NCBI RefSeq assembly: GCF_003014485.1
Contig: NZ_PYGA01000002.1
Location: 372,001 to 436,000, forward strand
Source of the DNA: Murinocardiopsis flavida
GTDB lineage: Bacteria; Actinomycetota; Actinomycetes; Streptosporangiales; Streptosporangiaceae
DNA: 64,000 nucleotides
Reading direction: 5' to 3'
The notes beneath the pieces are model-generated. The model was not told the DNA's origin and made no database searches. It saw only the letters and a program-made list of their open reading frames with translations. The position numbers and the translations under genes are program-made. Shown here piece after piece: positions 1-64,000 of the stretch (position 1 is its first letter; each line of letters starts with the position of its first letter).

Positions 1-633
1 GCCAAGGCCCTCGAACCCGTGGCCGACACCATCACCGCGATGGGCGAGTTCCTGCGCAACGAAGTCGCGCAGGGCCGCACCTACCTCCCCGCCGGCGAGA
101 ACGTCCTGCGCGCGTTCCAGCAGCCCTTTGACGACGTTCGGCTGCTCCTCGTCGGCCAGGACCCGTACCCCACCCCGGGCAACGCGGTGGGGCTCAGCTT
201 CTCGGTGGCACCCGATGTGCGGCTGCCCGGCAGCCTGCGCAACATCTTCAAGGAGATGGGCGACGACATCGGGGCGCCCATGCCCTCCAACGGCGACCTC
301 ACCCCCTGGACCGACCGCGGTGTGCTGCTGCTGAACCGGGCGCTCACGACCATGCCGGGCAAGCCGGGGTCGCACCGCGGCAAGGGCTGGGAGAAGGTCA
401 CCGACTGCGCCATCCAGGCGCTGGCCGCCCGCTCCAAGCCCATGGTCGCCATCCTGTGGGGCCGCGACGCCCGCAACCTCCGCCCGCTGATGCCCCAGGT
501 CCCGTGCGTGGAGTCGACCCACCCGAGCCCCATGTCGGCGAACAACGGCTTCTTCGGGTCGCGGCCCTTCAGCAAGGCCAACGCCCTGCTCGAAGAGCAG
601 GGCGCCGAGCCCATCGACTGGCGGCTCCCCTAG
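1..633 (+). CDS. ung: Uracil-DNA glycosylase, 5' end outside the window
   Basis: This family-1 uracil-DNA glycosylase removes uracil from DNA as the first step of base-excision repair. The motif GQDPYP lies about 50 residues into the visible part; its Asp is the catalytic base that activates water. The C-terminal HPSPMS motif carries the catalytic His of the minor-groove loop. The frame is open from base 1, and the bases before the GTG at 19 encode residues (AKALEPV) usual for this family. The true start is therefore upstream, and only about 210 of some 225 residues are present. The stop is TAG at 631-633, four bases before the convergent VOC gene. Identification is very secure. Confidence 0.95.
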
Positions 634-636
634 CCG

Positions 637-1041
637 TCAGTCCACCTCCCTGTCGCGCGGGGTGGCGGCGAGTTCCGCGTCGCTGCGTTCGATGCAGAAC
701 TCGTTGCCCTCCGGGTCGGCGAGCACGACGAACCCCATTCCGTCGTCGGTGCGGAAGTCGGCGTACAGGGTGGCGCCCAGGGCGATCACCCGCTCGACCT
801 CTTCGTCGCGGCTCGCGCTGTTCGGGCCGAGGTCGAAGTGCAGCCGGTTCTTCACCGTCTTCTTCTCGGGCACCTGGAGGAACAGGATGTTCGGCTGACC
901 GTGGGGGGTTTCGACGAGGGCTTCGTTCGCCCCCGGCTGGTCCTCGTTGCTGATCGGCGATCCGACCACAGCGCCCCAGAAGAGGGCGAGGGTGTAGGGA
1001 TCCTCGCAGTCGACGGTGACAGTGCGGATGGGTGACGGCAC
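637..1041 (-). CDS. VOC-superfamily (glyoxalase-like) protein
   Basis: A 134-residue single-domain protein of the vicinal-oxygen-chelate fold. The first half begins VTVDCEDPYTLALFWGAVVG, and the second half carries the usual LADPEGNEFC ending, in which the Glu is often a metal ligand. These single-domain members act as dimers in detoxification or drug binding; the substrate here cannot be read from sequence. I chose the GTG at 1041 because AGAAAGG lies eight bases upstream. Longer frames to 1233 have no family similarity at their N-terminus. The gene converges on ung and diverges from the NACHT gene at 1221. Confidence 0.85.
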   Translation of the reverse strand: MPSPIRTVTVDCEDPYTLALFWGAVVGSPISNEDQPGANEALVETPHGQPNILFLQVPEKKTVKNRLHFDLGPNSASRDEEVERVIALGATLYADFRTDDGMGFVVLADPEGNEFCIERSDAELAATPRDREVD

Positions 1042-1220
1042 AGAACGGGCCTTTCTGTCGCGGGTGCGCGCGGTCGTCCGGCGCACGGGGGCCTTCGAGT
1101 CTGTCCACAGAACAGCTCGGCGACAAGGATTATTCGGGACGGCACGTTGAGCCTGTGTTACGTGAGGCGGTTGGATGGGCGTGCGCCCCAATTCCGACCT
1201 GTGTGGAAGGAACCCCGCCG

Positions 1221-4200
1221 ATGGCCGGTTCACTGTCCTGTTCGCATGCGCTGCGCCTGCTGGGCCACCGCGACAGCCGGGTGCTGGACGCCGCCGGCGC
1301 GTTGACCGGTGCGGGCGCCGAGGCGTCCGGCGTGCCGGGGCTGGGCGCGCTGACCACGCTGCTCATCTCGCACGGTGCCGACGCGGTCCGGCACGTGCGC
1401 GAGCGCATGGCGGGGCTGAACCGGCTCGACCGCACGGAGCGCATCGCCGCCGCGCACGCCGTCATCGTGGTGGCGGCCTACTTCGAGGCGCTCGACGCCG
1501 TCCTCGCCGAGGACCCGGACGGCCCGCGGCTGCGCGACCTCGACCTCGGCGGCGCCGAGCAGGTCGCCCTCGCGACCTCGGGTCGGCTGCCCGAAGGGTA
1601 CGGCGGCATCGTCATGACGCTGCTGGAGTCGCCCATCCCGCTGCCGTCGGCGCACCGGCCCTACGAGGACAACATCCTGCGCGTCTCCGCGCTGTACGAC
1701 GACATGACGAGGAGCCTCGTCGGCTACCTCGGCGGCATCGACCGCGACGGCGGGGCGAGCGCCAAGGCCGTGCGCTCCGTGCTGTTCAAGGGGATGGCGC
1801 CGAACGGCACGACGCTGCTCGACACCGCGTTGGAGCGTTACGCCTCGACGTTCCGGGAGTTGGCAGCGGCGGTCCCCGAGTTCGCCGTGTGGGCGGGCCT
1901 GCTGGACCACCAGGCCACCCGGCGGGCAGCGGGCGCGGCGGCGGCGGAGATCGGCGCCCGGATCGACGGCATCGGCACGGGGCTGGCGGGGCTCGGCGCG
2001 CTGCTGGAGACCATTGCGTCCGACGCCGCACCTGACCAGCGCCGCGCCGATCTGGCGGCCCGCCACCGCGCCGTGCTGGACCACCGGGTGCTGCGCGCCG
2101 ACGACACGCCGTCCGGCCTGGTCATGCCGCGCCTCGCCGACGCCTACCTCGACCCGCGGGGCCGGATCACCGCGGTCGGGCCCGAGAGCGATCCCGCCTC
2201 CGACAGCTGGTGGTCGGCCGTGCCGGTGCGCGACGACCTGCCCAGTGTCATCGCGGGGCTCCTCACCTCCCCCGAGGCCCTCGACGCTCCCATCGTGATC
2301 CTCGGCCACCCCGGTGCGGGCAAGTCCAAGCTGACCGAGATCCTCGCCGCCCGGCTGCCCGGCGTCGACTTCCTCACCGTGCGGGTGGAGCTGCGCCGCG
2401 TCCCGCCCGACGCACCGGTGCAGGACCAGATCGAGACCGCCGTCCGCGCCGCCATCGGCGAGGACGTCGCCTGGCCGGAGCTGGCGCGCTCCGCCAGGGG
2501 CGCCGTGCCGGTGGTCATGCTCGACGGCTTCGACGAGTTGGTCCAGGCCACGGGCGTGAACCGCTCCGACTACCTGGAGCAGGTCCGCGACTTCCAGCGC
2601 CGCGAAGCCGAACTCGGCCGCCCCGTCGCCGTCCTCGTCACCAGCCGCACCGTCGTCGCCGACCGCATGCGCTTCCCCAAGGGGACGGTGGCCGTCCGGC
2701 TGGAGGCGCTGAATGAGCCCCAGATCGGCCGGATGCTGGAGGTGTGGACCGCGCACAACGCGCGCGGCCTCGCCGCGCGCGGCCTCACACCGCCGCCGCT
2801 CGACACCCTCCTCGCGCACCGCGACCTCGCCGAACAGCCCCTCCTGCTGATCATGCTGCTGCTGTTCGACGCCGACACCAACGCGCTCCAGCACCACGAG
2901 TCGGAACTGGGCCGCTCCGGGCTGTACGAGCAGCTGCTGACCCGCTTCGCGCGGCGCGAGGTCGAGAAGCACGGCGCCCACCTGGACGAGCGCGACACGG
3001 TGCAGGCAGCGGAGGACGAGCTGCGCCGCCTCGAAGTCGTCGCCATGGCGATGTTCGCCCGGCACGCCCAGACCGTCACCCGCGACGACCTCGAACAGGA
3101 CCTGTCCGCCCTGTTCCCCTCAGGGTTCCCCTCAGGGGGTTCGGCGCCGGGCCCCGAATCCGGCCTGCACGGCACCGTGGGCGACGCGGAACAGCTCCTC
3201 GGCCGGTTCTTCTTCATCCACGAGTCGCAGGCCCGCGAGGACGACCACACCCGCAGCGTGTACGAGTTCCTGCACGCCACATTCAGCGAGTACCTGGTGG
3301 CGCGGCTGGTGGCGGCGGCGCTGAAGGAGGTGGTCGAGGAGCGGCGGCACGCGGCCGCCCGGCGCCGGTTCAGCCAGCCCCTGGACGACGGGCTGCTGTA
3401 CGCGGTGCTGTCGTTCGCCGTTCTCGCGGGCCGCGCCCCCGTCGTGGAGTTCCTGGACGACCAGCTCGCCCGGCACCTGGAGGAGCATCCCGGCGACCGG
3501 GCGGAGTACCGCGCGATGCTCACCGACCTGCTCGCCGAGGCCGGGTACCCGCAGCCGCACCGCTCCCTCGCCGACTACGAACCGGTGCGGTTGAACTCCA
3601 GCTCCCGGGAGGCCCACTACACGGCGAACCTGGTGCAGCTGCTGGTCCTCGTCGCCGAGGAGCCCGTCAGCCTCCAGGAGCTGCTGCCGCGCGCCGCCGA
3701 CACGACGTGGGAGTGGCGGCGCCTCACCAGCATGTGGCGGGCGCTGTCGGCCGACGAGTGGTACGGGATGGTCGACGGGATCCGCACCCGCCACCTGGAC
3801 TACGACACCGACGCGGGGTACACGGTCATCCAGCGCGAGGACGGCTCACCCATCAACTACGGCGAGTGCGTCGCGTTCGAGCTGCCGCGCGCGCCGGTCT
3901 CCGTCATCGACCCCTACACGGTGTCGATCCCCAACAGCGGCCTGACGTCCAAGCTCATCCGCTCCACTGCCATGCGGGTCCACGGGACGTCGGCCCGGCA
4001 GTTCCTCGTCACGGCCCCCTACGTCGTGAACGTGTCGGCCGACCTGTTCACCTGGTACCTCGACAGCACCGACGACGGAGTGTGGTGCGAGCTGCACGAC
4101 ATCCTGCACCTGCGCACCAGCCTCCCCGACCACGACTGGGACGGCCGTGTGCGCAGCTACCTGCGCATCTTCGGCGAGACCCCGCTGCTCGGCCGGTTGG

Positions 4201-4451
4201 AACTGACGATGCTGCGCCAGGCCGCCGAGGACTTCACCCTGCTCGGCGACGCGCAGCGGCGCATCGAACTCGCCGCGGTCATCGACGGCTACCTGGCGCG
4301 GGTGCGGGAGGTGGTGCCGGGCCCACGGCTCGGCGTCGACTTCGTGGAACCGGTCCTCGCGGCGCTGGAACCGCACATCGGGCGCCCCGAACGGCTCGAC
4401 GCGATCCGCACGATGATCCCCGACGAGGAACCCGCCGATACCGTGCTGTGA
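1221..4451 (+). CDS. NACHT-domain STAND NTPase, copy 1
   Basis: A 1,076-residue NTPase in three parts. An alpha-helical N-terminal region (to about residue 330) resembles the NACHT N-terminal helical domains described for actinobacterial STAND proteins. The NACHT ATPase has Walker A GHPGAGKSKLTE near residue 361, Walker B VVMLDGFDEL near 431, and a TSR sensor near 474. A conserved FLHATFSEYL element follows near 682, and then a long C-terminal half that looks helical. Bacterial NACHT proteins of this build are NLR-like; several protect against phages by killing or arresting the infected cell. I see no effector domain such as a nuclease, TIR or protease. The ATG at 1221 has GGAAGG 10 bases upstream. 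The gene stands in tandem with a paralogue starting 79 bp later. A defence role is inferred, not shown. Confidence 0.85.
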   Translation: MAGSLSCSHALRLLGHRDSRVLDAAGALTGAGAEASGVPGLGALTTLLISHGADAVRHVRERMAGLNRLDRTERIAAAHAVIVVAAYFEALDAVLAEDPDGPRLRDLDLGGAEQVALATSGRLPEGYGGIVMTLLESPIPLPSAHRPYEDNILRVSALYDDMTRSLVGYLGGIDRDGGASAKAVRSVLFKGMAPNGTTLLDTALERYASTFRELAAAVPEFAVWAGLLDHQATRRAAGAAAAEIGARIDGIGTGLAGLGALLETIASDAAPDQRRADLAARHRAVLDHRVLRADDTPSGLVMPRLADAYLDPRGRITAVGPESDPASDSWWSAVPVRDDLPSVIAGLLTSPEALDAPIVILGHPGAGKSKLTEILAARLPGVDFLTVRVELRRVPPDAPVQDQIETAVRAAIGEDVAWPELARSARGAVPVVMLDGFDELVQATGVNRSDYLEQVRDFQRREAELGRPVAVLVTSRTVVADRMRFPKGTVAVRLEALNEPQIGRMLEVWTAHNARGLAARGLTPPPLDTLLAHRDLAEQPLLLIMLLLFDADTNALQHHESELGRSGLYEQLLTRFARREVEKHGAHLDERDTVQAAEDELRRLEVVAMAMFARHAQTVTRDDLEQDLSALFPSGFPSGGSAPGPESGLHGTVGDAEQLLGRFFFIHESQAREDDHTRSVYEFLHATFSEYLVARLVAAALKEVVEERRHAAARRRFSQPLDDGLLYAVLSFAVLAGRAPVVEFLDDQLARHLEEHPGDRAEYRAMLTDLLAEAGYPQPHRSLADYEPVRLNSSSREAHYTANLVQLLVLVAEEPVSLQELLPRAADTTWEWRRLTSMWRALSADEWYGMVDGIRTRHLDYDTDAGYTVIQREDGSPINYGECVAFELPRAPVSVIDPYTVSIPNSGLTSKLIRSTAMRVHGTSARQFLVTAPYVVNVSADLFTWYLDSTDDGVWCELHDILHLRTSLPDHDWDGRVRSYLRIFGETPLLGRLELTMLRQAAEDFTLLGDAQRRIELAAVIDGYLARVREVVPGPRLGVDFVEPVLAALEPHIGRPERLDAIRTMIPDEEPADTVL

Positions 4452-4458
4452 GCACCGT

Positions 4459-4493
4459 GCGGGCATAGCCTGAACATCCGGGCATACGCCCGC
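4459..4493 (+). other. Inverted repeat between the two NACHT genes
   Basis: Nine-base arms (GCGGGCATA at 4459-4467 and TACGCCCGC at 4485-4493, one mismatch) surround a 17-base loop in the 79-bp gap between the two NACHT genes. There is no T-run, so this is more likely a weak RNA hairpin or operator than a terminator. The two genes could still be one transcript. Confidence 0.35.
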
Positions 4494-4530
4494 AGACCGG
4501 ACCACCCCCATTCCGGAAAGGCCGCCTCCG

Positions 4531-7500
4531 ATGGCCCGCACCTATACCTACAACGACGCCCTCAAGATCCTCGGCCACGGGCAGAGCCCCCTGGGCGCGC
4601 TGTCAGAGAAACTCGTGGCCGCGGGCACCGAGGCTACCGCGGTTCCCGGCCTCTCGACGCTGGTCAACCTGTTCGTCTCCTACGGCAAGGACGCCGCGAC
4701 GACCGTGCGGGAACGGCTGTCCGGCGTCGACCGGCTGACCCGCAGCGAGCGCATCGCCGCGGCGCACCACATGATCGCGATCGGTGCGTTCTTCGAGGTG
4801 GTCGAGGAGACCCTGGTGGAGACGGAGCCCCGCTACCGGCCAGACCCCCGAGATCTCCGCGCAACGGAGCTGGGGCGGCTCCTGGACGTCCCGGACGCCA
4901 GCGCCATCGACAACCTCGGCATCATCCGACTCCTCACCACGCGTGTGCCTCTGCCCTCTCCACAGCACTCTTTCGAGGAGAACTGCGCGCGGGTCGGGGG
5001 GACGTTCGCACTGGCGTGCGAACACGTCAACATGCTCAGCGGGAAAGCGGCCGGCATCTCCGAAGAGGCGTACACCGACCTCTTCACCGACCACTTCGAT
5101 GCCCGTTCCACCACCGAACGAGCGGTGCGCCGCTACACCGACCACTACCGGAGCCTGATGGCGGCGGTCCCCGAGTTCGACGCGTGGGCGGGGATGCTCG
5201 ACCACCAGGCGACCCGGCACACGGTCCGTGCGACCGCAGAGGCGACCTATGCGCGCATCGAGGCTCTGGGCACCGGCATGGCGGCCCTGCAAACGCAGCT
5301 CGAAGCGATGTCGACCGGCGCCGCCATGGACGACCGCCGCAGAGAACTCGCGCTGCGCTACCGGGCGGCGCTCACGAAACCGGTGCTGCCCACCACCGAG
5401 GCGCCCGAGGGGATCACCCTGCCGACATTGGCGGACGCCTACCTCGACCCGCGCGGAAGGGTGACCGAGGTGGGCGCCGACTCCCGCCCATCGGTGGAGA
5501 GCTGGTGGGAGCTCGTCGATGTCCACGATGATCTCCCCGGTGTCCTCGCCGGGCTGCTCACCTCCCCCGACGCGCTCGACCTGCCCTTGGTCGTCCTCGG
5601 CCATCCGGGCGCTGGCAAGTCCAAGCTGACCGAGATCCTCGCCGCACGGCTGCCCGGCGCGGAGTTCCTGGCCGTCCGGGTGGAACTGCGGACGGTCGCG
5701 CCCGACGCACCCGTGCAGGACCAGATCGAGCAGGCGGTCCGCGAGACCACCGGTGAGCGGGTGCCCTGGCCGGAGCTGGCGCGCTCCGCCAAGGGCGCCC
5801 TGCCGGTGGTGATGCTCGACGGCTTCGACGAACTCGTCCAGGCCACGGGCGTGAACCGCTCCGACTACCTGGAGCAGGTCCGCGACTTCCAGCGCCGCGA
5901 AGCCGAACTCGGCCGCCCCGTCGCCGTCCTCGTCACCAGCCGCACCGTCGTCGCCGACCGCATGCGCTTCCCCGACGGCACGACCGCGATCCGACTGGAG
6001 GCGCTGAACGACGCGCAGATCGGCCGGATGCTGGACATCTGGAACGCGCACAACCGGCACTCCTTGGAACCGCGCGGCCTCGCCCCGCTCCCCCTCGCCA
6101 CCCTGCTCGCGCATCGCGACCTCGCCGAGCAGCCCCTCCTGCTGATCATGCTGCTGCTGTTCGACGCCGGCGGCAACGCCTTGCAGCGCCACCGCGACGG
6201 CCTCGGCCGGGCCGGCCTGTACGAGCAGATCCTCACGTCCTTCGCCGAGCGGGAGGTGCACAAGCAGCACGCGAATCTGAGCGGCCGCCAGTTCGCCGAC
6301 GCCGTCGACGAGGAGCTGAGCGGCCTGGAGTTCGTCGCCGTGGCGATGTTCGTCCGGCACCGCCAGACCGTCACCGCCGACGAGCTCGGCGCCGACCTCG
6401 CCGCCCTCGCCGACGACGGCACACCGGATCCGGGGGCGGCCGACCCGGGGATGCACGGGCGCGTCAGCGCCGCGGACCGGCTCCTCGGCCGGTTCTTCTT
6501 CATCCACGAGTCGCGGGCGCGGCAGGAGTCCGCCGCGAGCGTGTACGAGTTCCTGCACGCCACATTCAGCGAGTACCTGGTCGCCCGCCTCATCACGGGG
6601 TCGCTGAAGGAACTGGCGGAGGACCACAAGACACGCGCGAGGAGGCGCCGCACGGCCGGCAGGCTGGACGACGGGATGTTCTACGCGGTCACCTCGTTCG
6701 CGGCGGTGAGCGGGCGGGCGGCCGTGGTCGAGTTCGCGCGCGACCTGCTCGACGCGCACTTCGCCGACCACCCCGAGGACCGCGACACCTACCTCGCGCT
6801 GCTGACCGACCTCCTCCGCGACGCGCCGTACGGCCGCCCCAACCGCTCCTTCGCCGGTTACGAGCCCGTGCGGCTGCCCCTCAGCACACGCGAGGCGATC
6901 CACTCGGCGAACCTGCTGGTGCTGATCGTCCAGGTGCATCCCGAGCCGATCGACATCGCGGACCTGCTCGACCCCGCGGCGAACGTGAGTCCCATGCACG
7001 AGTGGCGCCGCATGGCGGGGCTGTGGCGCGGAATGGCCGACGAGGAATGGCACGGGCTGATCGACTGCGTCCGGGTGCGGCACCTGGACTTCTGGGCCGG
7101 CGAGGGCCGAGGACGGAGCGTGGTGCAGCGGGAGGGCGGCGAGCCGCTGAACCTGGGCGAGTGCATCGGATTCGGGTTCGAGGAGGGCCCGATCTCCGCA
7201 GCGGACCCCTATGGCGTGGTGCTGCCGTTGGCAAAGGACGGCCATGTCCTGCTGCGCTCGACCGCGCTGCGGTTCCTCGGTACGGCCGCGAACCAGTACC
7301 TGCTGCTGATGCCGTTCATCAGCCATGTGGACCGCAAGGAGTCGCTCGCGACCTACTGGGCCGACGTACGCGCGGACCTGCGGGCCGACAGGCTCGTCCC
7401 CAGCGAGGAGCGGTCCGCCTACTCGCACCCCTACGACCTCATGGAGCTGCGCCTCGGGCGCCCCGATGCGCACCCGCGGCTGCGCCTCGCCATCTACAAG

Positions 7501-7938
7501 CGGCTGCTCACCCACCCGCACGGGCGCTATGTGTGGATCACGCCACTGAGGCTGGTCGTACTGCGTCAGGCCGCCGAAGACCTCGCGCTGCTCCCGCAGG
7601 AGGATCCGACCGCGGCAGGACTCCGGGAGATCCTCGCCGACTACCTGAAGCTCGAAGAGGCATTCGACGACCGTACCGACGTCGACTTCGCCCGCCGGAC
7701 ACTCGACCTGCTGGAGCCGCATCTCCCGTACCCGGAAGTCTTCGCGGGGGCCCGCAGGAGGCTGGCCAGATATGCGGACCTGCCCGGGACCGTGAGCCGG
7801 CGCCCGGCTGAGCCGGCGGAGGACCTTCCCCGGCTTCCGACGTCGGACCGGGGATCGGACGCACCCGCGCCGCCCCGCAGCGATCCCGGCGACGCCTATG
7901 GCCGTCTGCGGGTGCGCCGCCGAGACCAGTCGGAGTAG
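4531..7938 (+). CDS. NACHT-domain STAND NTPase, copy 2
   Basis: A 1,135-residue paralogue of the preceding gene with the same order of parts: helical N-terminus, Walker A GHPGAGKSKLTE near residue 356, Walker B VVMLDGFDEL near 425, a TSR sensor, FLHATFSEYL, and a long C-terminal half. A Pro/Arg-rich tail of about 50 residues is extra. GGAAAGG lies 12 bases before the ATG. Between Walker B and the sensor, 138 bases (5836-5973) are identical to 2541-2678 of copy 1, while the N- and C-terminal thirds are clearly diverged. That is the pattern expected if gene conversion keeps the ATPase core alike and the sensing parts are free to change. A shared stress or phage sensor role is inferred from the family. 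Confidence 0.85.
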   Translation: MARTYTYNDALKILGHGQSPLGALSEKLVAAGTEATAVPGLSTLVNLFVSYGKDAATTVRERLSGVDRLTRSERIAAAHHMIAIGAFFEVVEETLVETEPRYRPDPRDLRATELGRLLDVPDASAIDNLGIIRLLTTRVPLPSPQHSFEENCARVGGTFALACEHVNMLSGKAAGISEEAYTDLFTDHFDARSTTERAVRRYTDHYRSLMAAVPEFDAWAGMLDHQATRHTVRATAEATYARIEALGTGMAALQTQLEAMSTGAAMDDRRRELALRYRAALTKPVLPTTEAPEGITLPTLADAYLDPRGRVTEVGADSRPSVESWWELVDVHDDLPGVLAGLLTSPDALDLPLVVLGHPGAGKSKLTEILAARLPGAEFLAVRVELRTVAPDAPVQDQIEQAVRETTGERVPWPELARSAKGALPVVMLDGFDELVQATGVNRSDYLEQVRDFQRREAELGRPVAVLVTSRTVVADRMRFPDGTTAIRLEALNDAQIGRMLDIWNAHNRHSLEPRGLAPLPLATLLAHRDLAEQPLLLIMLLLFDAGGNALQRHRDGLGRAGLYEQILTSFAEREVHKQHANLSGRQFADAVDEELSGLEFVAVAMFVRHRQTVTADELGADLAALADDGTPDPGAADPGMHGRVSAADRLLGRFFFIHESRARQESAASVYEFLHATFSEYLVARLITGSLKELAEDHKTRARRRRTAGRLDDGMFYAVTSFAAVSGRAAVVEFARDLLDAHFADHPEDRDTYLALLTDLLRDAPYGRPNRSFAGYEPVRLPLSTREAIHSANLLVLIVQVHPEPIDIADLLDPAANVSPMHEWRRMAGLWRGMADEEWHGLIDCVRVRHLDFWAGEGRGRSVVQREGGEPLNLGECIGFGFEEGPISAADPYGVVLPLAKDGHVLLRSTALRFLGTAANQYLLLMPFISHVDRKESLATYWADVRADLRADRLVPSEERSAYSHPYDLMELRLGRPDAHPRLRLAIYKRLLTHPHGRYVWITPLRLVVLRQAAEDLALLPQEDPTAAGLREILADYLKLEEAFDDRTDVDFARRTLDLLEPHLPYPEVFAGARRRLARYADLPGTVSRRPAEPAEDLPRLPTSDRGSDAPAPPRSDPGDAYGRLRVRRRDQSE

Positions 7939-8033
7939 GGGCGGGACTCCCCGGACGGCTCCGGCGGCTGACGCGTCGTCGCGCGGTCGGCGACGGTGGG
8001 CACGCACGCAGTGAACGCGATGGGAGAACGGGC

Positions 8034-8819
8034 ATGGCACGGTCCTACGTGGTCACCGGGGGCGGCCGGGGTGTCGGGCGCGCGGTGGTCGAGCGGCTGC
8101 TGGACGACGGGGGGTGCGTCGTCGCGTTCGAGCGCGACCCCGCCGCGCTCGACTGGGCCGGGGACCACCCCGCCGGGGCGCGGTTGCGCGCCGTGGCCGG
8201 GGACGCCTCGCGCGAGGCCGACGCCGAGCGGGCCGCCGACGCGGCGCAGGAGGCGGGGCCGCTGGCCGGGTGGGTGAACAACGCGGCGGTGTTCCGCGAC
8301 GCCGCCGTCCACACCGCCACGGCCCGCGAGGTGCTGGACCTCGTCGCGCTGAACCTCGACCCCGCGATGGTCGGCTGCGCCGTGGCGGTCCGCCGGTTCC
8401 TTGCCGCGGGGACGGGCGGCGCGATCGTCAACGTCTCCTCGCACCAGGCCCGCCGGGCGGTCCCCGGCTGCCTGCCCTACGTCACGGCCAAGGCCGCCGT
8501 CGAGGGGATGACCCGCGCCATGGCGGTGGACTACGGGCCGCGGGGGATCCGGGTGAACGCGGTGGCGCTGGGGTCGATCGCGACCGAGCGCTACGCCGAC
8601 TTCCTCGACGGGCAGGGCCCGGACGCCGCAGCCCGAATCGAGCGGGAGATGGCGCGGCTGCATCCGGTCGGCAGGGTGGGGAGCGCCGCGGAGGTGGCGG
8701 GGGCGATCGCCCACCTGCTGTCCGCGGACGCGGGGTTCATCAACGGGGCGACGGTGCCGGTCGACGGCGGCCGGTCGGTCCTCGCCCACGACCCCGAGGA
8801 GCACGGCCCGCAGGCGTAG
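8034..8819 (+). CDS. SDR-family NAD(P)-dependent oxidoreductase
   Basis: A 261-residue classical short-chain dehydrogenase. TGGGRGVG near residue 7 is the cofactor-binding glycine motif, NNAA near 80 supports the fold, the Ser of NVSS is catalytic, and YVTAK near 150 holds the Tyr-x3-Lys catalytic pair. The C-terminal motif GATVPVDGG is usual for the family. Substrate is unknown. The ATG at 8034 follows GGGAGAACG. It lies 95 bp after the second NACHT gene on the same strand, but nothing suggests a shared function. Confidence 0.92.
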   Translation: MARSYVVTGGGRGVGRAVVERLLDDGGCVVAFERDPAALDWAGDHPAGARLRAVAGDASREADAERAADAAQEAGPLAGWVNNAAVFRDAAVHTATAREVLDLVALNLDPAMVGCAVAVRRFLAAGTGGAIVNVSSHQARRAVPGCLPYVTAKAAVEGMTRAMAVDYGPRGIRVNAVALGSIATERYADFLDGQGPDAAARIEREMARLHPVGRVGSAAEVAGAIAHLLSADAGFINGATVPVDGGRSVLAHDPEEHGPQA

Positions 8820-8914
8820 GCGCCGCCCGGCCGATGGGCGGGGCGGCGGACGATCTAGGGTCGGGTGGGTGCCCCCGGATTGCCGCAGCCACCGCAACCC
8901 GCATTGATTCAGCC

Positions 8915-8944
8915 TTGACTTATATAAGCTCAAATTGGGATACT
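8915..8944 (+). promoter_or_regulatory. Promoter and probable operator of the ArsR gene
   Basis: TTGACT (8915-8920) is a good -35 box, and GATACT (8939-8944) is a plausible -10 at 18 bases. The A/T-rich stretch TTGACTTATATAAGCTCAA at 8915-8933 is an imperfect inverted repeat (TTGA/TCAA outer, TTA/TAA inner), the kind of site ArsR/SmtB repressors bind. It lies immediately upstream of the regulator's ATG at 8952, so autoregulation is likely. Confidence 0.55.
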
Positions 8945-8951
8945 TCTGGCC

Positions 8952-9308
8952 ATGCACGCGTTCGATGTGCTCGGTGACCCCGTCCGCCGCCGGATCCTTG
9001 ATCTGCTCGCCGATGGCGAACTCTCGTCCGGCGAGGTCACGTCCGTCGTGCAGGAGGAGTTCGGCATCTCCCAACCGGGGGTCTCGCAGCATCTGCGGGT
9101 CCTGCGCGAGAACGGGTTCACGACCGTGCGCGCCGAGGGCACCCGCCGCCTCTACTCCGTCGACCCCGCACCGTTGCAGGAGATCGACGGCTGGTTGGAG
9201 CGCTACCGCCGGTTCTGGAGCCAGCCGCTCGACGCCCTCGCCACCGAACTGGCCCGCGGCAGGCGCGAACGGCGCTCGAAGAGCGAAGAACCCGGCGAAG
9301 AACGATGA
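8952..9308 (+). CDS. ArsR-family winged-helix regulator
   Basis: A 118-residue dimeric transcription regulator. The opening HAFDVLGDPVRRRILDLLAD is the hallmark first helix of ArsR/SmtB proteins. The recognition helix lies in ISQPGVSQHLRVLRENG (about residues 37-53), followed by the wing RAEGTRRLYSVDP. I see no CxC or ELCVCDL metal motif, so this belongs to the metal-independent type often paired with an AHSA1 or VOC protein. Here the partner is the VOC gene 104 bp downstream on the same strand. An operator-like site overlaps its promoter. Confidence 0.9.
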   Translation: MHAFDVLGDPVRRRILDLLADGELSSGEVTSVVQEEFGISQPGVSQHLRVLRENGFTTVRAEGTRRLYSVDPAPLQEIDGWLERYRRFWSQPLDALATELARGRRERRSKSEEPGEER

Positions 9309-9412
9309 CGGCACCGATGAGTTCCGGCCGCGGCACGGGTCCATAGCGGCAGCGCCGCGCGCCGCGGATGCGCGCGGCATCCCACGCTCAACCGTATGAA
9401 AGGGCCGTACCC

Positions 9413-9820
9413 ATGAACTGGACCCTCGAAGTCGTGAGCCTCCCTGTCGCCGATGTCGACCGCGCCAAGGAGTTCTACGCCAAACGGCTGGGCTTCGCCG
9501 TCGACCACGACACCGCGCCCGCTCCCGGCGTCCGCGTCGTGCAGCTGACCCCGCCCGGATCGGGCTGCTCCGTCGTCCTCGGTGTCTCGTCCATGGAGCC
9601 GGGCAGCCTCAAGGGCCTGCAACTGGTCGTGCCCGACATCCGCAGGGCCCGCGCCGAACTCGCCGAGCGGGGTGTCGACGCGGGCGAGGTGGTGGTGCTG
9701 GCCCCCGAGGGGCAGCGCGCGCCCAAGGACGACGAAGACCTGAACAACGTCGGGTTCTGCTTCTTCGACGACCCCGACGGCAACAGCTGGGCCGTTCAGC
9801 AGATCAACCGCGGCGGCTGA
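9413..9820 (+). CDS. VOC-superfamily (glyoxalase/bleomycin-resistance-like) protein
   Basis: A 135-residue single-domain protein with the paired beta-alpha-beta units of the VOC fold, opening LEVVSLPVADVDRAKEFYAK and ending FFDDPDGNSWAVQQI. The Glu often seen as metal ligand near the end is replaced by Ser-Trp, as in many substrate-binding rather than catalytic members. The ATG at 9413 has GAAAGGG upstream; an ATG at 9368 gives an unrelated extension. It probably forms one unit with the ArsR regulator before it. Confidence 0.88.
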   Translation: MNWTLEVVSLPVADVDRAKEFYAKRLGFAVDHDTAPAPGVRVVQLTPPGSGCSVVLGVSSMEPGSLKGLQLVVPDIRRARAELAERGVDAGEVVVLAPEGQRAPKDDEDLNNVGFCFFDDPDGNSWAVQQINRGG

Positions 9821-9913
9821 CCGCCCGCCCCGGGGCGCGGCAGGGAGCGTGGGCGCGGAATCGCGCGAGGCCCCACTGCCTTTGACTTGGAGCGTGAGTA
9901 TTGGCCTTGGCCC

Positions 9914-10035
9914 GATGCGAGGGTGGGCGCCGAGAGCACCCTCCCTCGCAGCGGACCCGGGCAAGGCTGCCGGGAAGCCTGGGCACCGTCCCTTGGGGGC
10001 AAGGACGCCCTCGCCCCCGCACGCTCTCGCACCCA
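9914..10035. repeat. Intergenic repeat module B, copy 1
   Basis: The gap between convergent genes (9821-10066) contains GGTGGGCGCCGAGAGC, then AGCGGACCCGGGCA, GGCTGCCGGGAAGCCTG and TTGGGGGCAAGGACGC in that order. The same blocks recur in inverted order at about 63040-63160 and in part at 62830-62921. No gene is visible here. I read it as one copy of a dispersed noncoding repeat, possibly also serving as a terminator because GGCT..AGCC is palindromic. Confidence 0.5.
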
Positions 10036-10066
10036 TGACGCGCCGAGGGCGGCGGGCCCTCCGTTG

Positions 10067-11017
10067 TCACCCGGGGTCCGAGCGCAGCAGGGCGATGTAG
10101 CCGTCCTCCAGCGTCGGGGCGACGGGGCGTCCGCGCGGCGGCGCTGCCCCGGCGACGACCCGTTGCCCCGCGGGCGAGGCGCGCACCACTGTCGACCGCG
10201 CCCCCGCGGGCGCGTCCGCGGGCACCTCGTAGGTGCGGCCGCGCGCCACGGCGGCCAGGTCGCCGACCGCGCCGTGGAACACCAGGCGGCCGCCTGCCAG
10301 GACGGCCGCTGTCGAGCAGGCCTGCGCCACGTCGTCCAGGAGGTGGGTGCTCAGCACGACGGTGCGGTCCCTGCCGAGGTCGGCCAGCAGCGACCGGAAG
10401 CGCATCCGCTCCTCCGGATCCAGGCCGGCGGTCGGCTCGTCGAGGACGAGCAGCCCGGGATCGCCCAGCAGGCTCTGCGCGATGCCGAGGCGCCGCCGCA
10501 TCCCCCCGGAGTACGCCGCGATCCGGCGCGCCCCGTCGTCCGTCAGCCCGACGCGGGCGAGCAGCTCCGCGACGTGGGCGCGGCGGAACCGGCGGTCGCC
10601 GATCCCCTTGAGGAGCGCCATGTAGTCGAGGAACTCCCGTCCGGTCAGGTCGGGGTAGGGGCTGAGTTCCTGGGGCAGGTAGCCGATGTCCCGCTGGGCC
10701 GCGCGGCGGCCGCTGCCGGTGGCGAGGTCGCGGCCGCCGACGGCGACCCGCCCCGCGGTGGGACGCAGCGCCCCGGTGAGGACCCGTAGGAGGGTGGTCT
10801 TCCCGGCACCGTTGGCGCCGAGCAGGCCGACCGTGCCGCACCGGACCCGCAGGTCGACACCTGCCAGTGCACGCACACCGCCCCGGAACGCCTTGGTCAC
10901 CCCACTCATTTCGATGGCCATGCGCCCTGTTTCCGCCGGCTCCTCACTCGGAGCGCCGCCGCCCGCGCAGTCAGCGCCGCCCACACCGCCCGCGCCGCCC
11001 GGCCTGCGTTCGGTCAT
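10067..11017 (-). CDS. ABC transporter ATP-binding protein
   Basis: A 316-residue ABC-2-type ATPase. Walker A is GANGAGKTT, the Q-loop lies in YLPQELSPYPDLT, the signature is YSGGMRRRLGIAQ, and Walker B is LLVLDEPTAGLD, with a switch His in STHLLDD. The start at 11017 overlaps the permease stop (ATGA), so the two are translationally coupled. An alternative start, MAIEMSGV, about 30 codons downstream, better matches the usual N-terminus. The C-terminal ending APTLEDGYIALLRS resembles that of the ATPase at 13531, so the two are related. It probably exports an unknown compound. Confidence 0.9.
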   Translation of the reverse strand: MTERRPGGAGGVGGADCAGGGAPSEEPAETGRMAIEMSGVTKAFRGGVRALAGVDLRVRCGTVGLLGANGAGKTTLLRVLTGALRPTAGRVAVGGRDLATGSGRRAAQRDIGYLPQELSPYPDLTGREFLDYMALLKGIGDRRFRRAHVAELLARVGLTDDGARRIAAYSGGMRRRLGIAQSLLGDPGLLVLDEPTAGLDPEERMRFRSLLADLGRDRTVVLSTHLLDDVAQACSTAAVLAGGRLVFHGAVGDLAAVARGRTYEVPADAPAGARSTVVRASPAGQRVVAGAAPPRGRPVAPTLEDGYIALLRSDPG

Positions 11018-11805
11018 CTGCGCCGCGCCGCGATCAGGCCCGCCAGGGTGAGGAACAGTGCGGTGAACGCCGCCAGGACCGCCAGGTTGGCCAGTGCCGT
11101 GCCCGTCCCCGGGGCCGGACTGAGGAGACCCGGCAGGCCCCTGTCCGCCCACACCGACCGCTCGCCGAACCAGGCCGCCGCCGGGTATCCCCCGACAGGG
11201 GACAGCAGTGTGCCGGTCGGCGTGGGCATCGGCAGGAGCTGCGGGGAGGCGATGGTGGACCACAGCCAGATCCCGGCGGTGGCGATCCGCGCCAGGGCCA
11301 TGGGCAGCACCAGGCCGAGCAGGCACGCCAGTGCGGCCAGCGCGGCGGCGCCCGGTACCAGCACGGTGGCGAAGGCCGCCGCGGCGGCGGCCAGCGGGCG
11401 CGCACCGCCGTCGGCCACCGCCGCGGGAACCGCGCACACCAGCACCACCAGGAGCGGCACCGCAAGGGCCACCCCCAGGGACGCGGCGAGTACCGCGGGC
11501 AGCCGGGTCCAGGCGGGACAGGGGGCGGCGGCGATGAGGTCGCCCATGCCGGGGCCCAAGCCCCGCGCCACCCGGTCGGCCAGCACCACACCGATTCCGA
11601 AGGTGCACAGCAGGCCCGTTACCAGGGTGGCCCCGCCGACGTGGCGCACGGGGTCGGCGATCTCCGCGGGCGGGTGCCACGAGGCCGCCAGTGCCAGCAG
11701 CGCCAGGGGCACCACCGCGTACCAGAGGGCGCGCTGCCGGATCGCCATGCGCGCCTCGTAGCGCAGGGTGCCGACGACGCCCGGGACCAAGGAAGAGAGC
11801 GTCAT
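11014..11805 (-). CDS. ABC-2-type membrane permease
   Basis: A 263-residue integral membrane protein with about six hydrophobic segments, for example LWYAVVPLALLALAASW, VLAASLGVALAVPLLVVLV and LAVLAAFTALFLTLAGLI. It is the membrane partner of the ATPase overlapping its stop codon. GGAGGAA lies nine bases before the ATG at 11805. The gene is divergent from the ECF sigma factor at 11949, leaving a 143-bp shared control region. The sigma factor may therefore control this exporter. The exported substrate is unknown. Confidence 0.85.
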   Translation of the reverse strand: MTLSSLVPGVVGTLRYEARMAIRQRALWYAVVPLALLALAASWHPPAEIADPVRHVGGATLVTGLLCTFGIGVVLADRVARGLGPGMGDLIAAAPCPAWTRLPAVLAASLGVALAVPLLVVLVCAVPAAVADGGARPLAAAAAAFATVLVPGAAALAALACLLGLVLPMALARIATAGIWLWSTIASPQLLPMPTPTGTLLSPVGGYPAAAWFGERSVWADRGLPGLLSPAPGTGTALANLAVLAAFTALFLTLAGLIAARRR

Positions 11806-11948
11806 GCCCGCCGTTCCTCCGTTTCCCCTGAGCCTTCCCCTGAGTCGCCCGGCACCGCCCCAGGATCATAGGTGACGGGAGGGACGGCCGTGCCGGGGAC
11901 CGCGGCCGGGCGCCGCCGCGCGGAACTACCCTGGACGGCAATGGGGGG

Positions 11949-12551
11949 GTGAACCCCGCGGCGCGCGGACGCTACGTACCCGGGGTGGAGACCGACACCG
12001 ACGTGGACACCGATCACGGCCTGCTCGCCGCCGTCGCCGCCGGAGGCGAACCCGCCCTGCGGGTCCTCTACGATCGGCACTCCCCGGCGATGCTGCGCCT
12101 ACTGCACAGGTTGACCGGCGATTCCGGTGTCGCCGAGGAGATCTTGCAGGAGAGCTGGCTCGCGGTCTGGCGCTCGGCCGCGACCTTTCGCGGCGACTCG
12201 TCGGTGCGCGGGTGGCTGCTCGGTGTCGCCCGCCGCCAGGCGCACAACCGGCTGCGGCGGTTCGAGCCGGTGCGGCTGGCCCTGGACGCCGAGGAGGTGC
12301 CCGAGCCGGTCGACCCCGGCACGGACGTCGAGGCCGATGTGCTCGCCTCCGCCGGGCAGCGGCAGATCCTGGCGGCGATCACGGCCCTGCCGCGGCGCCA
12401 CCGGGACGTGGCGGTCCTGGCGCTGGTGGAGGAGTTGCCGTACACCGACATCGCCGAAGCCCTCGGTATCCCCGTGGGCACGGTGAAGAGTCGCATGGCG
12501 AAGGCGCGGGGGCGGCTGGGTGCCGCGCTCGCCGAGGGACAGGTGAGCTGA
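11949..12551 (+). CDS. ECF-family RNA polymerase sigma factor
   Basis: A 200-residue sigma-70 factor of the extracytoplasmic-function class. Region 2 (about residues 30-95) includes AEEILQESWLAVWRSAATFR, which contacts the -10 element and core polymerase. Region 4 (about 140-190) has ALPRRHRDVAVLALVEELPY and the HTH TDIAEALGIPVGTVKSRM. The GTG at 11949 has little upstream signal; an in-frame GTG at 11985 is an alternative. One base separates its stop from the ATG of the zinc-type membrane anti-sigma gene, so the pair is co-translated. Confidence 0.92.
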   Translation: MNPAARGRYVPGVETDTDVDTDHGLLAAVAAGGEPALRVLYDRHSPAMLRLLHRLTGDSGVAEEILQESWLAVWRSAATFRGDSSVRGWLLGVARRQAHNRLRRFEPVRLALDAEEVPEPVDPGTDVEADVLASAGQRQILAAITALPRRHRDVAVLALVEELPYTDIAEALGIPVGTVKSRMAKARGRLGAALAEGQVS

Positions 12552-12552
12552 C

Positions 12553-13497
12553 ATGCCCCATCTGACCGAGCCCCACCTGACCGAGGACGAGGTCCTCCAG
12601 GCCGCACGCGGAGGACGAGGTCCGGGACGGCACGCGGACGGCCTGCCGGGGACGCGCCGCGCCCACCTAAACGGGTGCGCCTCCTGCGCCGACCGCGTTT
12701 CGGGCACGCGGAACCTCGCCGACGCGCTGCGGGCGGCAGAGCCGGAGGTGCGGCCGCCGTCCTTCGACGCCCTAATTGCGCCCGCCCTTGCCGCGGAGCG
12801 CGCGGCGCCCGCCGCGGAGTCAGCGCCACCGACCCTCACCGCCTCGGGCGCGGCCCGCCTTGCCGCGACCCTGGTGCTGCGCCAGGCGCGGCTGGTGCCG
12901 GCCTCCCTGTGGCCGCTGACCGCGGCGGGGATCGCTGTGCTGTTCGTGTTTGCCTGGCAGGCCCCCGATCCGTCCGTCGGCGCGGCCTTCTTCGGCCCCG
13001 CGGCGACCCTGCTGACCACGGGCGCCGCGCTCGCCGTCTGCTCCCCCAGGCGGGACCCCCGGTCCGAGATGCTGCACGCCATGCGTGTTCCCCCCGCGGT
13101 GGTGTGGCTGGCCCGCCTGGTGCTCGTGCTGGGCGCGGTGCTGGCGGCGCTGGCGGTCGCGTCGGCGGCCTCCGCGGCCGTCCTGGGCGCCCCGCAGGAC
13201 ACCGCGGCGCTGATCGCCTCCTGGCTGGGGCCCGCCGCCCTGGGAGTGGGGATGACCGTGTTCGGCACCGTGTGGCGCTCCCCCGCGGTGGGCGCCGCCT
13301 TCGGTGCCGGATCGTGGTTCATGAGCGTGCTCGGCTCCCGCGGCGCGGCGCAGCCGGGATCCCTGCCGTCCGGCACGCGCGATACGATCGGCGCCCTGTG
13401 GTCGACCACTCCGCTGAGCCTGGCGGTCTCGGCGGTGCTGCTGGCCGCGGCGGTGTGGCTGGTGTCGCGGCCGGACCGGTCCCTGGGCGAGGGGTAG
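12553..13497 (+). CDS. Membrane anti-sigma factor, possibly also an ABC-2 permease
   Basis: A 314-residue protein. The cytoplasmic N-terminus carries HLNGCASC near residues 37-44, the H-x3-C-x2-C centre of zinc-binding anti-sigma (ZAS) domains that hold an ECF sigma factor inactive. Most such proteins have one membrane helix. This one has about six, in a layout like an ABC-2 permease (for example VVWLARLVLVLGAVLAALAV and VSAVLLAAAVWLV). The next gene is an ABC ATPase with no other permease beside it. I infer that this protein may be both the anti-sigma factor and the membrane half of that transporter. Confidence 0.75.
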   Translation: MPHLTEPHLTEDEVLQAARGGRGPGRHADGLPGTRRAHLNGCASCADRVSGTRNLADALRAAEPEVRPPSFDALIAPALAAERAAPAAESAPPTLTASGAARLAATLVLRQARLVPASLWPLTAAGIAVLFVFAWQAPDPSVGAAFFGPAATLLTTGAALAVCSPRRDPRSEMLHAMRVPPAVVWLARLVLVLGAVLAALAVASAASAAVLGAPQDTAALIASWLGPAALGVGMTVFGTVWRSPAVGAAFGAGSWFMSVLGSRGAAQPGSLPSGTRDTIGALWSTTPLSLAVSAVLLAAAVWLVSRPDRSLGEG

Positions 13498-13530
13498 CGG
13501 CCGCATGGCTCCCCGGGAAGGGACGACACC

Positions 13531-14388
13531 ATGCGCGTAGTGGTCGCGGGGCTGGTCCACGCCTACCGGCGCCGCCGGGTCCTCGACGGTGTCGACGCCG
13601 AGTTCGGCCCCGGTGTGGTGGGCCTGCTGGGGCCCAACGGCGCGGGGAAGACGACACTGCTGCGGCTGCTGGCGGGCGTCCTCCGGCCGCGCACGGGGCG
13701 GGTCGAGGCGGGCGGCCACGACCTGCGCACCGGCGGGGGCCGCCGGGCGCTGCGGCGCGAACTCGGCTACCTGCCGCAGGAGGCCGCGCTCCCGCCGGAC
13801 ATGTCCCCGCGCGGCTTCCTCGACTACGCCGGGCTGCTGAAGGGCATGGCCGATCCGGGCGAGCGCCACGACCAGGCCGCCGGCCTGATCGAGCGCTTGG
13901 GGCTGGCCGCCGAGGCCGATCGCCGGCTGGGATCGCTCTCCGCGGGCGCCCGCCGCCGCGTGGGGGTCGCCCAGGCGCTCATGGGCCGGCCGAGGCTGGT
14001 CCTGCTCGACGAGCCCACGGCAGACCTCGACCTCGAAGAGCGAATCCGCCTGCGCACGGTGCTCGGCACCCTCGGCGAGGGGCGCACCGTGGTCCTGTGC
14101 ACGCACCTCCTGGAGGACGTGACCGCGGTCTGCCCCGAAGTGGCCGTCCTGCACATGGGCAGGGTCGCCTTCTCCGGGACCGCCGCCGACCTCACCGGGA
14201 TCGCCGCCGACCGCGCCTTCGAGACGACGCGGCCGCCCGACGGGGACTCCGGCGCCCCGCCCGCTCCCCTTCGCGGGCGGGTGCTCGCCGACGTCCCGCC
14301 TCCCGGCGCGCGCCCCGTTGCGCCGACCCTGGAAGAGGGCTACGCCGCGCTAATGCGCGACCTCCGCGGGGAGTCGGCCGCGGAGTAG
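13531..14388 (+). CDS. ABC transporter ATP-binding protein
   Basis: A 285-residue ATPase. Walker A is GPNGAGKTT near residue 36, the Q-loop lies in YLPQEAALPPDMS, Walker B is LVLLDEPTADLD, and the switch His is in CTHLLED. The signature is degenerate, LSAGARRRVGVAQ instead of LSGGQ, as in several drug-exporter ATPases. It begins 33 bp after the membrane anti-sigma gene and is probably in the same operon. Its C-terminus APTLEEGYAALMRD resembles the ATPase at 10067, so the locus holds two related transporters around one sigma/anti-sigma pair. Confidence 0.9.
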   Translation: MRVVVAGLVHAYRRRRVLDGVDAEFGPGVVGLLGPNGAGKTTLLRLLAGVLRPRTGRVEAGGHDLRTGGGRRALRRELGYLPQEAALPPDMSPRGFLDYAGLLKGMADPGERHDQAAGLIERLGLAAEADRRLGSLSAGARRRVGVAQALMGRPRLVLLDEPTADLDLEERIRLRTVLGTLGEGRTVVLCTHLLEDVTAVCPEVAVLHMGRVAFSGTAADLTGIAADRAFETTRPPDGDSGAPPAPLRGRVLADVPPPGARPVAPTLEEGYAALMRDLRGESAAE

Positions 14389-14403
14389 CGCCGGGAACGA
14401 AGC

Positions 14404-14795
14404 CGGGTTTCGGCTACTCGGGGTCGGACCGTCCGCGGGGCGGCCTTGTCGCCGGGCCGCGTGCGGGTGACCTGCGGGAACAAGCAGCACCAAAGGTGGG
14501 CAGTGGGTCCGGTCGGCGGCAAGGTCCCAGCGCTCCGCGTTCACCCCGGCGACCGGCCTCCGTGAAGTATTTTCCACTCCGGGCGCCGTGAAGTGGAAAA
14601 TGCTTCACGGAGGCTTCCGAGAAAGCCGAAAGTCCGCCGACCCTGGTGCTGGGTGCCGGCACGGCAGGCCGTGCAGATCACCGCACACCCGGCCCACTCG
14701 CCGCCCTTGGTGCTGCTTGTTCCCGCAGGTCACCCGCCAGCGGACCGGCGACAAGGCCGCCCCGCGGACGATCCGCCCCGAGTCGCCGAAACCCG
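14404..14795. mobile_element. MITE-like element with about 90-bp inverted ends
   Basis: The left arm (14404-14493) and right arm (14707-14795) are inverted copies of each other over about 90 bases with few mismatches and one indel. Landmarks in both are CGGGTTTCGG, GCGGGGCGGCCTTGTCGCC, GCGGGTGACCTGCGGGAA and CAAGCAGCACCAA. In the middle sits a second palindrome (14556-14614). No transposase is encoded. Diverged copies of the same arm occur at 36010-36060, 36528-36608, 62068-62130 and 63185-63250. It fills the gap between two ABC loci (14389-15063). It resembles a non-autonomous MITE or a large extragenic palindrome. Confidence 0.6.
14556..14614. repeat. Near-perfect 23-bp palindrome at the element centre
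   Basis: Arms 14556-14578 and 14592-14614 (GCCTCCGTGAAG..TTTTCCACT and its complement) match at 22 of 23 positions around a 13-base spacer. The A/T-rich inner part (TATTTTCCAC) stands out from the GC-rich surroundings. It could be an operator, a cruciform, or the cut point of the surrounding inverted-repeat element. Confidence 0.7.
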
Positions 14796-15063
14796 ACACC
14801 AATGCCGAGCGGGACGTGCGAAGCTCCACCCCGCACGCGGAACACCCGGCCCCGCGCGGCAGCCCAGCCTCCCGCGACCACCGGAAGCCTCCGGCCGGTC
14901 CGGCGCGCTCCGACCCTCGTGGCCTCACTGCGTCATGTCCGGCGACCCCACGTCCATTGACGCGGGATCGCGGTCGCGATTGCGACAGCGCCGACAGTGA
15001 ACCTCCGACCCGGTGTGCGCTACGTACCTTCCTGCCACCGGAACTCGTCGGAAGCGAGCAGCG

Positions 15064-15864
15064 ATGCCCATGCCGGAACCCGCCGGGCCGACAACCCCGT
15101 CCGCGCGGGACGACCCGTCCCTCGCCCTCCTGTGCTCCCTGGCGCTGGCCCGGCTGCGCACCGGCCTGCCCGTGTGGACGACCCTCGCCCCGCCCCTGGC
15201 GGTGACGGCGCTGCTCGCCGTCGCGGTGTCCGGCGCGGGGCGCGGACACGGGGCCGTGTGGGACCACTGGCTGGGCCTCGCCCTGTACCTCTGGGCGGTG
15301 CTGGCACCCATGCTCGCGGGTCTCTACGCGGTCGGGTGCGACCAGGCCGATGAGGGCGCCAAGCGCGTCGTGTCCACCTACGCCTTTCCCCGCCACCGGC
15401 TGCTGATCGCCGACGTTCTGGCTCTCACGGCCCTGTGGGCGGCGGGAGCGCTGCTGCTCGCGGCCCTCGTATCCCTCGCCGCCCTGGCCAACGGCACCCC
15501 CGCCGACGCGGGGACGGCGGTCGCCGGTGCCTTCGTCCCGGTCCTGGCCGCCCTGCCGACACTGGTGCTGTGCGTGATCGCGGCCGAGGCGTGGGGGGCC
15601 GCGGGCGCGACGTGCGTCGGCGTGGCCGGGATGCTCTTCGGCGCGCTCACCGGTGACAAGCCCTACTGGTGGGTGTTCCCGCCGGCGTGGCCGACGCGTG
15701 CGGTCATCCCCGTCGCCGAGACCCGTGGGCTCGGCGGCTACTACGCGCCGGGCGACCCGGTGCTCTCGCCCTCCGTCCTGCCCGTGATCGCGGTCGCGGC
15801 CCTTGCGCTCAGCGCCGTGCTGCTCGCCGCGGGCTCCCGGTACGTCGACCGGCGGGAGATGTGA
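15064..15864 (+). CDS. ABC-2 permease, lantibiotic-immunity-like
   Basis: A 266-residue membrane protein with six predicted helices, including LVLCVIAAEAWGAAGATCVGVAGMLFGAL and VLPVIAVAALALSAVLLAAG. The loop VVSTYAFPRHRLLIADVLAL is shared with the next gene, which has VVYSYAFPRHRMLIGRFLAL. This pair-of-permeases layout is typical of the LanE/LanG subunits that, with a BcrA-type ATPase, expel lantibiotics or bacitracin-like peptides. GGAAGCGAGC precedes the ATG at 15064; an upstream start at 15013 adds residues of no recognisable type. No lantibiotic gene is nearby, so self-defence or resistance to a foreign peptide is inferred. Confidence 0.8.
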   Translation: MPMPEPAGPTTPSARDDPSLALLCSLALARLRTGLPVWTTLAPPLAVTALLAVAVSGAGRGHGAVWDHWLGLALYLWAVLAPMLAGLYAVGCDQADEGAKRVVSTYAFPRHRLLIADVLALTALWAAGALLLAALVSLAALANGTPADAGTAVAGAFVPVLAALPTLVLCVIAAEAWGAAGATCVGVAGMLFGALTGDKPYWWVFPPAWPTRAVIPVAETRGLGGYYAPGDPVLSPSVLPVIAVAALALSAVLLAAGSRYVDRREM

Positions 15865-15930
15865 GCGGCGGCACCCGGCCACGCGCCCGGCCCGGCACCG
15901 CCCGCACCCCGTTCCCAGAACCGTCCGCCC

Positions 15931-15970
15931 CGCACGACCGCACGACCGCACGACCGCACGACCGCACGAC
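15931..15970. repeat. Five tandem copies of CGCACGAC
   Basis: The 8-base unit CGCACGAC is repeated exactly five times (40 bases) in the 122-bp gap between the two permease genes, 16 bases before the second start codon. Copy number could vary by slippage and alter spacing between the coupled genes. Confidence 0.9.
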
Positions 15971-15986
15971 GAAACGAGGATGACCG

Positions 15987-16790
15987 ATGACCGCTACCGG
16001 ATCCGAGCGCACAGCGCCCACTGCGATCCGCGACGACCCCTCGATCGCGACCGTCGTCGCGGTGGAGGTGGCCAAGCTCCGACGGGGCTTCTGCCTCTGG
16101 TTCTCCCTGGTCCTGCCGCTGGCGCTGATCCTGCCCCTGGGGGTGATCGCCGCCGTCTCTCCCGAGGGGCGGGGCGGCGACGTGTGGGGGATCTGGTTCA
16201 GCGTCACCCTGATGTTCTGGGGGATCCTGCTGCCGATGGGCGCGGCGCTCTACGCGGCCATGGCGGTGCGCACCGACCTGGGGCCTCAGCGGGTGGTGTA
16301 CTCCTACGCCTTTCCCCGCCATCGGATGCTGATCGGCAGATTCCTGGCGCTGCTGGTGCTGTGGCTGGGCAGCGCGCTGCTGCTGACCGTGCTGCTGGCG
16401 GCGGTCGGCGCCGTGCTCGCCGGTCCGCGGGCGGGCCTGTCGGTCCCGATGGGGGTGCTGGTGCCCTGGGTCGGCGCCGCCGCGACGCTGGCGCTGTGCC
16501 TTGTGGTGGCCGAGCGCTGGGGTACCGGGCCCACCGCCGTGATCGGCGTGCTCGGGATGTTGCTGGGCGGGATCGTCGCCGACACCGCCGCGTGGTGGTT
16601 CATCCCCATGGTCTGGCCCATGCGCGCCGTGGTGCCGCTCGCCGGGATCGAGGCCAGCGGCGTGCCGCTGGCGCCCGGCGACCCCCTGTTCTCCCTGGCG
16701 CCGCTGCCCGCCGTCGCCGCCCTGTCCGTGGCCCTGGCCGCCGTGCTGCTCGCCGCCGGGGCCCGTTACGTCAACCGCAAGGAGCTGTGA
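15987..16790 (+). CDS. ABC-2 permease, lantibiotic-immunity-like
   Basis: A 267-residue membrane protein paralogous to the one before it, again with about six helices and the motif YAFPRHRMLIG. The segments LVLPLALILPLGVIAAV and LSVALAAVLLAAGARYV are clear. It ends TGA at 16790, and the ATPase begins at the very next base, so the two are tightly coupled. Together with the preceding permease and following ATPase it forms a complete three-gene exporter. Substrate is unknown. Confidence 0.82.
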   Translation: MTATGSERTAPTAIRDDPSIATVVAVEVAKLRRGFCLWFSLVLPLALILPLGVIAAVSPEGRGGDVWGIWFSVTLMFWGILLPMGAALYAAMAVRTDLGPQRVVYSYAFPRHRMLIGRFLALLVLWLGSALLLTVLLAAVGAVLAGPRAGLSVPMGVLVPWVGAAATLALCLVVAERWGTGPTAVIGVLGMLLGGIVADTAAWWFIPMVWPMRAVVPLAGIEASGVPLAPGDPLFSLAPLPAVAALSVALAAVLLAAGARYVNRKEL

Positions 16791-17507
16791 ATGCCGTCGG
16801 CACTGCGCGTCAGCGCCCTCACCAAACACTTCGGATCCGCCGCCGCCCTCCAGGGGGTGGACCTCGACGTCGCCGAGGGCGAGGTCTACGGACTGCTGGG
16901 GCCCAACGGGGCGGGTAAAACCACGCTGATGAAGGCGGTGGCCGGACTGCTGCGCCCGGACTCCGGAACGCTGGAGGTGGCGGGCCGCCCCTTCACCCGC
17001 GACTCCCTGCGCGGGATCGGCGCGCTCGTCGACGGCCCGGGACTGTGGTCGGGGATGAGCGCCCGGGAGCATGTGCGGGCGCACGCCAGGCTGCGGGGCG
17101 TCGACCCCGACGACGCCGTGGCGCGGCTGCTCCCGCTGGTGGGCATGGACCAGGTGGCCGACCGCCGCGTGTCGGCCTATTCGCTGGGCATGCGCTGGCG
17201 GCTCGGGATCGCCATCGCGATGATCGGGAACCCGCGGCTGCTGGTGCTCGATGAGCCGACGAACGGCCTGGACCCCATCGGCATGCGGGAGATGCGCGCG
17301 TTGATGCGCCGGATCGCCGAGTCGGGTGCCACGGTGTTCGTCTCCAGCCACCAACTCGACCAGATCGCCCGCACCTGCGACCGGGTGGGCGTGCTCGTCC
17401 ACGGGCACACCCGCTACGAGGGCCCGTTGTCCGGACTGGCCCGCGACGGCGACCTGGAGGAGGGCTTCTTCGCCCTGGTCGAGCGCACCTCCAGCGGCGT
17501 GCGCTGA
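16791..17507 (+). CDS. ABC ATPase, BcrA/LanF-like
   Basis: A 238-residue ATPase of the antimicrobial-peptide exporter type. Walker A is GPNGAGKTT, Walker B is LLVLDEPTNGLDPIGM, and the switch region is SSHQLDQIA. The signature is YSLGMRWRLGIA rather than LSGGQ, which is characteristic of BcrA/LanF immunity proteins, as is the word NGLDPIGM. Its ATG directly abuts the permease stop. The likely role is removal of a peptide antibiotic from the membrane. Confidence 0.88.
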   Translation: MPSALRVSALTKHFGSAAALQGVDLDVAEGEVYGLLGPNGAGKTTLMKAVAGLLRPDSGTLEVAGRPFTRDSLRGIGALVDGPGLWSGMSAREHVRAHARLRGVDPDDAVARLLPLVGMDQVADRRVSAYSLGMRWRLGIAIAMIGNPRLLVLDEPTNGLDPIGMREMRALMRRIAESGATVFVSSHQLDQIARTCDRVGVLVHGHTRYEGPLSGLARDGDLEEGFFALVERTSSGVR

Positions 17508-17838
17508 CCGGGTCCGCGCGCCCAGCGTCTACGACGCGGTCCGCGACCCGCTGCTCGGCCTGGTGGGCGGGGCCGCCGCCGGGGCCGCCTGCTGCACGGC
17601 GGCGTGGTGGATCGGGCGGGCGCCGATCGCCGGGATGCTCGGCGGCGGGGCGGCGCGCCGCGCCCGGCCCCGCGTCCCGCCGTCTCCGCGTCCGGAGGGT
17701 GAAAATGGGCTCCGGCGATGACCGGGCGGCCGCTTGTCGGGGGTCGCGGGCACTCTTGAGGCGCCGGGACGGGCCCGTGCGCCGTGCGCGGGCCCGTCCC
17801 GGCCGCCCACCGGCGCCCGGCGGAAAGGTTGGGGACAG
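17508..17838. other. Gap without a convincing gene
   Basis: In frame +1 a stretch ending at 17721 would read VYDAVRDPLLGLVGGAAAG and a hydrophobic helix, but it has no start codon or ribosome site after the ATPase stop and its frame runs antisense-like through the ATPase gene. I treat it as noncoding, though a remnant of a small membrane protein cannot be excluded. GGAAAGG at 17822-17828 belongs to the next gene. Confidence 0.4.
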
Positions 17839-18501
17839 ATGACCGACATCCTCGGCAGGCTCAATGCCGTCAGCAGGGAGATCGGCGACATGCCCGTCTC
17901 CGCGGGGGCGGGGCGGTCGATGCTGCTCCGCCGCATTTTCGACGCCCCCGTCGACGAGGTCTGGCGGGCGTGTACCGACCCCGATCGGATCGGGCGCTGG
18001 CTCGCGCCGGTGGCCGGCGACCTGCGGCCCGGCGGCACCTTCCAGATCGAGGGCGACGCCGGGGGCGAGATCCTCCGCTGCGAGGAGCCCCGCGTGCTCA
18101 AGGTGACGTGGGTGCTGGGCGAGGGCATGCCGAGTGAGGTCGAGGTGCGCCTGTCCGAGGGCGCGGACGGCGCGACGGCCTTCGAGCTGGAGAACGCCTC
18201 GCCCGCCGAGACCGTCGACCAGATCGTCCGCAAGTACGGGCCCGTCGGCCCGGTCGGCATCGGCGGCGGCTGGGACCTCACGCTCCTCGCCCTGGACCGG
18301 TACCTCCGCGGCGAGGAGTTCGACGCGGCGACGTGGACGGGCGCACCGCAGGTCCGGGAGTTCATCATCGGCAGCATCCGCGCGTGGGCCGCCGTGAGCC
18401 AGGACGTGTGGGGCAGCACCGACGAGGAGATCGACGCCGTCGTCGCGTTCACCATCCAGCAGTTCGTCCCCGGTGCAGCCGATGGCGGCGACGGCGGGTG
18501 A
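17839..18501 (+). CDS. SRPBCC (AHSA1-like) domain protein
   Basis: A 220-residue protein with a START/Bet v 1-type hydrophobic-pocket fold. Typical marks are MLLRRIFDAPVDEVWRACTD, then RIGRWLAP, and LRPGGTFQIEG in the first half, and GGGWDLTLLALDRYL in the second. About 60 further C-terminal residues form helices. AHSA1-like proteins bind lipids or Hsp90-type partners and are often controlled by an adjacent ArsR regulator, which is missing here. The start at 17839 has GGAAAGG upstream. Role unknown. Confidence 0.85.
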   Translation: MTDILGRLNAVSREIGDMPVSAGAGRSMLLRRIFDAPVDEVWRACTDPDRIGRWLAPVAGDLRPGGTFQIEGDAGGEILRCEEPRVLKVTWVLGEGMPSEVEVRLSEGADGATAFELENASPAETVDQIVRKYGPVGPVGIGGGWDLTLLALDRYLRGEEFDAATWTGAPQVREFIIGSIRAWAAVSQDVWGSTDEEIDAVVAFTIQQFVPGAADGGDGG

Positions 18502-18507
18502 GCGCGC

Positions 18508-18536
18508 CCCGGCGACCCGTTCGAGGGGTCGCCGGG
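18508..18536. terminator. Bidirectional terminator hairpin
   Basis: A perfect 11-bp stem (CCCGGCGACCC / GGGTCGCCGGG) with a 7-base loop lies between the stops of the convergent SRPBCC and erm genes. It has no U-tract, as is common in high-GC actinomycetes. Confidence 0.7.
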
Positions 18537-18572
18537 ACGGACGGGCGCGGCCCGGGAACGGTGCGCGGCCGG

Positions 18573-19385
18573 TTACCGGCGCCCCCTCGTCCGGTGGGGC
18601 GACGGCCGGTTCCCCTGCTCCAGGGCCAGGGCGAACGCGGCCGCCCACTGCTCGGCGGTGAGGCCCTTGGGCAGGCCGCCCGGCGCGACCCCGTACTGCC
18701 GCATCCACCGCTGGACCTGGCGCCGCGAGAGCTCGGGCACCGACGCGGCGAAGATCTCGGCCAGGCCGCGCCCCCGGCCGGTGAACACCCGCTGCACGAG
18801 GTCCTGGTAGCGGCGCTGGTCCCTGCGGGCGACCAGAGGGCTGCTCCGGCGGGCCACCGTCATGAGTCCGCCGTCGACGTTCGGCCGGGGGCGGAACGCG
18901 GCGGCCGGGACCCGCTGGACGAGCCGGAAGTCGAACCACGGCCACCATTGCGCGGTCATCATGGTCGCTCCCCCGACGCCCGCTCTGCGGCGCGCGACCT
19001 CCCACTGCACGAGCAGGACGGCGTCGGTCCAGCCCGGGGCGTGCAGGACGCGCCGCAGCATCGCCGTGGTCTGGTGGAACGGCAGGTTGCCGACCAGGAC
19101 GTGGGGCGTGGCGGGCGTCGCGTAGGCCAGGAAGTCCGCCTGGACGATCGTCGTCGCCGGGCGGGTGCGGCGGGCGAGGCGCGCGGCGCGGCGGCCGTCG
19201 ATCTCGATGCCGGTCAGGTCCCTGCCCAGGTCTTGCAGCGGCAGGGTGAGCGCACCGTCACCGGTGCCGATCTCGATCACGGGCCCTTCGGTCCGGGCGA
19301 CGAGGTCCACGAACGCCTGGACGACGCGCTTGTCCGAAAGGAAGTTCTGGCCGAGTTCATGGCGGCCATTGTGTTGTGAGGGCAC
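18573..19385 (-). CDS. erm: Erm-family 23S rRNA (adenine-N6) dimethyltransferase
   Basis: A 270-residue SAM-dependent methyltransferase that dimethylates A2058 of 23S rRNA and so gives macrolide-lincosamide-streptogramin B resistance. It opens with GRHELGQNFLSD; SAM motif I is VIEIGTGDG near residue 37, and the catalytic motif is NLPF at 100-103. The stretches APGWTDAVLLVQWEVARRRAG and PWFDF are those of actinobacterial Erm(X)-type enzymes, separating it from housekeeping KsgA. The C-terminus is Arg-rich. The GTG at 19385 has CGGAG eight bases upstream. A 110-bp leader with a small ORF and hairpins precedes it, so drug-induced expression is likely. Confidence 0.93.
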   Translation of the reverse strand: MPSQHNGRHELGQNFLSDKRVVQAFVDLVARTEGPVIEIGTGDGALTLPLQDLGRDLTGIEIDGRRAARLARRTRPATTIVQADFLAYATPATPHVLVGNLPFHQTTAMLRRVLHAPGWTDAVLLVQWEVARRRAGVGGATMMTAQWWPWFDFRLVQRVPAAAFRPRPNVDGGLMTVARRSSPLVARRDQRRYQDLVQRVFTGRGRGLAEIFAASVPELSRRQVQRWMRQYGVAPGGLPKGLTAEQWAAAFALALEQGNRPSPHRTRGRR

Positions 19386-19399
19386 GACTGGGGCTCCGC

Positions 19400-19416
19400 G
19401 GCTTCAAAGGGAAGCC
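19400..19416 (-). promoter_or_regulatory. Hairpin just upstream of the erm ribosome site
   Basis: GGCTTC/GAAGCC form a perfect 6-bp stem around a 5-base loop, immediately before the CGGAG ribosome site of erm. Further upstream, CGGGC and GCCCG segments at 19416-19440 form another stem, and GCTCCG near 19452-19457 could pair with the CGGAGC of the ribosome site. This fits translational attenuation, but the alternative folds are only inferred. Confidence 0.4.
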
Positions 19417-19495
19417 GGGCAGCGCGAAACTGGCCGCCCGGCGAGGTCGCTTCGGAGCGGCGGATCTGTTCGTTACGAGAAGAAGAAGGCCGCCG

Positions 19496-19540
19496 CTATA
19501 CGCGGCGGGGCCTCATCACGGCGATTGAGCCCGCGTTCAT
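19496..19540 (-). CDS. Candidate erm leader peptide (MNAGSIAVMRPRRV)
   Basis: Fourteen codons upstream of erm on the same strand encode MNAGSIAVMRPRRV and stop with TAG. The core SIAVM is close to the SIAVV stalling motif known from Erm(A)-type leaders, and RPR resembles the RxR motif of another leader class. In-frame ATGs at 19555 and 19561 would give 19- or 21-residue forms. A likely promoter would start the RNA near 19562, so the longest form could be leaderless. A GC-rich hairpin (CCGCCGC/GCGGCGG, loop GTATA) overlaps the end of the ORF. A macrolide stalling the ribosome here would change the fold and free the erm start. Confidence 0.6.
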   Translation of the reverse strand: MNAGSIAVMRPRRV

Positions 19541-19568
19541 CGTGCACCCGTACATGGCCATGGCGCCG

Positions 19569-19606
19569 AGGCTACGGATCCGGGACTCCGCGCCGCAACG
19601 GGTTTT
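19569..19606 (-). promoter_or_regulatory. Possible WhiB7-type promoter of erm
   Basis: Reading on the minus strand, AAAA (19606-19603) lies five bases before TTGCGG (19598-19593, -35), and after 18 bases comes TAGCCT (19574-19569, -10). An A-tract just upstream of a GC-rich -35 is the mark of WhiB7-activated resistance promoters in actinobacteria. The match is modest. Confidence 0.35.
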
Positions 19607-19634
19607 CCCGAGCCGCCCGGCACAGCGTCACCGA

Positions 19635-19683
19635 CCGGACACGGGGCACACCCGCGGCGGCCGGACACGGGGCACACCCGCGG
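19635..19683. repeat. Two 23-bp direct repeats upstream of erm
   Basis: CCGGACACGGGGCACACC plus CGCGG occurs at 19635-19657 and again exactly at 19661-19683, three bases apart. The pair lies between the stop of the response-regulator gene and the erm promoter. It may be a binding site for a regulator or a simple duplication. Confidence 0.8.
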
Positions 19684-19742
19684 CACGCCCGGGCGGCCGG
19701 ACCGCCGAACGCGGCCTCCGCGGGGCCCGGCCGTGCCGCGGT

Positions 19743-20387
19743 CTAGCCCAGCAGGCCCTCGTGGAGGGCGCGCAGGACGGCGTTGGTGCGGTCGCGGGCG
19801 CCGAGGCGGAGCAGGATCATCGAGACGTGGTTCTTGACGGTGCCCTCGGCGAGGAACAGGGCCTCGGAGATCTCGCGGTTGCCGTACCCCGCCGCCACCA
19901 GCCGCAGCACCTCCAGTTCGCGCTCTGTGAGGCTCTGCACGGGCGGGGCGTCGGGGCCGACCGGCGACGGTCCCGAGCGGATCGCCCGCAGCAGCCGGTC
20001 CGTGATCGACGGGGCGATCAGCGTCCCGCCCTCCGCCAGGGTGTGCACCGCGCGCGTCAACTGCTCCAGCGTCACGTCCTTGAGCAGGTAACCGCGCGCT
20101 CCGGCGCGCAGCGCGTCGAGCACGAGCGTGTCGTCGTCGAAGGTGGTCAGGACGAGCACCGGGACGTCGATGCCGCGCTCGCGCAACCGGGCCAGCGTCC
20201 AGATGCCGTCGAACCGGGGCATGCGCAGGTCGAGCAGGACCACGTCGGGTTCGGTGGCCGCGATGACGTTCAGCGCCGCCCGCCCGTCGTCGGCCTCGCC
20301 GACCACCGCCACCTCGGTGATCTCCAGCAGGCTGCGGATTCCGTGCCGCACGAGCGTCTGGTCGTCGACCACCACGACGCGGGTCAC
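19743..20387 (-). CDS. NarL/LuxR-family response regulator
   Basis: A 214-residue regulator. The receiver domain has the acidic pair DD at residues 8-9, phospho-acceptor Asp53 in LLDLRMP, Thr in LVLTTFDD and Lys in LLKD. The C-terminal HTH (about 150-195) reads LTERELEVLRLVAAGYGNREISEAL. The start at 20387 overlaps the kinase stop (GTGA), so kinase and regulator are made together. The partner transporter genes are divergent at 21593, and a likely binding site lies between. Confidence 0.95.
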   Translation of the reverse strand: MTRVVVVDDQTLVRHGIRSLLEITEVAVVGEADDGRAALNVIAATEPDVVLLDLRMPRFDGIWTLARLRERGIDVPVLVLTTFDDDTLVLDALRAGARGYLLKDVTLEQLTRAVHTLAEGGTLIAPSITDRLLRAIRSGPSPVGPDAPPVQSLTERELEVLRLVAAGYGNREISEALFLAEGTVKNHVSMILLRLGARDRTNAVLRALHEGLLG

Positions 20388-21481
20388 GGCGCCGGCACCC
20401 GGGCGGTGACCCGGAACCCGTCGGCCCCGTCGAACGCCACCTCGCCGCCGAGCGCCTCGAACCGCTCCCGGAGACCGCGCAGGCCGTTGCCCGGGACGGG
20501 GTGGGGCGCGCCGCGCCCGTCGTCGCCGGCGCGCAGGACGGTGCCCGATTCGTCGGACACGACCTCGATCCACAGCTCGCGGGCGCCGGCGTGCCGGATC
20601 GTGTTGGTGACGATCTCCTGCACGGCGCGCACGAGCGCGGCGGTCTCCTCCTCACCGACCTGCACGTCGGCGGCGTCGATGGTCACGTCCAGGCCGGGCA
20701 GGTCGCGCACGACCTGGCCCAGCGCGTCGGCGAGGTCCGGCGCGCCGCTGCGCAGTTCGCCCACTGTCGACCGCACGTCGGCCAGGAGGTCCCGGGCGAC
20801 CCGGTTCGCCCGGTCGACGTGCTCGCGGGCCTTCTCCCCCTCGCGGTGCCGGGCCGCCTCCAACTCCAGCGTGAGGACGGTGAGCTGGTGGCCGATCAGA
20901 TCGTGCAGGTCGCGCGAGATCCGCAGCCGTTCCGAGGTGCGCGCCGACTCCGACAGCAGCACGCTCGCCGCCCGCAGGTCGATGTGCGCCTCGGTCGCCT
21001 CCCGGCGCAGCCGCCTCTCGCGCAGGAGGGTGACCGAGCTGAGCAGCGTCGAGAACTGGATCAGCAGGTAGAAGCCCGTGATGATCGCGACCTCGGACGG
21101 CGCGCCGTCCGGCCACGCCGAGACCAGGACGACGACCGTGTTCAGGCCGACGACCGCGAACCCCGCCCGCAGCGGCACGACGTAGACGCTCACCGCGGCG
21201 ACGAGGACGAGCACGACCGGCAGCAGCCCCATGGACTGCGCGGTCAGCACCATGCCCCAGGACGCCGCCACCGCCAGTGCGAACGCCGCGCGCCTGCGCG
21301 CGGCCGGCTGGCCGTCGGCAACGGCGAGCAGCAGGGTGGCGATGAACGCCGCGAACAACGCGATCCACCAGCCGCGGTGGATCGCGACGTCGACCGCGCC
21401 GACCAGGATCGGCCCGGCCACCGCGAGCGGCACGACGAGCATCGCCAAACCCGACCACACTTCCGGCCCGACTCGACGCAT
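20384..21481 (-). CDS. Sensor histidine kinase (HisKA_3 type)
   Basis: A 365-residue membrane kinase. About five to six helices fill residues 8-150, with short loops and no large outside domain, so it probably senses something in or at the membrane. The dimerisation/phospho-acceptor helix ERLRISRDLHDLIGHQLTVL has His193. The ATPase has EIVTNTIRHAGA (N box) and GDDGRG (G1 box). This intramembrane-sensing type often controls a linked ABC exporter, and one is encoded divergently. Confidence 0.94.
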   Translation of the reverse strand: MRRVGPEVWSGLAMLVVPLAVAGPILVGAVDVAIHRGWWIALFAAFIATLLLAVADGQPAARRRAAFALAVAASWGMVLTAQSMGLLPVVLVLVAAVSVYVVPLRAGFAVVGLNTVVVLVSAWPDGAPSEVAIITGFYLLIQFSTLLSSVTLLRERRLRREATEAHIDLRAASVLLSESARTSERLRISRDLHDLIGHQLTVLTLELEAARHREGEKAREHVDRANRVARDLLADVRSTVGELRSGAPDLADALGQVVRDLPGLDVTIDAADVQVGEEETAALVRAVQEIVTNTIRHAGARELWIEVVSDESGTVLRAGDDGRGAPHPVPGNGLRGLRERFEALGGEVAFDGADGFRVTARVPAP

Positions 21482-21518
21482 GGCACCAGCCTACGGCGCG
21501 CCCACCTCCCGGGTCGGG

Positions 21519-21555
21519 TGCCGAAAGTCATGGGCGCAATCGCTGACCTTCGGCA
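21519..21555. promoter_or_regulatory. Inverted repeat, probable response-regulator operator
   Basis: TGCCGAAAGTCA (21519-21530) and TGACCTTCGGCA (21544-21555) are inverted copies with one mismatch, 13 bases apart, in the 111-bp region between the divergent kinase and ABC genes. NarL-type regulators commonly bind such sites. It suggests that the regulator controls the exporter, its own operon, or both. Confidence 0.65.
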
Positions 21556-21592
21556 CACGCCCGCGCCCACCCCGCGCTTCTAGCGTCAGAGC

Positions 21593-22330
21593 ATGAGCAC
21601 GACAGCACCGGCGATCCACGCCGAGAACCTCCACAAGCGCTACCGACAGACGGTCGCGGTCGACGACGTGAGCCTGCGGGTCGAGGAGGGCGAGGTCCTC
21701 GGCATCCTCGGCACGAACGGCGCGGGCAAGACCACCACCGTCGAGATGATCGCGGGACTGCGCAAACCCGACAGCGGGCGCGTCACGGTCCTCGGCCTCG
21801 ACGCGCGGCGCGACCGCGCCCGGCTCCGCCAAGTCCTCGGCGTCCAGTTGCAGGCGTCCTACCTGCACCACGCCCTGAAGGCCGAAGAGCTCGTCCACAT
21901 GTACCGGAGCTTCTACCCGGACCCCCGGCCGGCCGCCGAACTCCTCGACCTGGTCGGGCTGGCCGACCAGCGCCGCACCATCTTCGAGAAGCTCTCGGGC
22001 GGCCAGCAGCAGCGGCTGTCCATCGCGCTGGCCCTCGCCGGACGGCCCCGTGTGGTGATCCTCGACGAGCTCACGACCGGCCTCGACCCGCGCGCCCGGC
22101 GCCAGATGTGGCGGACGGTGGAACAGCTCCGCGACGGCAACGTCACGATCGTGCTGGTGAGCCACGCCATGGAGGAGGTCGAGCGGCTCTGCGACCGCGT
22201 GGCGCTCATCGACCGCGGCCGCATCATCGCCCTCGACACGCCCGCCGGCCTGGTCCGGCAGGCGAGGGCCGCGGACCTCGACGACGCGTTCGTCGCCCTC
22301 ACCGGCAAGGAACTGGAGAACACCGAATGA
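21593..22330 (+). CDS. ABC transporter ATP-binding protein (drug-exporter type)
   Basis: A 245-residue ATPase. Walker A is GTNGAGKTTT near residue 44, the Q-loop is in LGVQLQASYL, the signature LSGGQQQRLSIA is complete, Walker B is VVILDELTTGLD, and the switch His is in VSHAMEE. Leu replaces the usual Pro of DEPT. The stop overlaps the permease start (ATGA). Linked to a kinase/regulator pair, the gene is likely induced by an envelope-active or toxic compound. Confidence 0.93.
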   Translation: MSTTAPAIHAENLHKRYRQTVAVDDVSLRVEEGEVLGILGTNGAGKTTTVEMIAGLRKPDSGRVTVLGLDARRDRARLRQVLGVQLQASYLHHALKAEELVHMYRSFYPDPRPAAELLDLVGLADQRRTIFEKLSGGQQQRLSIALALAGRPRVVILDELTTGLDPRARRQMWRTVEQLRDGNVTIVLVSHAMEEVERLCDRVALIDRGRIIALDTPAGLVRQARAADLDDAFVALTGKELENTE

Positions 22331-23094
22331 GCACCGACATCCACGCCCGCCACCCGGGGCCGCGCTCCTGGCTGGCCATGGTCCGGTACGAGGGCACGAT
22401 GGTCGCCCGCGACACCGCGGGCCTCATCGTCCCCATCGGCCTGCCCCTGCTGATCCTGGTCACGAGCTCGTCGGCGGTCGGCGACGAGGTCATCGCGAAC
22501 GGGCGCACCGCGCTGGACCTGTACGTCATCCCGCTGGTGCTCACCATGGTCATCGCGTCCATCGGGGTGATCAACATGCCGAGCTTCCTGGCGTACTACC
22601 GCCGCGCCGGAATCCTGCGGCGGCTCTCGGTCACCCCGGCGTCGCCCGTCATGGTCCTCGTGGCGCAGGTGGCCGTGAGCGCCATCCAGGCGGCCTTCGG
22701 GATCGCCGTGGCGCTCACCGTGGCGTTCACGGTCTTCGACGCCAACCCGCCGGCCGACCTCGGCGCCACCGTCCTGGTCTTCCTCCTCGCCATGGCGGCC
22801 ATGTACGCCGTCGGGATGATCGTGGCCGCTGTCTCGCCGACGCCCAACTCGGCGGTCGCGATCGGGCTCGTCGCATTCCTCGGCCTCGGCGCGCTCGGCG
22901 GGATGTTCGGCGGCCGCGCGGCCCTGCCCGACGCGGTCGCCGCCATCGGCGAACGGCTCCCCTTCGGCGCGGCCGTCGAGGCCCTGGCCATGGCCTGGGC
23001 CGGGGGCGCCGTCGACCCCCTCCACCTGCTGAGCCTGGGTGCGACGGTCGTCGTCGGCACCGTCATCGCGGCGGCGTTCTTCCGCTGGGACTGA
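22327..23094 (+). CDS. ABC-2-type permease
   Basis: A 255-residue membrane protein with six helices, such as GLIVPIGLPLLILVTSSS, LGATVLVFLLAMAAMYAVG and LGATVVVGTVIAAAFF. The cytoplasmic motif YYRRAGILRRLSVTPASP is characteristic of ABC-2 drug exporters. The ATG at 22327 overlaps the ATPase stop. The pair forms a homodimeric-type exporter of an unknown compound. Confidence 0.92.
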   Translation: MSTDIHARHPGPRSWLAMVRYEGTMVARDTAGLIVPIGLPLLILVTSSSAVGDEVIANGRTALDLYVIPLVLTMVIASIGVINMPSFLAYYRRAGILRRLSVTPASPVMVLVAQVAVSAIQAAFGIAVALTVAFTVFDANPPADLGATVLVFLLAMAAMYAVGMIVAAVSPTPNSAVAIGLVAFLGLGALGGMFGGRAALPDAVAAIGERLPFGAAVEALAMAWAGGAVDPLHLLSLGATVVVGTVIAAAFFRWD

Positions 23095-23099
23095 GGCAA

Positions 23100-23126
23100 G
23101 GGCGCCGGGCGGCCCGGGCGGCGCCC
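23100..23126. terminator. Hairpin between convergent genes
   Basis: GGGCGCC (23100-23106) and GGCGCCC (23120-23126) form a 7-bp stem around a 13-base loop that is itself GC-rich. It lies six bases after the permease stop and serves the gene remnant converging from the other side as well. Confidence 0.5.
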
Positions 23127-23149
23127 CTGCGGGGCCGATCGGCGCGCCC

Positions 23150-23755
23150 TCAGGTGTCGGCCGGTTGGGCGGTCCACGCGTCCAGGGTCACCGGCGGGGC
23201 GCCGCCGAAGCGCTCGATGGCGCCGGTCACCTGGAAGAGGTCGTGGCCGGCGCCGAGGAGGCGGAAGATCTCCCACAGTTTCGACAGGTGCTCGACCGCG
23301 ACCGGGTCGCCGTAGATCTCCAGGGCGCCGGTCAGCAGGTGGACGGGCTCGGTTTCGGATCCGGGACCGGGACCGGGACCGGGACCCGGGTCGGTGAGGA
23401 TTCCCGCCGCGACCCGGGCGACGTCGTCCGCTGCGATGAGCGGGAGCACGGTGTCCCGCGTCCCCAGGGGGAGGGCGAGTTCGCGGCCGCCGCCGACCCG
23501 GACCAGCACGGCGAGGTTCTCGAAGAACACGGCCGCGCGCAGGTGCACGGCGCCGATACCGGCCCAGTCGAGGACCTGCTCGGCGAGCCAGTGGCGCCGC
23601 ATGTGCGGGGTGGGCGCGTCGGGGCCCGCCGCCAGCTGCGACACGGCGACCACGCGCCGCACCCCGCTGTCGCGGGCGGCGCGGTCGTCGTCGCGGCGCA
23701 CGAAGGCCCGGACGGGGAGGCCGCCGGCGGGATCGCGCGGCCGGGGCGCACGGGC
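23150..23755 (-). pseudogene. NmrA-like NAD(P)-binding protein, N-terminus missing
   Basis: The readable part has the middle and C-terminal portions of an NmrA/SDR-a5-type sugar-epimerase-like protein: GLPVRAFVRRDDDRA, then HMRRHWLAEQVLDWAGI, AVFFENL and IAADDVARVAAG. The first beta strand and the GxxGxxG dinucleotide loop, which should precede GLPVRAFVRR, are absent. Instead the frame begins directly after the TGA of the upstream gene. A GPGPGPGPG tract (near 23361-23390) sits in the C-terminal half. It is probably a deletion remnant. If translated at all it would lack cofactor binding. Confidence 0.7.
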
Positions 23756-24358
23756 TCAGCTCCAGTGCCTCTCGCCCCAGGTGAGGAAGGCCGACACCAG
23801 GTCGGGCGGGTTGACCGCCGCCGTCGCCGCGGCCTCGAAGCCGCGGCGGTCCATGTCGAAGACGACGACGGGTACGGGGCGGCCCAGGGCCGCCGCGAGC
23901 CTGCCGCTGGTGTGCAGGTGCCGCGCCAGGTGGAAGACCGCGTCGTCGAAGTGCGCGCCCAGACGCTCGAACACCGCGCCGTCCCCGTCCTCAAGGTGCT
24001 CCTCCTCCACGTCCTCGAACCACAGGCCGAGCCCTTTCACCTCCGCCTCGTGCACGGCGGCCCCGTCCGGGTCCCTCGGCGGGTCGTGGGGATCGTGGCC
24101 GATCACGCCGCCGCGGTCCGCCAGCGCGAAGTGGGCGTAGTGCCAGCGGGCCGTCTCGGCGTCCACTCCCCCGGGCTCGCGCGACTCCCACCGGACCGTG
24201 GTCTCGGTGTTGTAGTCGATCGCGAGGTAGGGGTAGCGGATGTCCTGCTCGGCGTGGTCGATCCGGAACGAGACCGCATAGATCTCGGGCCTGAGCTCTT
24301 CGGGGAACGCCTCCACGGCGCGCACCCCCGCCTGCTCCATGTACTGCCGGAACGACAC
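23756..24358 (-). CDS. Conserved hypothetical protein
   Basis: A 200-residue soluble, acidic protein that I do not recognise. It is rich in aromatic and acidic residues (YAVSFRIDHAEQDIRYPYLA, WFEDVEEEHLED), with no signal peptide or membrane helix. It ends FLTWGERHWS. The GTG at 24358 is chosen because AGGAGG lies five bases upstream; longer frames to 25543 run antisense through the arginase gene and are spurious. The stop abuts the broken NmrA-like remnant, so the 3' boundary may be a deletion junction, though this protein looks complete. Confidence 0.7.
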   Translation of the reverse strand: MSFRQYMEQAGVRAVEAFPEELRPEIYAVSFRIDHAEQDIRYPYLAIDYNTETTVRWESREPGGVDAETARWHYAHFALADRGGVIGHDPHDPPRDPDGAAVHEAEVKGLGLWFEDVEEEHLEDGDGAVFERLGAHFDDAVFHLARHLHTSGRLAAALGRPVPVVVFDMDRRGFEAAATAAVNPPDLVSAFLTWGERHWS

Positions 24359-24519
24359 GGCCCCTCCTCGCTGTTCGGCGCGGGGTACCCCGCGCGGCAG
24401 CTCATTATCGCGGCCGTCACGGGCGCACCCCGCCCGGCTTTGTCCTGAACCGCCCGGCGGCCGCCCACACCGCCCGGGCCGGGCGGGCACGCGGCGGAGC
24501 GGGAGGCGCCGGGCGGCCC

Positions 24520-25284
24520 CTACGTCAGTGCGGTGAGGCGGCCGAGGACGGCCGCCCTGCGGTCCGCCTCGCTGGCGTCGCGCGCGGGGTACCACGGGCA
24601 GGCGACGTCGAGCGCGACGACGCGGCCCGTTGCGAGCACGCGCTGCGCGGCGCCGAGAACGGCGTCCGACGACGGGCCGCCGGGCACGGGGAAGATCATC
24701 CCCGACAGCTCCCCGGCGTCGACCACGTCGAGGTCGACGTGCAGGATGAGCGGCCCGTCGGGCAGCACGGCGGGACCGACGTCCTCGACGCCGTAGCGGG
24801 CGGGACCGTCGGCGGCGAGGTAGTCGGCCTCGGCGGGGTCGAGGTCGCGGGCGTCGACGAGCACGGCCCGCTGCGCTGGGATCGGGCGCATGCCCAGTGG
24901 CTGCGCGGCCCACTCGGGGTGCGCGCCCATGACGAGGCGCAGCGACATCCCGCCGAGATAGCCGGACGTCGAGGACTCCGCGGTGTGCACGTCGCCGTGC
25001 GCGTCGAACCAGACGATGGCGGGGTCGAGTCCCGCGCGCTGCGCACCCGCGACGGCCCCGAGCGATACCAGGCAGTCCCCCGACAGCACCGTGGGGACGC
25101 CGCCCGCCTCCATGTCGGCGGCCGCCGCAGCGGCCACCGCGTCGTAGAGGGCGGTGAGGCGCTGCCAGAGACCGCCTTCGGGCAGCGGGGGGTCGATCGT
25201 CCGCACGGGCCCCTCCGCGGGGTGGGGCACGCACCCGTCGGGGAGGCGGTCGTCCTGGTGATAGGGCACAAATACGGTCGTCAC
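24520..25284 (-). CDS. Arginase/agmatinase-family (ureohydrolase) protein
   Basis: A 254-residue enzyme of the manganese ureohydrolase fold. Metal-binding motifs are GDCLVSLG near residue 68 (usually GDH), WFDAHGDVHT near 92 and HVDLDVVD near 182. The Cys in GDC replaces one metal-ligand His, which is also seen in some divergent bacterial members. Substrate could be arginine, agmatine, formiminoglutamate or another guanidino compound. It stands alone between unrelated genes. Confidence 0.85.
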   Translation of the reverse strand: MTTVFVPYHQDDRLPDGCVPHPAEGPVRTIDPPLPEGGLWQRLTALYDAVAAAAAADMEAGGVPTVLSGDCLVSLGAVAGAQRAGLDPAIVWFDAHGDVHTAESSTSGYLGGMSLRLVMGAHPEWAAQPLGMRPIPAQRAVLVDARDLDPAEADYLAADGPARYGVEDVGPAVLPDGPLILHVDLDVVDAGELSGMIFPVPGGPSSDAVLGAAQRVLATGRVVALDVACPWYPARDASEADRRAAVLGRLTALT

Positions 25285-25352
25285 GAACGCAGCATACGGG
25301 GCAAAGCGGGCGCCGCGGCAGCCGATTTCCCCACTCCGGGCGCGCCGCCAGG

Positions 25353-26501
25353 TCAGTCCGATGCGGAAGAGGCGTACGGAGCAGGCGCGACGGGCTGCAC
25401 GGGCGACGCCGGCCCGGCGGGCGGCCCGGCCGGGCCGCGGAAGGTGGCGCGGTAGGCGCTCGGCGACACGCCGAGCGCGGCGTGCAGGTGCTGACGGAGC
25501 GAGACCGCCGTCCCGAATCCGACCTCCGCCGCGACCCGTTCAACGGGCATGTCGGTCTCCTCCAGGAGCAGGCGGGCGCGTTCGACGCGCTCGCGCGTCA
25601 GCCACTGCACCGGGGAGACCCCCGACTCCTCGCGGAACCGGCGGGTGAACGTCCGCACGCTCATGGCCTCCTTGGCGGCGAGTTCGCGCAGGGTGAGGGG
25701 CCGGCCGAGATGGCGCAGCGCCCACTCGCGCGCGGCGCCCGTCGAGGACATGCGCGGTTCGGGAACGGGGCGGCGGATGAACTGCGCCTGACCGCCCTCG
25801 CGGTGCGGCGACACCACCGTGCCGCGGGCGACCTCGTTGGCGACAGCGGCGCCGTGGTCGCAGCGGATCATGTGCAGGCACAGGTCGATCCCCGAGGCGA
25901 CCCCGGCGGCGGTGAGGACGCCGCCCTCGTCCGTGTAAAGGACATCGGGGTCGAGATCGACGGCCGGGTACAGGGCGCGGAACTGCTCGGCGGAGCGCCA
26001 GTGGGTCGTCGCCCGGCGCCCGTCGAGCAGGCCGACCGCGGCGAGCACGAACGAGCCCGTGCAGATGGACGCCACCCGTGTGCCGGGGCGGATCCGCGCG
26101 AACGCCTCGGCGAGCGGGGCGCTGGGGCGGCCGTCCACGGTGGGCTCGTAGTCCTCGTCGGAGGCGGGGACGACCACGGTGTCGGCCTCGGCCAGGAGTT
26201 CGGGGCCGTGCGCGACGTTGATGGTGATGTCGGCGTCGGTGCGGATCTCACCGGGGGCGAGCGCGCAGGTCAGCACCTCGTACAGCGGGTCGCCGACGGG
26301 CGGGTCGGTGGTGGGTGGTGCGGTGGTGCGCGGCGTGCCGGCGGACCGGGTGCCGGTGGGTGGAGCGCCGGTGGGCGGGGATCCGGTGAGCGGGCGCGCC
26401 TGGCTGAAGAGCCGGTGGACGATGCCCATCTCGATGGGCAGCAGCCCGTGCCGGACCAGGACCGCCACCCGGTGCCGACCGTCATGCGCGAAAGCAGCCA
26501 T
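25353..26501 (-). CDS. GlxA-type transcription regulator (DJ-1/PfpI + AraC HTH)
   Basis: A 382-residue regulator. The N-terminal DJ-1/PfpI-like domain contains SICTGSFVLAAVGLLDGRRATTHW (about residues 140-165), and the C-terminal AraC HTH pair contains LRELAAKEAMSVRTFTRRFREE and ERVAAEVGFGTAVSLRQHLHAALGVSPSAYR. An unusual Pro/Thr-rich insert of some 30 residues (encoded near 26295-26396) interrupts the first domain. The start at 26501 fits the family; frames extending to 26678 have no support. It is divergent from the quinone oxidoreductase gene at 26652 and may control it. Confidence 0.88.
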   Translation of the reverse strand: MAAFAHDGRHRVAVLVRHGLLPIEMGIVHRLFSQARPLTGSPPTGAPPTGTRSAGTPRTTAPPTTDPPVGDPLYEVLTCALAPGEIRTDADITINVAHGPELLAEADTVVVPASDEDYEPTVDGRPSAPLAEAFARIRPGTRVASICTGSFVLAAVGLLDGRRATTHWRSAEQFRALYPAVDLDPDVLYTDEGGVLTAAGVASGIDLCLHMIRCDHGAAVANEVARGTVVSPHREGGQAQFIRRPVPEPRMSSTGAAREWALRHLGRPLTLRELAAKEAMSVRTFTRRFREESGVSPVQWLTRERVERARLLLEETDMPVERVAAEVGFGTAVSLRQHLHAALGVSPSAYRATFRGPAGPPAGPASPVQPVAPAPYASSASD

Positions 26502-26651
26502 GCCCACCACCCTATGGCCTGATTCTTTTCCATGTTGTCTTTCCGGCCACTCGTCTGGCGCGACCGCTCCCGGCATGCTCGACGGCAGAGTCACCGAACG
26601 GCCGCACGACCGGCACGAACGCACCCCCGGACGAAGGATGAGGAGCCCACC

Positions 26652-27434
26652 ATGAAGGTGCTGTGGATATTCGCCCACCCCGAGCAGCGGTCACTGAGCG
26701 GCGCGCTGCGCGACGACGGCATCCGCACCCTGCGCGACAACGGGCACGAGGTCCGGGAGTCCGACCTGTACGCCATGCGGTGGAACCCCGTCGTGGACGG
26801 CGGCGACTTCGCGCACGACCCCGCGGAGCGGCTGGTGGTCGGCGACGTGTCCGAACGCGCCTACGCGGCAGGGCGGCTGAGCGGCGACATCCGCGCGGAG
26901 CAGGAGAAGATCGCCTGGGCCGACACCCTCGTCCTCCAGTTCCCGCTGTGGTGGTACAGCATGCCGGCCATCCTGAAGGGGTGGTTCGACCGGACCTTCG
27001 TGAAGGGCTTCGCGTTCGGGGTCACCGACCCGCACACCGGGCAGACCCTCCGCTACGGCGAAGGCATGCTCGCGGGCAAGCGCGCGATGGTCGTCGTCAC
27101 CGCCGGTGCCCGCGAGTCGAGCCTCGGGCCGCGCGGTGTCAACGGCGAACTCAACGACCTGCTGTTCCCCCTCCAGCACGGGACGCTCTGGTACGCGGGG
27201 ATCGCCGTCGTCCCCCCGCTGCTGGTGCACGGCGCCGACCGCGCCACGGCCGACGACTACACGTCCTCGCGTGCGCGCCTGCGCGAACGCCTCACCGCCC
27301 TGCCGACCGCCGCGCCCATCCCGTTCCGCACGCAGAACGGCGGCGACTACGACGCGGACCTCGTCCTGCGCCCCCACCTCGCGCCGCACGGCTCCGGCCC
27401 GGCCGTGCACAGCGCCGTGCCCGCGCCGGGGTGA
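26652..27434 (+). CDS. NAD(P)H quinone oxidoreductase (flavodoxin-like fold)
   Basis: A 260-residue FAD-dependent enzyme of the NQO1/MdaB/KefF group. It opens MKVLWIFAHPEQRSLSGALR, the flavin phosphate-binding start, and carries LVLQFPLWWYSMPAILKGWFDR, the diagnostic motif, near residue 95, then KRAMVVVTAGA. Such enzymes reduce quinones by two electrons to avoid radical cycling. The ATG at 26652 has AGGAG 8 bases upstream. The divergent GlxA-type regulator is its likely controller. Confidence 0.92.
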   Translation: MKVLWIFAHPEQRSLSGALRDDGIRTLRDNGHEVRESDLYAMRWNPVVDGGDFAHDPAERLVVGDVSERAYAAGRLSGDIRAEQEKIAWADTLVLQFPLWWYSMPAILKGWFDRTFVKGFAFGVTDPHTGQTLRYGEGMLAGKRAMVVVTAGARESSLGPRGVNGELNDLLFPLQHGTLWYAGIAVVPPLLVHGADRATADDYTSSRARLRERLTALPTAAPIPFRTQNGGDYDADLVLRPHLAPHGSGPAVHSAVPAPG

Positions 27435-27881
27435 CGGATAGGGGGTGCGGCGGGACGACGGGGGTGCGGCGGAGCGACGGACGGGGGCGCGGCGAGACGG
27501 CCGATTCCCGGGCGCGAATCGCGATGCGGCCAATCATGATCGACAATTCAGATGATCTCCACCATTCCCCCGACGGCCACCCAGCAGCCGTTGTTTCCCA
27601 CCTCGCGAAATGGACGCGACAAGCATCCATTTCCTCACACACCACGCGCGGCGAGCGCGGAACCCGGCCCTCCCCGATCCCTCCCGCACCCCCGATCACC
27701 CCAGCATTATCGCTGGCCAGGGTTGGCCATGTGTATTGCCCGCCGATCGAAGCGGATGGATCGTCCTCTGTACCGAACGTTCCGCGAATTCTTACCCTCA
27801 ACCGGATCCGCATTCTCGTGCCGCCTTGCACCCGCAATGCCAGGCGGTCCATTGATCATTGCGCGAACCGGGGAATGGATC
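27435..27881. promoter_or_regulatory. 447-bp low-GC control region before the peroxidase gene
   Basis: This stretch has visibly more A/T than its surroundings (for example GATCATGATCGACAATTCAG near 27535) and carries no family-like ORF. Longer upstream starts for the peroxidase (27552) give residues of no recognisable kind. It probably holds the peroxidase promoter. I cannot point to a specific site. Confidence 0.4.
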
Positions 27882-29354
27882 ATGATGGATCGCAAAGGCG
27901 CAGATCGCCGCAGAGGGCCCCTCCGCGGCCACGGGTCCGTGCCCCGAGGGCTCGACCACGTGCCCGGGTCGAAACTCGACGAAGGGCGTTTCGGCCGGAT
28001 GTTCCGGCGGCTTCGGCCGTTCGTCCCGGACAAGGAGCTCATCGAGTCGATCGCCACCGCGATGGCCGACACACCGCCCGCCGAACCCGCCCGCGACAAC
28101 CCGCGGATCCCGGCCGGCTACACCTACCTCGGCCAGTTCATCGACCACGACATCACGTTCGACCCCACGTCCATCACCGACCGCCGCAACGACCCCGACG
28201 CCCTGACCAACTTCCGCACACCGCGGTTCGACCTCGACAACGTCTACGGCAGCGGGCCCGCCGACCAGCCCTACCTGTACAACAGCGCCAACCCCGGCCA
28301 CCTCCTCGTCGGCAGGCACGACGACGAGTTCGACCTGCCGCGCAACGGGCAAGGGACCGCCATCATCGGCGACCCCCGCAACGACGAGAACATCATCGTC
28401 AGCCAGCTCCACCTGACCATGATGTTCTTCCACAACAAGGTCATGGAGCGCCTGGCGGAGCTGCCCGTCACCAAGGCACCCGGCGAGGACGACTTCACTG
28501 TCGCCCAGCGCGTGGTGCGCTGGCACTACCAGTGGATGGTCGTCCACGACTTCCTCAAGCTCATCGTCGGCGAAGCCACCCTGGCCGACGTCCTGCCGCG
28601 CAGGCCGCTCGTCGCCGGCGGGGAGCCGGTGGAGCGGCCCAACCTGTGCTTCTACAACTGGCGGAACCAGCCGTTCATGCCGGTGGAGTTCGCGGCGGCC
28701 GCGTACCGGTTCGGGCACTCGATGATCCGCAGCGGCTACAAGTTCAACACCACGGTGCCGCCGCTGCCCATCTTCACCAGCGAATCGATCAGCGACCCCA
28801 ACACCGACCCGCTGTCCCACCTCGGCGGCTTCCGGACGCTGCCGCCGCTGTGGCAGATCGAATGGGCCCGGCTCTTCGCGCTGCACGGCAAGAAGGACAA
28901 CGGGGTGCAGGTCGCCGCGAGCCGGCGGATCGACACCAAGATCGCCCCGCCGCTGCTGGCGCTGCCCCCCGAGGTCGCACCGGACGTCGCGTCCCTCGCC
29001 GCCCGCAACCTCACCCGCGGGGCGATGCTGCGGCTGCCGTCGGGCCAGGACGTCTCCCGTGCCATGGGGGTCAGGCCCCTCAGCGCCGCGGAACTCGGCA
29101 TGCCCGAGCCGGGACCCGCACCGCTCTGGTACTACGTCCTGCGCGAGGCCGAGGTCAGGAACAAGGGCGAGCACCTGGGGCCGGTCGGCGGGCGCATCGT
29201 CGCCGAGGTGTTCGTCGGCCTGCTGGCCGCCGACCCCTCCTCCTACCTGCGCAACGATCCGTCGTGGATCCCGTTCCTCCCATCGAGCGTCCCCGGCGAC
29301 TTCACCATGTCCGACCTCATCACCTTCTCCGGCTTCGGCCTGGACCCCGTCTAG
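27882..29354 (+). CDS. Animal-type haem peroxidase family protein
   Basis: A 490-residue member of the peroxidase-cyclooxygenase superfamily. YLGQFIDHDITFDPTS near residue 90 contains the distal His with its Asp, and AYRFGHSMIRSGY near 275 holds the proximal haem His. Between them, the family's helices LTMMFFHNKVMERLAE and VRWHYQWMVVHDFLK are clear. There is no signal peptide. Bacterial members oxidise halides, phenols or fatty acids with peroxide; the substrate here is unknown. GGGGAA lies seven bases before the ATG at 27882. A strong terminator follows. Confidence 0.9.
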   Translation: MMDRKGADRRRGPLRGHGSVPRGLDHVPGSKLDEGRFGRMFRRLRPFVPDKELIESIATAMADTPPAEPARDNPRIPAGYTYLGQFIDHDITFDPTSITDRRNDPDALTNFRTPRFDLDNVYGSGPADQPYLYNSANPGHLLVGRHDDEFDLPRNGQGTAIIGDPRNDENIIVSQLHLTMMFFHNKVMERLAELPVTKAPGEDDFTVAQRVVRWHYQWMVVHDFLKLIVGEATLADVLPRRPLVAGGEPVERPNLCFYNWRNQPFMPVEFAAAAYRFGHSMIRSGYKFNTTVPPLPIFTSESISDPNTDPLSHLGGFRTLPPLWQIEWARLFALHGKKDNGVQVAASRRIDTKIAPPLLALPPEVAPDVASLAARNLTRGAMLRLPSGQDVSRAMGVRPLSAAELGMPEPGPAPLWYYVLREAEVRNKGEHLGPVGGRIVAEVFVGLLAADPSSYLRNDPSWIPFLPSSVPGDFTMSDLITFSGFGLDPV

Positions 29355-29362
29355 CCGACCGG

Positions 29363-29397
29363 TGACGGCCCGCCACCGGAGAGAGGGCGGGCCGTCA
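29363..29397 (+). terminator. Terminator after the peroxidase gene
   Basis: TGACGGCCCGCC and GGCGGGCCGTCA form a perfect 12-bp stem with an 11-base loop, nine bases past the TAG stop. Confidence 0.75.
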
Positions 29398-29532
29398 GTC
29401 GCGGGGAGGGAGCACGAACGGCCTGGTGCAGCCGGGCGGCACTGCGGCCCGACGCGACCCGGCATCCCGGTACGCTCCGGCGCATCCCGGCGTCCTAAGG
29501 CGGCCCGGCGACCTCCACGAACACGTCCCCGC

Positions 29533-29712
29533 GCGTGCGGGCAATGCCGTTGATTCAGTGGGCAACGGAGTGCTCGTGAACTCTCGTGCAGACAGAGGTT
29601 GCCGTCGCGATTGCGAAGCATCCGCGACGGCAACCCACCCCCTTCACCCAAGGACACCGGGGCCGTCGAAAACACCCTCGCCCCCCGTTGATTCAACGGC
29701 ATTGCGCGTGCG
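29533..29712. repeat. Nested inverted repeats in a gene-free stretch
   Basis: The outer inverted pair centres on AATGCCGTTGA (29543-29553) and its complement TCAACGGCATT (29693-29703), each joined to a CGCGTGCGGG-like block. Inside lies a perfect 13-bp stem, GGTTGCCGTCGCG (29597-29609) with CGCGACGGCAACC (29623-29635), loop 13. No gene fits here. AATGCCGTTGA-like words recur in gaps at 47670 and 50378. It may be a small MITE-like element or RNA structure. Confidence 0.55.
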
Positions 29713-29760
29713 GGGAGCACCGCTTCGGCGGCACGGTCGCGGCCGCCGTACTGTGGCAGG

Positions 29761-30633
29761 GTGACCGTGGCCGCCGACCAGATGTCCGCCGCTCTGGCGC
29801 CGTACCTGGCGACGATGGACGCGTACGACCTCGGGCCGGGCCCGGTCGGCGTCCATCGCGGGCTGCCCTCGTCCACGGTGTCGATCACCATCCCCGCGGG
29901 CGACGCGTTCGAGGTCGAATGGGTCGACCGGTCCGGTTCGCCCACTCGGCTCCACGGTGTCGTGGCCGGGCTCCACCTGGACGCGGCCGAACTGAGGCAA
30001 GTGGGATGCACTCGCGGCGTGTACTTGACGCTCAGCCCGTTGGGCGCCAGTGCGCTGCTGGGGCTTCCGGCGTCGGCGCTGGCCGGGCACGCCGTCGACC
30101 TCGCCGACGTCGCCCCGGCGCTGGCGGACCTGCCGGAACGCCTGGCGGCCTGCCGCACCTGGCCGCAGCGTCGCGCACTCGTCGAACGCTCCCTGCTCAC
30201 CGGCCTGTCCCGGCACGGCGAACACGCCGACCACCGCGAACTGCGGGCCGCGCTCGCCGCCCTGTCCGGAACCACCCGGGTGCAGGAGGCGGCCCGGCTG
30301 CTCGGATACTCGCGGCGACGCCTGAGCACCGCGGTCCGCAACGAGTTCGGGGTGACACCGAAGGAGTACCAGCGGCTCGTCCGCTTCGAGACGGCCCGGG
30401 GCCGGCTCGCGGCCACCGATGCCGGAGGGGGCGGAAGGGTCGGAGAGATCGGAGCGGACGGTCTCGCGGCGGTCGCCGCCGCGTCCGGATTCGCCGACCA
30501 GGCGCACTTCACCCGGGAGTGGCGGGCCATGGCCGGGTGCACCCCCACCGAATGGCTGCGCACCGAGGGCCCGGCAGCGCAGGGCCCGTCACCCGACGAG
30601 CAGCCGCCAGGCGAGGACCGCGCATCCGGCTGA
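29761..30633 (+). CDS. AraC-family transcription regulator
   Basis: A 290-residue regulator with an N-terminal sensing domain of about 150 residues and a C-terminal HTH pair. The first HTH is VQEAARLLGYSRRRLSTAVRNEFG followed by VTPKEYQRLVRFETARGRL; the second includes VAAASGFADQAHFTREWRAMAGCTPTEWL. The last 15 residues (PPGEDRASG) are encoded by the first copy of a 37-bp tandem repeat and look added. GTG at 29761 is the start. The VOC gene downstream may be its target. Confidence 0.88.
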   Translation: MTVAADQMSAALAPYLATMDAYDLGPGPVGVHRGLPSSTVSITIPAGDAFEVEWVDRSGSPTRLHGVVAGLHLDAAELRQVGCTRGVYLTLSPLGASALLGLPASALAGHAVDLADVAPALADLPERLAACRTWPQRRALVERSLLTGLSRHGEHADHRELRAALAALSGTTRVQEAARLLGYSRRRLSTAVRNEFGVTPKEYQRLVRFETARGRLAATDAGGGGRVGEIGADGLAAVAAASGFADQAHFTREWRAMAGCTPTEWLRTEGPAAQGPSPDEQPPGEDRASG

Positions 30634-30754
30634 CGTCCGGCCGCCGGGCAAGGATCGCGCTTCCGGCTGGCGACCGACCACCAGGCGAGGACCGTACGTC
30701 CTTCTGACGTCCGGCCGCCGGGCGAAGAACGCGCACCCGGTTGACGACCGGTGC
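30607..30754. repeat. Four tandem copies of a 37-bp unit
   Basis: Units start at 30607, 30644, 30681 and 30718 with exact 37-base spacing. Each has the form CC(A/G)GGCGAGGA-CGCGC-TCCGGCTGACG-CCGGCCG with a few differences. The first copy overlaps the end of the AraC-family CDS; the other three lie in the gap before the next gene. Alternate units are most alike, hinting at duplication of a pair. Confidence 0.8.
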
Positions 30755-30814
30755 AGGCCGGGTGCGTTCCCAAATCTTCAATACCCCGCCGCGGCCCGAT
30801 CCCATGATGGGTTC

Positions 30815-31207
30815 ATGACTCCGACCCACATGTCCCCTCGCCTCATCGTGTCCGACCCTGACGAGGCGGCGAAGTTCTACCAGGACGCCCTCGGCGCCGA
30901 GGAAGAGTTCCGTTCCCCGCCGAAGGACGAGGGCCCGCCCACCATCGTTGCCCACCGCATCGGCGATTCGTCCTTCCGCGTCTCGCCGGCCGTCTCCTCG
31001 TGGGGGTGGCTCTCGACAGGGGACCTCGGCGGCTCCGCGGTCCTCCTCGAAATCGAGGTGGCCGACCCGGACGCGGTCGGCGAACGCATGATCGCCCACG
31101 GCGCCGAGGTGGTCGTTCCGATCGAGAACCGGCCCTACGGCAAGCGCTCGGGCCGCATCCGCGACCCATTCGGCCACCTGTGGATCATCACCGGCGAACT
31201 CCGCTGA
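30815..31207 (+). CDS. VOC-superfamily (glyoxalase-like) protein
   Basis: A 130-residue PhnB-like single-domain VOC protein: SPRLIVSDPDEAAKFYQDALGAEE at the start, EVADPDAVGERMIAHGAEVV in the middle and RDPFGHLWIITGEL at the end, with His-Leu-Trp where metal-dependent members have a ligand. Function is probably binding or turnover of a small toxic compound. ATG at 30815, weak ribosome site (GATGGG). It follows the AraC-family gene on the same strand. Confidence 0.85.
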   Translation: MTPTHMSPRLIVSDPDEAAKFYQDALGAEEEFRSPPKDEGPPTIVAHRIGDSSFRVSPAVSSWGWLSTGDLGGSAVLLEIEVADPDAVGERMIAHGAEVVVPIENRPYGKRSGRIRDPFGHLWIITGELR

Positions 31208-31461
31208 ACCAGCACACCCGCGCCATGACCGGCGAACCCGGTGACCCAGCCACATCGACGTCCACCAGATCGATGGCCGCAGACGCCTCGATCCTCCACG
31301 GACCTCCACGGCAGCAGTAGTACAGGGCGCGGTGTCGGAAGTCGGGGTACAGGCGCGGTGCCGGGTGGCAGCAGTACCGGAGTAGCGCAGGGAGAGCGTG
31401 CGCCCCGGATCTCTTCCCGGGCGCACAGCCGTCGCCCCGGCAAGGCCCAAGAGACGCGCCC

Positions 31462-31677
31462 CTAATCCCCTCGGGGCTCCTGCTCCGGCTCCTTCGGTTC
31501 GGGGTCTGCCTTGGCCGTACTGGAGAAAATGATGGGCAGCATGATGCCGCCGATGGCGCTTCCAATGATGATCCCCATGGGGATGTCGTCGATCATCACC
31601 CCGATGAACATCCCGGCGACGACTCCTGCGAACAGCGCGACGGGAAAACTCGCGAGCGGGTTCGACTTCTCCGACAT
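31462..31677 (-). CDS. Small membrane protein
   Basis: A 71-residue protein with two hydrophobic glycine-rich helices (FPVALFAGVVAGMFIGVMI and PMGIIIGSAIGGIMLPIIF) and an acidic, Pro-rich tail (PEPKEPEQEPRGD). The helices resemble glycine-zipper membrane proteins. GAAAGGA lies nine bases before the ATG. A 44-base near-perfect palindrome sits 63 bp upstream of its start and may control it. Function unknown. Confidence 0.75.
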   Translation of the reverse strand: MSEKSNPLASFPVALFAGVVAGMFIGVMIDDIPMGIIIGSAIGGIMLPIIFSSTAKADPEPKEPEQEPRGD

Positions 31678-31739
31678 TCGGCAGATCCTTTCGTCCGCCA
31701 CCAGCATGACGCAGCCACGACCCGCAGAGCAGTCGTCAT

Positions 31740-31783
31740 GGTCACCCACACCACATGACAAGTGTCATGTGATGTGGGTGACC
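31740..31783. promoter_or_regulatory. 44-bp near-perfect palindrome
   Basis: Arms 31740-31760 and 31763-31783 (GGTCACCCACACCACATGACA and its complement) match at 20 of 21 positions with only two bases between. The central ACATGACA..TGTCATGT is a good dimeric operator shape. It lies upstream of the small membrane gene and 14 bp from the leader-distal end of CRISPR array 1. Confidence 0.7.
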
Positions 31784-31797
31784 AGCCCCTCAACAAT

Positions 31798-32006
31798 CAA
31801 CCCACCCCGCACCAGCGGGGAGCACCCGCGGGGCGTTTGGACGCCGCCGTGCAGGAGGGGTCCATCCCCGCGCGTGCGGGGAGCACGGGTTCACCAGCAG
31901 CAGTACGTTCGCCACCCAGGGTCCATCCCCGCGCGCGCGGGGAGCACCGCCTGGTGCCCGCCTACTTCTCCCCCAGCGCCGGTCCATCCCCGCGCGCGGG
32001 GAGCAC
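31798..32006 (-). CRISPR. CRISPR array 1, type I-E-like repeat, 4 repeats and 3 spacers
   Basis: Repeats of 28 bases start at 31798 (degenerate), 31859, 31920 and 31981, with spacers of exactly 33 bases. The repeat begins GGTCCATCCCC and ends GGGGAGCAC around a palindromic CCCCGCGCGTGCGGGG core. The last copy lacks two bases. By comparison with known I-E repeats the array is read on the minus strand. The degenerate copy at 31798 is then the leader-distal end, and the more A/T-rich stretch after 32006 is the leader. No cas gene is in the window. The repeat differs from that of array 2. Confidence 0.93.
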
Positions 32007-32272
32007 TCTTGTTGACTTCGAACGCTACCGCGACGCACCCCCGATTCTGACCACTTCTCGAAAAACGGAAACTGGCATCCACACCACACAAATCACCCGA
32101 ACGAGCACTGAGAACTACGAGACTCATTCATCCGGAAACCGCAGAGTAGAGGACGCCGACGACAGCTCGTGCGGGTTGAAGGGTTCGTCGCCCAATCGGC
32201 ACGCTGCGCGATCAGCGTGAGGTTTTCATGGACGCGCTGACAGCGTGTGCATGGGCGTCATAGCCTGTCGCC
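32007..32272. promoter_or_regulatory. Probable CRISPR-1 leader and small-gene promoter region
   Basis: The stretch right of array 1 contains A-rich patches (CTCGAAAAACGGAAACTGG near 32056), as expected of a leader read leftward. Nearer the next gene are CACGCTG/CAGCGTG (32200-32219) and CGCTGACAGCG (32235-32245), two overlapping-type palindromes that may be operators. Confidence 0.4.
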
Positions 32273-32431
32273 ATGGACGACATCGCCCCTACGCACGTCG
32301 ATGAACGGCGCCCCGACCCCAATTGCGTTCACTGCCACGGCTCCGGGGAACTGCTCGTACCCGAATTCGGAGAGGTAGGCGACTGCACGTGCAAATGGGC
32401 CCCGATCACTCCACACGCATCCGATAACTGA
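32273..32431 (+). CDS. Small CxxCxGxG zinc-ribbon-like protein
   Basis: A 52-residue protein, MDDIAPTHVDERRPDPN followed by CVHCHGSGELLV and later GDCTCKW. The CxxC-x-GSG knuckle plus CxC could bind one zinc, like the DnaJ-type zinc motif. Very short proteins of this kind often lie beside GntR regulators in actinomycetes. Its 3' end overlaps the broken GntR remnant on the other strand by 26 bases. Start ATG at 32273; no strong ribosome site. Confidence 0.6.
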   Translation: MDDIAPTHVDERRPDPNCVHCHGSGELLVPEFGEVGDCTCKWAPITPHASDN

Positions 32432-32636
32432 GCGTGTACCGATCCGCCGGGATCATGATGTCGGCCGCCTCGACCGCAAGATCGCCAGCGTAGAACGTCT
32501 GTTTGATCATCATGAGCGGGACACCGGGCGCCACGTCCAACCGCTGCGCCTCCTCCACCGTGGGCATGCGCCCTTCGACGTCCTCGTGGATGTCCGTTAC
32601 ACGGTGGCCGATGGCACGAAGAAGCCCTCGAACGCA
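32406..32636 (-). pseudogene. GntR-family regulator remnant (UTRA domain only)
   Basis: About 76 residues of a UTRA effector-binding domain remain: LLRAIGHRVTDIHEDVEGRM, PTVEEAQRLDVAPGVPLMMI and AADIMIPADRYTLSY. The N-terminal winged helix and the first half of the UTRA domain are missing. Upstream of about 32636 the frame loses all similarity and runs into the DUF397 gene. The XRE/DUF397 island appears to have replaced the front of this gene. Not expected to bind DNA. Confidence 0.75.
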
Positions 32637-32661
32637 TGTCCGAGGGCTACGGTCGCGGGGG

Positions 32662-32844
32662 TTACAACGCTCCGGATTTGGCCGCGGCGACCACTGCTGC
32701 CCACTGGGCCGACGGCACCGTGATGTGGCCGGCCTCGCGGTTCTGGGTGTCGCGCACCGCGATCTCGCTGGGGAACTCAGCGACCTCAACGCAGTTGCCG
32801 CCGTCGCTTCCGCTGTAGCTCGACTTGTGCCACTGCGTATTCAC
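32662..32844 (-). CDS. DUF397 protein
   Basis: A 60-residue DUF397 protein: WHKSSYSGSDGGNCVEVAEF, then IAVRDTQNREAGHITV and QWAAVVAAAKSG. In Streptomyces such proteins work as partners of the XRE/Scr1-type regulators coded beside them and can change development or antibiotic output. Here the ATG is five bases after the stop of the XRE gene, a tight operon. Confidence 0.93.
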   Translation of the reverse strand: MNTQWHKSSYSGSDGGNCVEVAEFPSEIAVRDTQNREAGHITVPSAQWAAVVAAAKSGAL

Positions 32845-32848
32845 GTGA

Positions 32849-33640
32849 TTACCCGTCTATGAGAGCTTTGATCTTCGCTGCTGAGGTTACCGTGTCGTCG
32901 GCTGCGCTCTGTGCCCCGCCAAACATGAGTGCAAGCGTCTCTATGTGTGTGCTTTCGGTTGTGGTCTCACCGCCCCATGCGTGCTCGCTGTAGGCGACGG
33001 TCGGTTGTTCGCGAAACGTGAGCAGTCGGAACGGCGAGATGCCGGGATGCATGCGCGTGTCGGCAGGCAGTAGCTGAAGCTGGATGCCGCCCTCCGCGAG
33101 TGAAAGGAGGTGCGCGAACTGTTCGAGCATGACGTCTGTACCGCCCACTCCGGTTCGCAGCACAACCTCATCCAGCACGAACCACGCCACGGGTCGTTGC
33201 TCCTTCGCGAGTACGGAACGACGTGCGGCTCTCGCGGCTACAAGCCTTCGGACTGTGTCGATACTCAGCCACGGGCGTCCCGATCGGATCAGTGCGTACG
33301 CGTAGGCGTCCGTCTGAAGCAAACCGGGCAGCAAGAACGGGTGGTACTCGCGAATGCTGGTTGCACTCTGCTCCATGAGGGCGACGTTGCGGAAGAAGTC
33401 AGGCGCATCAGGAGTGCTCACCTGCTCCAGGAATACTTGCAGGAGCCGCCCATCCGTTCCCAAAACGGCATCGATCGCTTCCACGACCGCTCTTGAGGGG
33501 GCGCGTGTTCCGCGTTGCAGCGCGCTGATCTGAGACCGCGAGTACCCGCAGGCCTTCGCTAGCTCGTGCTGTGTTTTGCCCCCAGCCTGACGTGCACGCC
33601 GAAGTTCTTCGCCGAACCTGCTCCATTGTGTTCCTTCCAT
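32849..33640 (-). CDS. XRE-family regulator of the Scr1 type (HTH + DUF5753)
   Basis: A 263-residue regulator. The N-terminal HTH (about residues 8-60) reads FGEELRRARQAGGKTQHELA, then YSRSQISALQRGTRAPSR; the C-terminal DUF5753 domain includes EYHPFLLPGLLQTDAYAYAL, near residue 100, and LLPADTRMHPGISPFRLLTF. It is the classical partner of the DUF397 protein downstream. Codon use is less GC-biased than neighbours, consistent with transfer. Pairs like this are known from whiJ/bldB-type development loci; the target here is unknown. Confidence 0.93.
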   Translation of the reverse strand: MEGTQWSRFGEELRRARQAGGKTQHELAKACGYSRSQISALQRGTRAPSRAVVEAIDAVLGTDGRLLQVFLEQVSTPDAPDFFRNVALMEQSATSIREYHPFLLPGLLQTDAYAYALIRSGRPWLSIDTVRRLVAARAARRSVLAKEQRPVAWFVLDEVVLRTGVGGTDVMLEQFAHLLSLAEGGIQLQLLPADTRMHPGISPFRLLTFREQPTVAYSEHAWGGETTTESTHIETLALMFGGAQSAADDTVTSAAKIKALIDG

Positions 33641-33738
33641 GACACAAATTGGAGCACAGAATGCGCCCCTTAGCTAGATCATGCGCCGAAACAGAGGAAG
33701 TCCTTGGCGTGGCAGATTTGGCGCACGAATGTAGCACT

Positions 33739-34056
33739 ATGGAATACGAACAAGAGGAAACGCGTCCGAACCTCCGACTTCGCCAGCCGCCGTCCACAGC
33801 CGCCAACGAGTCGATGACCCTTTACGAACTGCGCCGCCGGTATCCCACATGGCTCATCGGGTGCCTGCGCGGCGGGACGATGCGCGCCGTTCACCGCTAC
33901 GACACGGCGACAACCGTCACCGCCTCGGGCTCCTACGCCACCACGATCGTAGAAGCACCCGACTCCGAGGCAATGAACGCCCTTCTGTCCTCCCAACAGG
34001 CCGTGCGTGGCGGTCGACACTCTGGAGTGGGAATCGGCACCCCATGTCCGCACTGA
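33739..34056 (+). CDS. Hypothetical protein of the XRE/DUF397 island
   Basis: A 105-residue protein divergent from the XRE gene. The core TLYELRRRYPTWLIGCLRGGTMRAVHR reads like a small DNA- or protein-binding helix pair, followed by SYATTIVEAPDSEAMNALL. An in-frame ATG at 33808 is an alternative start, and neither start has a clear ribosome site. Its last codons overlap the next gene by 13 bases. Similar small genes accompany Scr1/DUF397 pairs in other actinomycetes, but I cannot assign a role. Confidence 0.6.
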   Translation: MEYEQEETRPNLRLRQPPSTAANESMTLYELRRRYPTWLIGCLRGGTMRAVHRYDTATTVTASGSYATTIVEAPDSEAMNALLSSQQAVRGGRHSGVGIGTPCPH

Positions 34057-34334
34057 CGTTGGCGCGGCTCTCGCGCGAATGGGGTCATGCCTGGCTGATC
34101 ACCGGTCCCCATCCGGGGCGGACCTACACCGCGACCCGGCTGCGTCCCCGCGCGGGCGGCCCGAACCACCTCACAGTGCACACATTGCGCGGGCTGCGCA
34201 CCCGCCTGGAGCAGATCGACACCGACGAGCGCGACCCGGTCCTGCCCCGCCTGCGTCCCGCATTGCCGCGCCGCGACCGCACCCAGCGCTACTTCCGCGT
34301 GCCGCCACCTCCAGCCGAGCGCACGACCGGCTGA
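34044..34334 (+). CDS. Small hypothetical protein
   Basis: A 96-residue Arg-rich basic protein (SREWGHAWLITGPHPGRTYTAT, HTLRGLRTRLEQIDTDERDP). It starts inside the end of the previous gene (13-base overlap), which points to coupled translation. Charge suggests nucleic-acid contact, but no motif is recognised. Confidence 0.55.
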   Translation: MSALTLARLSREWGHAWLITGPHPGRTYTATRLRPRAGGPNHLTVHTLRGLRTRLEQIDTDERDPVLPRLRPALPRRDRTQRYFRVPPPPAERTTG

Positions 34335-34437
34335 CCCCAGCCGGACACCACCGGCCGCCCCTGACGCGCCCGGCCCCGCCTCCACCCCTCCCACGCGGGG
34401 CCGGGCGCCCCACCTCGATCCCCCGAGGACAACACCC

Positions 34438-35343
34438 ATGGCAACACCGCCGACTCCCATGCCTGAAACCGAGCCGCTCACCGGCGCCGAGGACCAGCCC
34501 TTGCGGCACGGCTACACCGCCCGCGCCCTCGCCCGCCTCGCCAACTACGCCGCCACCCAGTACCGCTACCCCACCCCGGTGCCCTGGGAAGAGCGCCGCG
34601 ACCTCGCCTGGTCGGCCATCGCCGAACACCTCTACACCGCCACCGAGCCCCCGGAGTACTGGGATCTGATCCGCGCCGGGTGGAACGCCATCACCGTGCA
34701 CACCCGCAAGCACCGCTCCACCCACGGCCAGACCGCCCACGGGTCGGCCCCGCAGTTCCACCGGTACTGGATGCTCGCCGCCACCCCCACCGGAAGCCCC
34801 GAGGAACGCGTCGTGGAACGCCTCGCCCTGGACCAGATCTGGGCCGCCCTGACCCCCCGCAACCAGGAACTCATCCGCGCCCTGTATGACCACGGGGACT
34901 ACGCTGCGGCGGCGGAATCCCTGGGCCTGCCGGTGTCCAGCTTCTACTCGCTGATCTCGCGGGCACGGCGCGCCTTCACCGCGCTGTGGCTGGAAGGCGA
35001 AACCCCCACGAGAGCGTGGGGCAACGACGTCCGCACCGGGCGCGACCGGCCCAAACACGTCACCACCACCGCCCGCCAACGCACCCGCAAACGCACCCAC
35101 CGCACCCAGACTTCCGGCGACGGGACACCCGCCACCCCGAGTCCGGGACGGGCGCCCCGCAACCGCCGCGACATCGGCACCACCGACACCGAACTCCTCA
35201 CCCGCCACACCAACGGCGAGAGCTACCGAGAAATCGCCGCCACCCTGCCCATCGGCCCCACCGCCGTCCGCACCCGCATCCTCAACGCCTTCAAAACCAC
35301 CACCGAGCCGCCCCAGGCAGCACCCGCCCCCCGCACCGGCTAA
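34438..35343 (+). CDS. Sigma-like HTH DNA-binding protein
   Basis: A 301-residue protein. Residues 30-95 look like a sigma-factor region 2 helix set (RRDLAWSAIAEHLYTATEPPEYWDLIRAG). Residues 135-185 resemble sigma region 4: LDQIWAALTPRNQELIRALYDHGDYAAAAESLGLPVSSFYSLI. A basic Thr/Arg-rich linker (TTTARQRTRKRTHRTQ) joins a second HTH near the end, ELLTRHTNGESYREIAATLP. Such double-HTH proteins occur on actinomycete mobile elements. The TAA stop is three bases before the last CRISPR repeat of array 2. Confidence 0.65.
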   Translation: MATPPTPMPETEPLTGAEDQPLRHGYTARALARLANYAATQYRYPTPVPWEERRDLAWSAIAEHLYTATEPPEYWDLIRAGWNAITVHTRKHRSTHGQTAHGSAPQFHRYWMLAATPTGSPEERVVERLALDQIWAALTPRNQELIRALYDHGDYAAAAESLGLPVSSFYSLISRARRAFTALWLEGETPTRAWGNDVRTGRDRPKHVTTTARQRTRKRTHRTQTSGDGTPATPSPGRAPRNRRDIGTTDTELLTRHTNGESYREIAATLPIGPTAVRTRILNAFKTTTEPPQAAPAPRTG

Positions 35344-35346
35344 CCG

Positions 35347-35801
35347 CCCTCACCCCCGCGTGTGCGGGGCTTGGCCCGGAGCCACCCCATAGGCGCTGGC
35401 CAGCTCCGGTTCACCCCCGCGTGTGCGGGGCTTGGCGCAGCAGCGCCACCAGTTCGGCCCGGTCCTTCGGTTCACCCCCGCGTGTGCGGGGCTTGGTGCG
35501 CGGCGAGGTAGACCGCCATGGCGCGCGCAGGTTCACCCCCGCGTGTGCGGGGCTTGGCCCCTCTCGTGTTCTGTGGTCCCACAAAGAATCGGTTCACCCC
35601 CGCGTGTGCGGGGCTTGGACCTGATCAAGATCCAGCGCCCCAACCTGCGCAGGTTCACCCCCGCGTGTGCGGGGCTTGGGCGAAGCTCTCCCTTGACCCA
35701 TCGGGGGGAGGCGGTTCACCCCCGCGTGTGCGGGGCTTGGAAGTACAGCCCGCGCAACCCGACGTCGCCGTACGGTTCACCCCCGCGTGTGCGGGGCTTG
35801 G
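35347..35801 (-). CRISPR. CRISPR array 2, type I-E-like repeat, 8 repeats and 7 spacers
   Basis: Repeats of 28 bases start at 35347, 35408, 35469, 35530, 35591, 35652, 35713 and 35774. All seven spacers are exactly 33 bases (61-base period). The repeat begins GGTTCACCC, has the palindromic core CCCCGCGTGTGCGGGG and ends CTTGG. Read on the minus strand it ends in GGTGAACC, like known I-E repeats. The leader would therefore lie to the right, and the copy at 35347, with its first three bases changed, is the old leader-distal end. No cas genes are visible. All full copies are identical, so the array looks maintained or recent. Confidence 0.97.
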
Positions 35802-35900
35802 AGCTAATGACCTGGCACTTTGCGGCGCGTTATTGAAATGTTATTTCGGTTCATGGCCATCCATCCCGCCTCGCTAACTCAACCGAACGGCATGCTCCAT
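35802..35900 (-). promoter_or_regulatory. Probable leader of CRISPR array 2
   Basis: The 60-100 bases right of the last repeat are A/T-rich for this genome (GCGTTATTGAAATGTTATTT near 35826), as type I-E leaders are. Their position agrees with minus-strand reading of the array. Confidence 0.55.
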
Positions 35901-36007
35901 CGTGACCCAACCACGATCGAGCAACGCGAGAAGGAAAGACCTCTCCCTATTCACGGACACGGCCTCCCGAGTGAACCACGCACACTCCCACCACCGGAAG
36001 GCGATCT

Positions 36008-36670
36008 CGGTTCGCTGGGCGGCCTTGTTCGCTGTCGGCGCCCGGTTTCTGGTGGAAAAAGCAGCAGCAAAGGCGGCAAGGAGCGATGCCCCCGGCTGGA
36101 TCGGCCGGGGCGGGCGGTCGAAGTCGGGGTTCTCCTTGGCCCCTGCGGGGGTTCCGCGGGCCGCCCGCGCGTAGCCGCGTCCCTGGCAGCGAAAAGCACG
36201 GCTACCTGCGCAGAGCCGCACCCACGGAGGGTGTTTGGCGGGGTATGTTCCTTTTGGTGGCGGGGTGCCGCGCGCGAGTTGCTGACCTGCCATTTTGTGC
36301 GGGGCTCCGCATCGCGGTGGCACAACGCCCCCGGCCCCGTGTGCAGCGGTGGCCTATCCGCGCGTGCCCCGGCCCACCGCTGGCCGTTGCTGCCCCGTCG
36401 CGCGGCCCGCCCCTCGCGCACCCCGGCCGATCCAGCCGGGCATCGCCCCCTGCCGCCGTTGCTTCTTCTTATCCCCATCCGCATACCCGACCCGATCCAG
36501 CGGGGCCCAGGCCCCCACCGCCGTCGGTGCTGCCTTTAACCGCAGGCCACCCGCGCGCGGCCCGGCGACAAGGCCGCCCAGCAGACGGATCGACCCTAAA
36601 AAAACCCGCACGATCCGGCCAGGGCCCCGCCCCCTGCCGCCGTTGCTGCTTCTTAATCCCCACCGCGCAT
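36008..36670. repeat. Long mosaic of inverted repeat modules
   Basis: No credible gene lies between 35900 and 36820. A left arm (about 36010-36115: GGGCGGCCTTG, AGCAGCAGCAAAGGCGGCA, GGCTGGATCGGCCGGGG) is inverted relative to a right arm (about 36419-36608: CCCCGGCCGATCCAGCCGGG, CTGCCGCCGTTGCTTC, GGCGACAAGGCCGCCCAG). A second copy of CCCCTGCCGCCGTTGC occurs at about 36632. The arms belong to the same family as the element at 14404-14795. It lies between the CRISPR-2 leader and the next AraC gene. Confidence 0.55.
36186..36217. repeat. 32-bp block repeated at 62338-62369
   Basis: Thirty-two bases beginning GCAGCGAAAAGCACGGCTAC are identical at 36186 and 62338. Looser similarity continues on both sides: CGCGTCCCT before, CACCC and TTGGCG after. 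About 60 bp further right both places again share a GAGTTGCTGACCTG / GGCAGCTGACCTG block. Order and spacing are kept, so a longer noncoding module was copied. Confidence 0.8.
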
Positions 36671-36820
36671 CCCGGCCAGTGGAGCCCAGGCCCCGAGTCC
36701 CCCTCGCTCCCGCCCTTGCGCGCCTCCGTCGCGCCCGCGCCTGCCCAGCGCTCCGAGCACGCGCCCCGCTCTCAACTGCAATAACGTCGGATTGTCGGTG
36801 GTCGCGTTCATACTCCGTGG

Positions 36821-37255
36821 GTGGTTTCTGTTCCTCCGGCGCGGCATTTGCTGCGGGCCAAAGACCTTGCCGACGCGCGGTATTCCGAGCCGCTGACTGT
36901 GGCCGACATGGCGTGCGCGGCGGGGCTTTCGCGTGCGCATTTCAGCCAGGAGTTCCGGCGGGCGTTCGGGGAGTCCCCGCACGCGTACCTGCTCACGCGT
37001 CGGCTGGAGCGGGCCGCGGCGCTGCTGCGCACCACCGATCGGCCCATCGCCGAAATCTGCATGTCCGTAGGTCTCCAGAGCGTCGGCTCGTTCACCACGT
37101 CGTTCACGCGAACGTTCGGACGGTCGCCGTCCGCCTACCGCACCGCGTACCCACCCGCGGCGAGCCACGCGCTGATCCCGCCGTGCGTGCTGCGTGCATA
37201 CACACGTCCGCGACACCGGACTTTTCGAGAAGACACCGCGAATCCGCAGGCGTAG
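36821..37255 (+). CDS. Short AraC-family HTH regulator
   Basis: A 144-residue protein that is essentially one AraC DNA-binding domain: LTVADMACAAGLSRAHFSQEFRRAFGESPHAYL and then PIAEICMSVGLQSVGSFTTSFTRTFGRSPSAYR. It lacks a sensing domain. It starts at GTG 36821, and 39 bp separate it from the VOC gene. Short AraC + VOC pairs are frequent in actinomycetes, so it probably controls that gene. Confidence 0.88.
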   Translation: MVSVPPARHLLRAKDLADARYSEPLTVADMACAAGLSRAHFSQEFRRAFGESPHAYLLTRRLERAAALLRTTDRPIAEICMSVGLQSVGSFTTSFTRTFGRSPSAYRTAYPPAASHALIPPCVLRAYTRPRHRTFREDTANPQA

Positions 37256-37294
37256 CGTTTTCACGAACGCTCCGACCACGCCGGGAGGCACCGC

Positions 37295-37708
37295 ATGATC
37301 ACGGTAGGCAGTACGCAGCTCTGGGTCCACGACCAGGACGAGGCGCTCGCGTTCTACACCCAAAAGCTCGGCATGGAGGTGCGCACCGACGTCACCGTCG
37401 CCGAGATGGGCGACTTCCGGTGGCTCTCGGTCGGGCCCGTCGGCCAGGCCGACTTCTCCATCGTGCTGATGCTGATCCCCGGCCCGCCCGTGATGGACGC
37501 CGCAACCGCCGACCAGGTCCGCGACCTCATGGCGAAGGGCTTCGCCGGAACCCTCTTCCTGAGCACCGACGACTGCAACGCGTCGTACAAGGAACTGTCG
37601 GCCCGCGGCGTCGAGTTCGTGGAGCAGCCCAGCGAGCAGCCGTACGGCATCGACTCCTCGTTCCGCGACCCCTCGGGCAACCACATCCGGCTGACCGAGG
37701 TCCGGTAG
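37295..37708 (+). CDS. VOC-superfamily protein
   Basis: A 137-residue glyoxalase-like protein: TQLWVHDQDEALAFYTQKLG at the start, LFLSTDDCNASYKELSARGV in the middle and SSFRDPSGNHIRLTEV at the end, where Asn-His may bind metal. Paired with the preceding AraC-type gene. Likely detoxification or binding of a small molecule, substrate unknown. Good ribosome site GGGAGG. Confidence 0.9.
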   Translation: MITVGSTQLWVHDQDEALAFYTQKLGMEVRTDVTVAEMGDFRWLSVGPVGQADFSIVLMLIPGPPVMDAATADQVRDLMAKGFAGTLFLSTDDCNASYKELSARGVEFVEQPSEQPYGIDSSFRDPSGNHIRLTEVR

Positions 37709-37796
37709 GACGGCGGGCCGCGCATCCCCATCCCGCCGGGCGGCACACCCATCCCTTGCGGCGACGCCGTCCGGCCGGAGGGCGTCCCCGCAAGGG

Positions 37797-38195
37797 TCAT
37801 GGGAAGACGGGGACCCCGTCGGGAGTGAGGACGGGAGGGTCGGCGGGCTCGTGGCCCAGCGCGCGCCAGACCGCGTGCGCCGCGGCGAACTTCACGTCAC
37901 CGGGCCCGGTGTCCACGAGCCGGTCGACGATGCGGGTCACCTCGACCCGCACGGGGTCGGCACCAGCGGAGAGGACTGCGAGCGCGTAGCGGACGCCGTC
38001 GCGCGCCTCGGCGATCGCGTCGTTGTCGTACGGTTCGCCGTAGGACGCGCCCGGCCCGTACACGTCCAGCCGCCACGCGAACGCCGCACCCGACACAACG
38101 GCCTCGTTCCGCACTGCCGGCTCCGCGCGGACCGTGACGTCGGCGTACCTCGCCCATCGGGACGTTTGGCGGGCGAGCAGGTAGCGGGCTTCCAC
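37797..38195 (-). CDS. Hypothetical protein with elongation-factor-G domain IV-like features
   Basis: A 132-residue protein. The part AIAEARDGVRYALAVL and VRVEVTRIVDRLVDTGPGDV, then KFAAAHAVWRALG follows the pattern of domain IV of elongation factor G (the domain that reaches the ribosomal decoding site), but without the GTPase. The GTG at 38195 is the most likely start; a longer frame overlaps the divergent gene. Its neighbour 107 bp away is ADP-ribosyltransferase-like, so a target or immunity role is imaginable. This is a guess from pattern only. Confidence 0.55.
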   Translation of the reverse strand: MEARYLLARQTSRWARYADVTVRAEPAVRNEAVVSGAAFAWRLDVYGPGASYGEPYDNDAIAEARDGVRYALAVLSAGADPVRVEVTRIVDRLVDTGPGDVKFAAAHAVWRALGHEPADPPVLTPDGVPVFP

Positions 38196-38301
38196 CCGCG
38201 AAGTGTCCAGCGGGCCGGGGAGCGACGTCAACCGCGCATCCCGCCGCGTGCACCCCGCCCGCCCAGGTGGTCTCTTCGCCGCACCGATAGGCTCCGCCGC
38301 C

Positions 38302-39486
38302 ATGGCGATGCTCTTCCACGGCACCACAGCGGACCATCTCGGCGCCATCCGGCGCGAGGGCCTGGTGGAACCCGCCGACTCCCCCGGGCGCGGCGTGTTC
38401 CTGAGCACCTCGCCGGTCTCCGGCAAGGGCGGCGACCCCGTCGCGTTCTCCTACGGGTGGCCGGAGAAGGAGTTCCGGAATCCGCAGCACCTGCCCGGCC
38501 ACATCGTCGTCGTGGACCTGCCACCGGGTGAGCTGCACCGGGTGCGGGAGGTGGTGAGCAACACCGGTTTCGACCTCGCCTACAAGGTGCGGCTGCTCCG
38601 CAGGCTGCTCGCGGGCACCGCCCGCTCACTGTCGGAGTGGTGCACGCTGTACTGGCTGGCCCGCAGCCTCGCCGACGCCGGTGTGGCGCTGGAGCCGCGC
38701 GAGGTCGAAGCAGCCATGGACCTGCACGTCCACCAGCGGGCCGAGTCCCTGCGGCCCGACCTCACCCCCGCGCAGTGGCAGGCGTTCATGGACGCGTTCC
38801 GGCTGCTCGTTGAGGTCCGGAACCGCGACCTCTCCCCCGCCGCATTCGAGCGGGAGCGGACGAAGCTGCTGGCGGCGCACGGCATCCGGCTGCCCGACTG
38901 GATCGAGACGGACTCCGACTCGCGCACCTGCGCGCACTGCGTCGGTTCGGCCTTCAGCTACGGCCGCAGCCTCGTCTCCCTCGACGGGTACCGCCCGTTC
39001 GCGGAGTTCGCGGCGCGTCTCGCGGAGCGCCGCGCGGTGGCGGCCGACGAGTTCGCCGCTCCGCTGCTGCTGCCCGCGTCCGGGCCGTACCGCGACCTGG
39101 ACGACGACCTCGCCTTCCTGCTGCGGGTCGTGCGCGCCCACACCGACGGGTACGGCGCGGATCTGGTCGAACGCTTCTTCGTGGAGCGCGAGGCCGCTGC
39201 CCCGGCGTGGACGTGGGACGACTGGTACGCGGCGTTCCCCGCGCAGGCGCCCGGCCTGCCGCGGGTCTGGACCGCGGAGTACGCGCGCCCCGCCCCCGTC
39301 ACCATGGACGCGCTGCGCGCACCCGACAGCCAGGTGCACGCCGACAGGATCCCGCCCGAGTTGATCCTCGGCACCATCCAGGTCACGGACGGCCGGCGGA
39401 TCGTCCCGTCCCTGCGCCCCGACCGCCGCCGGGGGCAGACCCTGCAATCGATGCTGCTGCGCAGGGCCCACACCATGCGGCGGTAG
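38302..39486 (+). CDS. Protein with ADP-ribosyltransferase/KptA-like N-terminus
   Basis: A 394-residue protein. The first 60 residues, LFHGTTADHLGAIRREGL and GRGVFLSTSPVSG, with DPVAFSYGW, look like the NAD-binding half of ADP-ribosyltransferases or the KptA/Tpt1 RNA phosphotransferase (HGT, then I..EGL, then VFLS). IPPELILGTIQV near residue 355 could supply the late ART strand. The middle 200 residues are helical, with a CAHC motif. No signal peptide. Two in-frame ATGs (38302, 38308) are possible. Function is not established. Confidence 0.55.
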   Translation: MAMLFHGTTADHLGAIRREGLVEPADSPGRGVFLSTSPVSGKGGDPVAFSYGWPEKEFRNPQHLPGHIVVVDLPPGELHRVREVVSNTGFDLAYKVRLLRRLLAGTARSLSEWCTLYWLARSLADAGVALEPREVEAAMDLHVHQRAESLRPDLTPAQWQAFMDAFRLLVEVRNRDLSPAAFERERTKLLAAHGIRLPDWIETDSDSRTCAHCVGSAFSYGRSLVSLDGYRPFAEFAARLAERRAVAADEFAAPLLLPASGPYRDLDDDLAFLLRVVRAHTDGYGADLVERFFVEREAAAPAWTWDDWYAAFPAQAPGLPRVWTAEYARPAPVTMDALRAPDSQVHADRIPPELILGTIQVTDGRRIVPSLRPDRRRGQTLQSMLLRRAHTMRR

Positions 39487-39603
39487 CGCGGCCCTGACCT
39501 GCGTCAGCGTCCCGGCCCAGCGTCTACAACCCACCCGGCGTCAGCGGACCGACGCGACGCCAACGGCCCGGCCCAACGCCAGCCGTCAGCCGCGCACCGC
39601 GCC

Positions 39604-40326
39604 TCACCCTCCGCCGGTCTGGCGCGCCACCAACCCCTCCACCAGCATCTCCAATCCCGTGCGCAGGCCGGCGGCCGGATCGTCGTCCTCGACCCCGAAC
39701 AGGGGAAACGCCTCGCGCAGGTGGGGTAGGCGGTCGGCCGGAACCAGGTCGAGGTACTGCACGATCTGCGCGGCCCGCACCTCGGTCTCTTCGGCGGCCT
39801 GCTTCGGCGCCGAGCGGAGGGTCATCTCCCACGCTCCCGCGGTCAGGTGCAGCGCGAACAGGTCGGCGAACACCACGGCCTCGCGGGCGGGTATGCCGCC
39901 CGCCTTCAGCAGGCCGAGCACGCCGTCCATGAGTTCCAGCGCCTTGGGGGTCGAGGGGACGACCGTCTCCAGTGCGACGCGGGCGGTGCCCGGCCGGGCG
40001 GCCAGCGCCTTGGCGACGTCCACCCCGAGGTCGAGGAGTTGCGACCGCCACCGTTCGGGGTCGGGCTCGGGCACCACGACCGGTGCGAGCGCCGCGTCGT
40101 AGAGCAGTTCGTCGAGTTCGGCCTTGCTGCCGATGTACGCGTACAGCGAGGCGGGCCCGGTGCCCAGTTCCTGCGCGACCCGGCGCATCGACACCGACTC
40201 CAGGTCTCCGCTGTCGAGCAGGCGCAAGGCGGCCTCCAGGACCGCATCGAGGCTCAGTTGCCGCTTCACCGGCTTGTTCGCGCTGCGCAACCACACGGGG
40301 GGCGGCAGCGGTTCGACTCCAGTCAT
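39604..40326 (-). CDS. TetR-family repressor
   Basis: A 240-residue regulator. The HTH (about residues 28-75) reads LDAVLEAALRLLDSGDLESVSMRRVAQELGTGPASLYAYIGSKAEL, and the rest is the helical ligand/dimer domain. It is divergent from the membrane-protein gene at 40429, and the 102 bases between hold a promoter and repeated GAACA words. It most likely represses that gene and itself. Confidence 0.92.
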   Translation of the reverse strand: MTGVEPLPPPVWLRSANKPVKRQLSLDAVLEAALRLLDSGDLESVSMRRVAQELGTGPASLYAYIGSKAELDELLYDAALAPVVVPEPDPERWRSQLLDLGVDVAKALAARPGTARVALETVVPSTPKALELMDGVLGLLKAGGIPAREAVVFADLFALHLTAGAWEMTLRSAPKQAAEETEVRAAQIVQYLDLVPADRLPHLREAFPLFGVEDDDPAAGLRTGLEMLVEGLVARQTGGG

Positions 40327-40327
40327 A

Positions 40328-40400
40328 CGAACAGTGTACTTGACGCGAACACTGATCGTTGTTAGAACATTGTTTGCAAGACGAACACCATTCGCGTCGC
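40328..40400. promoter_or_regulatory. Divergent promoter with TetR-type operator words
   Basis: TTGACG (40340-40345) and TAGAAC (40363-40368), 17 bases apart, form a rightward promoter. CGAACA-like words recur at about 40329, 40346, 40382 and 40400, and AACATTGTT near 40367 is palindromic. The A/T content is high for this genome. Likely binding region of the adjacent TetR repressor. Confidence 0.6.
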
Positions 40401-40428
40401 GAACGGTACAACCGAAGGACTGATCCCC

Positions 40429-41169
40429 ATGAGCTCGACCCCGCGCATCTTCGCCTCCCTCCGCCGGACCCCCATGCTCGTGGTGGGCGCACTCGCCATC
40501 GCCTGGGGCGTCACCAGCTCGTTCGGAATCCCCGGACTCTCCACCGGCGCCGGTGTCGTCACCGGCGTCGTCCAGGGCCTGTTGTGGACCCTGATCGCCG
40601 CGCTCGTCGCAACACGGCTCCTCCGCACACGCACTCAGTCCGGCCGGGGCCCCGACGCCGCCGCGCTCGTCGCGACACTGGGCGGCGCCATGATCTTCGG
40701 CCCGGGCCTCTACACCGCGCTCACCTACCTGACGCCCGAGGCGTACCTCGGCCTGATGCTCTCCGAGGACCCTGGGGCCGCCTACATCTACTTCATGGTC
40801 ATGAACCCGATGATGGAGTGGCTGATCGTGCCGATAGCGGTGCTGCTGAACTGGAACTGGCCGCGCCGCCGCGCCGCGGCGATCAGCGGAGCCGTCGTCT
40901 ACTTCGCGGTGCGCACCTGGACCGCGTTCTACTTCGCGCCGGTGGCCATGGGCTGGAGCGCGTCCGCCGGCAGCGCCCCCACGCAGGCCCAGCTCGACCA
41001 GGCCCAGCAGTGGCTGACCCTCGACTGGCCGCGGATCGTCCTCGACCTGGTCGTGTGCCTGGCGTTCGCGTCCGTGCTGCTGATGCGGCGCATCGGGCCC
41101 GTCCGGCGGGAGAACGCAGCCGCCGCGACCCAGCGGGGCCACCTGGCGGGCTCGGTCACCGCCCGGTAG
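40429..41169 (+). CDS. Multi-pass membrane protein
   Basis: A 246-residue protein with about six membrane helices, for example MLVVGALAIAWGVTSSFGIP, AALVATLGGAMIFGPGLYTA and IVLDLVVCLAFASVLLM. No transporter motif is recognised. It is divergent from a TetR gene, so it is likely induced by a ligand of that repressor, as small efflux or membrane-stress proteins often are. GAAGGA precedes the ATG. A strong terminator follows. Confidence 0.8.
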   Translation: MSSTPRIFASLRRTPMLVVGALAIAWGVTSSFGIPGLSTGAGVVTGVVQGLLWTLIAALVATRLLRTRTQSGRGPDAAALVATLGGAMIFGPGLYTALTYLTPEAYLGLMLSEDPGAAYIYFMVMNPMMEWLIVPIAVLLNWNWPRRRAAAISGAVVYFAVRTWTAFYFAPVAMGWSASAGSAPTQAQLDQAQQWLTLDWPRIVLDLVVCLAFASVLLMRRIGPVRRENAAAATQRGHLAGSVTAR

Positions 41170-41181
41170 GCCACCGGGACC

Positions 41182-41229
41182 CGCGCGCGGGCCCGCCTCC
41201 CCCACCGCGGGGCGGCGGGCCCGCGCGCG
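41182..41229 (+). terminator. Strong GC-rich terminator
   Basis: CGCGCGCGGGCCCGCC and GGCGGGCCCGCGCGCG form a perfect 16-bp stem with a 16-base loop, 13 bases past the stop of the membrane-protein gene. Confidence 0.75.
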
Positions 41230-41396
41230 TCGGCCGTGGGACTCTCCCGGCTCTTACGCCCATTTCCGCCTCAGGGGTATTGCCCGGGCCCGGCGCCCGC
41301 CGATATCCTGCAAGGCTGTCCACACCCGTGGACTGCACTCGGGACCGTCTTGAGGCCGGACATTCCGGCGCCGTAGGAAGAAAGGGGCGTGCCGCT

Positions 41397-41414
41397 ATGA
41401 GCCGGTGGATCTAG
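41397..41414 (+). CDS. Candidate leader peptide MSRWI
   Basis: A complete five-codon ORF (ATG AGC CGG TGG ATC TAG) sits behind a good ribosome site (GGAAGAAAGGGG, 9 bases upstream). A strong hairpin begins at its stop codon, and the next gene starts 53 bases later with the related residues MSRT. This is the layout of translation-controlled leaders. The codons CGG-TGG (Arg-Trp) could be where a ribosome stalls. Function inferred only from layout. Confidence 0.5.
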   Translation: MSRWI

Positions 41415-41448
41415 CCGCCCGCCCGGAAAGTCCGGGAGTACGGGCGGC
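41414..41448 (+). promoter_or_regulatory. Two-part hairpin between leader and gene
   Basis: Outer stem GCCGCCCG (41414-41421) with CGGGCGGC (41441-41448) and inner stem CCCGGA (41422-41427) with TCCGGG (41431-41436) are both perfect, with a 4-base bulge AGTA. The stem starts at the last base of the leader stop codon and ends 19 bases before the downstream ATG, leaving the ribosome site GGAAGGAACGAG free. It may act as attenuator or terminator/antiterminator. Confidence 0.6.
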
Positions 41449-41467
41449 GGGTTCCGGAAGGAACGAG

Positions 41468-41773
41468 ATGTCCCGTACGGACAAGACCAAGCCTCTGTGG
41501 GTGCGCTACGCGGAGCATGATCCCCGGCCGGTCCACGATCACCGCTACGGCGCCTGCGACCTGCCGCCGAATCCGACGCGCGAAGACACGGCCACGCGCT
41601 GCGCGTGGGATCACCCCGACACCCTGCTGTTCGCCCACACCTGCTGCTCGGGCTGCCACCGGCGCGCCTGCAACCTGGATTGGACACGGATGGTGAAGGC
41701 CGCCAACCGCAAGGAGCGCTACGCGGGCCGGCGCGAGGCCCGCCGCTATGCCGCCGGAGAGCTAAGCGACTGA
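41468..41773 (+). CDS. Small Cys/His-rich hypothetical protein
   Basis: A 101-residue basic protein: SRTDKTKPLWVRYAEHDPRP at the start, then HTCCSGCHRRACNLDW, which offers CC, CxxC and His ligands for a possible zinc site, and a tail NRKERYAGRREARRYAAGEL. The Lys/Arg content suggests RNA or ribosome binding. It is preceded by a leader peptide and hairpin. I do not recognise the family. Confidence 0.65.
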   Translation: MSRTDKTKPLWVRYAEHDPRPVHDHRYGACDLPPNPTREDTATRCAWDHPDTLLFAHTCCSGCHRRACNLDWTRMVKAANRKERYAGRREARRYAAGELSD

Positions 41774-41796
41774 CCCCGCTCCGGACACCGACGGCC

Positions 41797-42270
41797 CTAG
41801 CGGTCGGCGACCGCGCCCGCCGTCCTGGCGGCGGGTGCCGCGGCCCTGGGCCGGGACCAGGGCAGCAGCCGGTCGAGCGCGAAACGACCGCCGTTGAAGC
41901 CGACCGCCAGGGCGGCGGCGCCGAGAACGAGCACCAGCTCGAAACTCGGCCCGCCGCCCGGGGCGATCAGCGGGTCTCCGGCGTGCACCAGGCCGTAGGC
42001 CGCGGCCATCATGGCCGCGAGGCCGACCGCGGCGAGTGGCAGCAGCAGCCCGATCGCCAGGAGGGTCCCGCCGCCCACTTCGATGACGACCCCGAGAAGC
42101 GCGGCCATTCGCGGCATCGGCAAGCCGAGACCGGCGAACGACTGGGCCGTACCGTCCAGCCCGCTGAGCTTGTGCCAGCCGTGCGCGACGAAGACGGCGC
42201 CAATGGCGATACGGGCGATGAGCGCAGTCGCATCACCTGCGCGGTGCATTGATGTGGTCAGTGCGACCAT
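41797..42270 (-). CDS. DoxX-family membrane protein
   Basis: A 157-residue protein with four helices typical of DoxX/DoxD-like proteins. The hallmark ARIAIGAVFVAHGWHKL lies near residue 20, followed by AALLGVVIEVGGGTLLAIGLLLPL. DoxX proteins take part in redox handling at the membrane, often with thiol systems. The ribosome site GGGAGA is well placed for the ATG at 42270. Control is unknown. Confidence 0.9.
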   Translation of the reverse strand: MVALTTSMHRAGDATALIARIAIGAVFVAHGWHKLSGLDGTAQSFAGLGLPMPRMAALLGVVIEVGGGTLLAIGLLLPLAAVGLAAMMAAAYGLVHAGDPLIAPGGGPSFELVLVLGAAALAVGFNGGRFALDRLLPWSRPRAAAPAARTAGAVADR

Positions 42271-42403
42271 GAGGATCTCCCTAGAATTCTACTGACACGC
42301 GGAATCGACCAGGATGCGGCTGATCAGAGATTGACCACGGGGTGCTGCCCTCACCCGGCGATAACCGGGGGATCGCGCAGCGGTATTCTCCCGGACGGCA
42401 CCG

Positions 42404-42928
42404 TTAGGCGGCGCCGACATTCACGTCGATGCACGCGTAGAACGCGTTTCCGGTGTCGGCGATATTCCAGACGGCGAGCAGCTTCTGCTTACCGCTCACG
42501 TTGCCGAGGTCCACGTTGTGGGTGACCGAGGAAGGCGGCTGCGCACCGCCGTCGTCGACGACCTTGACGCGGTTGCCCCCGACGAAGTACTCCCATGTGC
42601 TGGTGCGGTGCTGGACGGTGAGCGTCCACGTGAAGTTGACCGACCGGCCGACGGGGGTGACCTGCCATCCCTTGGAGTCGTCGTCCAGTTCGGCGAACCT
42701 GGCGTTGCCGCCGCTGCAACTCCTGAGGCCCTTGGGTCCCTCGACGCTCTGCGGTTCATACTTGATCTCGCCGCAGGAGACGGTCCCCGCCGCGCACTGG
42801 GCCTGCCTGCTCGCAGGCGACGACACGTAGCCGTGCGCCATGGCCGTTCCGGCGGGCAGCAGCGCGAACATGAGCGGGGTGGCGGCCGCGACGGCGGCGA
42901 CGGAGGTGATCCGCTTCTTCAAACTCAT
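42404..42928 (-). CDS. Secreted lytic polysaccharide monooxygenase (AA10)
   Basis: A 174-residue exported copper enzyme that cleaves chitin or cellulose oxidatively. Residues 1-31 are a signal peptide ending AMA. The mature protein starts HGYVSSP, so His1 supplies the amino end of the copper brace. The second copper His is in SVTHNVD, and the axial Phe is in NAFYACIDV. Cys residues fit two disulfides. There is no separate binding domain. A DasR-type site lies 200 bp upstream of the ATG, so induction by N-acetylglucosamine or chitin is likely. Confidence 0.95.
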   Translation of the reverse strand: MSLKKRITSVAAVAAATPLMFALLPAGTAMAHGYVSSPASRQAQCAAGTVSCGEIKYEPQSVEGPKGLRSCSGGNARFAELDDDSKGWQVTPVGRSVNFTWTLTVQHRTSTWEYFVGGNRVKVVDDGGAQPPSSVTHNVDLGNVSGKQKLLAVWNIADTGNAFYACIDVNVGAA

Positions 42929-43126
42929 TCCACAGGTCCTCTCGGAAAAGGACCACGGTTTTCCGGAATGCCGGAACCCGTCGTCGGGAACCGTGCCGAA
43001 ACGGATAACCGCGGCAGGGGCACTGAGGACCGTGCGGAGCCCTTGAAGGTCGGAGAACGGTTTTTCGTACCGTGCAATCGGGAGTAGGGGAATTAATGCC
43101 ACGGTGCTGGTGTTGCATGCCCTCCG

Positions 43127-43142
43127 ACTGGTCTAGACCGTA
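43127..43142 (-). promoter_or_regulatory. DasR-responsive element (dre)
   Basis: ACTGGTCTAGACCGTA closely matches the DasR operator consensus ACTGGTCTAGACCACT known from Streptomyces chitin and GlcNAc genes. It lies about 200 bp upstream of the LPMO gene, pointing to repression by DasR in the absence of aminosugar phosphates. Confidence 0.8.
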
Positions 43143-43688
43143 ATGTGGCCACCACGGGCCGTCAAGAGGCCATCACTCGCCTATCCGGCGGAATCGCGCA
43201 CAGAATGGCCGAAGGGAGAATTCGCAAACCCTGCGGGCGGTGCGCGGTATCGCCACCGGAGAACGGTGGGACGGATGCGGACCTGCGGCGGCGGCGCGGG
43301 CGGCGCCCCGTGGTCTGGTCGCCTTTCCGGCGCCCGCCGACGCCCGCCGCCGCGTGGCCCGCCGGGGTGAGTGTTTGCTGGCCTGCGCGCCACCTTCCGG
43401 CCGCTGCCACCCCTGCCGCCCCTGTGGCCCCACTCCCGCCGCCACTCCTGCCGCCGTTGCGCAGACTCCTGACGGCTCCCCGCTACCCCCTTCCCCGCGA
43501 CCGGCTCATCGGCCGTTCGGCCGACCGCCGCGCGCGCGGAGTCGTCCCGATGGTCCATGTGCTCGTCGGCGCGCCGAACCTAGGCTCGCCGCCATGATTC
43601 CGACGCCGACACCGCCCAGCGCCGCCGCGCCCGCCCACCGGGCCGCCCACCACGCCGCGGCCCCGGCCCCCACCCCCACCCCGGCGGG
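43143..43688. other. Gene-free stretch before the FtsX gene
   Basis: I see no family-like ORF. From 43594 a 32-codon ORF of almost only Ala, Pro, Thr and His (MIPTPTPPSAAAPAH...) ends at 43692, overlapping the TTG of the next gene. It may be translated as a coupled mini-ORF or be chance. No ABC ATPase for the FtsX permease is present. Confidence 0.4.
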
Positions 43689-46184
43689 TTGAGCACCATG
43701 GTGCGGACCACTCTCGCCGGCCTGCGCGCGCACACGGCGCGGCTCGTGCTGGCCGCGCTGGCGACCGTGATCGGCGTGGCCTTCGTGGCCGGGACCCTCG
43801 TCCTCGGCGACACGCTCAAGGCGCACACCGAACGCACCGTCACTGCGAACGCCGCAAAGGTCGACGTCGCCGTCCTCGCAACGAGCGGCCTGCGCAAGCT
43901 CCCGGCCACGCTGCCGGCGGAGCTCTCCCGCCTCAACGGGGTCGACCGCGCCCAAGGCGTCCTCCAGGGGACGACGACGCTGCTCGGGCGGGACGGCCGG
44001 CCGACCCGCGCCGAGCCGGTCGCCGCCTCGGTGTCCGTCCGCACCGAGATCTCCCGGGGCCGGGCGCCCGCCGCCGACGGGGAGGCCGCGCTCGCCGAGG
44101 CGACCGCCCGCGACGCCGGGTTCGCGGTCGGCGACACGGTCACCGTCCTCGACCCGAGGGGCGAACGGCACCGGCTGCGCGTCACGGGGCTCGTGGACAC
44201 CGCCGGACACGGGGAACTCAACCTGCGCGGCGCCGTGCTCCTCACCCCCGCGGCGACCACCGCCGTCACCGGCGAGACGGAGTTCACCGAGGTCTACGTC
44301 GGCTCCGACGCGGTACCGGCGGAGCGCCTGCGCACCCGCGTCGCCGCCGCCGTCGGAACGGGCGGCCAGGACGTCCTGACCGGACGCCAGTGGGCCGACG
44401 AGAAGGCCGCCGGGAGCGGCATCGACCCCGGCGTCCTCACCACCGGCCTGCTGCTGTTCGCCGCCGTGGCCCTGCTGGTGGCGGCCTTGGTCATCCACAC
44501 GACCTTCAGCATCCTGGTCGCCCAGCGCACGCGCGAACTCGCGCTGCTCCGCTGCGTCGGCGCGTCGCGGTGGCAGGTGTTCGGGAGTGTGCTGGGCGAG
44601 GCCGCGGCCGTCGGGACGCTGGCCTCGGCGCTCGGCCTTGCCGCGGGGATCGCCGCGGGCTATGGCGCGGTCCCGATCGTCGCCGCGTTCGGCGCCCCGA
44701 TCAGTGTGGACACGGTCGCGGTGCGCCCGGCGACGCTGATCGCCGCCCCGCTCGCCGGGGTGGTCGCGACCGTCGCCGCGGCCGCGCTGCCGGCCCGCGC
44801 CGCCACCCGCATCGCACCCGTCGCCGCGCTGAACACCGTCAGCGGGGAGATCTCCGCACGCGCCGGTGCGGTGCGGGTCATCGGCGGCGTGCTGCTCTGC
44901 GCGGCCGGGCTCGCAGTCGCGCTGTACGGGGGCCTGGTGCAGACCGGCCCCCGGACCCCGCTGATCCTGGTGGTCTGCGGGGGGATGGTGGTCTTCCTCG
45001 GCGTCGTCGCGCTCGGCCCGCTGCTCATCGGCCCGCTGGCGCGCTTCGTCGGCGCCGTGCCCGCGCTGCTCTTCGGCGCCCCGGGGCGGCTCGCCGTCGC
45101 CAACGCCCGGCGCCATCCCAAGCGGGCGGCCGCCACCACGGTCGCCCTGACCGTCGGGGTGACCCTGATGACCGGATTCTCGGTGGTCACCGCGTCCTTC
45201 ACCGCCTCCGTGGGCACCGGTGTGGAACGGGCCATCCCCGTCGACTACATGATCAGCGCGGCGGGCAGCGCCGAGACCGCCGCCATCCCGCCGTCGGTCG
45301 TCGCCGAGTTGCGCGGGCACCCCGACGTCACCGGGGTCGCCGCGCAGCGCGAGACCCTGGTGCGCATCGACGGGAAGCGCGCGTCCATCGGCACCATCAG
45401 CCTGGACGGCGCCGTCGGCCGGCCGACGGTCGAGAAGGGAGCACCGATCGAGGCGCTCGGCCCCGACCAGATCGCCATCCGACCGGACCGCGCGCGGCAG
45501 TTCGGGGTCGACGTCGGCGACACGCTGACGGCGCGGGTCGGCGGGCGCACGGTCGCCCTGGAGGTCGGGGCGCTCGTCACCGGGGACCCGTTCCCGCCGT
45601 TCTACGTCACCGCGGCCGGGTACGACGCCCACTTCGGCGGCCGCGGCTACAGCGCGGTCCTCGTCGACGTCGCACCGGGCCTCGCGCCGGAGCGGGCCCG
45701 CGCCGTCGTGGAGGACGCCACCGCGTCGCACCCCACCGCCGACATCCTCGGCGCGCACGACGCGAAGGAGCAGTTGGTCTCGACCCTGTCGGACTTCGTG
45801 GCGATCGTCGCGGGACTGCTGGGGTTGGCCGTTGTCGTCTCCCTCATCGGGATCGCCAACACCATGAGCCTGTCGGTGGTCGAGCGCACCCGCGAGTCCG
45901 CGATGCTGCGCGCCCTGGGGCTCGGCACCCGGCAACTGCGGGGCATGCTCGTCATCGAGGCGCTGATCCTGGGGGTCATCGGGGCGCTGGTGGGGGTCGT
46001 CCTCGGTGTCGGCTTCGGGCTCGGCGCCGCCGCGACCGTCCGGGACGACCTCGTTCTCGCGCTGCCGGTCGGGCAGATCGCCCTCATCGTCGCCGGTTCG
46101 GGCCTGGCCGGGATGGCGGCGGCGGTCGCGCCGGCCAGGCGCGCCGCGCGCGCCCCCATCGCGGCGTCGCTGGCGGGCGAATGA
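43689..46184 (+). CDS. FtsX-like ABC permease (MacB type), without a linked ATPase
   Basis: An 831-residue permease with two FtsX modules. The first helix (residues 15-45) is followed by a large outside domain, three helices near 255-400 including VAQRTRELALLRCVGASRWQ, a middle pair near 420-490, a second outside domain and final helices with SVVERTRESAMLRALGLGTRQLRG. Such proteins move lipoproteins, lipids or peptides by mechanotransmission and need an ATPase, usually coded just upstream. None is here, so the ATPase is elsewhere or lost. The start is TTG 43689 or, more likely, ATG 43698. Confidence 0.88.
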   Translation: MSTMVRTTLAGLRAHTARLVLAALATVIGVAFVAGTLVLGDTLKAHTERTVTANAAKVDVAVLATSGLRKLPATLPAELSRLNGVDRAQGVLQGTTTLLGRDGRPTRAEPVAASVSVRTEISRGRAPAADGEAALAEATARDAGFAVGDTVTVLDPRGERHRLRVTGLVDTAGHGELNLRGAVLLTPAATTAVTGETEFTEVYVGSDAVPAERLRTRVAAAVGTGGQDVLTGRQWADEKAAGSGIDPGVLTTGLLLFAAVALLVAALVIHTTFSILVAQRTRELALLRCVGASRWQVFGSVLGEAAAVGTLASALGLAAGIAAGYGAVPIVAAFGAPISVDTVAVRPATLIAAPLAGVVATVAAAALPARAATRIAPVAALNTVSGEISARAGAVRVIGGVLLCAAGLAVALYGGLVQTGPRTPLILVVCGGMVVFLGVVALGPLLIGPLARFVGAVPALLFGAPGRLAVANARRHPKRAAATTVALTVGVTLMTGFSVVTASFTASVGTGVERAIPVDYMISAAGSAETAAIPPSVVAELRGHPDVTGVAAQRETLVRIDGKRASIGTISLDGAVGRPTVEKGAPIEALGPDQIAIRPDRARQFGVDVGDTLTARVGGRTVALEVGALVTGDPFPPFYVTAAGYDAHFGGRGYSAVLVDVAPGLAPERARAVVEDATASHPTADILGAHDAKEQLVSTLSDFVAIVAGLLGLAVVVSLIGIANTMSLSVVERTRESAMLRALGLGTRQLRGMLVIEALILGVIGALVGVVLGVGFGLGAAATVRDDLVLALPVGQIALIVAGSGLAGMAAAVAPARRAARAPIAASLAGE

Positions 46185-46323
46185 GGCGCGGCGCCGCCCG
46201 GTCCGGGCTCTCGCCAGGGGCGGCGCCGCGATGTACCGTGGCGCTATCCGGTCCTGGATCTTCCCAGGTCGGCAGCGCCGCACCGGAGATCCGGGCCGCC
46301 ACTCCGGCGGAAGGGGCTTGACC

Positions 46324-46746
46324 ATGGCCGCGCGCGAACCCGTGAGCGAACCACCGGTCGGCCGCGGACGCGGCGCCTCCATCGGCCTGTGGCTGGTCCA
46401 GGTGATCCTGGCGGTGTTCTTCATCGCCGCGGCCGCCGTCCCCAAGCTCATCGGCGAGGAGACCGCCGTGACCATGTTCCGCGACATCGGCATCGGCCAG
46501 TGGTTCCGGTACCTGGTCGGCGCGCTCGAATTCGCGGGCGCGGTCGGGCTGCTCGTCCCCCGGCTCGCGGGGCTCGCGGCGCTCGGGCTCGTCGGGCTCA
46601 TGGTCGGCGCGTTCTTCACCCAGTTGCTCATCCTCGACGGCGGCGCCCTGGCGCTGACCCCGCTGATCCTCGGCCTCGTCGCCGCCGCCATCGCGTGGGG
46701 CCGCCGCCACGAGATCGCCGCCCTGGCCGGCGTCCTCCGACGCTGA
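46324..46746 (+). CDS. DoxX-like small membrane protein
   Basis: A 140-residue four-helix membrane protein: IGLWLVQVILAVFFIAAAAVPKL, then FRYLVGALEFAGAVGLLVPRLAGL and LIVGAFFTQLL-like segments. The Pro-Lys-Leu after the first helix and GALEFAGAVGLLVP fit the DoxX-like family. GGAAGGGG precedes the ATG. Distinct in sequence from the DoxX gene at 41797. Confidence 0.85.
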   Translation: MAAREPVSEPPVGRGRGASIGLWLVQVILAVFFIAAAAVPKLIGEETAVTMFRDIGIGQWFRYLVGALEFAGAVGLLVPRLAGLAALGLVGLMVGAFFTQLLILDGGALALTPLILGLVAAAIAWGRRHEIAALAGVLRR

Positions 46747-46813
46747 CGCCCCGCGGCGCGCCCGCGCGAAACCGCGTCGACGCCCCCTCCCCCGCCTGGT
46801 CTAATACGGCGGC

Positions 46814-47656
46814 ATGGACGCACCGCTGGGACCCGCGATCGACACCCGCCCCCTGTACCCGCGCGAACGCGCGGCTCTGCTCGACCTACTGCGGTCACTC
46901 ACCCCACCGGAGTGGGCCGCGGCGACCGTGTGCCCCGGCTGGGACGTCCACGACCTCGCCGCCCACATCGCGTGCGACTACCTGCGGCGGCTCTCCGGCA
47001 GCCGTGACGGCCACGCCGGTGCGGTGTTCGAGCCCGACGACACGCTGCCCACGTTCCTGGCCCGCACCAACGAGGAGTCCGTCCGGGCGCTGCGCCAGTG
47101 CAGTCCCGCGGTGCTGATCGACCTGATCGCGCACTTCGGCCCACAACTCGACGCCCTCTGGTCGGGCCGCGACCCGCACGGCCCCGCCGACCTCGACGTC
47201 TCCTGGGCCGGTTCGCCCGAACGGCCCAGCCCCGCCTGGCTCGACATCGCACGCGACTACACCGAGTTCTGGGTGCACCAGCAGCAGATCCGCGACGCGG
47301 TGTCCCGGCCGGGCGCCGACGGACCCGAGCTCATGCGCCCCGTGGTCGACACCTTCCTGCGCGCCCTGCCCCACACACTGCGCGGCGAGGAGCGCCCGCC
47401 GGGCACGGCGGTCCGCTTCGAGGTCGAGGGCCCCGCCGGGGGCACCTGGGAGGCGGTTCACGGCCCCGGCGGGTGGCGGCTGCGGCCCCCCGCCGGGGCC
47501 GCTGACGCCGCCGCGCGGGTGGTACTGGACCAGGACTCCCTCTGGCGGCTGGCGTCGCGCGGGATCACCGTCGAGGAGGCCGGGCGGCGCGCGGCCGTCT
47601 CCGGTGACCCCGCGCTGGCCCGCGCCGCCGCCTCCCTGCTCGCGATCGTGTGGTGA
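46814..47656 (+). CDS. Mycothiol-dependent maleylpyruvate isomerase-family protein
   Basis: A 280-residue protein with an N-terminal DinB/MDMPI four-helix domain. AAATVCPGWDVHDLAAHIACDYLRRLSG near residue 35 gives the family metal His, and the second ligand set lies near EFWVHQQQIRDAV. The C-terminal sterol-carrier-like domain reads TAVRFEVEGPAGGTWEAVHG. Members use mycothiol, the thiol of actinomycetes, in detoxification or ring-cleavage isomerisation. The natural substrate is unknown. Confidence 0.88.
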   Translation: MDAPLGPAIDTRPLYPRERAALLDLLRSLTPPEWAAATVCPGWDVHDLAAHIACDYLRRLSGSRDGHAGAVFEPDDTLPTFLARTNEESVRALRQCSPAVLIDLIAHFGPQLDALWSGRDPHGPADLDVSWAGSPERPSPAWLDIARDYTEFWVHQQQIRDAVSRPGADGPELMRPVVDTFLRALPHTLRGEERPPGTAVRFEVEGPAGGTWEAVHGPGGWRLRPPAGAADAAARVVLDQDSLWRLASRGITVEEAGRRAAVSGDPALARAAASLLAIVW

Positions 47657-47787
47657 CCCGCGGACCTGCAATGCCGTTGACGTAGGGGGGCGGTGCGCGC
47701 TGCGTCCACATCCCGAACTTCCTGGTCGTCGCCGCCGAGGTCGGGGGCGACGCGCCGGAGGGCCCCGCCGCATAGCAAAGGGGCAGG

Positions 47788-47813
47788 GCGGCCGCGCGTG
47801 GCGGCGCGGCCGC
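47788..47813. terminator. Bidirectional terminator
   Basis: GCGGCCGCGC and GCGCGGCCGC form a perfect 10-bp stem with a 6-base loop between the convergent MDMPI-like and sirtuin genes. Confidence 0.65.
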
Positions 47814-47823
47814 GCCGACCGGG

Positions 47824-48606
47824 TCAAGGGCGCTGGGTCGCCGCCGCTGCGAGGGCGGGGAGCACCGTGCCGATCCGGTCACGCAGCACCACGTCGGACA
47901 CCGCGTCGTAGGGCGTCGGCTCTGCGTTGACGATGACCAGGCACGCACCGCTGTCAACAGCGATCTCGACCAGGCCCGCGACCGGGTGCACCGCAAGGGA
48001 GGTGCCGACCGCCATGAACACGTCGCACTCCCGCGCCGCCGCGACGGCGGCCTCCAGGACGTCGGCGCGCAGCCGCTGCCCGAAGGAGATCGTGTCGGTC
48101 TTCTGGATGCCGCGGCAGCGCACGCAGCGCGGGTCGGATTCATCGTCGAGCCGCTCCAGCACCTCGGCGGTCGGTGTGCGCAGCCCGCAGGCCATGCACA
48201 CGACCCAGTGGAGGGTGCCGTGCACCTCCAGGACGTGCTCCGGGTCGGTGCCGGCCCGCTGGTGCAGGCCGTCGATGTTCTGGGTGGCGATCGCGCGCAG
48301 CCGCCCCGCGGCGTCCAGGTCGGCCAGTGCCCGGTGCGCGGCGTTGGGTTCGGCGGTCCAGGCCGGATGCCGCAGGCGCAGCTGCCACACCCGGCGCCGC
48401 ACGTCGACGTCCGACATGTAGGTGTCGAGCTCGAACAGCGCGGCCGCAGCGGGGTCCTCCGTCCACACGCCCTGCGGGCCGCGGAAGTCCGGGATCCCGG
48501 ACTCGGTGGAGATGCCCGCGCCGGTGAGGACGGTGATCGCGTCGGCGCCGGCCAGCAGCGCCTCGGCGTCGGCGAACGGGGGTGTGGCGGGCATCCTCGA
48601 CCTCAT
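47824..48606 (-). CDS. Sir2-family NAD-dependent protein deacylase
   Basis: A 260-residue sirtuin. TGAGISTESGIPDFRG near residue 30 binds NAD, TQNIDGLHQRAG near 110 follows, and the catalytic His is in LEVHGTL. The zinc knuckle is CMACG...CVRC (four Cys), and GTSLAVHP lies near the end. Gly replaces the Ala usual in FRGP-type loops only slightly. Starts at 48609, 48606 or 48594 are possible. It removes acetyl or acyl groups from Lys, as in control of acetyl-CoA synthetase; targets here are not evident. Confidence 0.93.
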   Translation of the reverse strand: MRSRMPATPPFADAEALLAGADAITVLTGAGISTESGIPDFRGPQGVWTEDPAAAALFELDTYMSDVDVRRRVWQLRLRHPAWTAEPNAAHRALADLDAAGRLRAIATQNIDGLHQRAGTDPEHVLEVHGTLHWVVCMACGLRTPTAEVLERLDDESDPRCVRCRGIQKTDTISFGQRLRADVLEAAVAAARECDVFMAVGTSLAVHPVAGLVEIAVDSGACLVIVNAEPTPYDAVSDVVLRDRIGTVLPALAAAATQRP

Positions 48607-48842
48607 CATCTCCGCGGCTGCGCTGGACGGCCGCACCGGCGGCCCGGCCGCCCATTGTCGCAGTCCCGCACGGCCACCACCCCGCTGGCGCACGACCGCC
48701 ATCCCGGTGCGGCGGCGCCGGTGTCGCACCGGGGTGGCGCCGCGTCCGCTCCGGCACGCGGCGCGGCCCTGAAACACGCGGCGCCGATCCGCGGCGGGGG
48801 TATGCGCAGAGCCAGGTGAAAAGTGCCAAAATCGGCTTACTC

Positions 48843-49730
48843 ATGAAACAGTCGCCGTACATCCTCGTCGTGAACGGGGCCAAGGTCCGCCGCCCCGTTT
48901 TCGTGCTCGGAGCACCCCACTCCGGCGTGGGGCTGCTGGCCCACGCGCTGAGCCGGTCGCCCGGGTTCCACCTGACCACCGGGCACGAGGGCGTGCTGCG
49001 CGCCGTCTACGCCGTGGCGCGCCGGCCGTCGGTCGCCGAGGGCAAGGCCACGGGCGCCGCCAGCCTGCTCCGCGACGCGTTCGCCGAGGCGTGGCACCTG
49101 ACCCCGCACACCTGCCCCCGCTGCGGCGCCGGTCCGCGCTCCGCGCGCGAGAGCGCCGGACCCTGCCCGCACGCCGGGGAGGTCGAGCACTACGGCGACG
49201 CGAGCCCCGACCTGCTCTACAGCGCCGCAGCACTCGACACCGCCTTCGACAACGCGGCGTTCGTGCAGATCATCCGGGACGGCCGCGACGTCGTCGCCGA
49301 CATGCTCGACGACGAGCAGACCCTCGCCTGGTTCCGCCCCGGCATGGCCAACCTGGACCAGGAGCTGCCCAACCCGTTCTTCGGGATCGAGGACGAGGAC
49401 GAGCGGCGCGCGTACCGCACGATGAGCATGGCCGCGAAGTGCGCGCTGCGGTGGCGCAGCGCCGTGCGGCTCTCGGCGCGGCTGCGCGGCACGCTCGGCG
49501 CCGATCGGCTCAAGACGCTCCGCTATGAGGACGTGTGCGGCGACGAGGTGCGAGCGGCCGAGGAGCTGCGGGAGTTCACCGGGGCGCGGGTGTCCGCCGT
49601 GGAACTGATGCGGACGGAGTCGCCGGGCATCGGCTCCTGGCGGTCGCGGCTCAGCGCCGAGCAGGGCGACGACGTCCTCGCGTCCGCCCGCCCGGAACTG
49701 GAGCGGCTGGGCTACCTCCGACCCGCGTGA
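48843..49730 (+). CDS. Sulfotransferase-family protein
   Basis: A 295-residue enzyme that would transfer sulfate from PAPS. The N-terminal RRPVFVLGAPHSGVGLLAHALSRSP is the PAPS 5'-phosphosulfate loop (GxPxSG form), and VQIIRDGRDVVADM near residue 140 is the 3'-phosphate motif. A CPRCGAG...GPCPH insert near 95 may bind zinc. A GTG nine codons upstream is a possible start; that form would contain a TTA leucine codon at 48837, which would make translation bldA-dependent. Substrate unknown. Confidence 0.82.
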   Translation: MKQSPYILVVNGAKVRRPVFVLGAPHSGVGLLAHALSRSPGFHLTTGHEGVLRAVYAVARRPSVAEGKATGAASLLRDAFAEAWHLTPHTCPRCGAGPRSARESAGPCPHAGEVEHYGDASPDLLYSAAALDTAFDNAAFVQIIRDGRDVVADMLDDEQTLAWFRPGMANLDQELPNPFFGIEDEDERRAYRTMSMAAKCALRWRSAVRLSARLRGTLGADRLKTLRYEDVCGDEVRAAEELREFTGARVSAVELMRTESPGIGSWRSRLSAEQGDDVLASARPELERLGYLRPA

Positions 49731-49736
49731 CCGCGC

Positions 49737-49778
49737 CCGCGGCCCCGGCCGCGCGTGGGGGCGCGGCCGGGGCCGCGG
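49737..49778. terminator. Very strong bidirectional terminator
   Basis: An 18-bp perfect stem (49737-49754 with 49761-49778, CCGCGGCCCCGGCCGCGC) with a 6-base loop separates the convergent sulfotransferase and cyanase genes. Confidence 0.85.
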
Positions 49779-49814
49779 TGGGGGCGCCGACCCGGTGGGG
49801 CGGGCCGGCGCTGC

Positions 49815-50279
49815 TCAGAACTCCCGGTAGGGCAGGAACTTGCCGTTGAGGGTGAGGACGACGCGGTCGCCCTTGGGGTCCTCGACGCGTTGGAAGTCCA
49901 TCTCGAAGTCGATGGCGCTCATGATCCCGTCGCCGAACTCCTCGCGGATGAGCTCGCTGACCGCACCGCCGTAGACCTGCACGATCTCTTCCAGCCGGTA
50001 GACGATGGGCTCGGAGGTGTCGACGGCGTCCGCTCCGCGCTCCGGGGGGAGTTGCAGCGCCTCGACGATCACGTCGTCCAGGTCGAGGAGGCGGCCTGCC
50101 GCCTCGGCCTGGGCGCTGTCGACCGGGTGCCGGCCGAGCAGCGCCGCTGTGGTCCAGACCTTGGAGCGCCCCAGTTCGGCGGCGATGGCGGCCCAGGTGA
50201 TGCCCTTGCGGCGTTTGGCGTCGAGGACCGCTTCGGCGGCGTGGCGCCTGCCGACGGGGTCGATGCGGGTGAACGTCAC
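49815..50279 (-). CDS. cynS: Cyanate hydratase (cyanase)
   Basis: A 154-residue enzyme that turns cyanate and bicarbonate into ammonia and carbon dioxide. The N-terminal helical part has GITWAAIAAELGRSKVWTTAALLGRHP. The catalytic part has YRLEEIVQVYG (Arg and Glu of the active site) and EEFGDGIMSAIDF (the Ser). It ends DPKGDRVVLTLNGKFLPYREF, the family signature. Length matches the E. coli enzyme (156). The GTG at 50279 has GGAGG five bases upstream, better than the ATG near 50334. It stands alone without cynT or cynR. Confidence 0.96.
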   Translation of the reverse strand: MTFTRIDPVGRRHAAEAVLDAKRRKGITWAAIAAELGRSKVWTTAALLGRHPVDSAQAEAAGRLLDLDDVIVEALQLPPERGADAVDTSEPIVYRLEEIVQVYGGAVSELIREEFGDGIMSAIDFEMDFQRVEDPKGDRVVLTLNGKFLPYREF

Positions 50280-50618
50280 GTTCGCCTCCGTGGACTCGCG
50301 TTCGGCGCCGTCACAGACGACGACGAGTACCATGCATACAGTATTCGCATGCCTCCCCCAATGGGAACCCCGCACCCAATGCCATTGACGCCGCGGATGC
50401 GTTTTCACGCCCCTGGCGCCCCGGGGTGAAGGGGGTGTCCGGCACGCCCCTGGCGCGCCCGCTTCGCGAGGTACCGCGCGGCGGCAGCCTCTGACTCCAC
50501 CTTCGCGCGGAGCGGCGGCCTGCGACGCCGCGGGGGTGAAGGGCGGCCATGGAACCGAGTGCGATCGCCGATGTTCCGGGAGAGTGCCGGGGCGGTCCGG
50601 TTGGATAGGCTCTTGGCC
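50280..50618. other. Control region between cynS and the aph gene
   Basis: The region holds the divergent promoters. GCATACAGTATTCGCATGC near 50335-50353 is A/T-rich and partly palindromic, about 55 bp upstream of the cynS start. AATGCCATTGA at 50378-50388 resembles the dispersed word seen at 29543 and 47670. I see no gene here. Confidence 0.4.
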
Positions 50619-51437
50619 ATGGTCGATCCGCTGCCCGCTGCCGGTGCGCTTCCGGACGCCGGGCCGCACGGCGGCCGGTGGGAGCCCGTCACCGGCGGCG
50701 AATCCGGGGCGCACGTCTTCCGCTCCGCCGACGGCACCCGCTACGCCAAGTGCGTTCCCGCCGCCGACGCGGCCGACCTCGCCGGTGAACGGGACCGGGT
50801 GGCCTGGCTCGCCGCGCAGGGCGTGCCGGGTGCGCGCGTCCTCGACTGGCACGCCACCGGAGCCGACGCCTGCCTTGTGACCAGTGCTGTTGTGGGTGTC
50901 CCCGCCGATCGGCTGCCCGCCCCGGCGTTGGACACCGCGTGGCCGCGGATCGCGGACGCCGTGCGCCGCCTGCACGACCTGCCCGTCCACGAGTGCCCGT
51001 TCTCGTACGGCCTCGCCGACATGGTCGCCACCGCGCGCGACGTCGTCGCGCGCGGAGCGGTCCACCCGGAGTTCCTGCCGGTCGAGCAGCAGCGGACGCC
51101 GCCGGAGGAGCTGCTCGCCCGCATCGAGCCGCAGGTGCCGCACCGCCTCGCGCAGGAGACCGCCGAATCCGTCGTCGGCCACGGCGACCTCTGCCTGCCC
51201 AACATCATCCTCGACCCGGCGACCCTGGAGGTCGCGGGATTCATCGACCTCGGCCGCCTCGGGCGCGCCGACCCCTACGCCGACCTCGCGCTCCTCTTCG
51301 CCACCGCCAGGGAGGCGTGGGCCGACGACCACCGTGCCGCGGCGGCGGAAGGCGCCTTCGCCGACCTGTACGGCATCGACCTCGACCGGGACCGCGAGCG
51401 GTTCTACCTCCACCTCGACCCGCTCACCTGGGGGTGA
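50619..51437 (+). CDS. APH(3'')-like aminoglycoside phosphotransferase
   Basis: A 272-residue kinase-fold enzyme that follows the streptomycin 3''-phosphotransferase (APH(3'')-I / StrA) pattern along its whole length. Landmarks are PVTGGESGAHVFRSADG near the start, LAGERDRVAWLAAQGVPG, CPFSYGL, FLPVEQQRTP, the catalytic loop VVGHGDLCLPNIILDP, the metal motif IDLGRLGRADPYADLAL, and the end FYLHLDPLTWG. All key residues are present. ATG 50619 fits the family length. Streptomycin resistance is the likely phenotype; no streptomycin gene cluster is visible. Confidence 0.88.
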   Translation: MVDPLPAAGALPDAGPHGGRWEPVTGGESGAHVFRSADGTRYAKCVPAADAADLAGERDRVAWLAAQGVPGARVLDWHATGADACLVTSAVVGVPADRLPAPALDTAWPRIADAVRRLHDLPVHECPFSYGLADMVATARDVVARGAVHPEFLPVEQQRTPPEELLARIEPQVPHRLAQETAESVVGHGDLCLPNIILDPATLEVAGFIDLGRLGRADPYADLALLFATAREAWADDHRAAAAEGAFADLYGIDLDRDRERFYLHLDPLTWG

Positions 51438-51855
51438 GGGTGCCGCGCGGCGCCGGTGCCGCACCGCGGAGCGCAGGGCGCCGGTGCCGCACCGCGGAGC
51501 GCACGGCGCCCCGGCCGTGGTACCGCACCGCCGACCGCACGGCGCCCCGGTGCCGATCGTCCTGCTACCCCGAAGCGGTGCAGCACCGCGACGTGTTCAT
51601 GTGGAGTTCGGTGTTCTCACGGGCACGTGGTGGGGTCCCTCGGGGCCCACGCCGCGGGAGCAGTCCATGCGCGAGCCCTCGCCGGACAGTCCACGCCCAC
51701 GCCGGGGACTGCGGCGCCCCACCCGACCGCCCTCGGAGGCGAGAGCCCCCCGCCCGACGACGCCCGGGAGCCAGAGCGCCCCTGGCCCCCCAGGGCAGCT
51801 GCGGGGCAGGGCGCTCCCGGCACCCCGCCAACCGAGTGCACCGAATTGAAAAGGA
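51438..51855. repeat. Gene-free stretch with tandem 28-bp repeats
   Basis: GGCGCCGGTGCCGCACCGCG-type units of 28 bases occur at 51449-51476 and 51477-51504, almost identical, followed by two looser copies to about 51559. The rest of the gap to 51855 shows no supportable gene. Confidence 0.7.
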
Positions 51856-52161
51856 ATGCGGCGAACGAAGGAGACCGCGGCGGTGCCCGGATGGCGGGCA
51901 GGCGTCAAAGCGCGCCCGCACCTTGGCCAAGCGCTAGAGGCCGGGCTCGGCGCCGGGGAGGTGCGCGCCGTGCTCGACGGCGACGCCTACGGTGCCACCG
52001 TCCGTTCCGGCGAGCGGGACGCCGCCGGGCTCGGCGTCACCGGCGTGCCGTCCCTTGTCATCGGCGGAGGGCCGCCGTTGTCCGCCGTCCAGCCCCCGGA
52101 GGCGCTGACGCGCCTGCTGAAGCGGGCCGTCCGTGCAGAGGGCGCGGTCGGCGGGGCGTGA
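51856..52161 (+). pseudogene. DsbA/FrnE-like oxidoreductase, C-terminal fragment
   Basis: About 100 residues match only the end of FrnE/2-hydroxychromene-carboxylate isomerase-type thioredoxin-fold proteins: GAGEVRAVLDGDAYGATVRS, DAAGLGVTGVPSLVIGG (cis-Pro loop) and QPPEALTRLLKRAV. The CxxC or Ser active site and the helical insert should lie before this, but the frame upstream has no such residues. Probably a deletion remnant. Confidence 0.7.
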
Positions 52162-52278
52162 ACACGTGCGGGCTGCGCGGGCCGCGCGGTCGGGCACGCG
52201 GCGCGGTCCCGGACGTGCGCGGCCGGGCCGTCACTCCGGTGCGCCACCGGGCCGTCACTCCCGTGCGCGGCCGGGCCG

Positions 52279-53118
52279 TCACTCCCGTAAGTCGGCGCCC
52301 GTGTCAACGCCTGTATCGGCGCCGATCCAGGCGCGGACGGTGCGCCAGGACGGGTGGGCGGGGTCGATGATGGCGAAGTGGTCCAGGCCGGGGACCTCGG
52401 CGAAGTCCACGGGGTCGCCTGCTGCGCGGGCCGCCCGCACGTAGGCCCTGCTCTGCTCGACGGGGACCCGCTGGTCGGCGTCGCCGTGCACGACGAGCTG
52501 CGCGACGCCGAATGGGAGCCGGTGCAGCGGGGAGGTGTGCCGGTACAGCTCCGCCGCGGGGTCGGCGCCGAGGAAGTCGGCCACCGCACCCTCCCCCAGC
52601 CCCTGCTCCGCGCTCGCGCGCAGGTCGGTGACCGGGGCGAGGAGGACCGCCCCCGCCGCGTCGATCCCGCTGTCGCGCATCGCGAGGAGGGCGAGCTGCG
52701 CGCCGACGGAATGCCCGATGAGCACGACGCGCCGCCGCCCGGCGGCGCCGCCGGGGTCTGCGGCACGGTTCCCGGCGGGGCCGTCCGCTGCGTCGCCCGT
52801 GGGTCCGGCGACGCTCAGGGCCAGGGCGCGCGCGGCGTCGTCCAGGGTCTGCCGCCAGATGCCGCGCTCGGCGCCGGTGCGCCGGTACTCGATGCCGCAC
52901 ACCGCCCACCCCGCCGCGCCCAGGTCGGCGGCGATGGGGTCCATCAGCCCGGCGCCGTGGATGTCGCGCCACCACCCGCCGTGCACCAGCACCGCCAGCG
53001 GCGCGCCGGAGTGGGCGCCCGGCGTGGCGTGCACGACCTGGCTCGGGTGCGCGCCGTAGCGGAGCACGGTGGACCGGTGTCCGCCGCTGTCGTCGCTGTC
53101 GTCGTCGTGTGCGGTCAC
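52279..53118 (-). CDS. Alpha/beta hydrolase, kynurenine-formamidase-like
   Basis: A 279-residue hydrolase. LAVLVHGGWWRDIHGAG near residue 42 holds the HGGxW oxyanion motif typical of kynurenine formamidases. The nucleophile Ser is in LIGHSVGAQLALLAM, Asp in HGDADQRVP, and His in PGLDHFAIID near the end. It starts GTG at 53118, overlapping the stop of the monooxygenase/reductase gene (GTGA), so it is the last gene of that operon. Formylkynurenine hydrolysis would lead to kynurenine and then anthranilate, which fits the operon. The link is inferred. Confidence 0.82.
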   Translation of the reverse strand: MTAHDDDSDDSGGHRSTVLRYGAHPSQVVHATPGAHSGAPLAVLVHGGWWRDIHGAGLMDPIAADLGAAGWAVCGIEYRRTGAERGIWRQTLDDAARALALSVAGPTGDAADGPAGNRAADPGGAAGRRRVVLIGHSVGAQLALLAMRDSGIDAAGAVLLAPVTDLRASAEQGLGEGAVADFLGADPAAELYRHTSPLHRLPFGVAQLVVHGDADQRVPVEQSRAYVRAARAAGDPVDFAEVPGLDHFAIIDPAHPSWRTVRAWIGADTGVDTGADLRE

Positions 53119-55436
53119 GGCCGCCACCTCCGGTGTGCTGTCCGCCGGTCGTCGCCGCGCACGATGTCGAGCCGGGGGCGCGGATCGTCGGCGCGGCCGG
53201 TCTGCGGCCGGCGACTGCCCGCCCGGTACGGGACCGGCCAGGACGCCCCGGGGCCGCTGTAGCCCTGCTCGGCCGCAGCGTGCAGGGTCCACTGCGGATC
53301 GTAGAGGTGCGGGCGGCCCAGCGCGCAGAGGTCGGCGCGCCCGGCGAGGATCAGCGAGTTGACGTCGTCGTGCGAGGAGATCGCGCCGACCGCGATGACG
53401 GGCACCCCCGCCTCGGCGCGGATCCGGTCGGCGAAGGGGGTCTGGTAGCTGCGCCCGTAGGCGGGGCGCTCGTCCGGGGTGACCTGGCCGGTGGACACGT
53501 CGATCGCGTCGGCGCCCGCCGCTGCGAAGGCGCGCGCGATGCGCACCGCGTCCTCGCCCGTGGTGCCGTCCGCGACCCAGTCGGTGGCCGAGATCCGCAC
53601 GGTCATCGGCCGCTCGGCCGGCCATTCGGCGCGCACCGCGGCGAACACCTCCAGCGGGTAGCGCAGCCGGGCGCCGAGGTCGCCGCCGTAGCGGTCGGTG
53701 CGCAGGTTCGTCACCGGGGAGAGGAAGGACGACAGCAGGTATCCGTGCGCGCAGTGGAGTTCCAGCAAGTCGAATCCTGCGTCGCGGGCGCGGCGGGCGG
53801 CAGCGGCGAACTCCTCGGTGATGGCCGCGAGTTCGGCGGTGTCCAGGGCGTGCGGGACCTGGTTCACGCCCTCCTTGTAGGGCAGCGCCGACGGCGCGAC
53901 GACCGGCCAGTTGCCGTCGGCCAGCGGCTCGTCCATGCCCTCCCACATCAGCCTGGTGGACCCCTTGCGTCCGGAGTGGCCGAGCTGGACGCCGATCGCT
54001 GCCTCGCCGTGCTCGTGTGCGAAGGCGACGATCCGCTGCCACGCGTCGCGCTGCCCGTCGGTGTACAGCCCTGTGCAGCCGGGGGTGATGCGGCCGGTCG
54101 GGCTGACGCACACCATCTCGGTCATGACCAGGGCCGCGCCGCCGAGCGCCTTGGAGCCGAGGTGGACGAGGTGGAAGTCGCCCGGCACGCCGTCCTGGGC
54201 GGAGTACATGTCCATGGCCGAGACGACGACCCGGTTGCGCAGCTCCAGGCCGCGCAGCCGGAACGGGTGGAACATGGGCGGCCGGGGCTCCGCGGGGGCG
54301 CCGCCGGCGTGCCGGGCGAACCAGGCGTCGGCGCGCTCGACGAACTCGGGGTCGCGCAGCCGCAGGTTGTCGTAGGTGACGCGGCGGCTGCGGGTGAGGA
54401 TGTTGAACGCGAACTGCTCGGGCGGCTGGGCGCGGTAGCGGCCGATGTCCTCGAACCATTCCAGGCTGGCCTGCGCGGCCCGCTGCGTGCTGGCGACGAC
54501 GGGGCGGCGCTCCTCCTCATAGGCAGCCAGCGCCGCCGCGACTCCCCCGCCGCTGTCCTCGTGCAGGCAGGCCGCCAGCGCGAGCGCGTCCTCCATGGCC
54601 AGCTTGGTGCCCGACCCGATGGAGAAGTGGGCGGTGTGCGCCGCGTCGCCGAGCAGGACGACGTTGCCGCGGCGCCAGGTGCGGTTGCGCACCGTGGTGA
54701 ACGCGATCCAGCGGGGGTTGTCGGCGATGAGCCGGTGGCCGCCGAGGACGTCGGCGAACAGCTTCTCGCACGCCGCCACGGGGTCGGCGGTGTCGAGCCC
54801 GGCGGCGGACCACACCCGTTCGTGCATCTCGGCGATGAAGGTGCTGCGGGTCGCCGAGTACGGGTAGCCGTGGACCTGCATGACCCCGTGCGGGGTGTCG
54901 ACGATGTGGAACTTGAACGCGTCGAAGACCAGGTCGGTGCCGAACCAGATGTAGGTGCAGTGGCGCCGCTCCAGGTCGGTGCCGAAGTCCGCGGCGTGCG
55001 CGGTCCGGGTGGCGCTGTTGACGCCGTCGGCGGCGACGACCAGGTCGTGGTGGGGCGCCAGCGCGTCCGCCGGGGGTGCCTCGGTGCCGAACCGCAGGTC
55101 GACGCCGAGGTCGCGGCAGCGGTCGTGCAGGATCCGCAGCAGTGTGCGCCGGTCGACGGCGGAGAACCCGTGCCCGCCGGAGGTGACGACCTGCCCGGCG
55201 TAGTGGATGTCGATGTCGTCCCAGCGGGCGAACGCCCGCGACAGCTCCGCGTAGACCTCCGGGTCGGCGTGCTCGATGCCGCCGAGGGTCTCGTCGGAGA
55301 GCACCACCCCGAAGCCGAAAGTGTCGCCGACGGCGTTGCGCTCGTAGACCGTGACCTCGTGCCGCGGGTCGAGCTGCTTCATCAGCGCGGCGAAGTACAG
55401 CCCGCCGGGGCCGCCGCCGATGCAGGCGATGCGCAT
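53115..55436 (-). CDS. 2-aminobenzoyl-CoA monooxygenase/reductase (FAD monooxygenase-OYE fusion)
   Basis: A 773-residue two-domain flavoenzyme. Residues 1-380 are an aromatic hydroxylase: IACIGGGPGGLYFA binds FAD and GDAAHTAHFSIGSGTKLAMEDA is the second FAD motif. Residues 390-740 are an Old Yellow Enzyme domain: FRLRGLELRNRVVVSAMDMYSAQDG, then LGHSGRKGS, LLELHCAHGYLLSSFLSP and NLRTDRYGG. This fusion is specific for CoA thioesters such as 2-aminobenzoyl-CoA (dearomatising hydroxylation and reduction) or salicylyl-CoA. The CoA ligase is 47 bp upstream in the same operon. FMN and NADH use is expected. Confidence 0.93.
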   Translation of the reverse strand: MRIACIGGGPGGLYFAALMKQLDPRHEVTVYERNAVGDTFGFGVVLSDETLGGIEHADPEVYAELSRAFARWDDIDIHYAGQVVTSGGHGFSAVDRRTLLRILHDRCRDLGVDLRFGTEAPPADALAPHHDLVVAADGVNSATRTAHAADFGTDLERRHCTYIWFGTDLVFDAFKFHIVDTPHGVMQVHGYPYSATRSTFIAEMHERVWSAAGLDTADPVAACEKLFADVLGGHRLIADNPRWIAFTTVRNRTWRRGNVVLLGDAAHTAHFSIGSGTKLAMEDALALAACLHEDSGGGVAAALAAYEEERRPVVASTQRAAQASLEWFEDIGRYRAQPPEQFAFNILTRSRRVTYDNLRLRDPEFVERADAWFARHAGGAPAEPRPPMFHPFRLRGLELRNRVVVSAMDMYSAQDGVPGDFHLVHLGSKALGGAALVMTEMVCVSPTGRITPGCTGLYTDGQRDAWQRIVAFAHEHGEAAIGVQLGHSGRKGSTRLMWEGMDEPLADGNWPVVAPSALPYKEGVNQVPHALDTAELAAITEEFAAAARRARDAGFDLLELHCAHGYLLSSFLSPVTNLRTDRYGGDLGARLRYPLEVFAAVRAEWPAERPMTVRISATDWVADGTTGEDAVRIARAFAAAGADAIDVSTGQVTPDERPAYGRSYQTPFADRIRAEAGVPVIAVGAISSHDDVNSLILAGRADLCALGRPHLYDPQWTLHAAAEQGYSGPGASWPVPYRAGSRRPQTGRADDPRPRLDIVRGDDRRTAHRRWRP

Positions 55437-55483
55437 GGCCTGCCGCCCTTCTGCCGATAGCGGTGTCGTGCCGTGCCCGCTGC

Positions 55484-57121
55484 TCACCCGGTCTCGCGCA
55501 GTTTGTACCGCTGCAACTTGCCGGTCTCGGTGCGCGGCAGCGCCGCGAGGAACTCCACGGCGCGGGGGGTCTTGTACGGCGCCACCTCCGCCTTCACGAA
55601 GTCCTTGAGGTGCTGCGCCGTCGCGTCGCTCTGCTCGGTGCCGTCGGTGAGGACGACGAACGCCTTGACGATCTGGCCGCGGTCCTCGTCGGCGACCCCC
55701 ACGACGGCGACCTCCTCGACCTCGGGCGCGCGGGCCAGCACCTCCTCGACCTCCATCGCGGCGATGTTGTACCCGGCGGAAATGATCATGTCGTCGGAGC
55801 GCGAGCGGTACCAGAGGTAGCCGTCGGCGTCGCGGACGTAGGTGTCGCCGGTGATGTTCCAGCCGTGCCGGACGTAGTCGCGCTGGCGGTCGTCGGCGAG
55901 GTAGCGGCAGCCCACCGGCCCGCGCACGGCGAGCAGCCCCGGTTCCCCGTCGGGCATGGGGCTGCCGTCGGCGGCGAGGACGTCGGCGGTGAACCCGGGG
56001 ACGGCGACCCCGGTGGCGCCGGGTCGGATGGCGTCGTCGGCGGCCGAGACGAAGATGTGCAGCATCTCGGTGGCGCCGATGCCGTCGATGATCCGCACAC
56101 CGGTCGCGTCGAACCACGCCCGCCACACCCGCGCGGGCAGATGCTCGCCCGCCGACACGCAGCGGCGCGCCCGCGCCAGGTCGTGGGTCCCCGCGTGGGC
56201 GAGCATCGCCCGGTAGGCGGTGGGAGCGGTGAACACCACGGTCGCGCCGTCGGCGTCGATGGCGCGCGCCAGCCGCTCCGGCCCGGCCTTCTCCAGCAGC
56301 AGGGTCGCCGCCCCGGCCCGCATCGGGAAGATGAGCAGCCCGCCCAGGCCGAAGGTGAACGCGAACGGGGGGCTGCCGGCGAACACGTCGTCCGGCTCGG
56401 GGCGCAGCACGTGCGCCGAGAACGTGTCGGCGATGGCGAGGACGTCGCGGTGGAAGTGCATGCAGCCCTTGGGGCGGCCGGTGGTGCCGGAGGTGAAGGC
56501 GATCAGGGCGACGTCGTCGGCCGCCGTCGCGACGGCGGCGAACGCCCCCGGGCTCGCGGCGGCGCGGTGGACGAGGTCGCCCGGCTCCCCGCCGCCGTAG
56601 CGGGCGATGACGGTGCGGGCGCCGAGGTCGGCCGCTGTCGCGTCGGCGGCGGTCTCCAGGTCGGCCGCCGACCGGACCTCGCATACGGCGTGCGAGACCC
56701 GCGCCGCGCGCAGGATGGTGGCCAGCTCGCCGCTGCGCAGCATGGGCAGCACCGTGACGACCACGCCGCCGGCCTTCAGGATCGCCAGCCAGTACACCGC
56801 CAGCCACGGGGCGTTGGGGCCGCGCAGCAGCACCCGGTTGCCGGGCCGCACCCCGTACTCCTCGACCAGCACGCGCGCCGCGGCGTCGACGCGGCCGCGC
56901 AGCTCGCCGTAGGTCCAGGACTCGTCCTCGCCGCGCACGCACAGGCGGTCGGCGCCGAACCGGGCGATGGTGGCGTCGAGCAGCTCGGCCGCGCAGTTCA
57001 ACCGGTCGGGGTAAGCGAGTTCGGGCAGGTCGAAGCGGATCTTCGGCCACTGCTCGGCGGGTGGGAGGTGGTCGCGGGCGAAGGTGTCCTCGTGTGCTGA
57101 CGGTGACAGGGACTGCTGCAT
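55484..57121 (-). CDS. 2-aminobenzoate (anthranilate)-CoA ligase-like enzyme
   Basis: A 545-residue AMP-forming ligase. The N-terminus DHLPPAEQWPKIRFDLPELA and YPDRLNCAAELLD is typical of aminobenzoate-CoA ligases. The AMP motif is LIAFTSGTTGRPKGCMHFHR near residue 175, the A5 motif IIDGIGATEMLHIF, and GDTYVRDADGYLWYRSRSDDMIISAGYNI the hinge; the catalytic Lys lies in TETGKLQRYKL. It activates the acid for the downstream monooxygenase/reductase. Benzoate or salicylate remain possible substrates. Confidence 0.9.
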   Translation of the reverse strand: MQQSLSPSAHEDTFARDHLPPAEQWPKIRFDLPELAYPDRLNCAAELLDATIARFGADRLCVRGEDESWTYGELRGRVDAAARVLVEEYGVRPGNRVLLRGPNAPWLAVYWLAILKAGGVVVTVLPMLRSGELATILRAARVSHAVCEVRSAADLETAADATAADLGARTVIARYGGGEPGDLVHRAAASPGAFAAVATAADDVALIAFTSGTTGRPKGCMHFHRDVLAIADTFSAHVLRPEPDDVFAGSPPFAFTFGLGGLLIFPMRAGAATLLLEKAGPERLARAIDADGATVVFTAPTAYRAMLAHAGTHDLARARRCVSAGEHLPARVWRAWFDATGVRIIDGIGATEMLHIFVSAADDAIRPGATGVAVPGFTADVLAADGSPMPDGEPGLLAVRGPVGCRYLADDRQRDYVRHGWNITGDTYVRDADGYLWYRSRSDDMIISAGYNIAAMEVEEVLARAPEVEEVAVVGVADEDRGQIVKAFVVLTDGTEQSDATAQHLKDFVKAEVAPYKTPRAVEFLAALPRTETGKLQRYKLRETG

Positions 57122-57163
57122 CGCGGTGCTCCTCGTCCGGGGCGTTGGTCGGTGGTCGCGCGG

Positions 57164-58303
57164 TCAGCGGAGCAGCTCTCTCGCGATGATGCCGAGCTGC
57201 ACTTCGGACGCGCCCTCGTAGATGCGGGTGGCGCGGACGTCGCGGTAGAGGTGTTCGAGCAGGTGGCCGCGTTGCAGTGCCCGCGCGCCGTGGATCTGGA
57301 CCGCGGAGTCGACGACCGACTGCGCGGTCTCGGTGGCGAAGAGCTTCGCCATGGCGGCCTTGGCGGTGACGGAGCGCGGTTCGGCGCCGTCGTCGTATGC
57401 GCTCGCCGCCGACCGGACGAGCAGTCGGGCGGCCTCGATGCGGGTGGCCATGTCGGCGAGGGTGTGGGCGACGGTCTGCTGCTCGGTCAGCGGGCCGCCG
57501 AACGCGTGCCGGGTGCGGGCGTGCTCACGGGCCGCGTCGAGTGCCGCCTGCGCCATGCCCACCGCGAACGCCCCGACACTGGGCCGGAACAGGTCGAGTG
57601 TGCGCATGGCGACGGCGAAGCCGCGGCCGACGTCGCCGAGCAGGTCGGACGCGTCGACCGGGACGCCGTCGAAGTCCAGGGTGCCCAGCGCGTGCGGCGC
57701 CAGCATGTCGAGCGGGGTGCCGGACAGCCCGGGGCGGTCGGCCGGCACCAGGAACGCCGACACGCCGCGCGCGCCCGGTTCGGCACCGGTGCGCGCGAAG
57801 ACCACGGCGAAGTCGGAGTCGGGGGCGTTGGAGATCCAGGTCTTCTGCCCGTTGAGCCGCCACCCGCCGCCGGGGGCGGGGTCGGCGCTGAGCCGCAGCG
57901 CCGCGGCGTCGGACCCCGCATCGGGCTCGCTCAGCGCGAACGCCGCGATGGCGCCGCCCTCGGCGACCGCGGGGACCCAGCGGGCGATCTGCTCCTCGGT
58001 GCCGGATTGCAGGATCGGGTAGGTGCCGAGCCCTTGCAGCGCGAGGGCGGTCTCGGCCTCGGTGCTGACGCGGGCGATCTCCTCGCGCAGCAGGCACAGG
58101 CTCATCGCCGCGGCCTGCCCGGTGGGGCGCCCTTCGACGGCGCCGGGGAACAAGGGGGCGAGCAGCCCGAGGCCGCCGAGCCGGCGCACGAGCGCGCGGT
58201 CGACCCGTCCCGTGGGCGGGGGCGCGGAGCCCAGTTCGCGCTCGGCGGTGGCGCGCACCCACGCCGCGAAGTCACGCTGCCCGGCACTGAGCGAGAAGGC
58301 CAC
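57164..58303 (-). CDS. Acyl-CoA dehydrogenase
   Basis: A 379-residue FAD enzyme that would oxidise the ring-derived acyl-CoA. AAFALSEPDAGSDAAALR and WRLNGQKTWISNAPDSDFAVV are the two flavin motifs, and YRDVRATRIYEGASEVQLGIIARELL ends it. The active-site Glu is in the YEGASE stretch. The GTG at 58303 follows GAGAGGGGGTGG; a TTG 19 codons upstream coincides with the -35 box and is rejected. First gene of the operon, 42 bp before the ligase. No hydratase or thiolase is linked. Confidence 0.92.
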   Translation of the reverse strand: MAFSLSAGQRDFAAWVRATAERELGSAPPPTGRVDRALVRRLGGLGLLAPLFPGAVEGRPTGQAAAMSLCLLREEIARVSTEAETALALQGLGTYPILQSGTEEQIARWVPAVAEGGAIAAFALSEPDAGSDAAALRLSADPAPGGGWRLNGQKTWISNAPDSDFAVVFARTGAEPGARGVSAFLVPADRPGLSGTPLDMLAPHALGTLDFDGVPVDASDLLGDVGRGFAVAMRTLDLFRPSVGAFAVGMAQAALDAAREHARTRHAFGGPLTEQQTVAHTLADMATRIEAARLLVRSAASAYDDGAEPRSVTAKAAMAKLFATETAQSVVDSAVQIHGARALQRGHLLEHLYRDVRATRIYEGASEVQLGIIARELLR

Positions 58304-58319
58304 CGCCGACCACCCCCTC

Positions 58320-58360
58320 TCGGATGCCTCCGAATATACAGAGTTGGTGACGACCGTCAA
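58320..58360 (-). promoter_or_regulatory. Promoter and operator of the anthranilate operon
   Basis: On the minus strand TTGACG (58360-58355) and TATATT (58338-58333), 16 bases apart, make a near-consensus housekeeping promoter. TCGGATGCCTCCGA (58320-58333), palindromic TCGGA/TCCGA, overlaps the start-point side and may be a repressor site. The regulator is not next to it. Confidence 0.7.
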
Positions 58361-58649
58361 GACTCCGATACTCGCGGCGCGTATCTGCCATGCATCTGCC
58401 AGTGGCGCGCATCTGCCATCAGGGCACGGAGCCGTGGGCCCCGGAGCTGTGGACCCCGGAGCCGCCGCGCCGTGGGCCGGAGCCGCCGCGGCCGAAGCGC
58501 ACAGGGGCGACGGTCACCGGTCCCCGCCTGGGCACCCTCGGCACCCCGGGGCCGATGAGTTTCGCGATCGCGATCAGTCAGCAGGCGCGGAGACACGACA
58601 GCAAGTGGAGACACCACAGCAAGAAGACCGGAGCCCGGAGGTATCACCC

Positions 58650-59201
58650 ATGCGCGACCTGGTGATCACGCAGAACGTCACCCTCGATGGAGCCGTGGAG
58701 ATGCTCGACGACTGGTTCGACCCACTCGCGGAGGACAAGGAGCTGACCGAGGAGATGAACCGGCAGGACGAGCACTGCGATGCCGTGCTCTTCGGCCGAC
58801 GGACCTTCACCGACATGCGCGGGTTCTGGCCGCAGCAGACCGCCGACACCACCGGTGTCACCGAGTACCTCAACCGGACCCGGAAGTACGTCTTCAGCTC
58901 GACGCTCGTCGACCCGGAGTGGCAGCACACGACGATCCTGTCCGGCGACCCGGTCGCAGAGGTACGCCGGCTCAAGGAGCAGCCGGGCAGGACCATCGCG
59001 CTGACCGGCAGTATCACGCTGGCGTACCCGCTGATCGAGGCGGGACTGGTCGACGAGTACCGGATGTTCACGTACCCGGTCGTCCAGGGCCGCGGCCGCC
59101 GCTTCTATCCCGACGGCTACACCGTTCCACGGCTGCGGCTGCTAAGGGCCGCGTCATTCGCGTCCGGCGTGACGTACACGGCGTACGCCCCCGTGGTCTG
59201 A
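58650..59201 (+). CDS. Dihydrofolate reductase-family (RibD C-terminal-like) protein
   Basis: A 183-residue protein of the RibD_C/DHFR-like fold: LVITQNVTLDGAVEMLDDWF at the start, VLFGRRTFTDMRGFWP near residue 48, TIALTGSITLAYPLIEAGLVDEYRMFTYPVVQGRGRRFY near 120-160. These actinomycete proteins bind NADPH; most have no proven substrate. GGAGG is eight bases before the ATG. The 290-bp upstream gap contains three ATCTGCCA words near 58383-58420. Confidence 0.9.
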   Translation: MRDLVITQNVTLDGAVEMLDDWFDPLAEDKELTEEMNRQDEHCDAVLFGRRTFTDMRGFWPQQTADTTGVTEYLNRTRKYVFSSTLVDPEWQHTTILSGDPVAEVRRLKEQPGRTIALTGSITLAYPLIEAGLVDEYRMFTYPVVQGRGRRFYPDGYTVPRLRLLRAASFASGVTYTAYAPVV

Positions 59202-59414
59202 GCCGGCGGGGCCGGCGGCGCGCGGCGGCATCGCGGCGACACCGCGGCCGCGATCCCGGAGCCCGCTCCGCACTGCCGGGCGACCGCACGGCGGGCAGTG
59301 CCCGCTCCGCGGCCCGGAGATCCGCGCAACGAACGGCATCCCGTGCGCGATACCGCTCCCGGTTGAGTACCCGTACTCATGCCGTCGGCCGGGGCCGGGC
59401 GGTGCAATGGGGGT

Positions 59415-59729
59415 ATGAGCGCGACACATCCCCCTGCGTCCCACCGGATCGACTGGGCCACGCTCCCCGCCATCGGCACCCTGCTCGCCGTGCCGACCTT
59501 CGGCACCCTGCTCCTCATGTACGGCGCCGCCCGCGGCCCGTGCGGGGCCGCCGACTGCCCCGACACCCCCGCGCCGCTCCTCGTGGTCCTCATGGTCCTG
59601 AACCTGCTGGTGCCGGTCGCGCTGTGGGCCTGGCCCCGGCACCGCGCCTACGACGCCGCGCGCCGCGCGGCCTTCGCCGCGGCGATGCTGCTCGTTGTCG
59701 CGAGCGTCTACGGACCGGCCCTGCTCTGA
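59415..59729 (+). CDS. Small membrane protein
   Basis: A 104-residue protein with three hydrophobic helices (TLPAIGTLLAVPTFGTLLLM, LLVVLMVLNLLVPVALWAW, AFAAAMLLVVASVYGPALL) and a CGAADC pair outside that could form a disulfide. Function unknown. The ATG at 59415 is preferred to one at 59379 because the residues before it look random. Confidence 0.7.
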   Translation: MSATHPPASHRIDWATLPAIGTLLAVPTFGTLLLMYGAARGPCGAADCPDTPAPLLVVLMVLNLLVPVALWAWPRHRAYDAARRAAFAAAMLLVVASVYGPALL

Positions 59730-59826
59730 CGGGGCTGCCCGTTCGGGCCGGGACGCGCGGGGCTCCCGCATGCTTCGCACCGCACGCACCCCGACCGGGG
59801 CGCCTACGACCGGGCGGGGGCGCCCG

Positions 59827-59911
59827 CGGCTTGAGGGGTCCCGCGGCTTGAGGGGTCCCGCGGCTTGAGGGGTCCCGCGGCTTGAGGGGTCCCGCGGCTT
59901 GAGGGGTCCCG
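59827..59911. repeat. Five tandem copies of a 17-bp unit
   Basis: The unit CGGCTTGAGGGGTCCCG is repeated five times without a single change (85 bases) in the gap before the LLM-family gene. CGGG/CCCG parts let neighbouring units pair, so the RNA would fold. A likely variable-number locus. Confidence 0.95.
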
Positions 59912-60103
59912 CGGCGCGGCCGCACGTCACACCGCCGCCGCCCGGGCCGCTCGCCCCTCGCTGGGGTGCCGAGGGTCCGCGGCGGCCGACCTGCGGGCGC
60001 GGGATCCGCGCCGGGGCCGGGGATCTCGCGATCCGACGGCGCGCGGGCACGGCATAGGGTCGGCAGGGCGTCAGCCCGCCTCCCCCGAAAGGACCGTCCG
60101 CCC

Positions 60104-61084
60104 ATGCCGCATCCCGAGGTCGCCTTCCAGCTGCCCTGCCGACTCCCCCTGTCAGAACTCGTGTCGCTGGCCCGGCAGGCCGAGCAAGCCGGATTCGACG
60201 AGGTGTGGGCGGTCGAGGACTGCTTCTACGCCGGCGGGATCGCCACCACCGCGTCGGTGCTCGCCTCGACCGAGCGCGTGCGGGTCGGGATCGGCATCCT
60301 GCCCGCGGTGGCGCGCAACCCGGCGTTCACGGCCATGGAGCTGGCCGCGGTCGCCGAACTGCACCCCGGCCGCCTCGTCGCGGGGATCGGGCACGGTGTG
60401 CCCGGCTGGATGCGCCAGGTCGGCGCGGCGCCCGACTCCTTCCTCACCGCGCTGGGCGAGACCCTCGACGCGGTCCGGCGGCTGCTGCATGGCGAGACGG
60501 TGACCGTCGAGGGCGCGCACGTCCGCCTCGACGGGGTCCGGCTGGAGTTCCCGCCGCCGGTGGTGCCGCAGATCCTCGCGGGGGTCCGCCGCCCCAAGTC
60601 GCTCGCTGTGTCCGGCCGCCACGCCGACGGCACCCTGCTGGCCGAGCCCGCCACCCCCGAGTACATCGCGGCCGCCCGCCGCAGCATCGACGAGGGGCGC
60701 GGCGACGTCGGCCGCGCGGGCCACAGGGTCACCGCCTACACCTGGTTCCACGTCGCCGAGGACGCCGCGAAGGCGCGCGACGCCCTCCGCCCGGAGATCG
60801 CCAGGATCGTCGCCCAACCCGCCTGGGGGGTGCACCTGACCCCGCTCGACTTCGCGGCGGAGCTCGGCGCCTTGGCGGAGCTACCGGTGGACGAGCGCGC
60901 CGCGGCGCTGCGCGACGAGTGGATCGACGCCCTCGCCGTCGTCGGCACCCCCGCCGACTGCGCCCGCCGCCTCGGCGAACTCCACGCGGCAGGGGCCGAC
61001 GGCATCGTCCTGTGCCCGCCGGTCGAGATCGAGGATCAGCTGCGCCTGGCCGCCGAACACGTCCTGCCGCTGGTCCGCTCCTGA
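60104..61084 (+). CDS. LLM-class flavin-dependent oxidoreductase
   Basis: A 326-residue F420- or FMN-dependent enzyme of the luciferase-like fold: LSELVSLARQAEQAGFDEVWAVEDCFYAGG near the start, VRVGIGILPAVARNPAFTAMELAAV, HPGRLVAGIGHGVPGWMRQVG, then GVRRPKSLAVSGRHADGTLLAEPA. The GIGHGVPGWM motif resembles F420-binding methylene-tetrahydromethanopterin reductase-like enzymes. Substrate unknown. GAAAGGA precedes the ATG. Confidence 0.92.
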   Translation: MPHPEVAFQLPCRLPLSELVSLARQAEQAGFDEVWAVEDCFYAGGIATTASVLASTERVRVGIGILPAVARNPAFTAMELAAVAELHPGRLVAGIGHGVPGWMRQVGAAPDSFLTALGETLDAVRRLLHGETVTVEGAHVRLDGVRLEFPPPVVPQILAGVRRPKSLAVSGRHADGTLLAEPATPEYIAAARRSIDEGRGDVGRAGHRVTAYTWFHVAEDAAKARDALRPEIARIVAQPAWGVHLTPLDFAAELGALAELPVDERAAALRDEWIDALAVVGTPADCARRLGELHAAGADGIVLCPPVEIEDQLRLAAEHVLPLVRS

Positions 61085-61232
61085 GGAGGAGTACGTCCGT
61101 TCGGCCGTTCGGCCGTTCGACGGTCCCCGCAGGCGGACGGCCGGCCCGCGGTCCAGCGGTGAAAACTCGTGGCACGCCCCGATCCGAACGGTCTAGAGTC
61201 GGCCGCGTCCCCGGCGACGTGGAGGCACCCCC

Positions 61233-61691
61233 ATGCGGCTGGCCGAAGCGCTCGCGCGCCGGTCCTACCTGACGGCGCGAATGGCCGATCTGCGCAAGCG
61301 CGCCGTCGACAACGCGCAGCATCAGGAGGACACCGAACCCGCCGAGGACCCCGCCGAGCTCCGGGCCGAGCACGACACGCTCGCCGCGGAGTTCGCGGAC
61401 CTGGCGAACCGGATCAACGCCACCAATCTCGCCACCGGGTTCGGCCCCGGGACCACCGTCACCGCCGCCCTCGCAAGGCGCGACTCCCTGCGGCTGCGGC
61501 ACCGGCTCCTCACCGAGCTGGCCACGGCTGCGGCCGAGCAGCCCAACCTCTACAGCCGCAGCGAGATCCGCCAGCTCCCCTCGGTGGACGTCCGCCAGGT
61601 GCGCCGCGACGCCGACTCCCTCGCCATGGAGCTGCGCGAACTGGACTCCCGCCTCCAGGAGCTCAACTGGACCACGGACCTCGTCCCATGA
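61233..61691 (+). CDS. DIP1984-family protein
   Basis: A 152-residue helical protein of the DIP1984 family: MRLAEALARRSYLTARMADLRKRAVDNA, then LAAEFADLANRINATNLATGF and the end ELRELDSRLQELNWTTDLVP. Long coiled-coil helices are evident. These proteins are common in bacteria but have no agreed role; older names such as septicolysin rest on weak evidence. It stands alone. Confidence 0.88.
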   Translation: MRLAEALARRSYLTARMADLRKRAVDNAQHQEDTEPAEDPAELRAEHDTLAAEFADLANRINATNLATGFGPGTTVTAALARRDSLRLRHRLLTELATAAAEQPNLYSRSEIRQLPSVDVRQVRRDADSLAMELRELDSRLQELNWTTDLVP

Positions 61692-62569
61692 CCCCCATAC
61701 GAGCGAAGGGCTGAGCGGCGGGCTGAACGGAGGGCTGAACGGAAAGCGACGACGCCGAGCAGGTAGGCACGGTTCCCCGAGGGCGAGCACCGAACCCTCC
61801 AGCGCCGCCGGGTGAAGCGCGGCGCACGCGACAGGGCCGATGGGCCGGCCCGGTACCGGTACCGGTACCGGTTACATGGCAGCCCATCACCGCGCACATG
61901 CGCACCCTGCATTGCGCACACCGCATCACCAGGTGCTGACTCGGGTCCGTGCCGAGGGCGGGAAAGGGGACCCGGCGTCGCTGTGCCGAGCAGAGTGCGC
62001 GGTGGGCAACAACAGCACCACAGGCAGCGGAGGGCTGGGCCCGGCGGCATCGAACCCGCTATCTGAGATCGGTCCGTCCGCTGGGCGGCCTTCTCGCCGA
62101 GCCGCGTACGGGTGATCTACGGGAAGAGCAGCAACGACGGCGGGCGGAGGGCCAGGCCCGGCGAGATCGAGCCGGGTGCACGGTGGGCGGCAGCAGCAAC
62201 GGCGGCGGCGAGGGGTCGGGCTCCGGTTGCCTCGGTCGGGGTGCGCGGGGGCCGGGGCAGCGATGGCCGGTGGGTGTCGGGGGGCGCGGTCGGCGGCGGG
62301 GCCTCTCGGGGCCACCCGCACGCATGCGCGTCCCTCCGCAGCGAAAAGCACGGCTACCTGCGCAGAGCCCCACCCGCACAGGGCGATTGGCGGTGAATGC
62401 CCCTTCTGACAGCGTGGTTCCCGGCGAAGAGGCGCCGATTCGGGCCCCGCACCAAGATCATGTCCATCATGCGAACGAGTGATCGGCCGAGACCGCCGTC
62501 ACGCGCCCGGATTGCGGTGTGGTGTCCGGTTTTTGCGGGTGGTGTGGGCCTGCGGGTGGCGGGATGCCC

Positions 62570-62599
62570 ACCCAGACGTCATACGGGTGACGTCTGGGT
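62570..62599. repeat. Perfect 12-bp stem-loop
   Basis: ACCCAGACGTCA (62570-62581) and TGACGTCTGGGT (62588-62599) are exact inverted copies around TACGGG. It could be an operator (the TGACGTCA-like halves suit a dimeric regulator) or a terminator-like RNA hairpin. No gene edge is close. Confidence 0.75.
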
Positions 62600-62881
62600 T
62601 GACCCTCTCATCGAGTTCTCACGATGCGAGACACCCGGGATGGCGGGGTGCCGGACCCGGGCAGCTGACCTGCGCTTCTGCGCAGGACGATGCGCCCGCC
62701 CACCCAACGCCGTCGACCCAACGGCAACGACGGCATGCTCACGCACCCACCGACCCGGGCACCAGAAGGACTGCCGCTACGCGGCACCGCACGGAAACGG
62801 CCACGGGCACCCGGAGGCGAGACCGCCCCCGAAGCAAGGCGCCCGCGGGCAAGGGCGTCCGTGACCCCAAGGGAACAGGAG

Positions 62882-63095
62882 CCAGGCTGCCGGAAAGCCT
62901 GCGCAGCAGCGACGGCCGACACACATCCCGCACTGCGACCGCCGGGCCCGGCACCGCACGGAACCCACCGCAACCACACCCGGGCGCCCCACCACACCAC
63001 CCCGGTCGCGCGCTCAGTACGTGGCGAGCCCTGGCGTCCAACCCCGGCGTCTGCTTCGGCCGTCGCTGCTGCGCAGGCTCCCCGGCAGCCCAGCC
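62882..63095. repeat. Inverted repeat of module B
   Basis: About 39 bases at 62882-62921 (GGCTGCCGG, AGCCTGCGCAGCAGCGACGG) match the complement of 63056-63095 with four differences. The outer side of the right copy continues into GGGGGCAAGGACGCTCTCGG, as in the copy at 9914-10035. Confidence 0.6.
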
Positions 63096-63378
63096 CAGGT
63101 CCGCTGGGGGCAAGGACGCTCTCGGCACCCACCCCCCGCACACCTCAGCCGATCCAACCGCGCCCCGACCACCCGCCGCAGTCGGCGCTACTTGTGACCA
63201 CCGACCACCCGCGCGCGGACCAGCGAGAAGGCCGCCCCTCCGACGGACCGACCCCCGCGCGCACCGCCCGATCCGCCAGGGCCGCCAGGGCCGCGCCCAG
63301 AAGGTAGGGCTCGCACCACCTGGCAGACGCTCCCCTGGGGGCGTGATCGGCGCAGGCCGGATCTCTAGCGTTATCGGC

Positions 63379-64000
63379 ATGACGAACCTTCTGCACCGCA
63401 TCGGCACCGACACCCGCTACCTGATCCTCGGCCTCCCCCTGGCGCTGGCGTCCTTCCCCCTCCTCGTCGCCGGGGTCGCGGCCGGTACCGGCCTCATGGT
63501 GGTCTTCGTCGGATTCCTCGTCCTCTCCGCGACCCTGGTCATGGCGCGTGGCTTCGCCTCCGTCGAGCGGAGCATGCTGCCCGAGATCACGGGCCGCCCC
63601 GTCACCCGACCGCGAAGCGGGCCGGTGCCGGCGGGCGCCGGGTGGGTCCGGACCTTCCTGCACCCCCTGACCCACGGGCAGAACTGGCTGGACCTCATGC
63701 ACGGCGTCGTGAAGCTCCCGCTCGCCATCGCCGGGTTCGTCGTGGCCGTCACCTGGTGGTCCGGCGCCATAGCCGGGTTGGCCTACCCCGCCTACGGGTG
63801 GATCCTGCGCGGCATCGGCGACAACGGGGGCCTCGTCGAGCTGATCGGACTCGGCGAAGGACCGCTGGTCGACATCGGGTTCCACGTGGCGATCGGCGCG
63901 CTCTTCGCGGCCACCCTCCCCTTCGTCCTGCGCGCCGCGGCGCTCCTCAACGCCGGGCTGGGCCAGGCCATGCTCGCCGGATCCGAGGACGACGCACCGC
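63379..64000 (+). CDS. Sensor-domain membrane protein, 3' end outside the window
   Basis: The first 207 residues of a membrane protein with four helices in pairs: TRYLILGLPLALASFPLLVAGVAAGTGL, FVGFLVLSATLVMARGF, VVKLPLAIAGFVVAVTWWSG and FHVAIGALFAATLPFVLRA. The pattern is that of the putative sensor domain found at the N-terminus of many actinomycete histidine kinases. The kinase part would lie beyond base 64000. ATG at 63379. The identification as kinase is inferred. Confidence 0.75.
   Translation, partial: MTNLLHRIGTDTRYLILGLPLALASFPLLVAGVAAGTGLMVVFVGFLVLSATLVMARGFASVERSMLPEITGRPVTRPRSGPVPAGAGWVRTFLHPLTHGQNWLDLMHGVVKLPLAIAGFVVAVTWWSGAIAGLAYPAYGWILRGIGDNGGLVELIGLGEGPLVDIGFHVAIGALFAATLPFVLRAAALLNAGLGQAMLAGSEDDAP

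Follow-up and report, generated by a model that had tools for sequence, protein, structure and literature searches.

A family of long inverted repeats with shared arms in Murinocardiopsis flavida: probably small mobile DNA landing at other palindromes

Introduction

What kind of element is a 392-bp inverted repeat that lies between two genes and encloses a second palindrome? The question is raised by positions 14404-14795 of the window, by which we mean the whole stretch of 64,000 nucleotides of Murinocardiopsis flavida DNA analysed here. The source genome (G000, the own genome below) is an assembly of 7.38 Mb in 75 contigs. A sequence-only reading had proposed a MITE-like element, with a local regulatory RNA as the alternative. 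We found that the element belongs to a large family, probably of small mobile DNAs that insert within other palindromes or next to them. The data agree better with a non-autonomous mobile (MITE-like) element than with a conserved local RNA.

Results

The inverted repeat in the window

The 392-bp inverted repeat surrounds a 59-bp palindrome, named P2 (Table 1). Its arms, 14421-14519 and 14681-14779, are 99 nt long and 87% complementary, and the 20 nt outside them pair at 95%. In the centre, 14556-14578 pairs with 14592-14614 (23 nt, 96%). The inverted arms of about 90 bp and the 23-bp central palindrome described earlier were thus confirmed. The predicted fold has an energy of -318.7 kcal/mol against a mean of -189.4 (sd 7.4) for 100 dinucleotide shuffles, none of which folded as well (z = -17.4). 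The inverted repeat is not a product of chance. Such an extreme fold would suit a long hairpin useful to the host, such as a transcript terminator, an RNase III substrate or a chromosome-organising site, which is transcribed or extruded and kept by selection. We regard this explanation as unlikely because of the distribution of the arms and the make-up of the single arm, given below.

The element is apparently non-coding, as stated earlier. A third-position-GC gene caller placed no gene across 14404-14795, its neighbours being 13531-14388 and 15013-15864, both on the plus strand. However, long open frames do cross the element, for example 12675-14591 and 14588-15205 on the plus strand and 14605-15951 on the minus strand, as is usual at such GC content. 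The frame 14588-15205 had no match in Pfam, and Rfam at the gathering score gave no match in the 64-kb window.

Table 1. Positions of the arm elements and their parts in the window.
Feature	Position	Strand	Basis
Class-1 element (392-bp inverted repeat)	14404..14795		Inverted-repeat scan, fold
Left arm, outer extension	14404..14423	+	95% complementary to 14776-14795
Left arm unit of about 74 bp	14424..14497	+	nhmmer 66.8 bits; model R1 73.8 bits
Central 59-bp palindrome P2	14556..14614		Inverted-repeat scan, copy comparison
Right arm unit of about 74 bp	14703..14775	-	nhmmer 61.2 bits; model R1 68.3 bits
Right arm, outer extension	14776..14795	-	Inverted-repeat scan
Left-end arm unit of second element, about 200 bp past CRISPR array	36008..36075	+	nhmmer
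Arm unit, right end of second element	36520..36593	-	nhmmer
Arm unit, left end of class-2 element	62069..62142	+	nhmmer
Class-2 conserved core	62339..62673	-	335-336 bp in 9 of 12 pattern-found copies
Arm unit, right end of class-2 element	63178..63251	-	nhmmer

Copies of the arm

The conserved arm unit is about 74 bp long and the whole arm about 100 bp or more. An iterated profile search detected 82 units, six of them in the window and the others in 35 own-genome stretches, which were picked for matching the arm, so that the density of arms there is meaningless. Outside 14404-14795, the window units form two more convergent pairs, and none of these four units overlaps a called gene. The four further intergenic copies noticed from the letters alone were therefore recovered by nhmmer and the gene caller. 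The genome-wide search proposed at that time as a check also yielded abundant copies outside the window: a sequence-only arm model (R1), made from 64 hand-chosen own-genome copies, gave a minimum of 101 genomic copies at E <= 1e-3, from scoring 150 of 26,527 first-look candidates. A 15-bp core of the arm matched the window five times with up to two mismatches, against a shuffle mean of 1.46, and one of 100 shuffles reached five. As this is just modestly above chance, the case for the family rests on the whole arm.

A conserved fold of the single arm was considered and rejected, since two pairs were predicted within the arm over the 64 copies. It is the sequence of the arm that is conserved and not its fold, which suits a protein-binding end and argues against selection for a host-useful hairpin.

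Phage and plasmid records contained no match to the window element, nor did plasmid records match one class-2 element or one element of the relative G020. Pattern searches of IMG/VR gave 0 hits and 3 single hits. Those of genome contigs, from which near records were possibly left out, gave 0 hits and 21 single hits in scattered taxa, and the latter were taken as chance.

Arrangement of arms and intergenic position

Arms lying up to 1300 bp apart were grouped into 85 clusters, 40 in the own genome and 45 in relatives, with the stretches L127-L168 excluded. A convergent pair was present in 63 clusters, a single arm in 18 and tandem arms only in 4, and no cluster was divergent. When the limit was raised to 1800 bp, the arms of locus L020 paired across an IS30-like gene and the counts changed accordingly (64 convergent, 16 single, 4 tandem and 0 reverse, of 84 clusters). 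Incomplete elements in the own genome comprise 13 single and 4 tandem-only clusters of the 40. One-sided tandem arms were seen in elements at G098:C1:5210052-5210498 (127-bp step) and G183:C1:1197818-1198168 (142-bp step).

No called gene overlaps 84 of the 85 clusters, as judged by a simple scorer of our own that missed some neighbours (both in L084). The interiors between paired arms measure 85-1158 bp, or 1631 bp with the IS30-like insert. Among the clusters examined, a gene lies between paired arms just in L020, where it is the IS30-like one, and one call overlaps in L053. Where both neighbours were called, they were convergent at 11 of 37 own-genome clusters and 8 of 17 clusters in G020, compared with 42 of 179 and 9 of 35 neighbour pairs overall in the same stretches, clusters included. 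These neighbour counts are in favour of host-useful hairpins.

Centres of the elements

The P2 centre is common to ten own-genome loci (the window element, L016, L017, L020-L024, L027 and L029), and no standalone P2 was found in the own genome, with 40 of 49 candidates scored. Covariation within P2 is weak: compensation was seen in 5 pairs over eight copies, a set that omits L020, which is interrupted, and L027, which is enlarged, and 11 of 500 shuffles scored as high. The flanks of L017 and L029, which both bear P2, are related to each other (86% over 1.8 kb).

Class-2 elements have another centre, a core of about 336 bp. Twelve copies, including that in Table 1, were found by pattern, partial copies being uncounted, and several small dyads are visible in the core. 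The mean column identity is 79% over ten of the twelve copies; L039 and one copy in L046, both longer, were omitted. The core was considered as a protein gene and as a structured RNA. The first is disfavoured by a flat column entropy over the codon phases (0.588, 0.568 and 0.580 in 11 copies, columns with at least 10), despite open stretches of 292-310 codons on the minus strand in 5 of 11 copies (L038, L047, L043, L040 and winC). Translated frames match between copies, as expected of related GC-rich DNA. The second is not convincing, with 8 of 82 predicted pairs changed on both sides and a covariation term of +1.03. Apart from these open stretches in several class-2 copies, the elements are short and without coding capacity and have terminal inverted repeats, both of which are features of MITEs.

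In the relatives G020, G098, G183 and G022, arms of the same family surround other centres. Since the arms are common to at least two unrelated centres in the own genome, the family is more complex than one MITE.

Palindromes of 62 bp and nesting

Many arm elements contain a palindrome of 62 bp with conserved tips and a variable, paired stem, which also occurs alone. Its form is GTTGATCTCGG in G020 and G098, and GCTGATCTTGACGAA, named P1, in the own genome. P1 matches 15 own-genome places (27 alignments, all 24 candidates scored), 5 of them without a listed arm nearby. Fourteen further palindrome places in G020 (L149-L162), 13 of which passed the palindrome scan, had no arm in the stretch of 0.9-1.0 kb around any of them. 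Among the palindrome stretches of G098 (L163-L166), L163 has one arm.

We compared 24 copies (22 distinct), all within arm elements and hand-chosen for their length of 62 nt. In these, 97.3% of cells pair, a percentage biased upward because the copies were found by complementarity. Two-sided changes occur in 17 of 24 pairs, and none of 500 shuffles scored as high, a test that is inflated by the relatedness of the copies; slid controls came out far lower. The 62-bp palindromes may form a repeat family of their own or act as terminators. Their compensatory changes, and weakly those in P2, are in favour of hairpins kept by selection.

A half of P1 lies just outside 12 of 77 own-genome arms, against about 0.08 expected, and all 12 halves are oriented as if the arm element sits in the centre of P1; count and orientation are partly circular, as the P1 query consensus was drawn from such flanks. 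A half was flagged on both sides of L016 and L033 and on one side of L032, where the other side has a weaker match by eye. G020 arms seldom adjoin palindrome halves, and these halves are of mixed orientation. In the own genome, the end of the element itself may include P1 as its outermost portion. A CCGCGG-like motif stands at both ends of L033 (by eye), and P1 itself is palindromic.

In L020, the two halves of P2 are separated by a transposase gene with HTH_38, HTH_23 and rve domains, which we take to be IS30-like. Palindromes are favoured targets of IS30-type elements. A copy of the right-end sequence of the IS30-like element has remained in the P2 loop of L027. Both the transposase within one copy and the recurrence of its right end could suggest that the arm elements are derivatives of an IS30-family element. 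However, the ends of the IS30-like element are unlike the arms and P2 (by eye) and the gene has one copy in the own genome, so that it reads as a later visitor to a palindrome loop, and descent from IS30 seems improbable.

Relatives and empty sites

A DNA search of 60 genomes gave matches in 7, G000 included. A model search of 297 family genomes at E <= 1e-5, with stricter filters by which weak matches are lost, also gave matches in 7, and the other 290 were without arms at this threshold. G000, G020, G022, G098 and G183 have at least 12-16 arm matches each, with up to 16 candidates scored, and G169 and G213 have one each. At E <= 1e-3, there are at least 61 arms in G020 (150 of 17,955 candidates scored) and 24 in G022. 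None of the 61 arms found in G020 lies in the first 1.39 Mb (G020:C1:1-1398700) of its 6.14-Mb record. The lack of arms in 290 of 297 genomes at E <= 1e-5 tells against hairpins that are useful to the host.

Another possibility is that the repeats are REPIN-like and owe their movement to a RAYT (Y1) transposase, and Y1_Tnp matches are present in four of the five arm-rich genomes. However, PF01797 is absent from arm-rich G022, whereas six relatives without arms (E <= 1e-5) have Y1_Tnp, which brings the total to 10 of 20 genomes. The occurrence of Y1 transposases does not follow that of the arms. Moreover, arms of about 74 bp are not short REPs, and movement by a RAYT is very improbable.

G020 and G098 belong to one genus, and the stretches compared are 77-91% alike. 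Two 20-kb stretches of G020, chosen since each holds two elements, were compared with G098. Compact gaps were found at site 2 of L127 (953 bp in G020 and 76 bp in G098) and site 1 of L128 (727 bp and 189 bp). At site 1 of L127 (698 bp and about 612 bp) and site 2 of L128 (1066 bp and 806 bp), other sequence fills the place in G098. No arm was detected in G098 at any of the four orthologous sites (nhmmer, E <= 1e-2). The elements thus differ in presence between congeners at these four sites, as MITEs do, which is contrary to the expectation for a host-useful hairpin. Conservation at the same site across relatives, which the sequence-only reading had named as the sign of a local regulatory RNA, did not appear at the four sites. 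The proposed look at empty sites succeeded as far as the armless sites are concerned but gave no clean target-site duplication; the flanks at the G098 sites are too diverged to read one. The absence in G098 could be a loss; we infer insertion in G020, and likewise the order of nesting.

A blastn search with the flanks, the elements being masked, gave 19 locus pairs, and the gene matches between the own genome and G020 or G098 include L016-L067, L021-L091, L036-L077 and L017/L029-L084. Sites shared across genera were considered and rejected, since the element stands at different distances in the three pairs compared by eye (L084 uncompared).

Likeness of arms within and between elements

Arms of about 55 nt or more were compared within and between elements. 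Those of one element are more alike than those of different elements in the own genome (0.801 and 0.774; 8 of 2000 shuffles as high, 23 pairs), in G020 (0.878 and 0.854; 2 of 2000, 23 pairs) and in G098 (0.912 and 0.795; 0 of 2000, 7 pairs). The likeness within elements is not raised in G183 (649 of 2000, 8 pairs), and in G022 arms are less alike within than between elements (0.731 and 0.792, two pairs). Recent copying and repair between arms would each raise this likeness. Copies in the own genome have a likeness of only about 77% to each other and so show no sign of a recent jump.

Quasipalindrome correction would make arms alike and produce compensatory changes without selection or transposition. 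The repeats might then be immobile, with template switching during replication or repair giving rise to their palindromes and keeping them uniform, and the raised likeness in three of the five genomes and the compensatory pairs in the hairpins agree with this. However, template switching alone spreads no arm to more than 100 places and leaves no compact gaps between congeners. We consider immobile repeats of this origin quite unlikely.

Discussion

The elements have many copies, a regular arrangement and an intergenic, patchy distribution; they are absent from four congener sites and are flanked by palindrome halves. Judged from sequence, they are probably non-autonomous mobile elements, the arms of which are ends recognised by a transposase and which carry several cargoes and settle at palindromes. 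It is plausible that a transposase acting in trans recognises the long inverted ends as DNA, and we infer that such an enzyme exists and that the arms are its sites. The same machinery would spread different non-coding cargoes, namely class 1 with P2, class 2 with the 336-bp core, and the genus-specific centres. Elements would settle between genes, in the own genome often against halves of 62-bp palindromes, which would be preferred landing places. Settled elements may then take further insertions such as the IS30-like element, so that nested palindromes would build up.

Within the clusters examined, no transposase with ends matching the arms was found, and the sole one inside an element is IS30-like with other ends. 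Because neither a mobilising enzyme nor a clean target-site duplication was found, strict membership of the MITEs is unproven. The MITE-like reading holds for the multi-copy, apparently non-coding, intergenic and patchy nature of the elements and for their inverted ends. The sharing of arms, the several centres and the nesting in palindromes depart from it. A bolder idea is that a dedicated and so far undescribed recombinase reads the arm of about 74 bp across at least four genera and inserts cargoes with this arm preferentially at the centres of palindromes already there, producing palindromes nested like Russian dolls, some copies of which are kept by CRISPR leaders; this we hold to be rather doubtful.

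A search of the literature turned up nothing recognised as the arm family. Bacterial MITEs such as MITEAba12 are non-coding, have inverted ends and many intergenic copies, and are patchy between relatives (PMC6382973), all of which applies to the arm elements. The arm elements and their ends are far longer than these (PMC6382973), and the family differs further in its several unrelated centres, its nesting in palindromes and the fact that neither a clean target duplication nor a partner IS with the same ends was found. REP sequences are described as landing sites for insertion sequences (PMC1525189), and the IS30-like element in a palindrome loop and the arm elements against palindrome halves resemble this. 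Compared with that description (PMC1525189), the 62-bp palindromes have a fixed length and variable paired stems, and their guests include non-coding inverted repeats. Like REPINs, the arm elements are intergenic, have many copies and form hairpins from paired inverted repeats; unlike REPINs with a RAYT, they have long arms and no consistent Y1 transposase.

The arm elements look like a new family within a known type of element, and not like a system of a new kind. Three aspects are unusual: unrelated centres have common ends, palindrome halves accompany the elements, and the 62-bp palindromes vary with compensation at a fixed length. The family would be a sizeable and apparently uncatalogued addition to the classes of mobile or palindromic DNA in these GC-rich genomes, and insertions at palindrome centres would be naturally recorded in it. 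The 62-bp palindromes, with their fixed length and compensating stems, are a separate and directly testable puzzle.

Arms beside CRISPR arrays

Of nine leader-length matches in the genome (at least 91 bases; 40 of 47 candidates scored), four lie no more than 400 bp from an arm; some of the CRISPR-arm loci look like mutual copies and may therefore be one ancestral arrangement. The array at 35349 of the window, which has a different repeat, is not one of the nine matches. A second short array in the window, 31820-32010, has the same leader type and no arm nearby. Arms lie just beyond the CRISPR leaders at window 35349-35800 (arm at 36008), L031 2446-2660, L015 3378-3647, L048 2808-3007 and L047 2123-2531.
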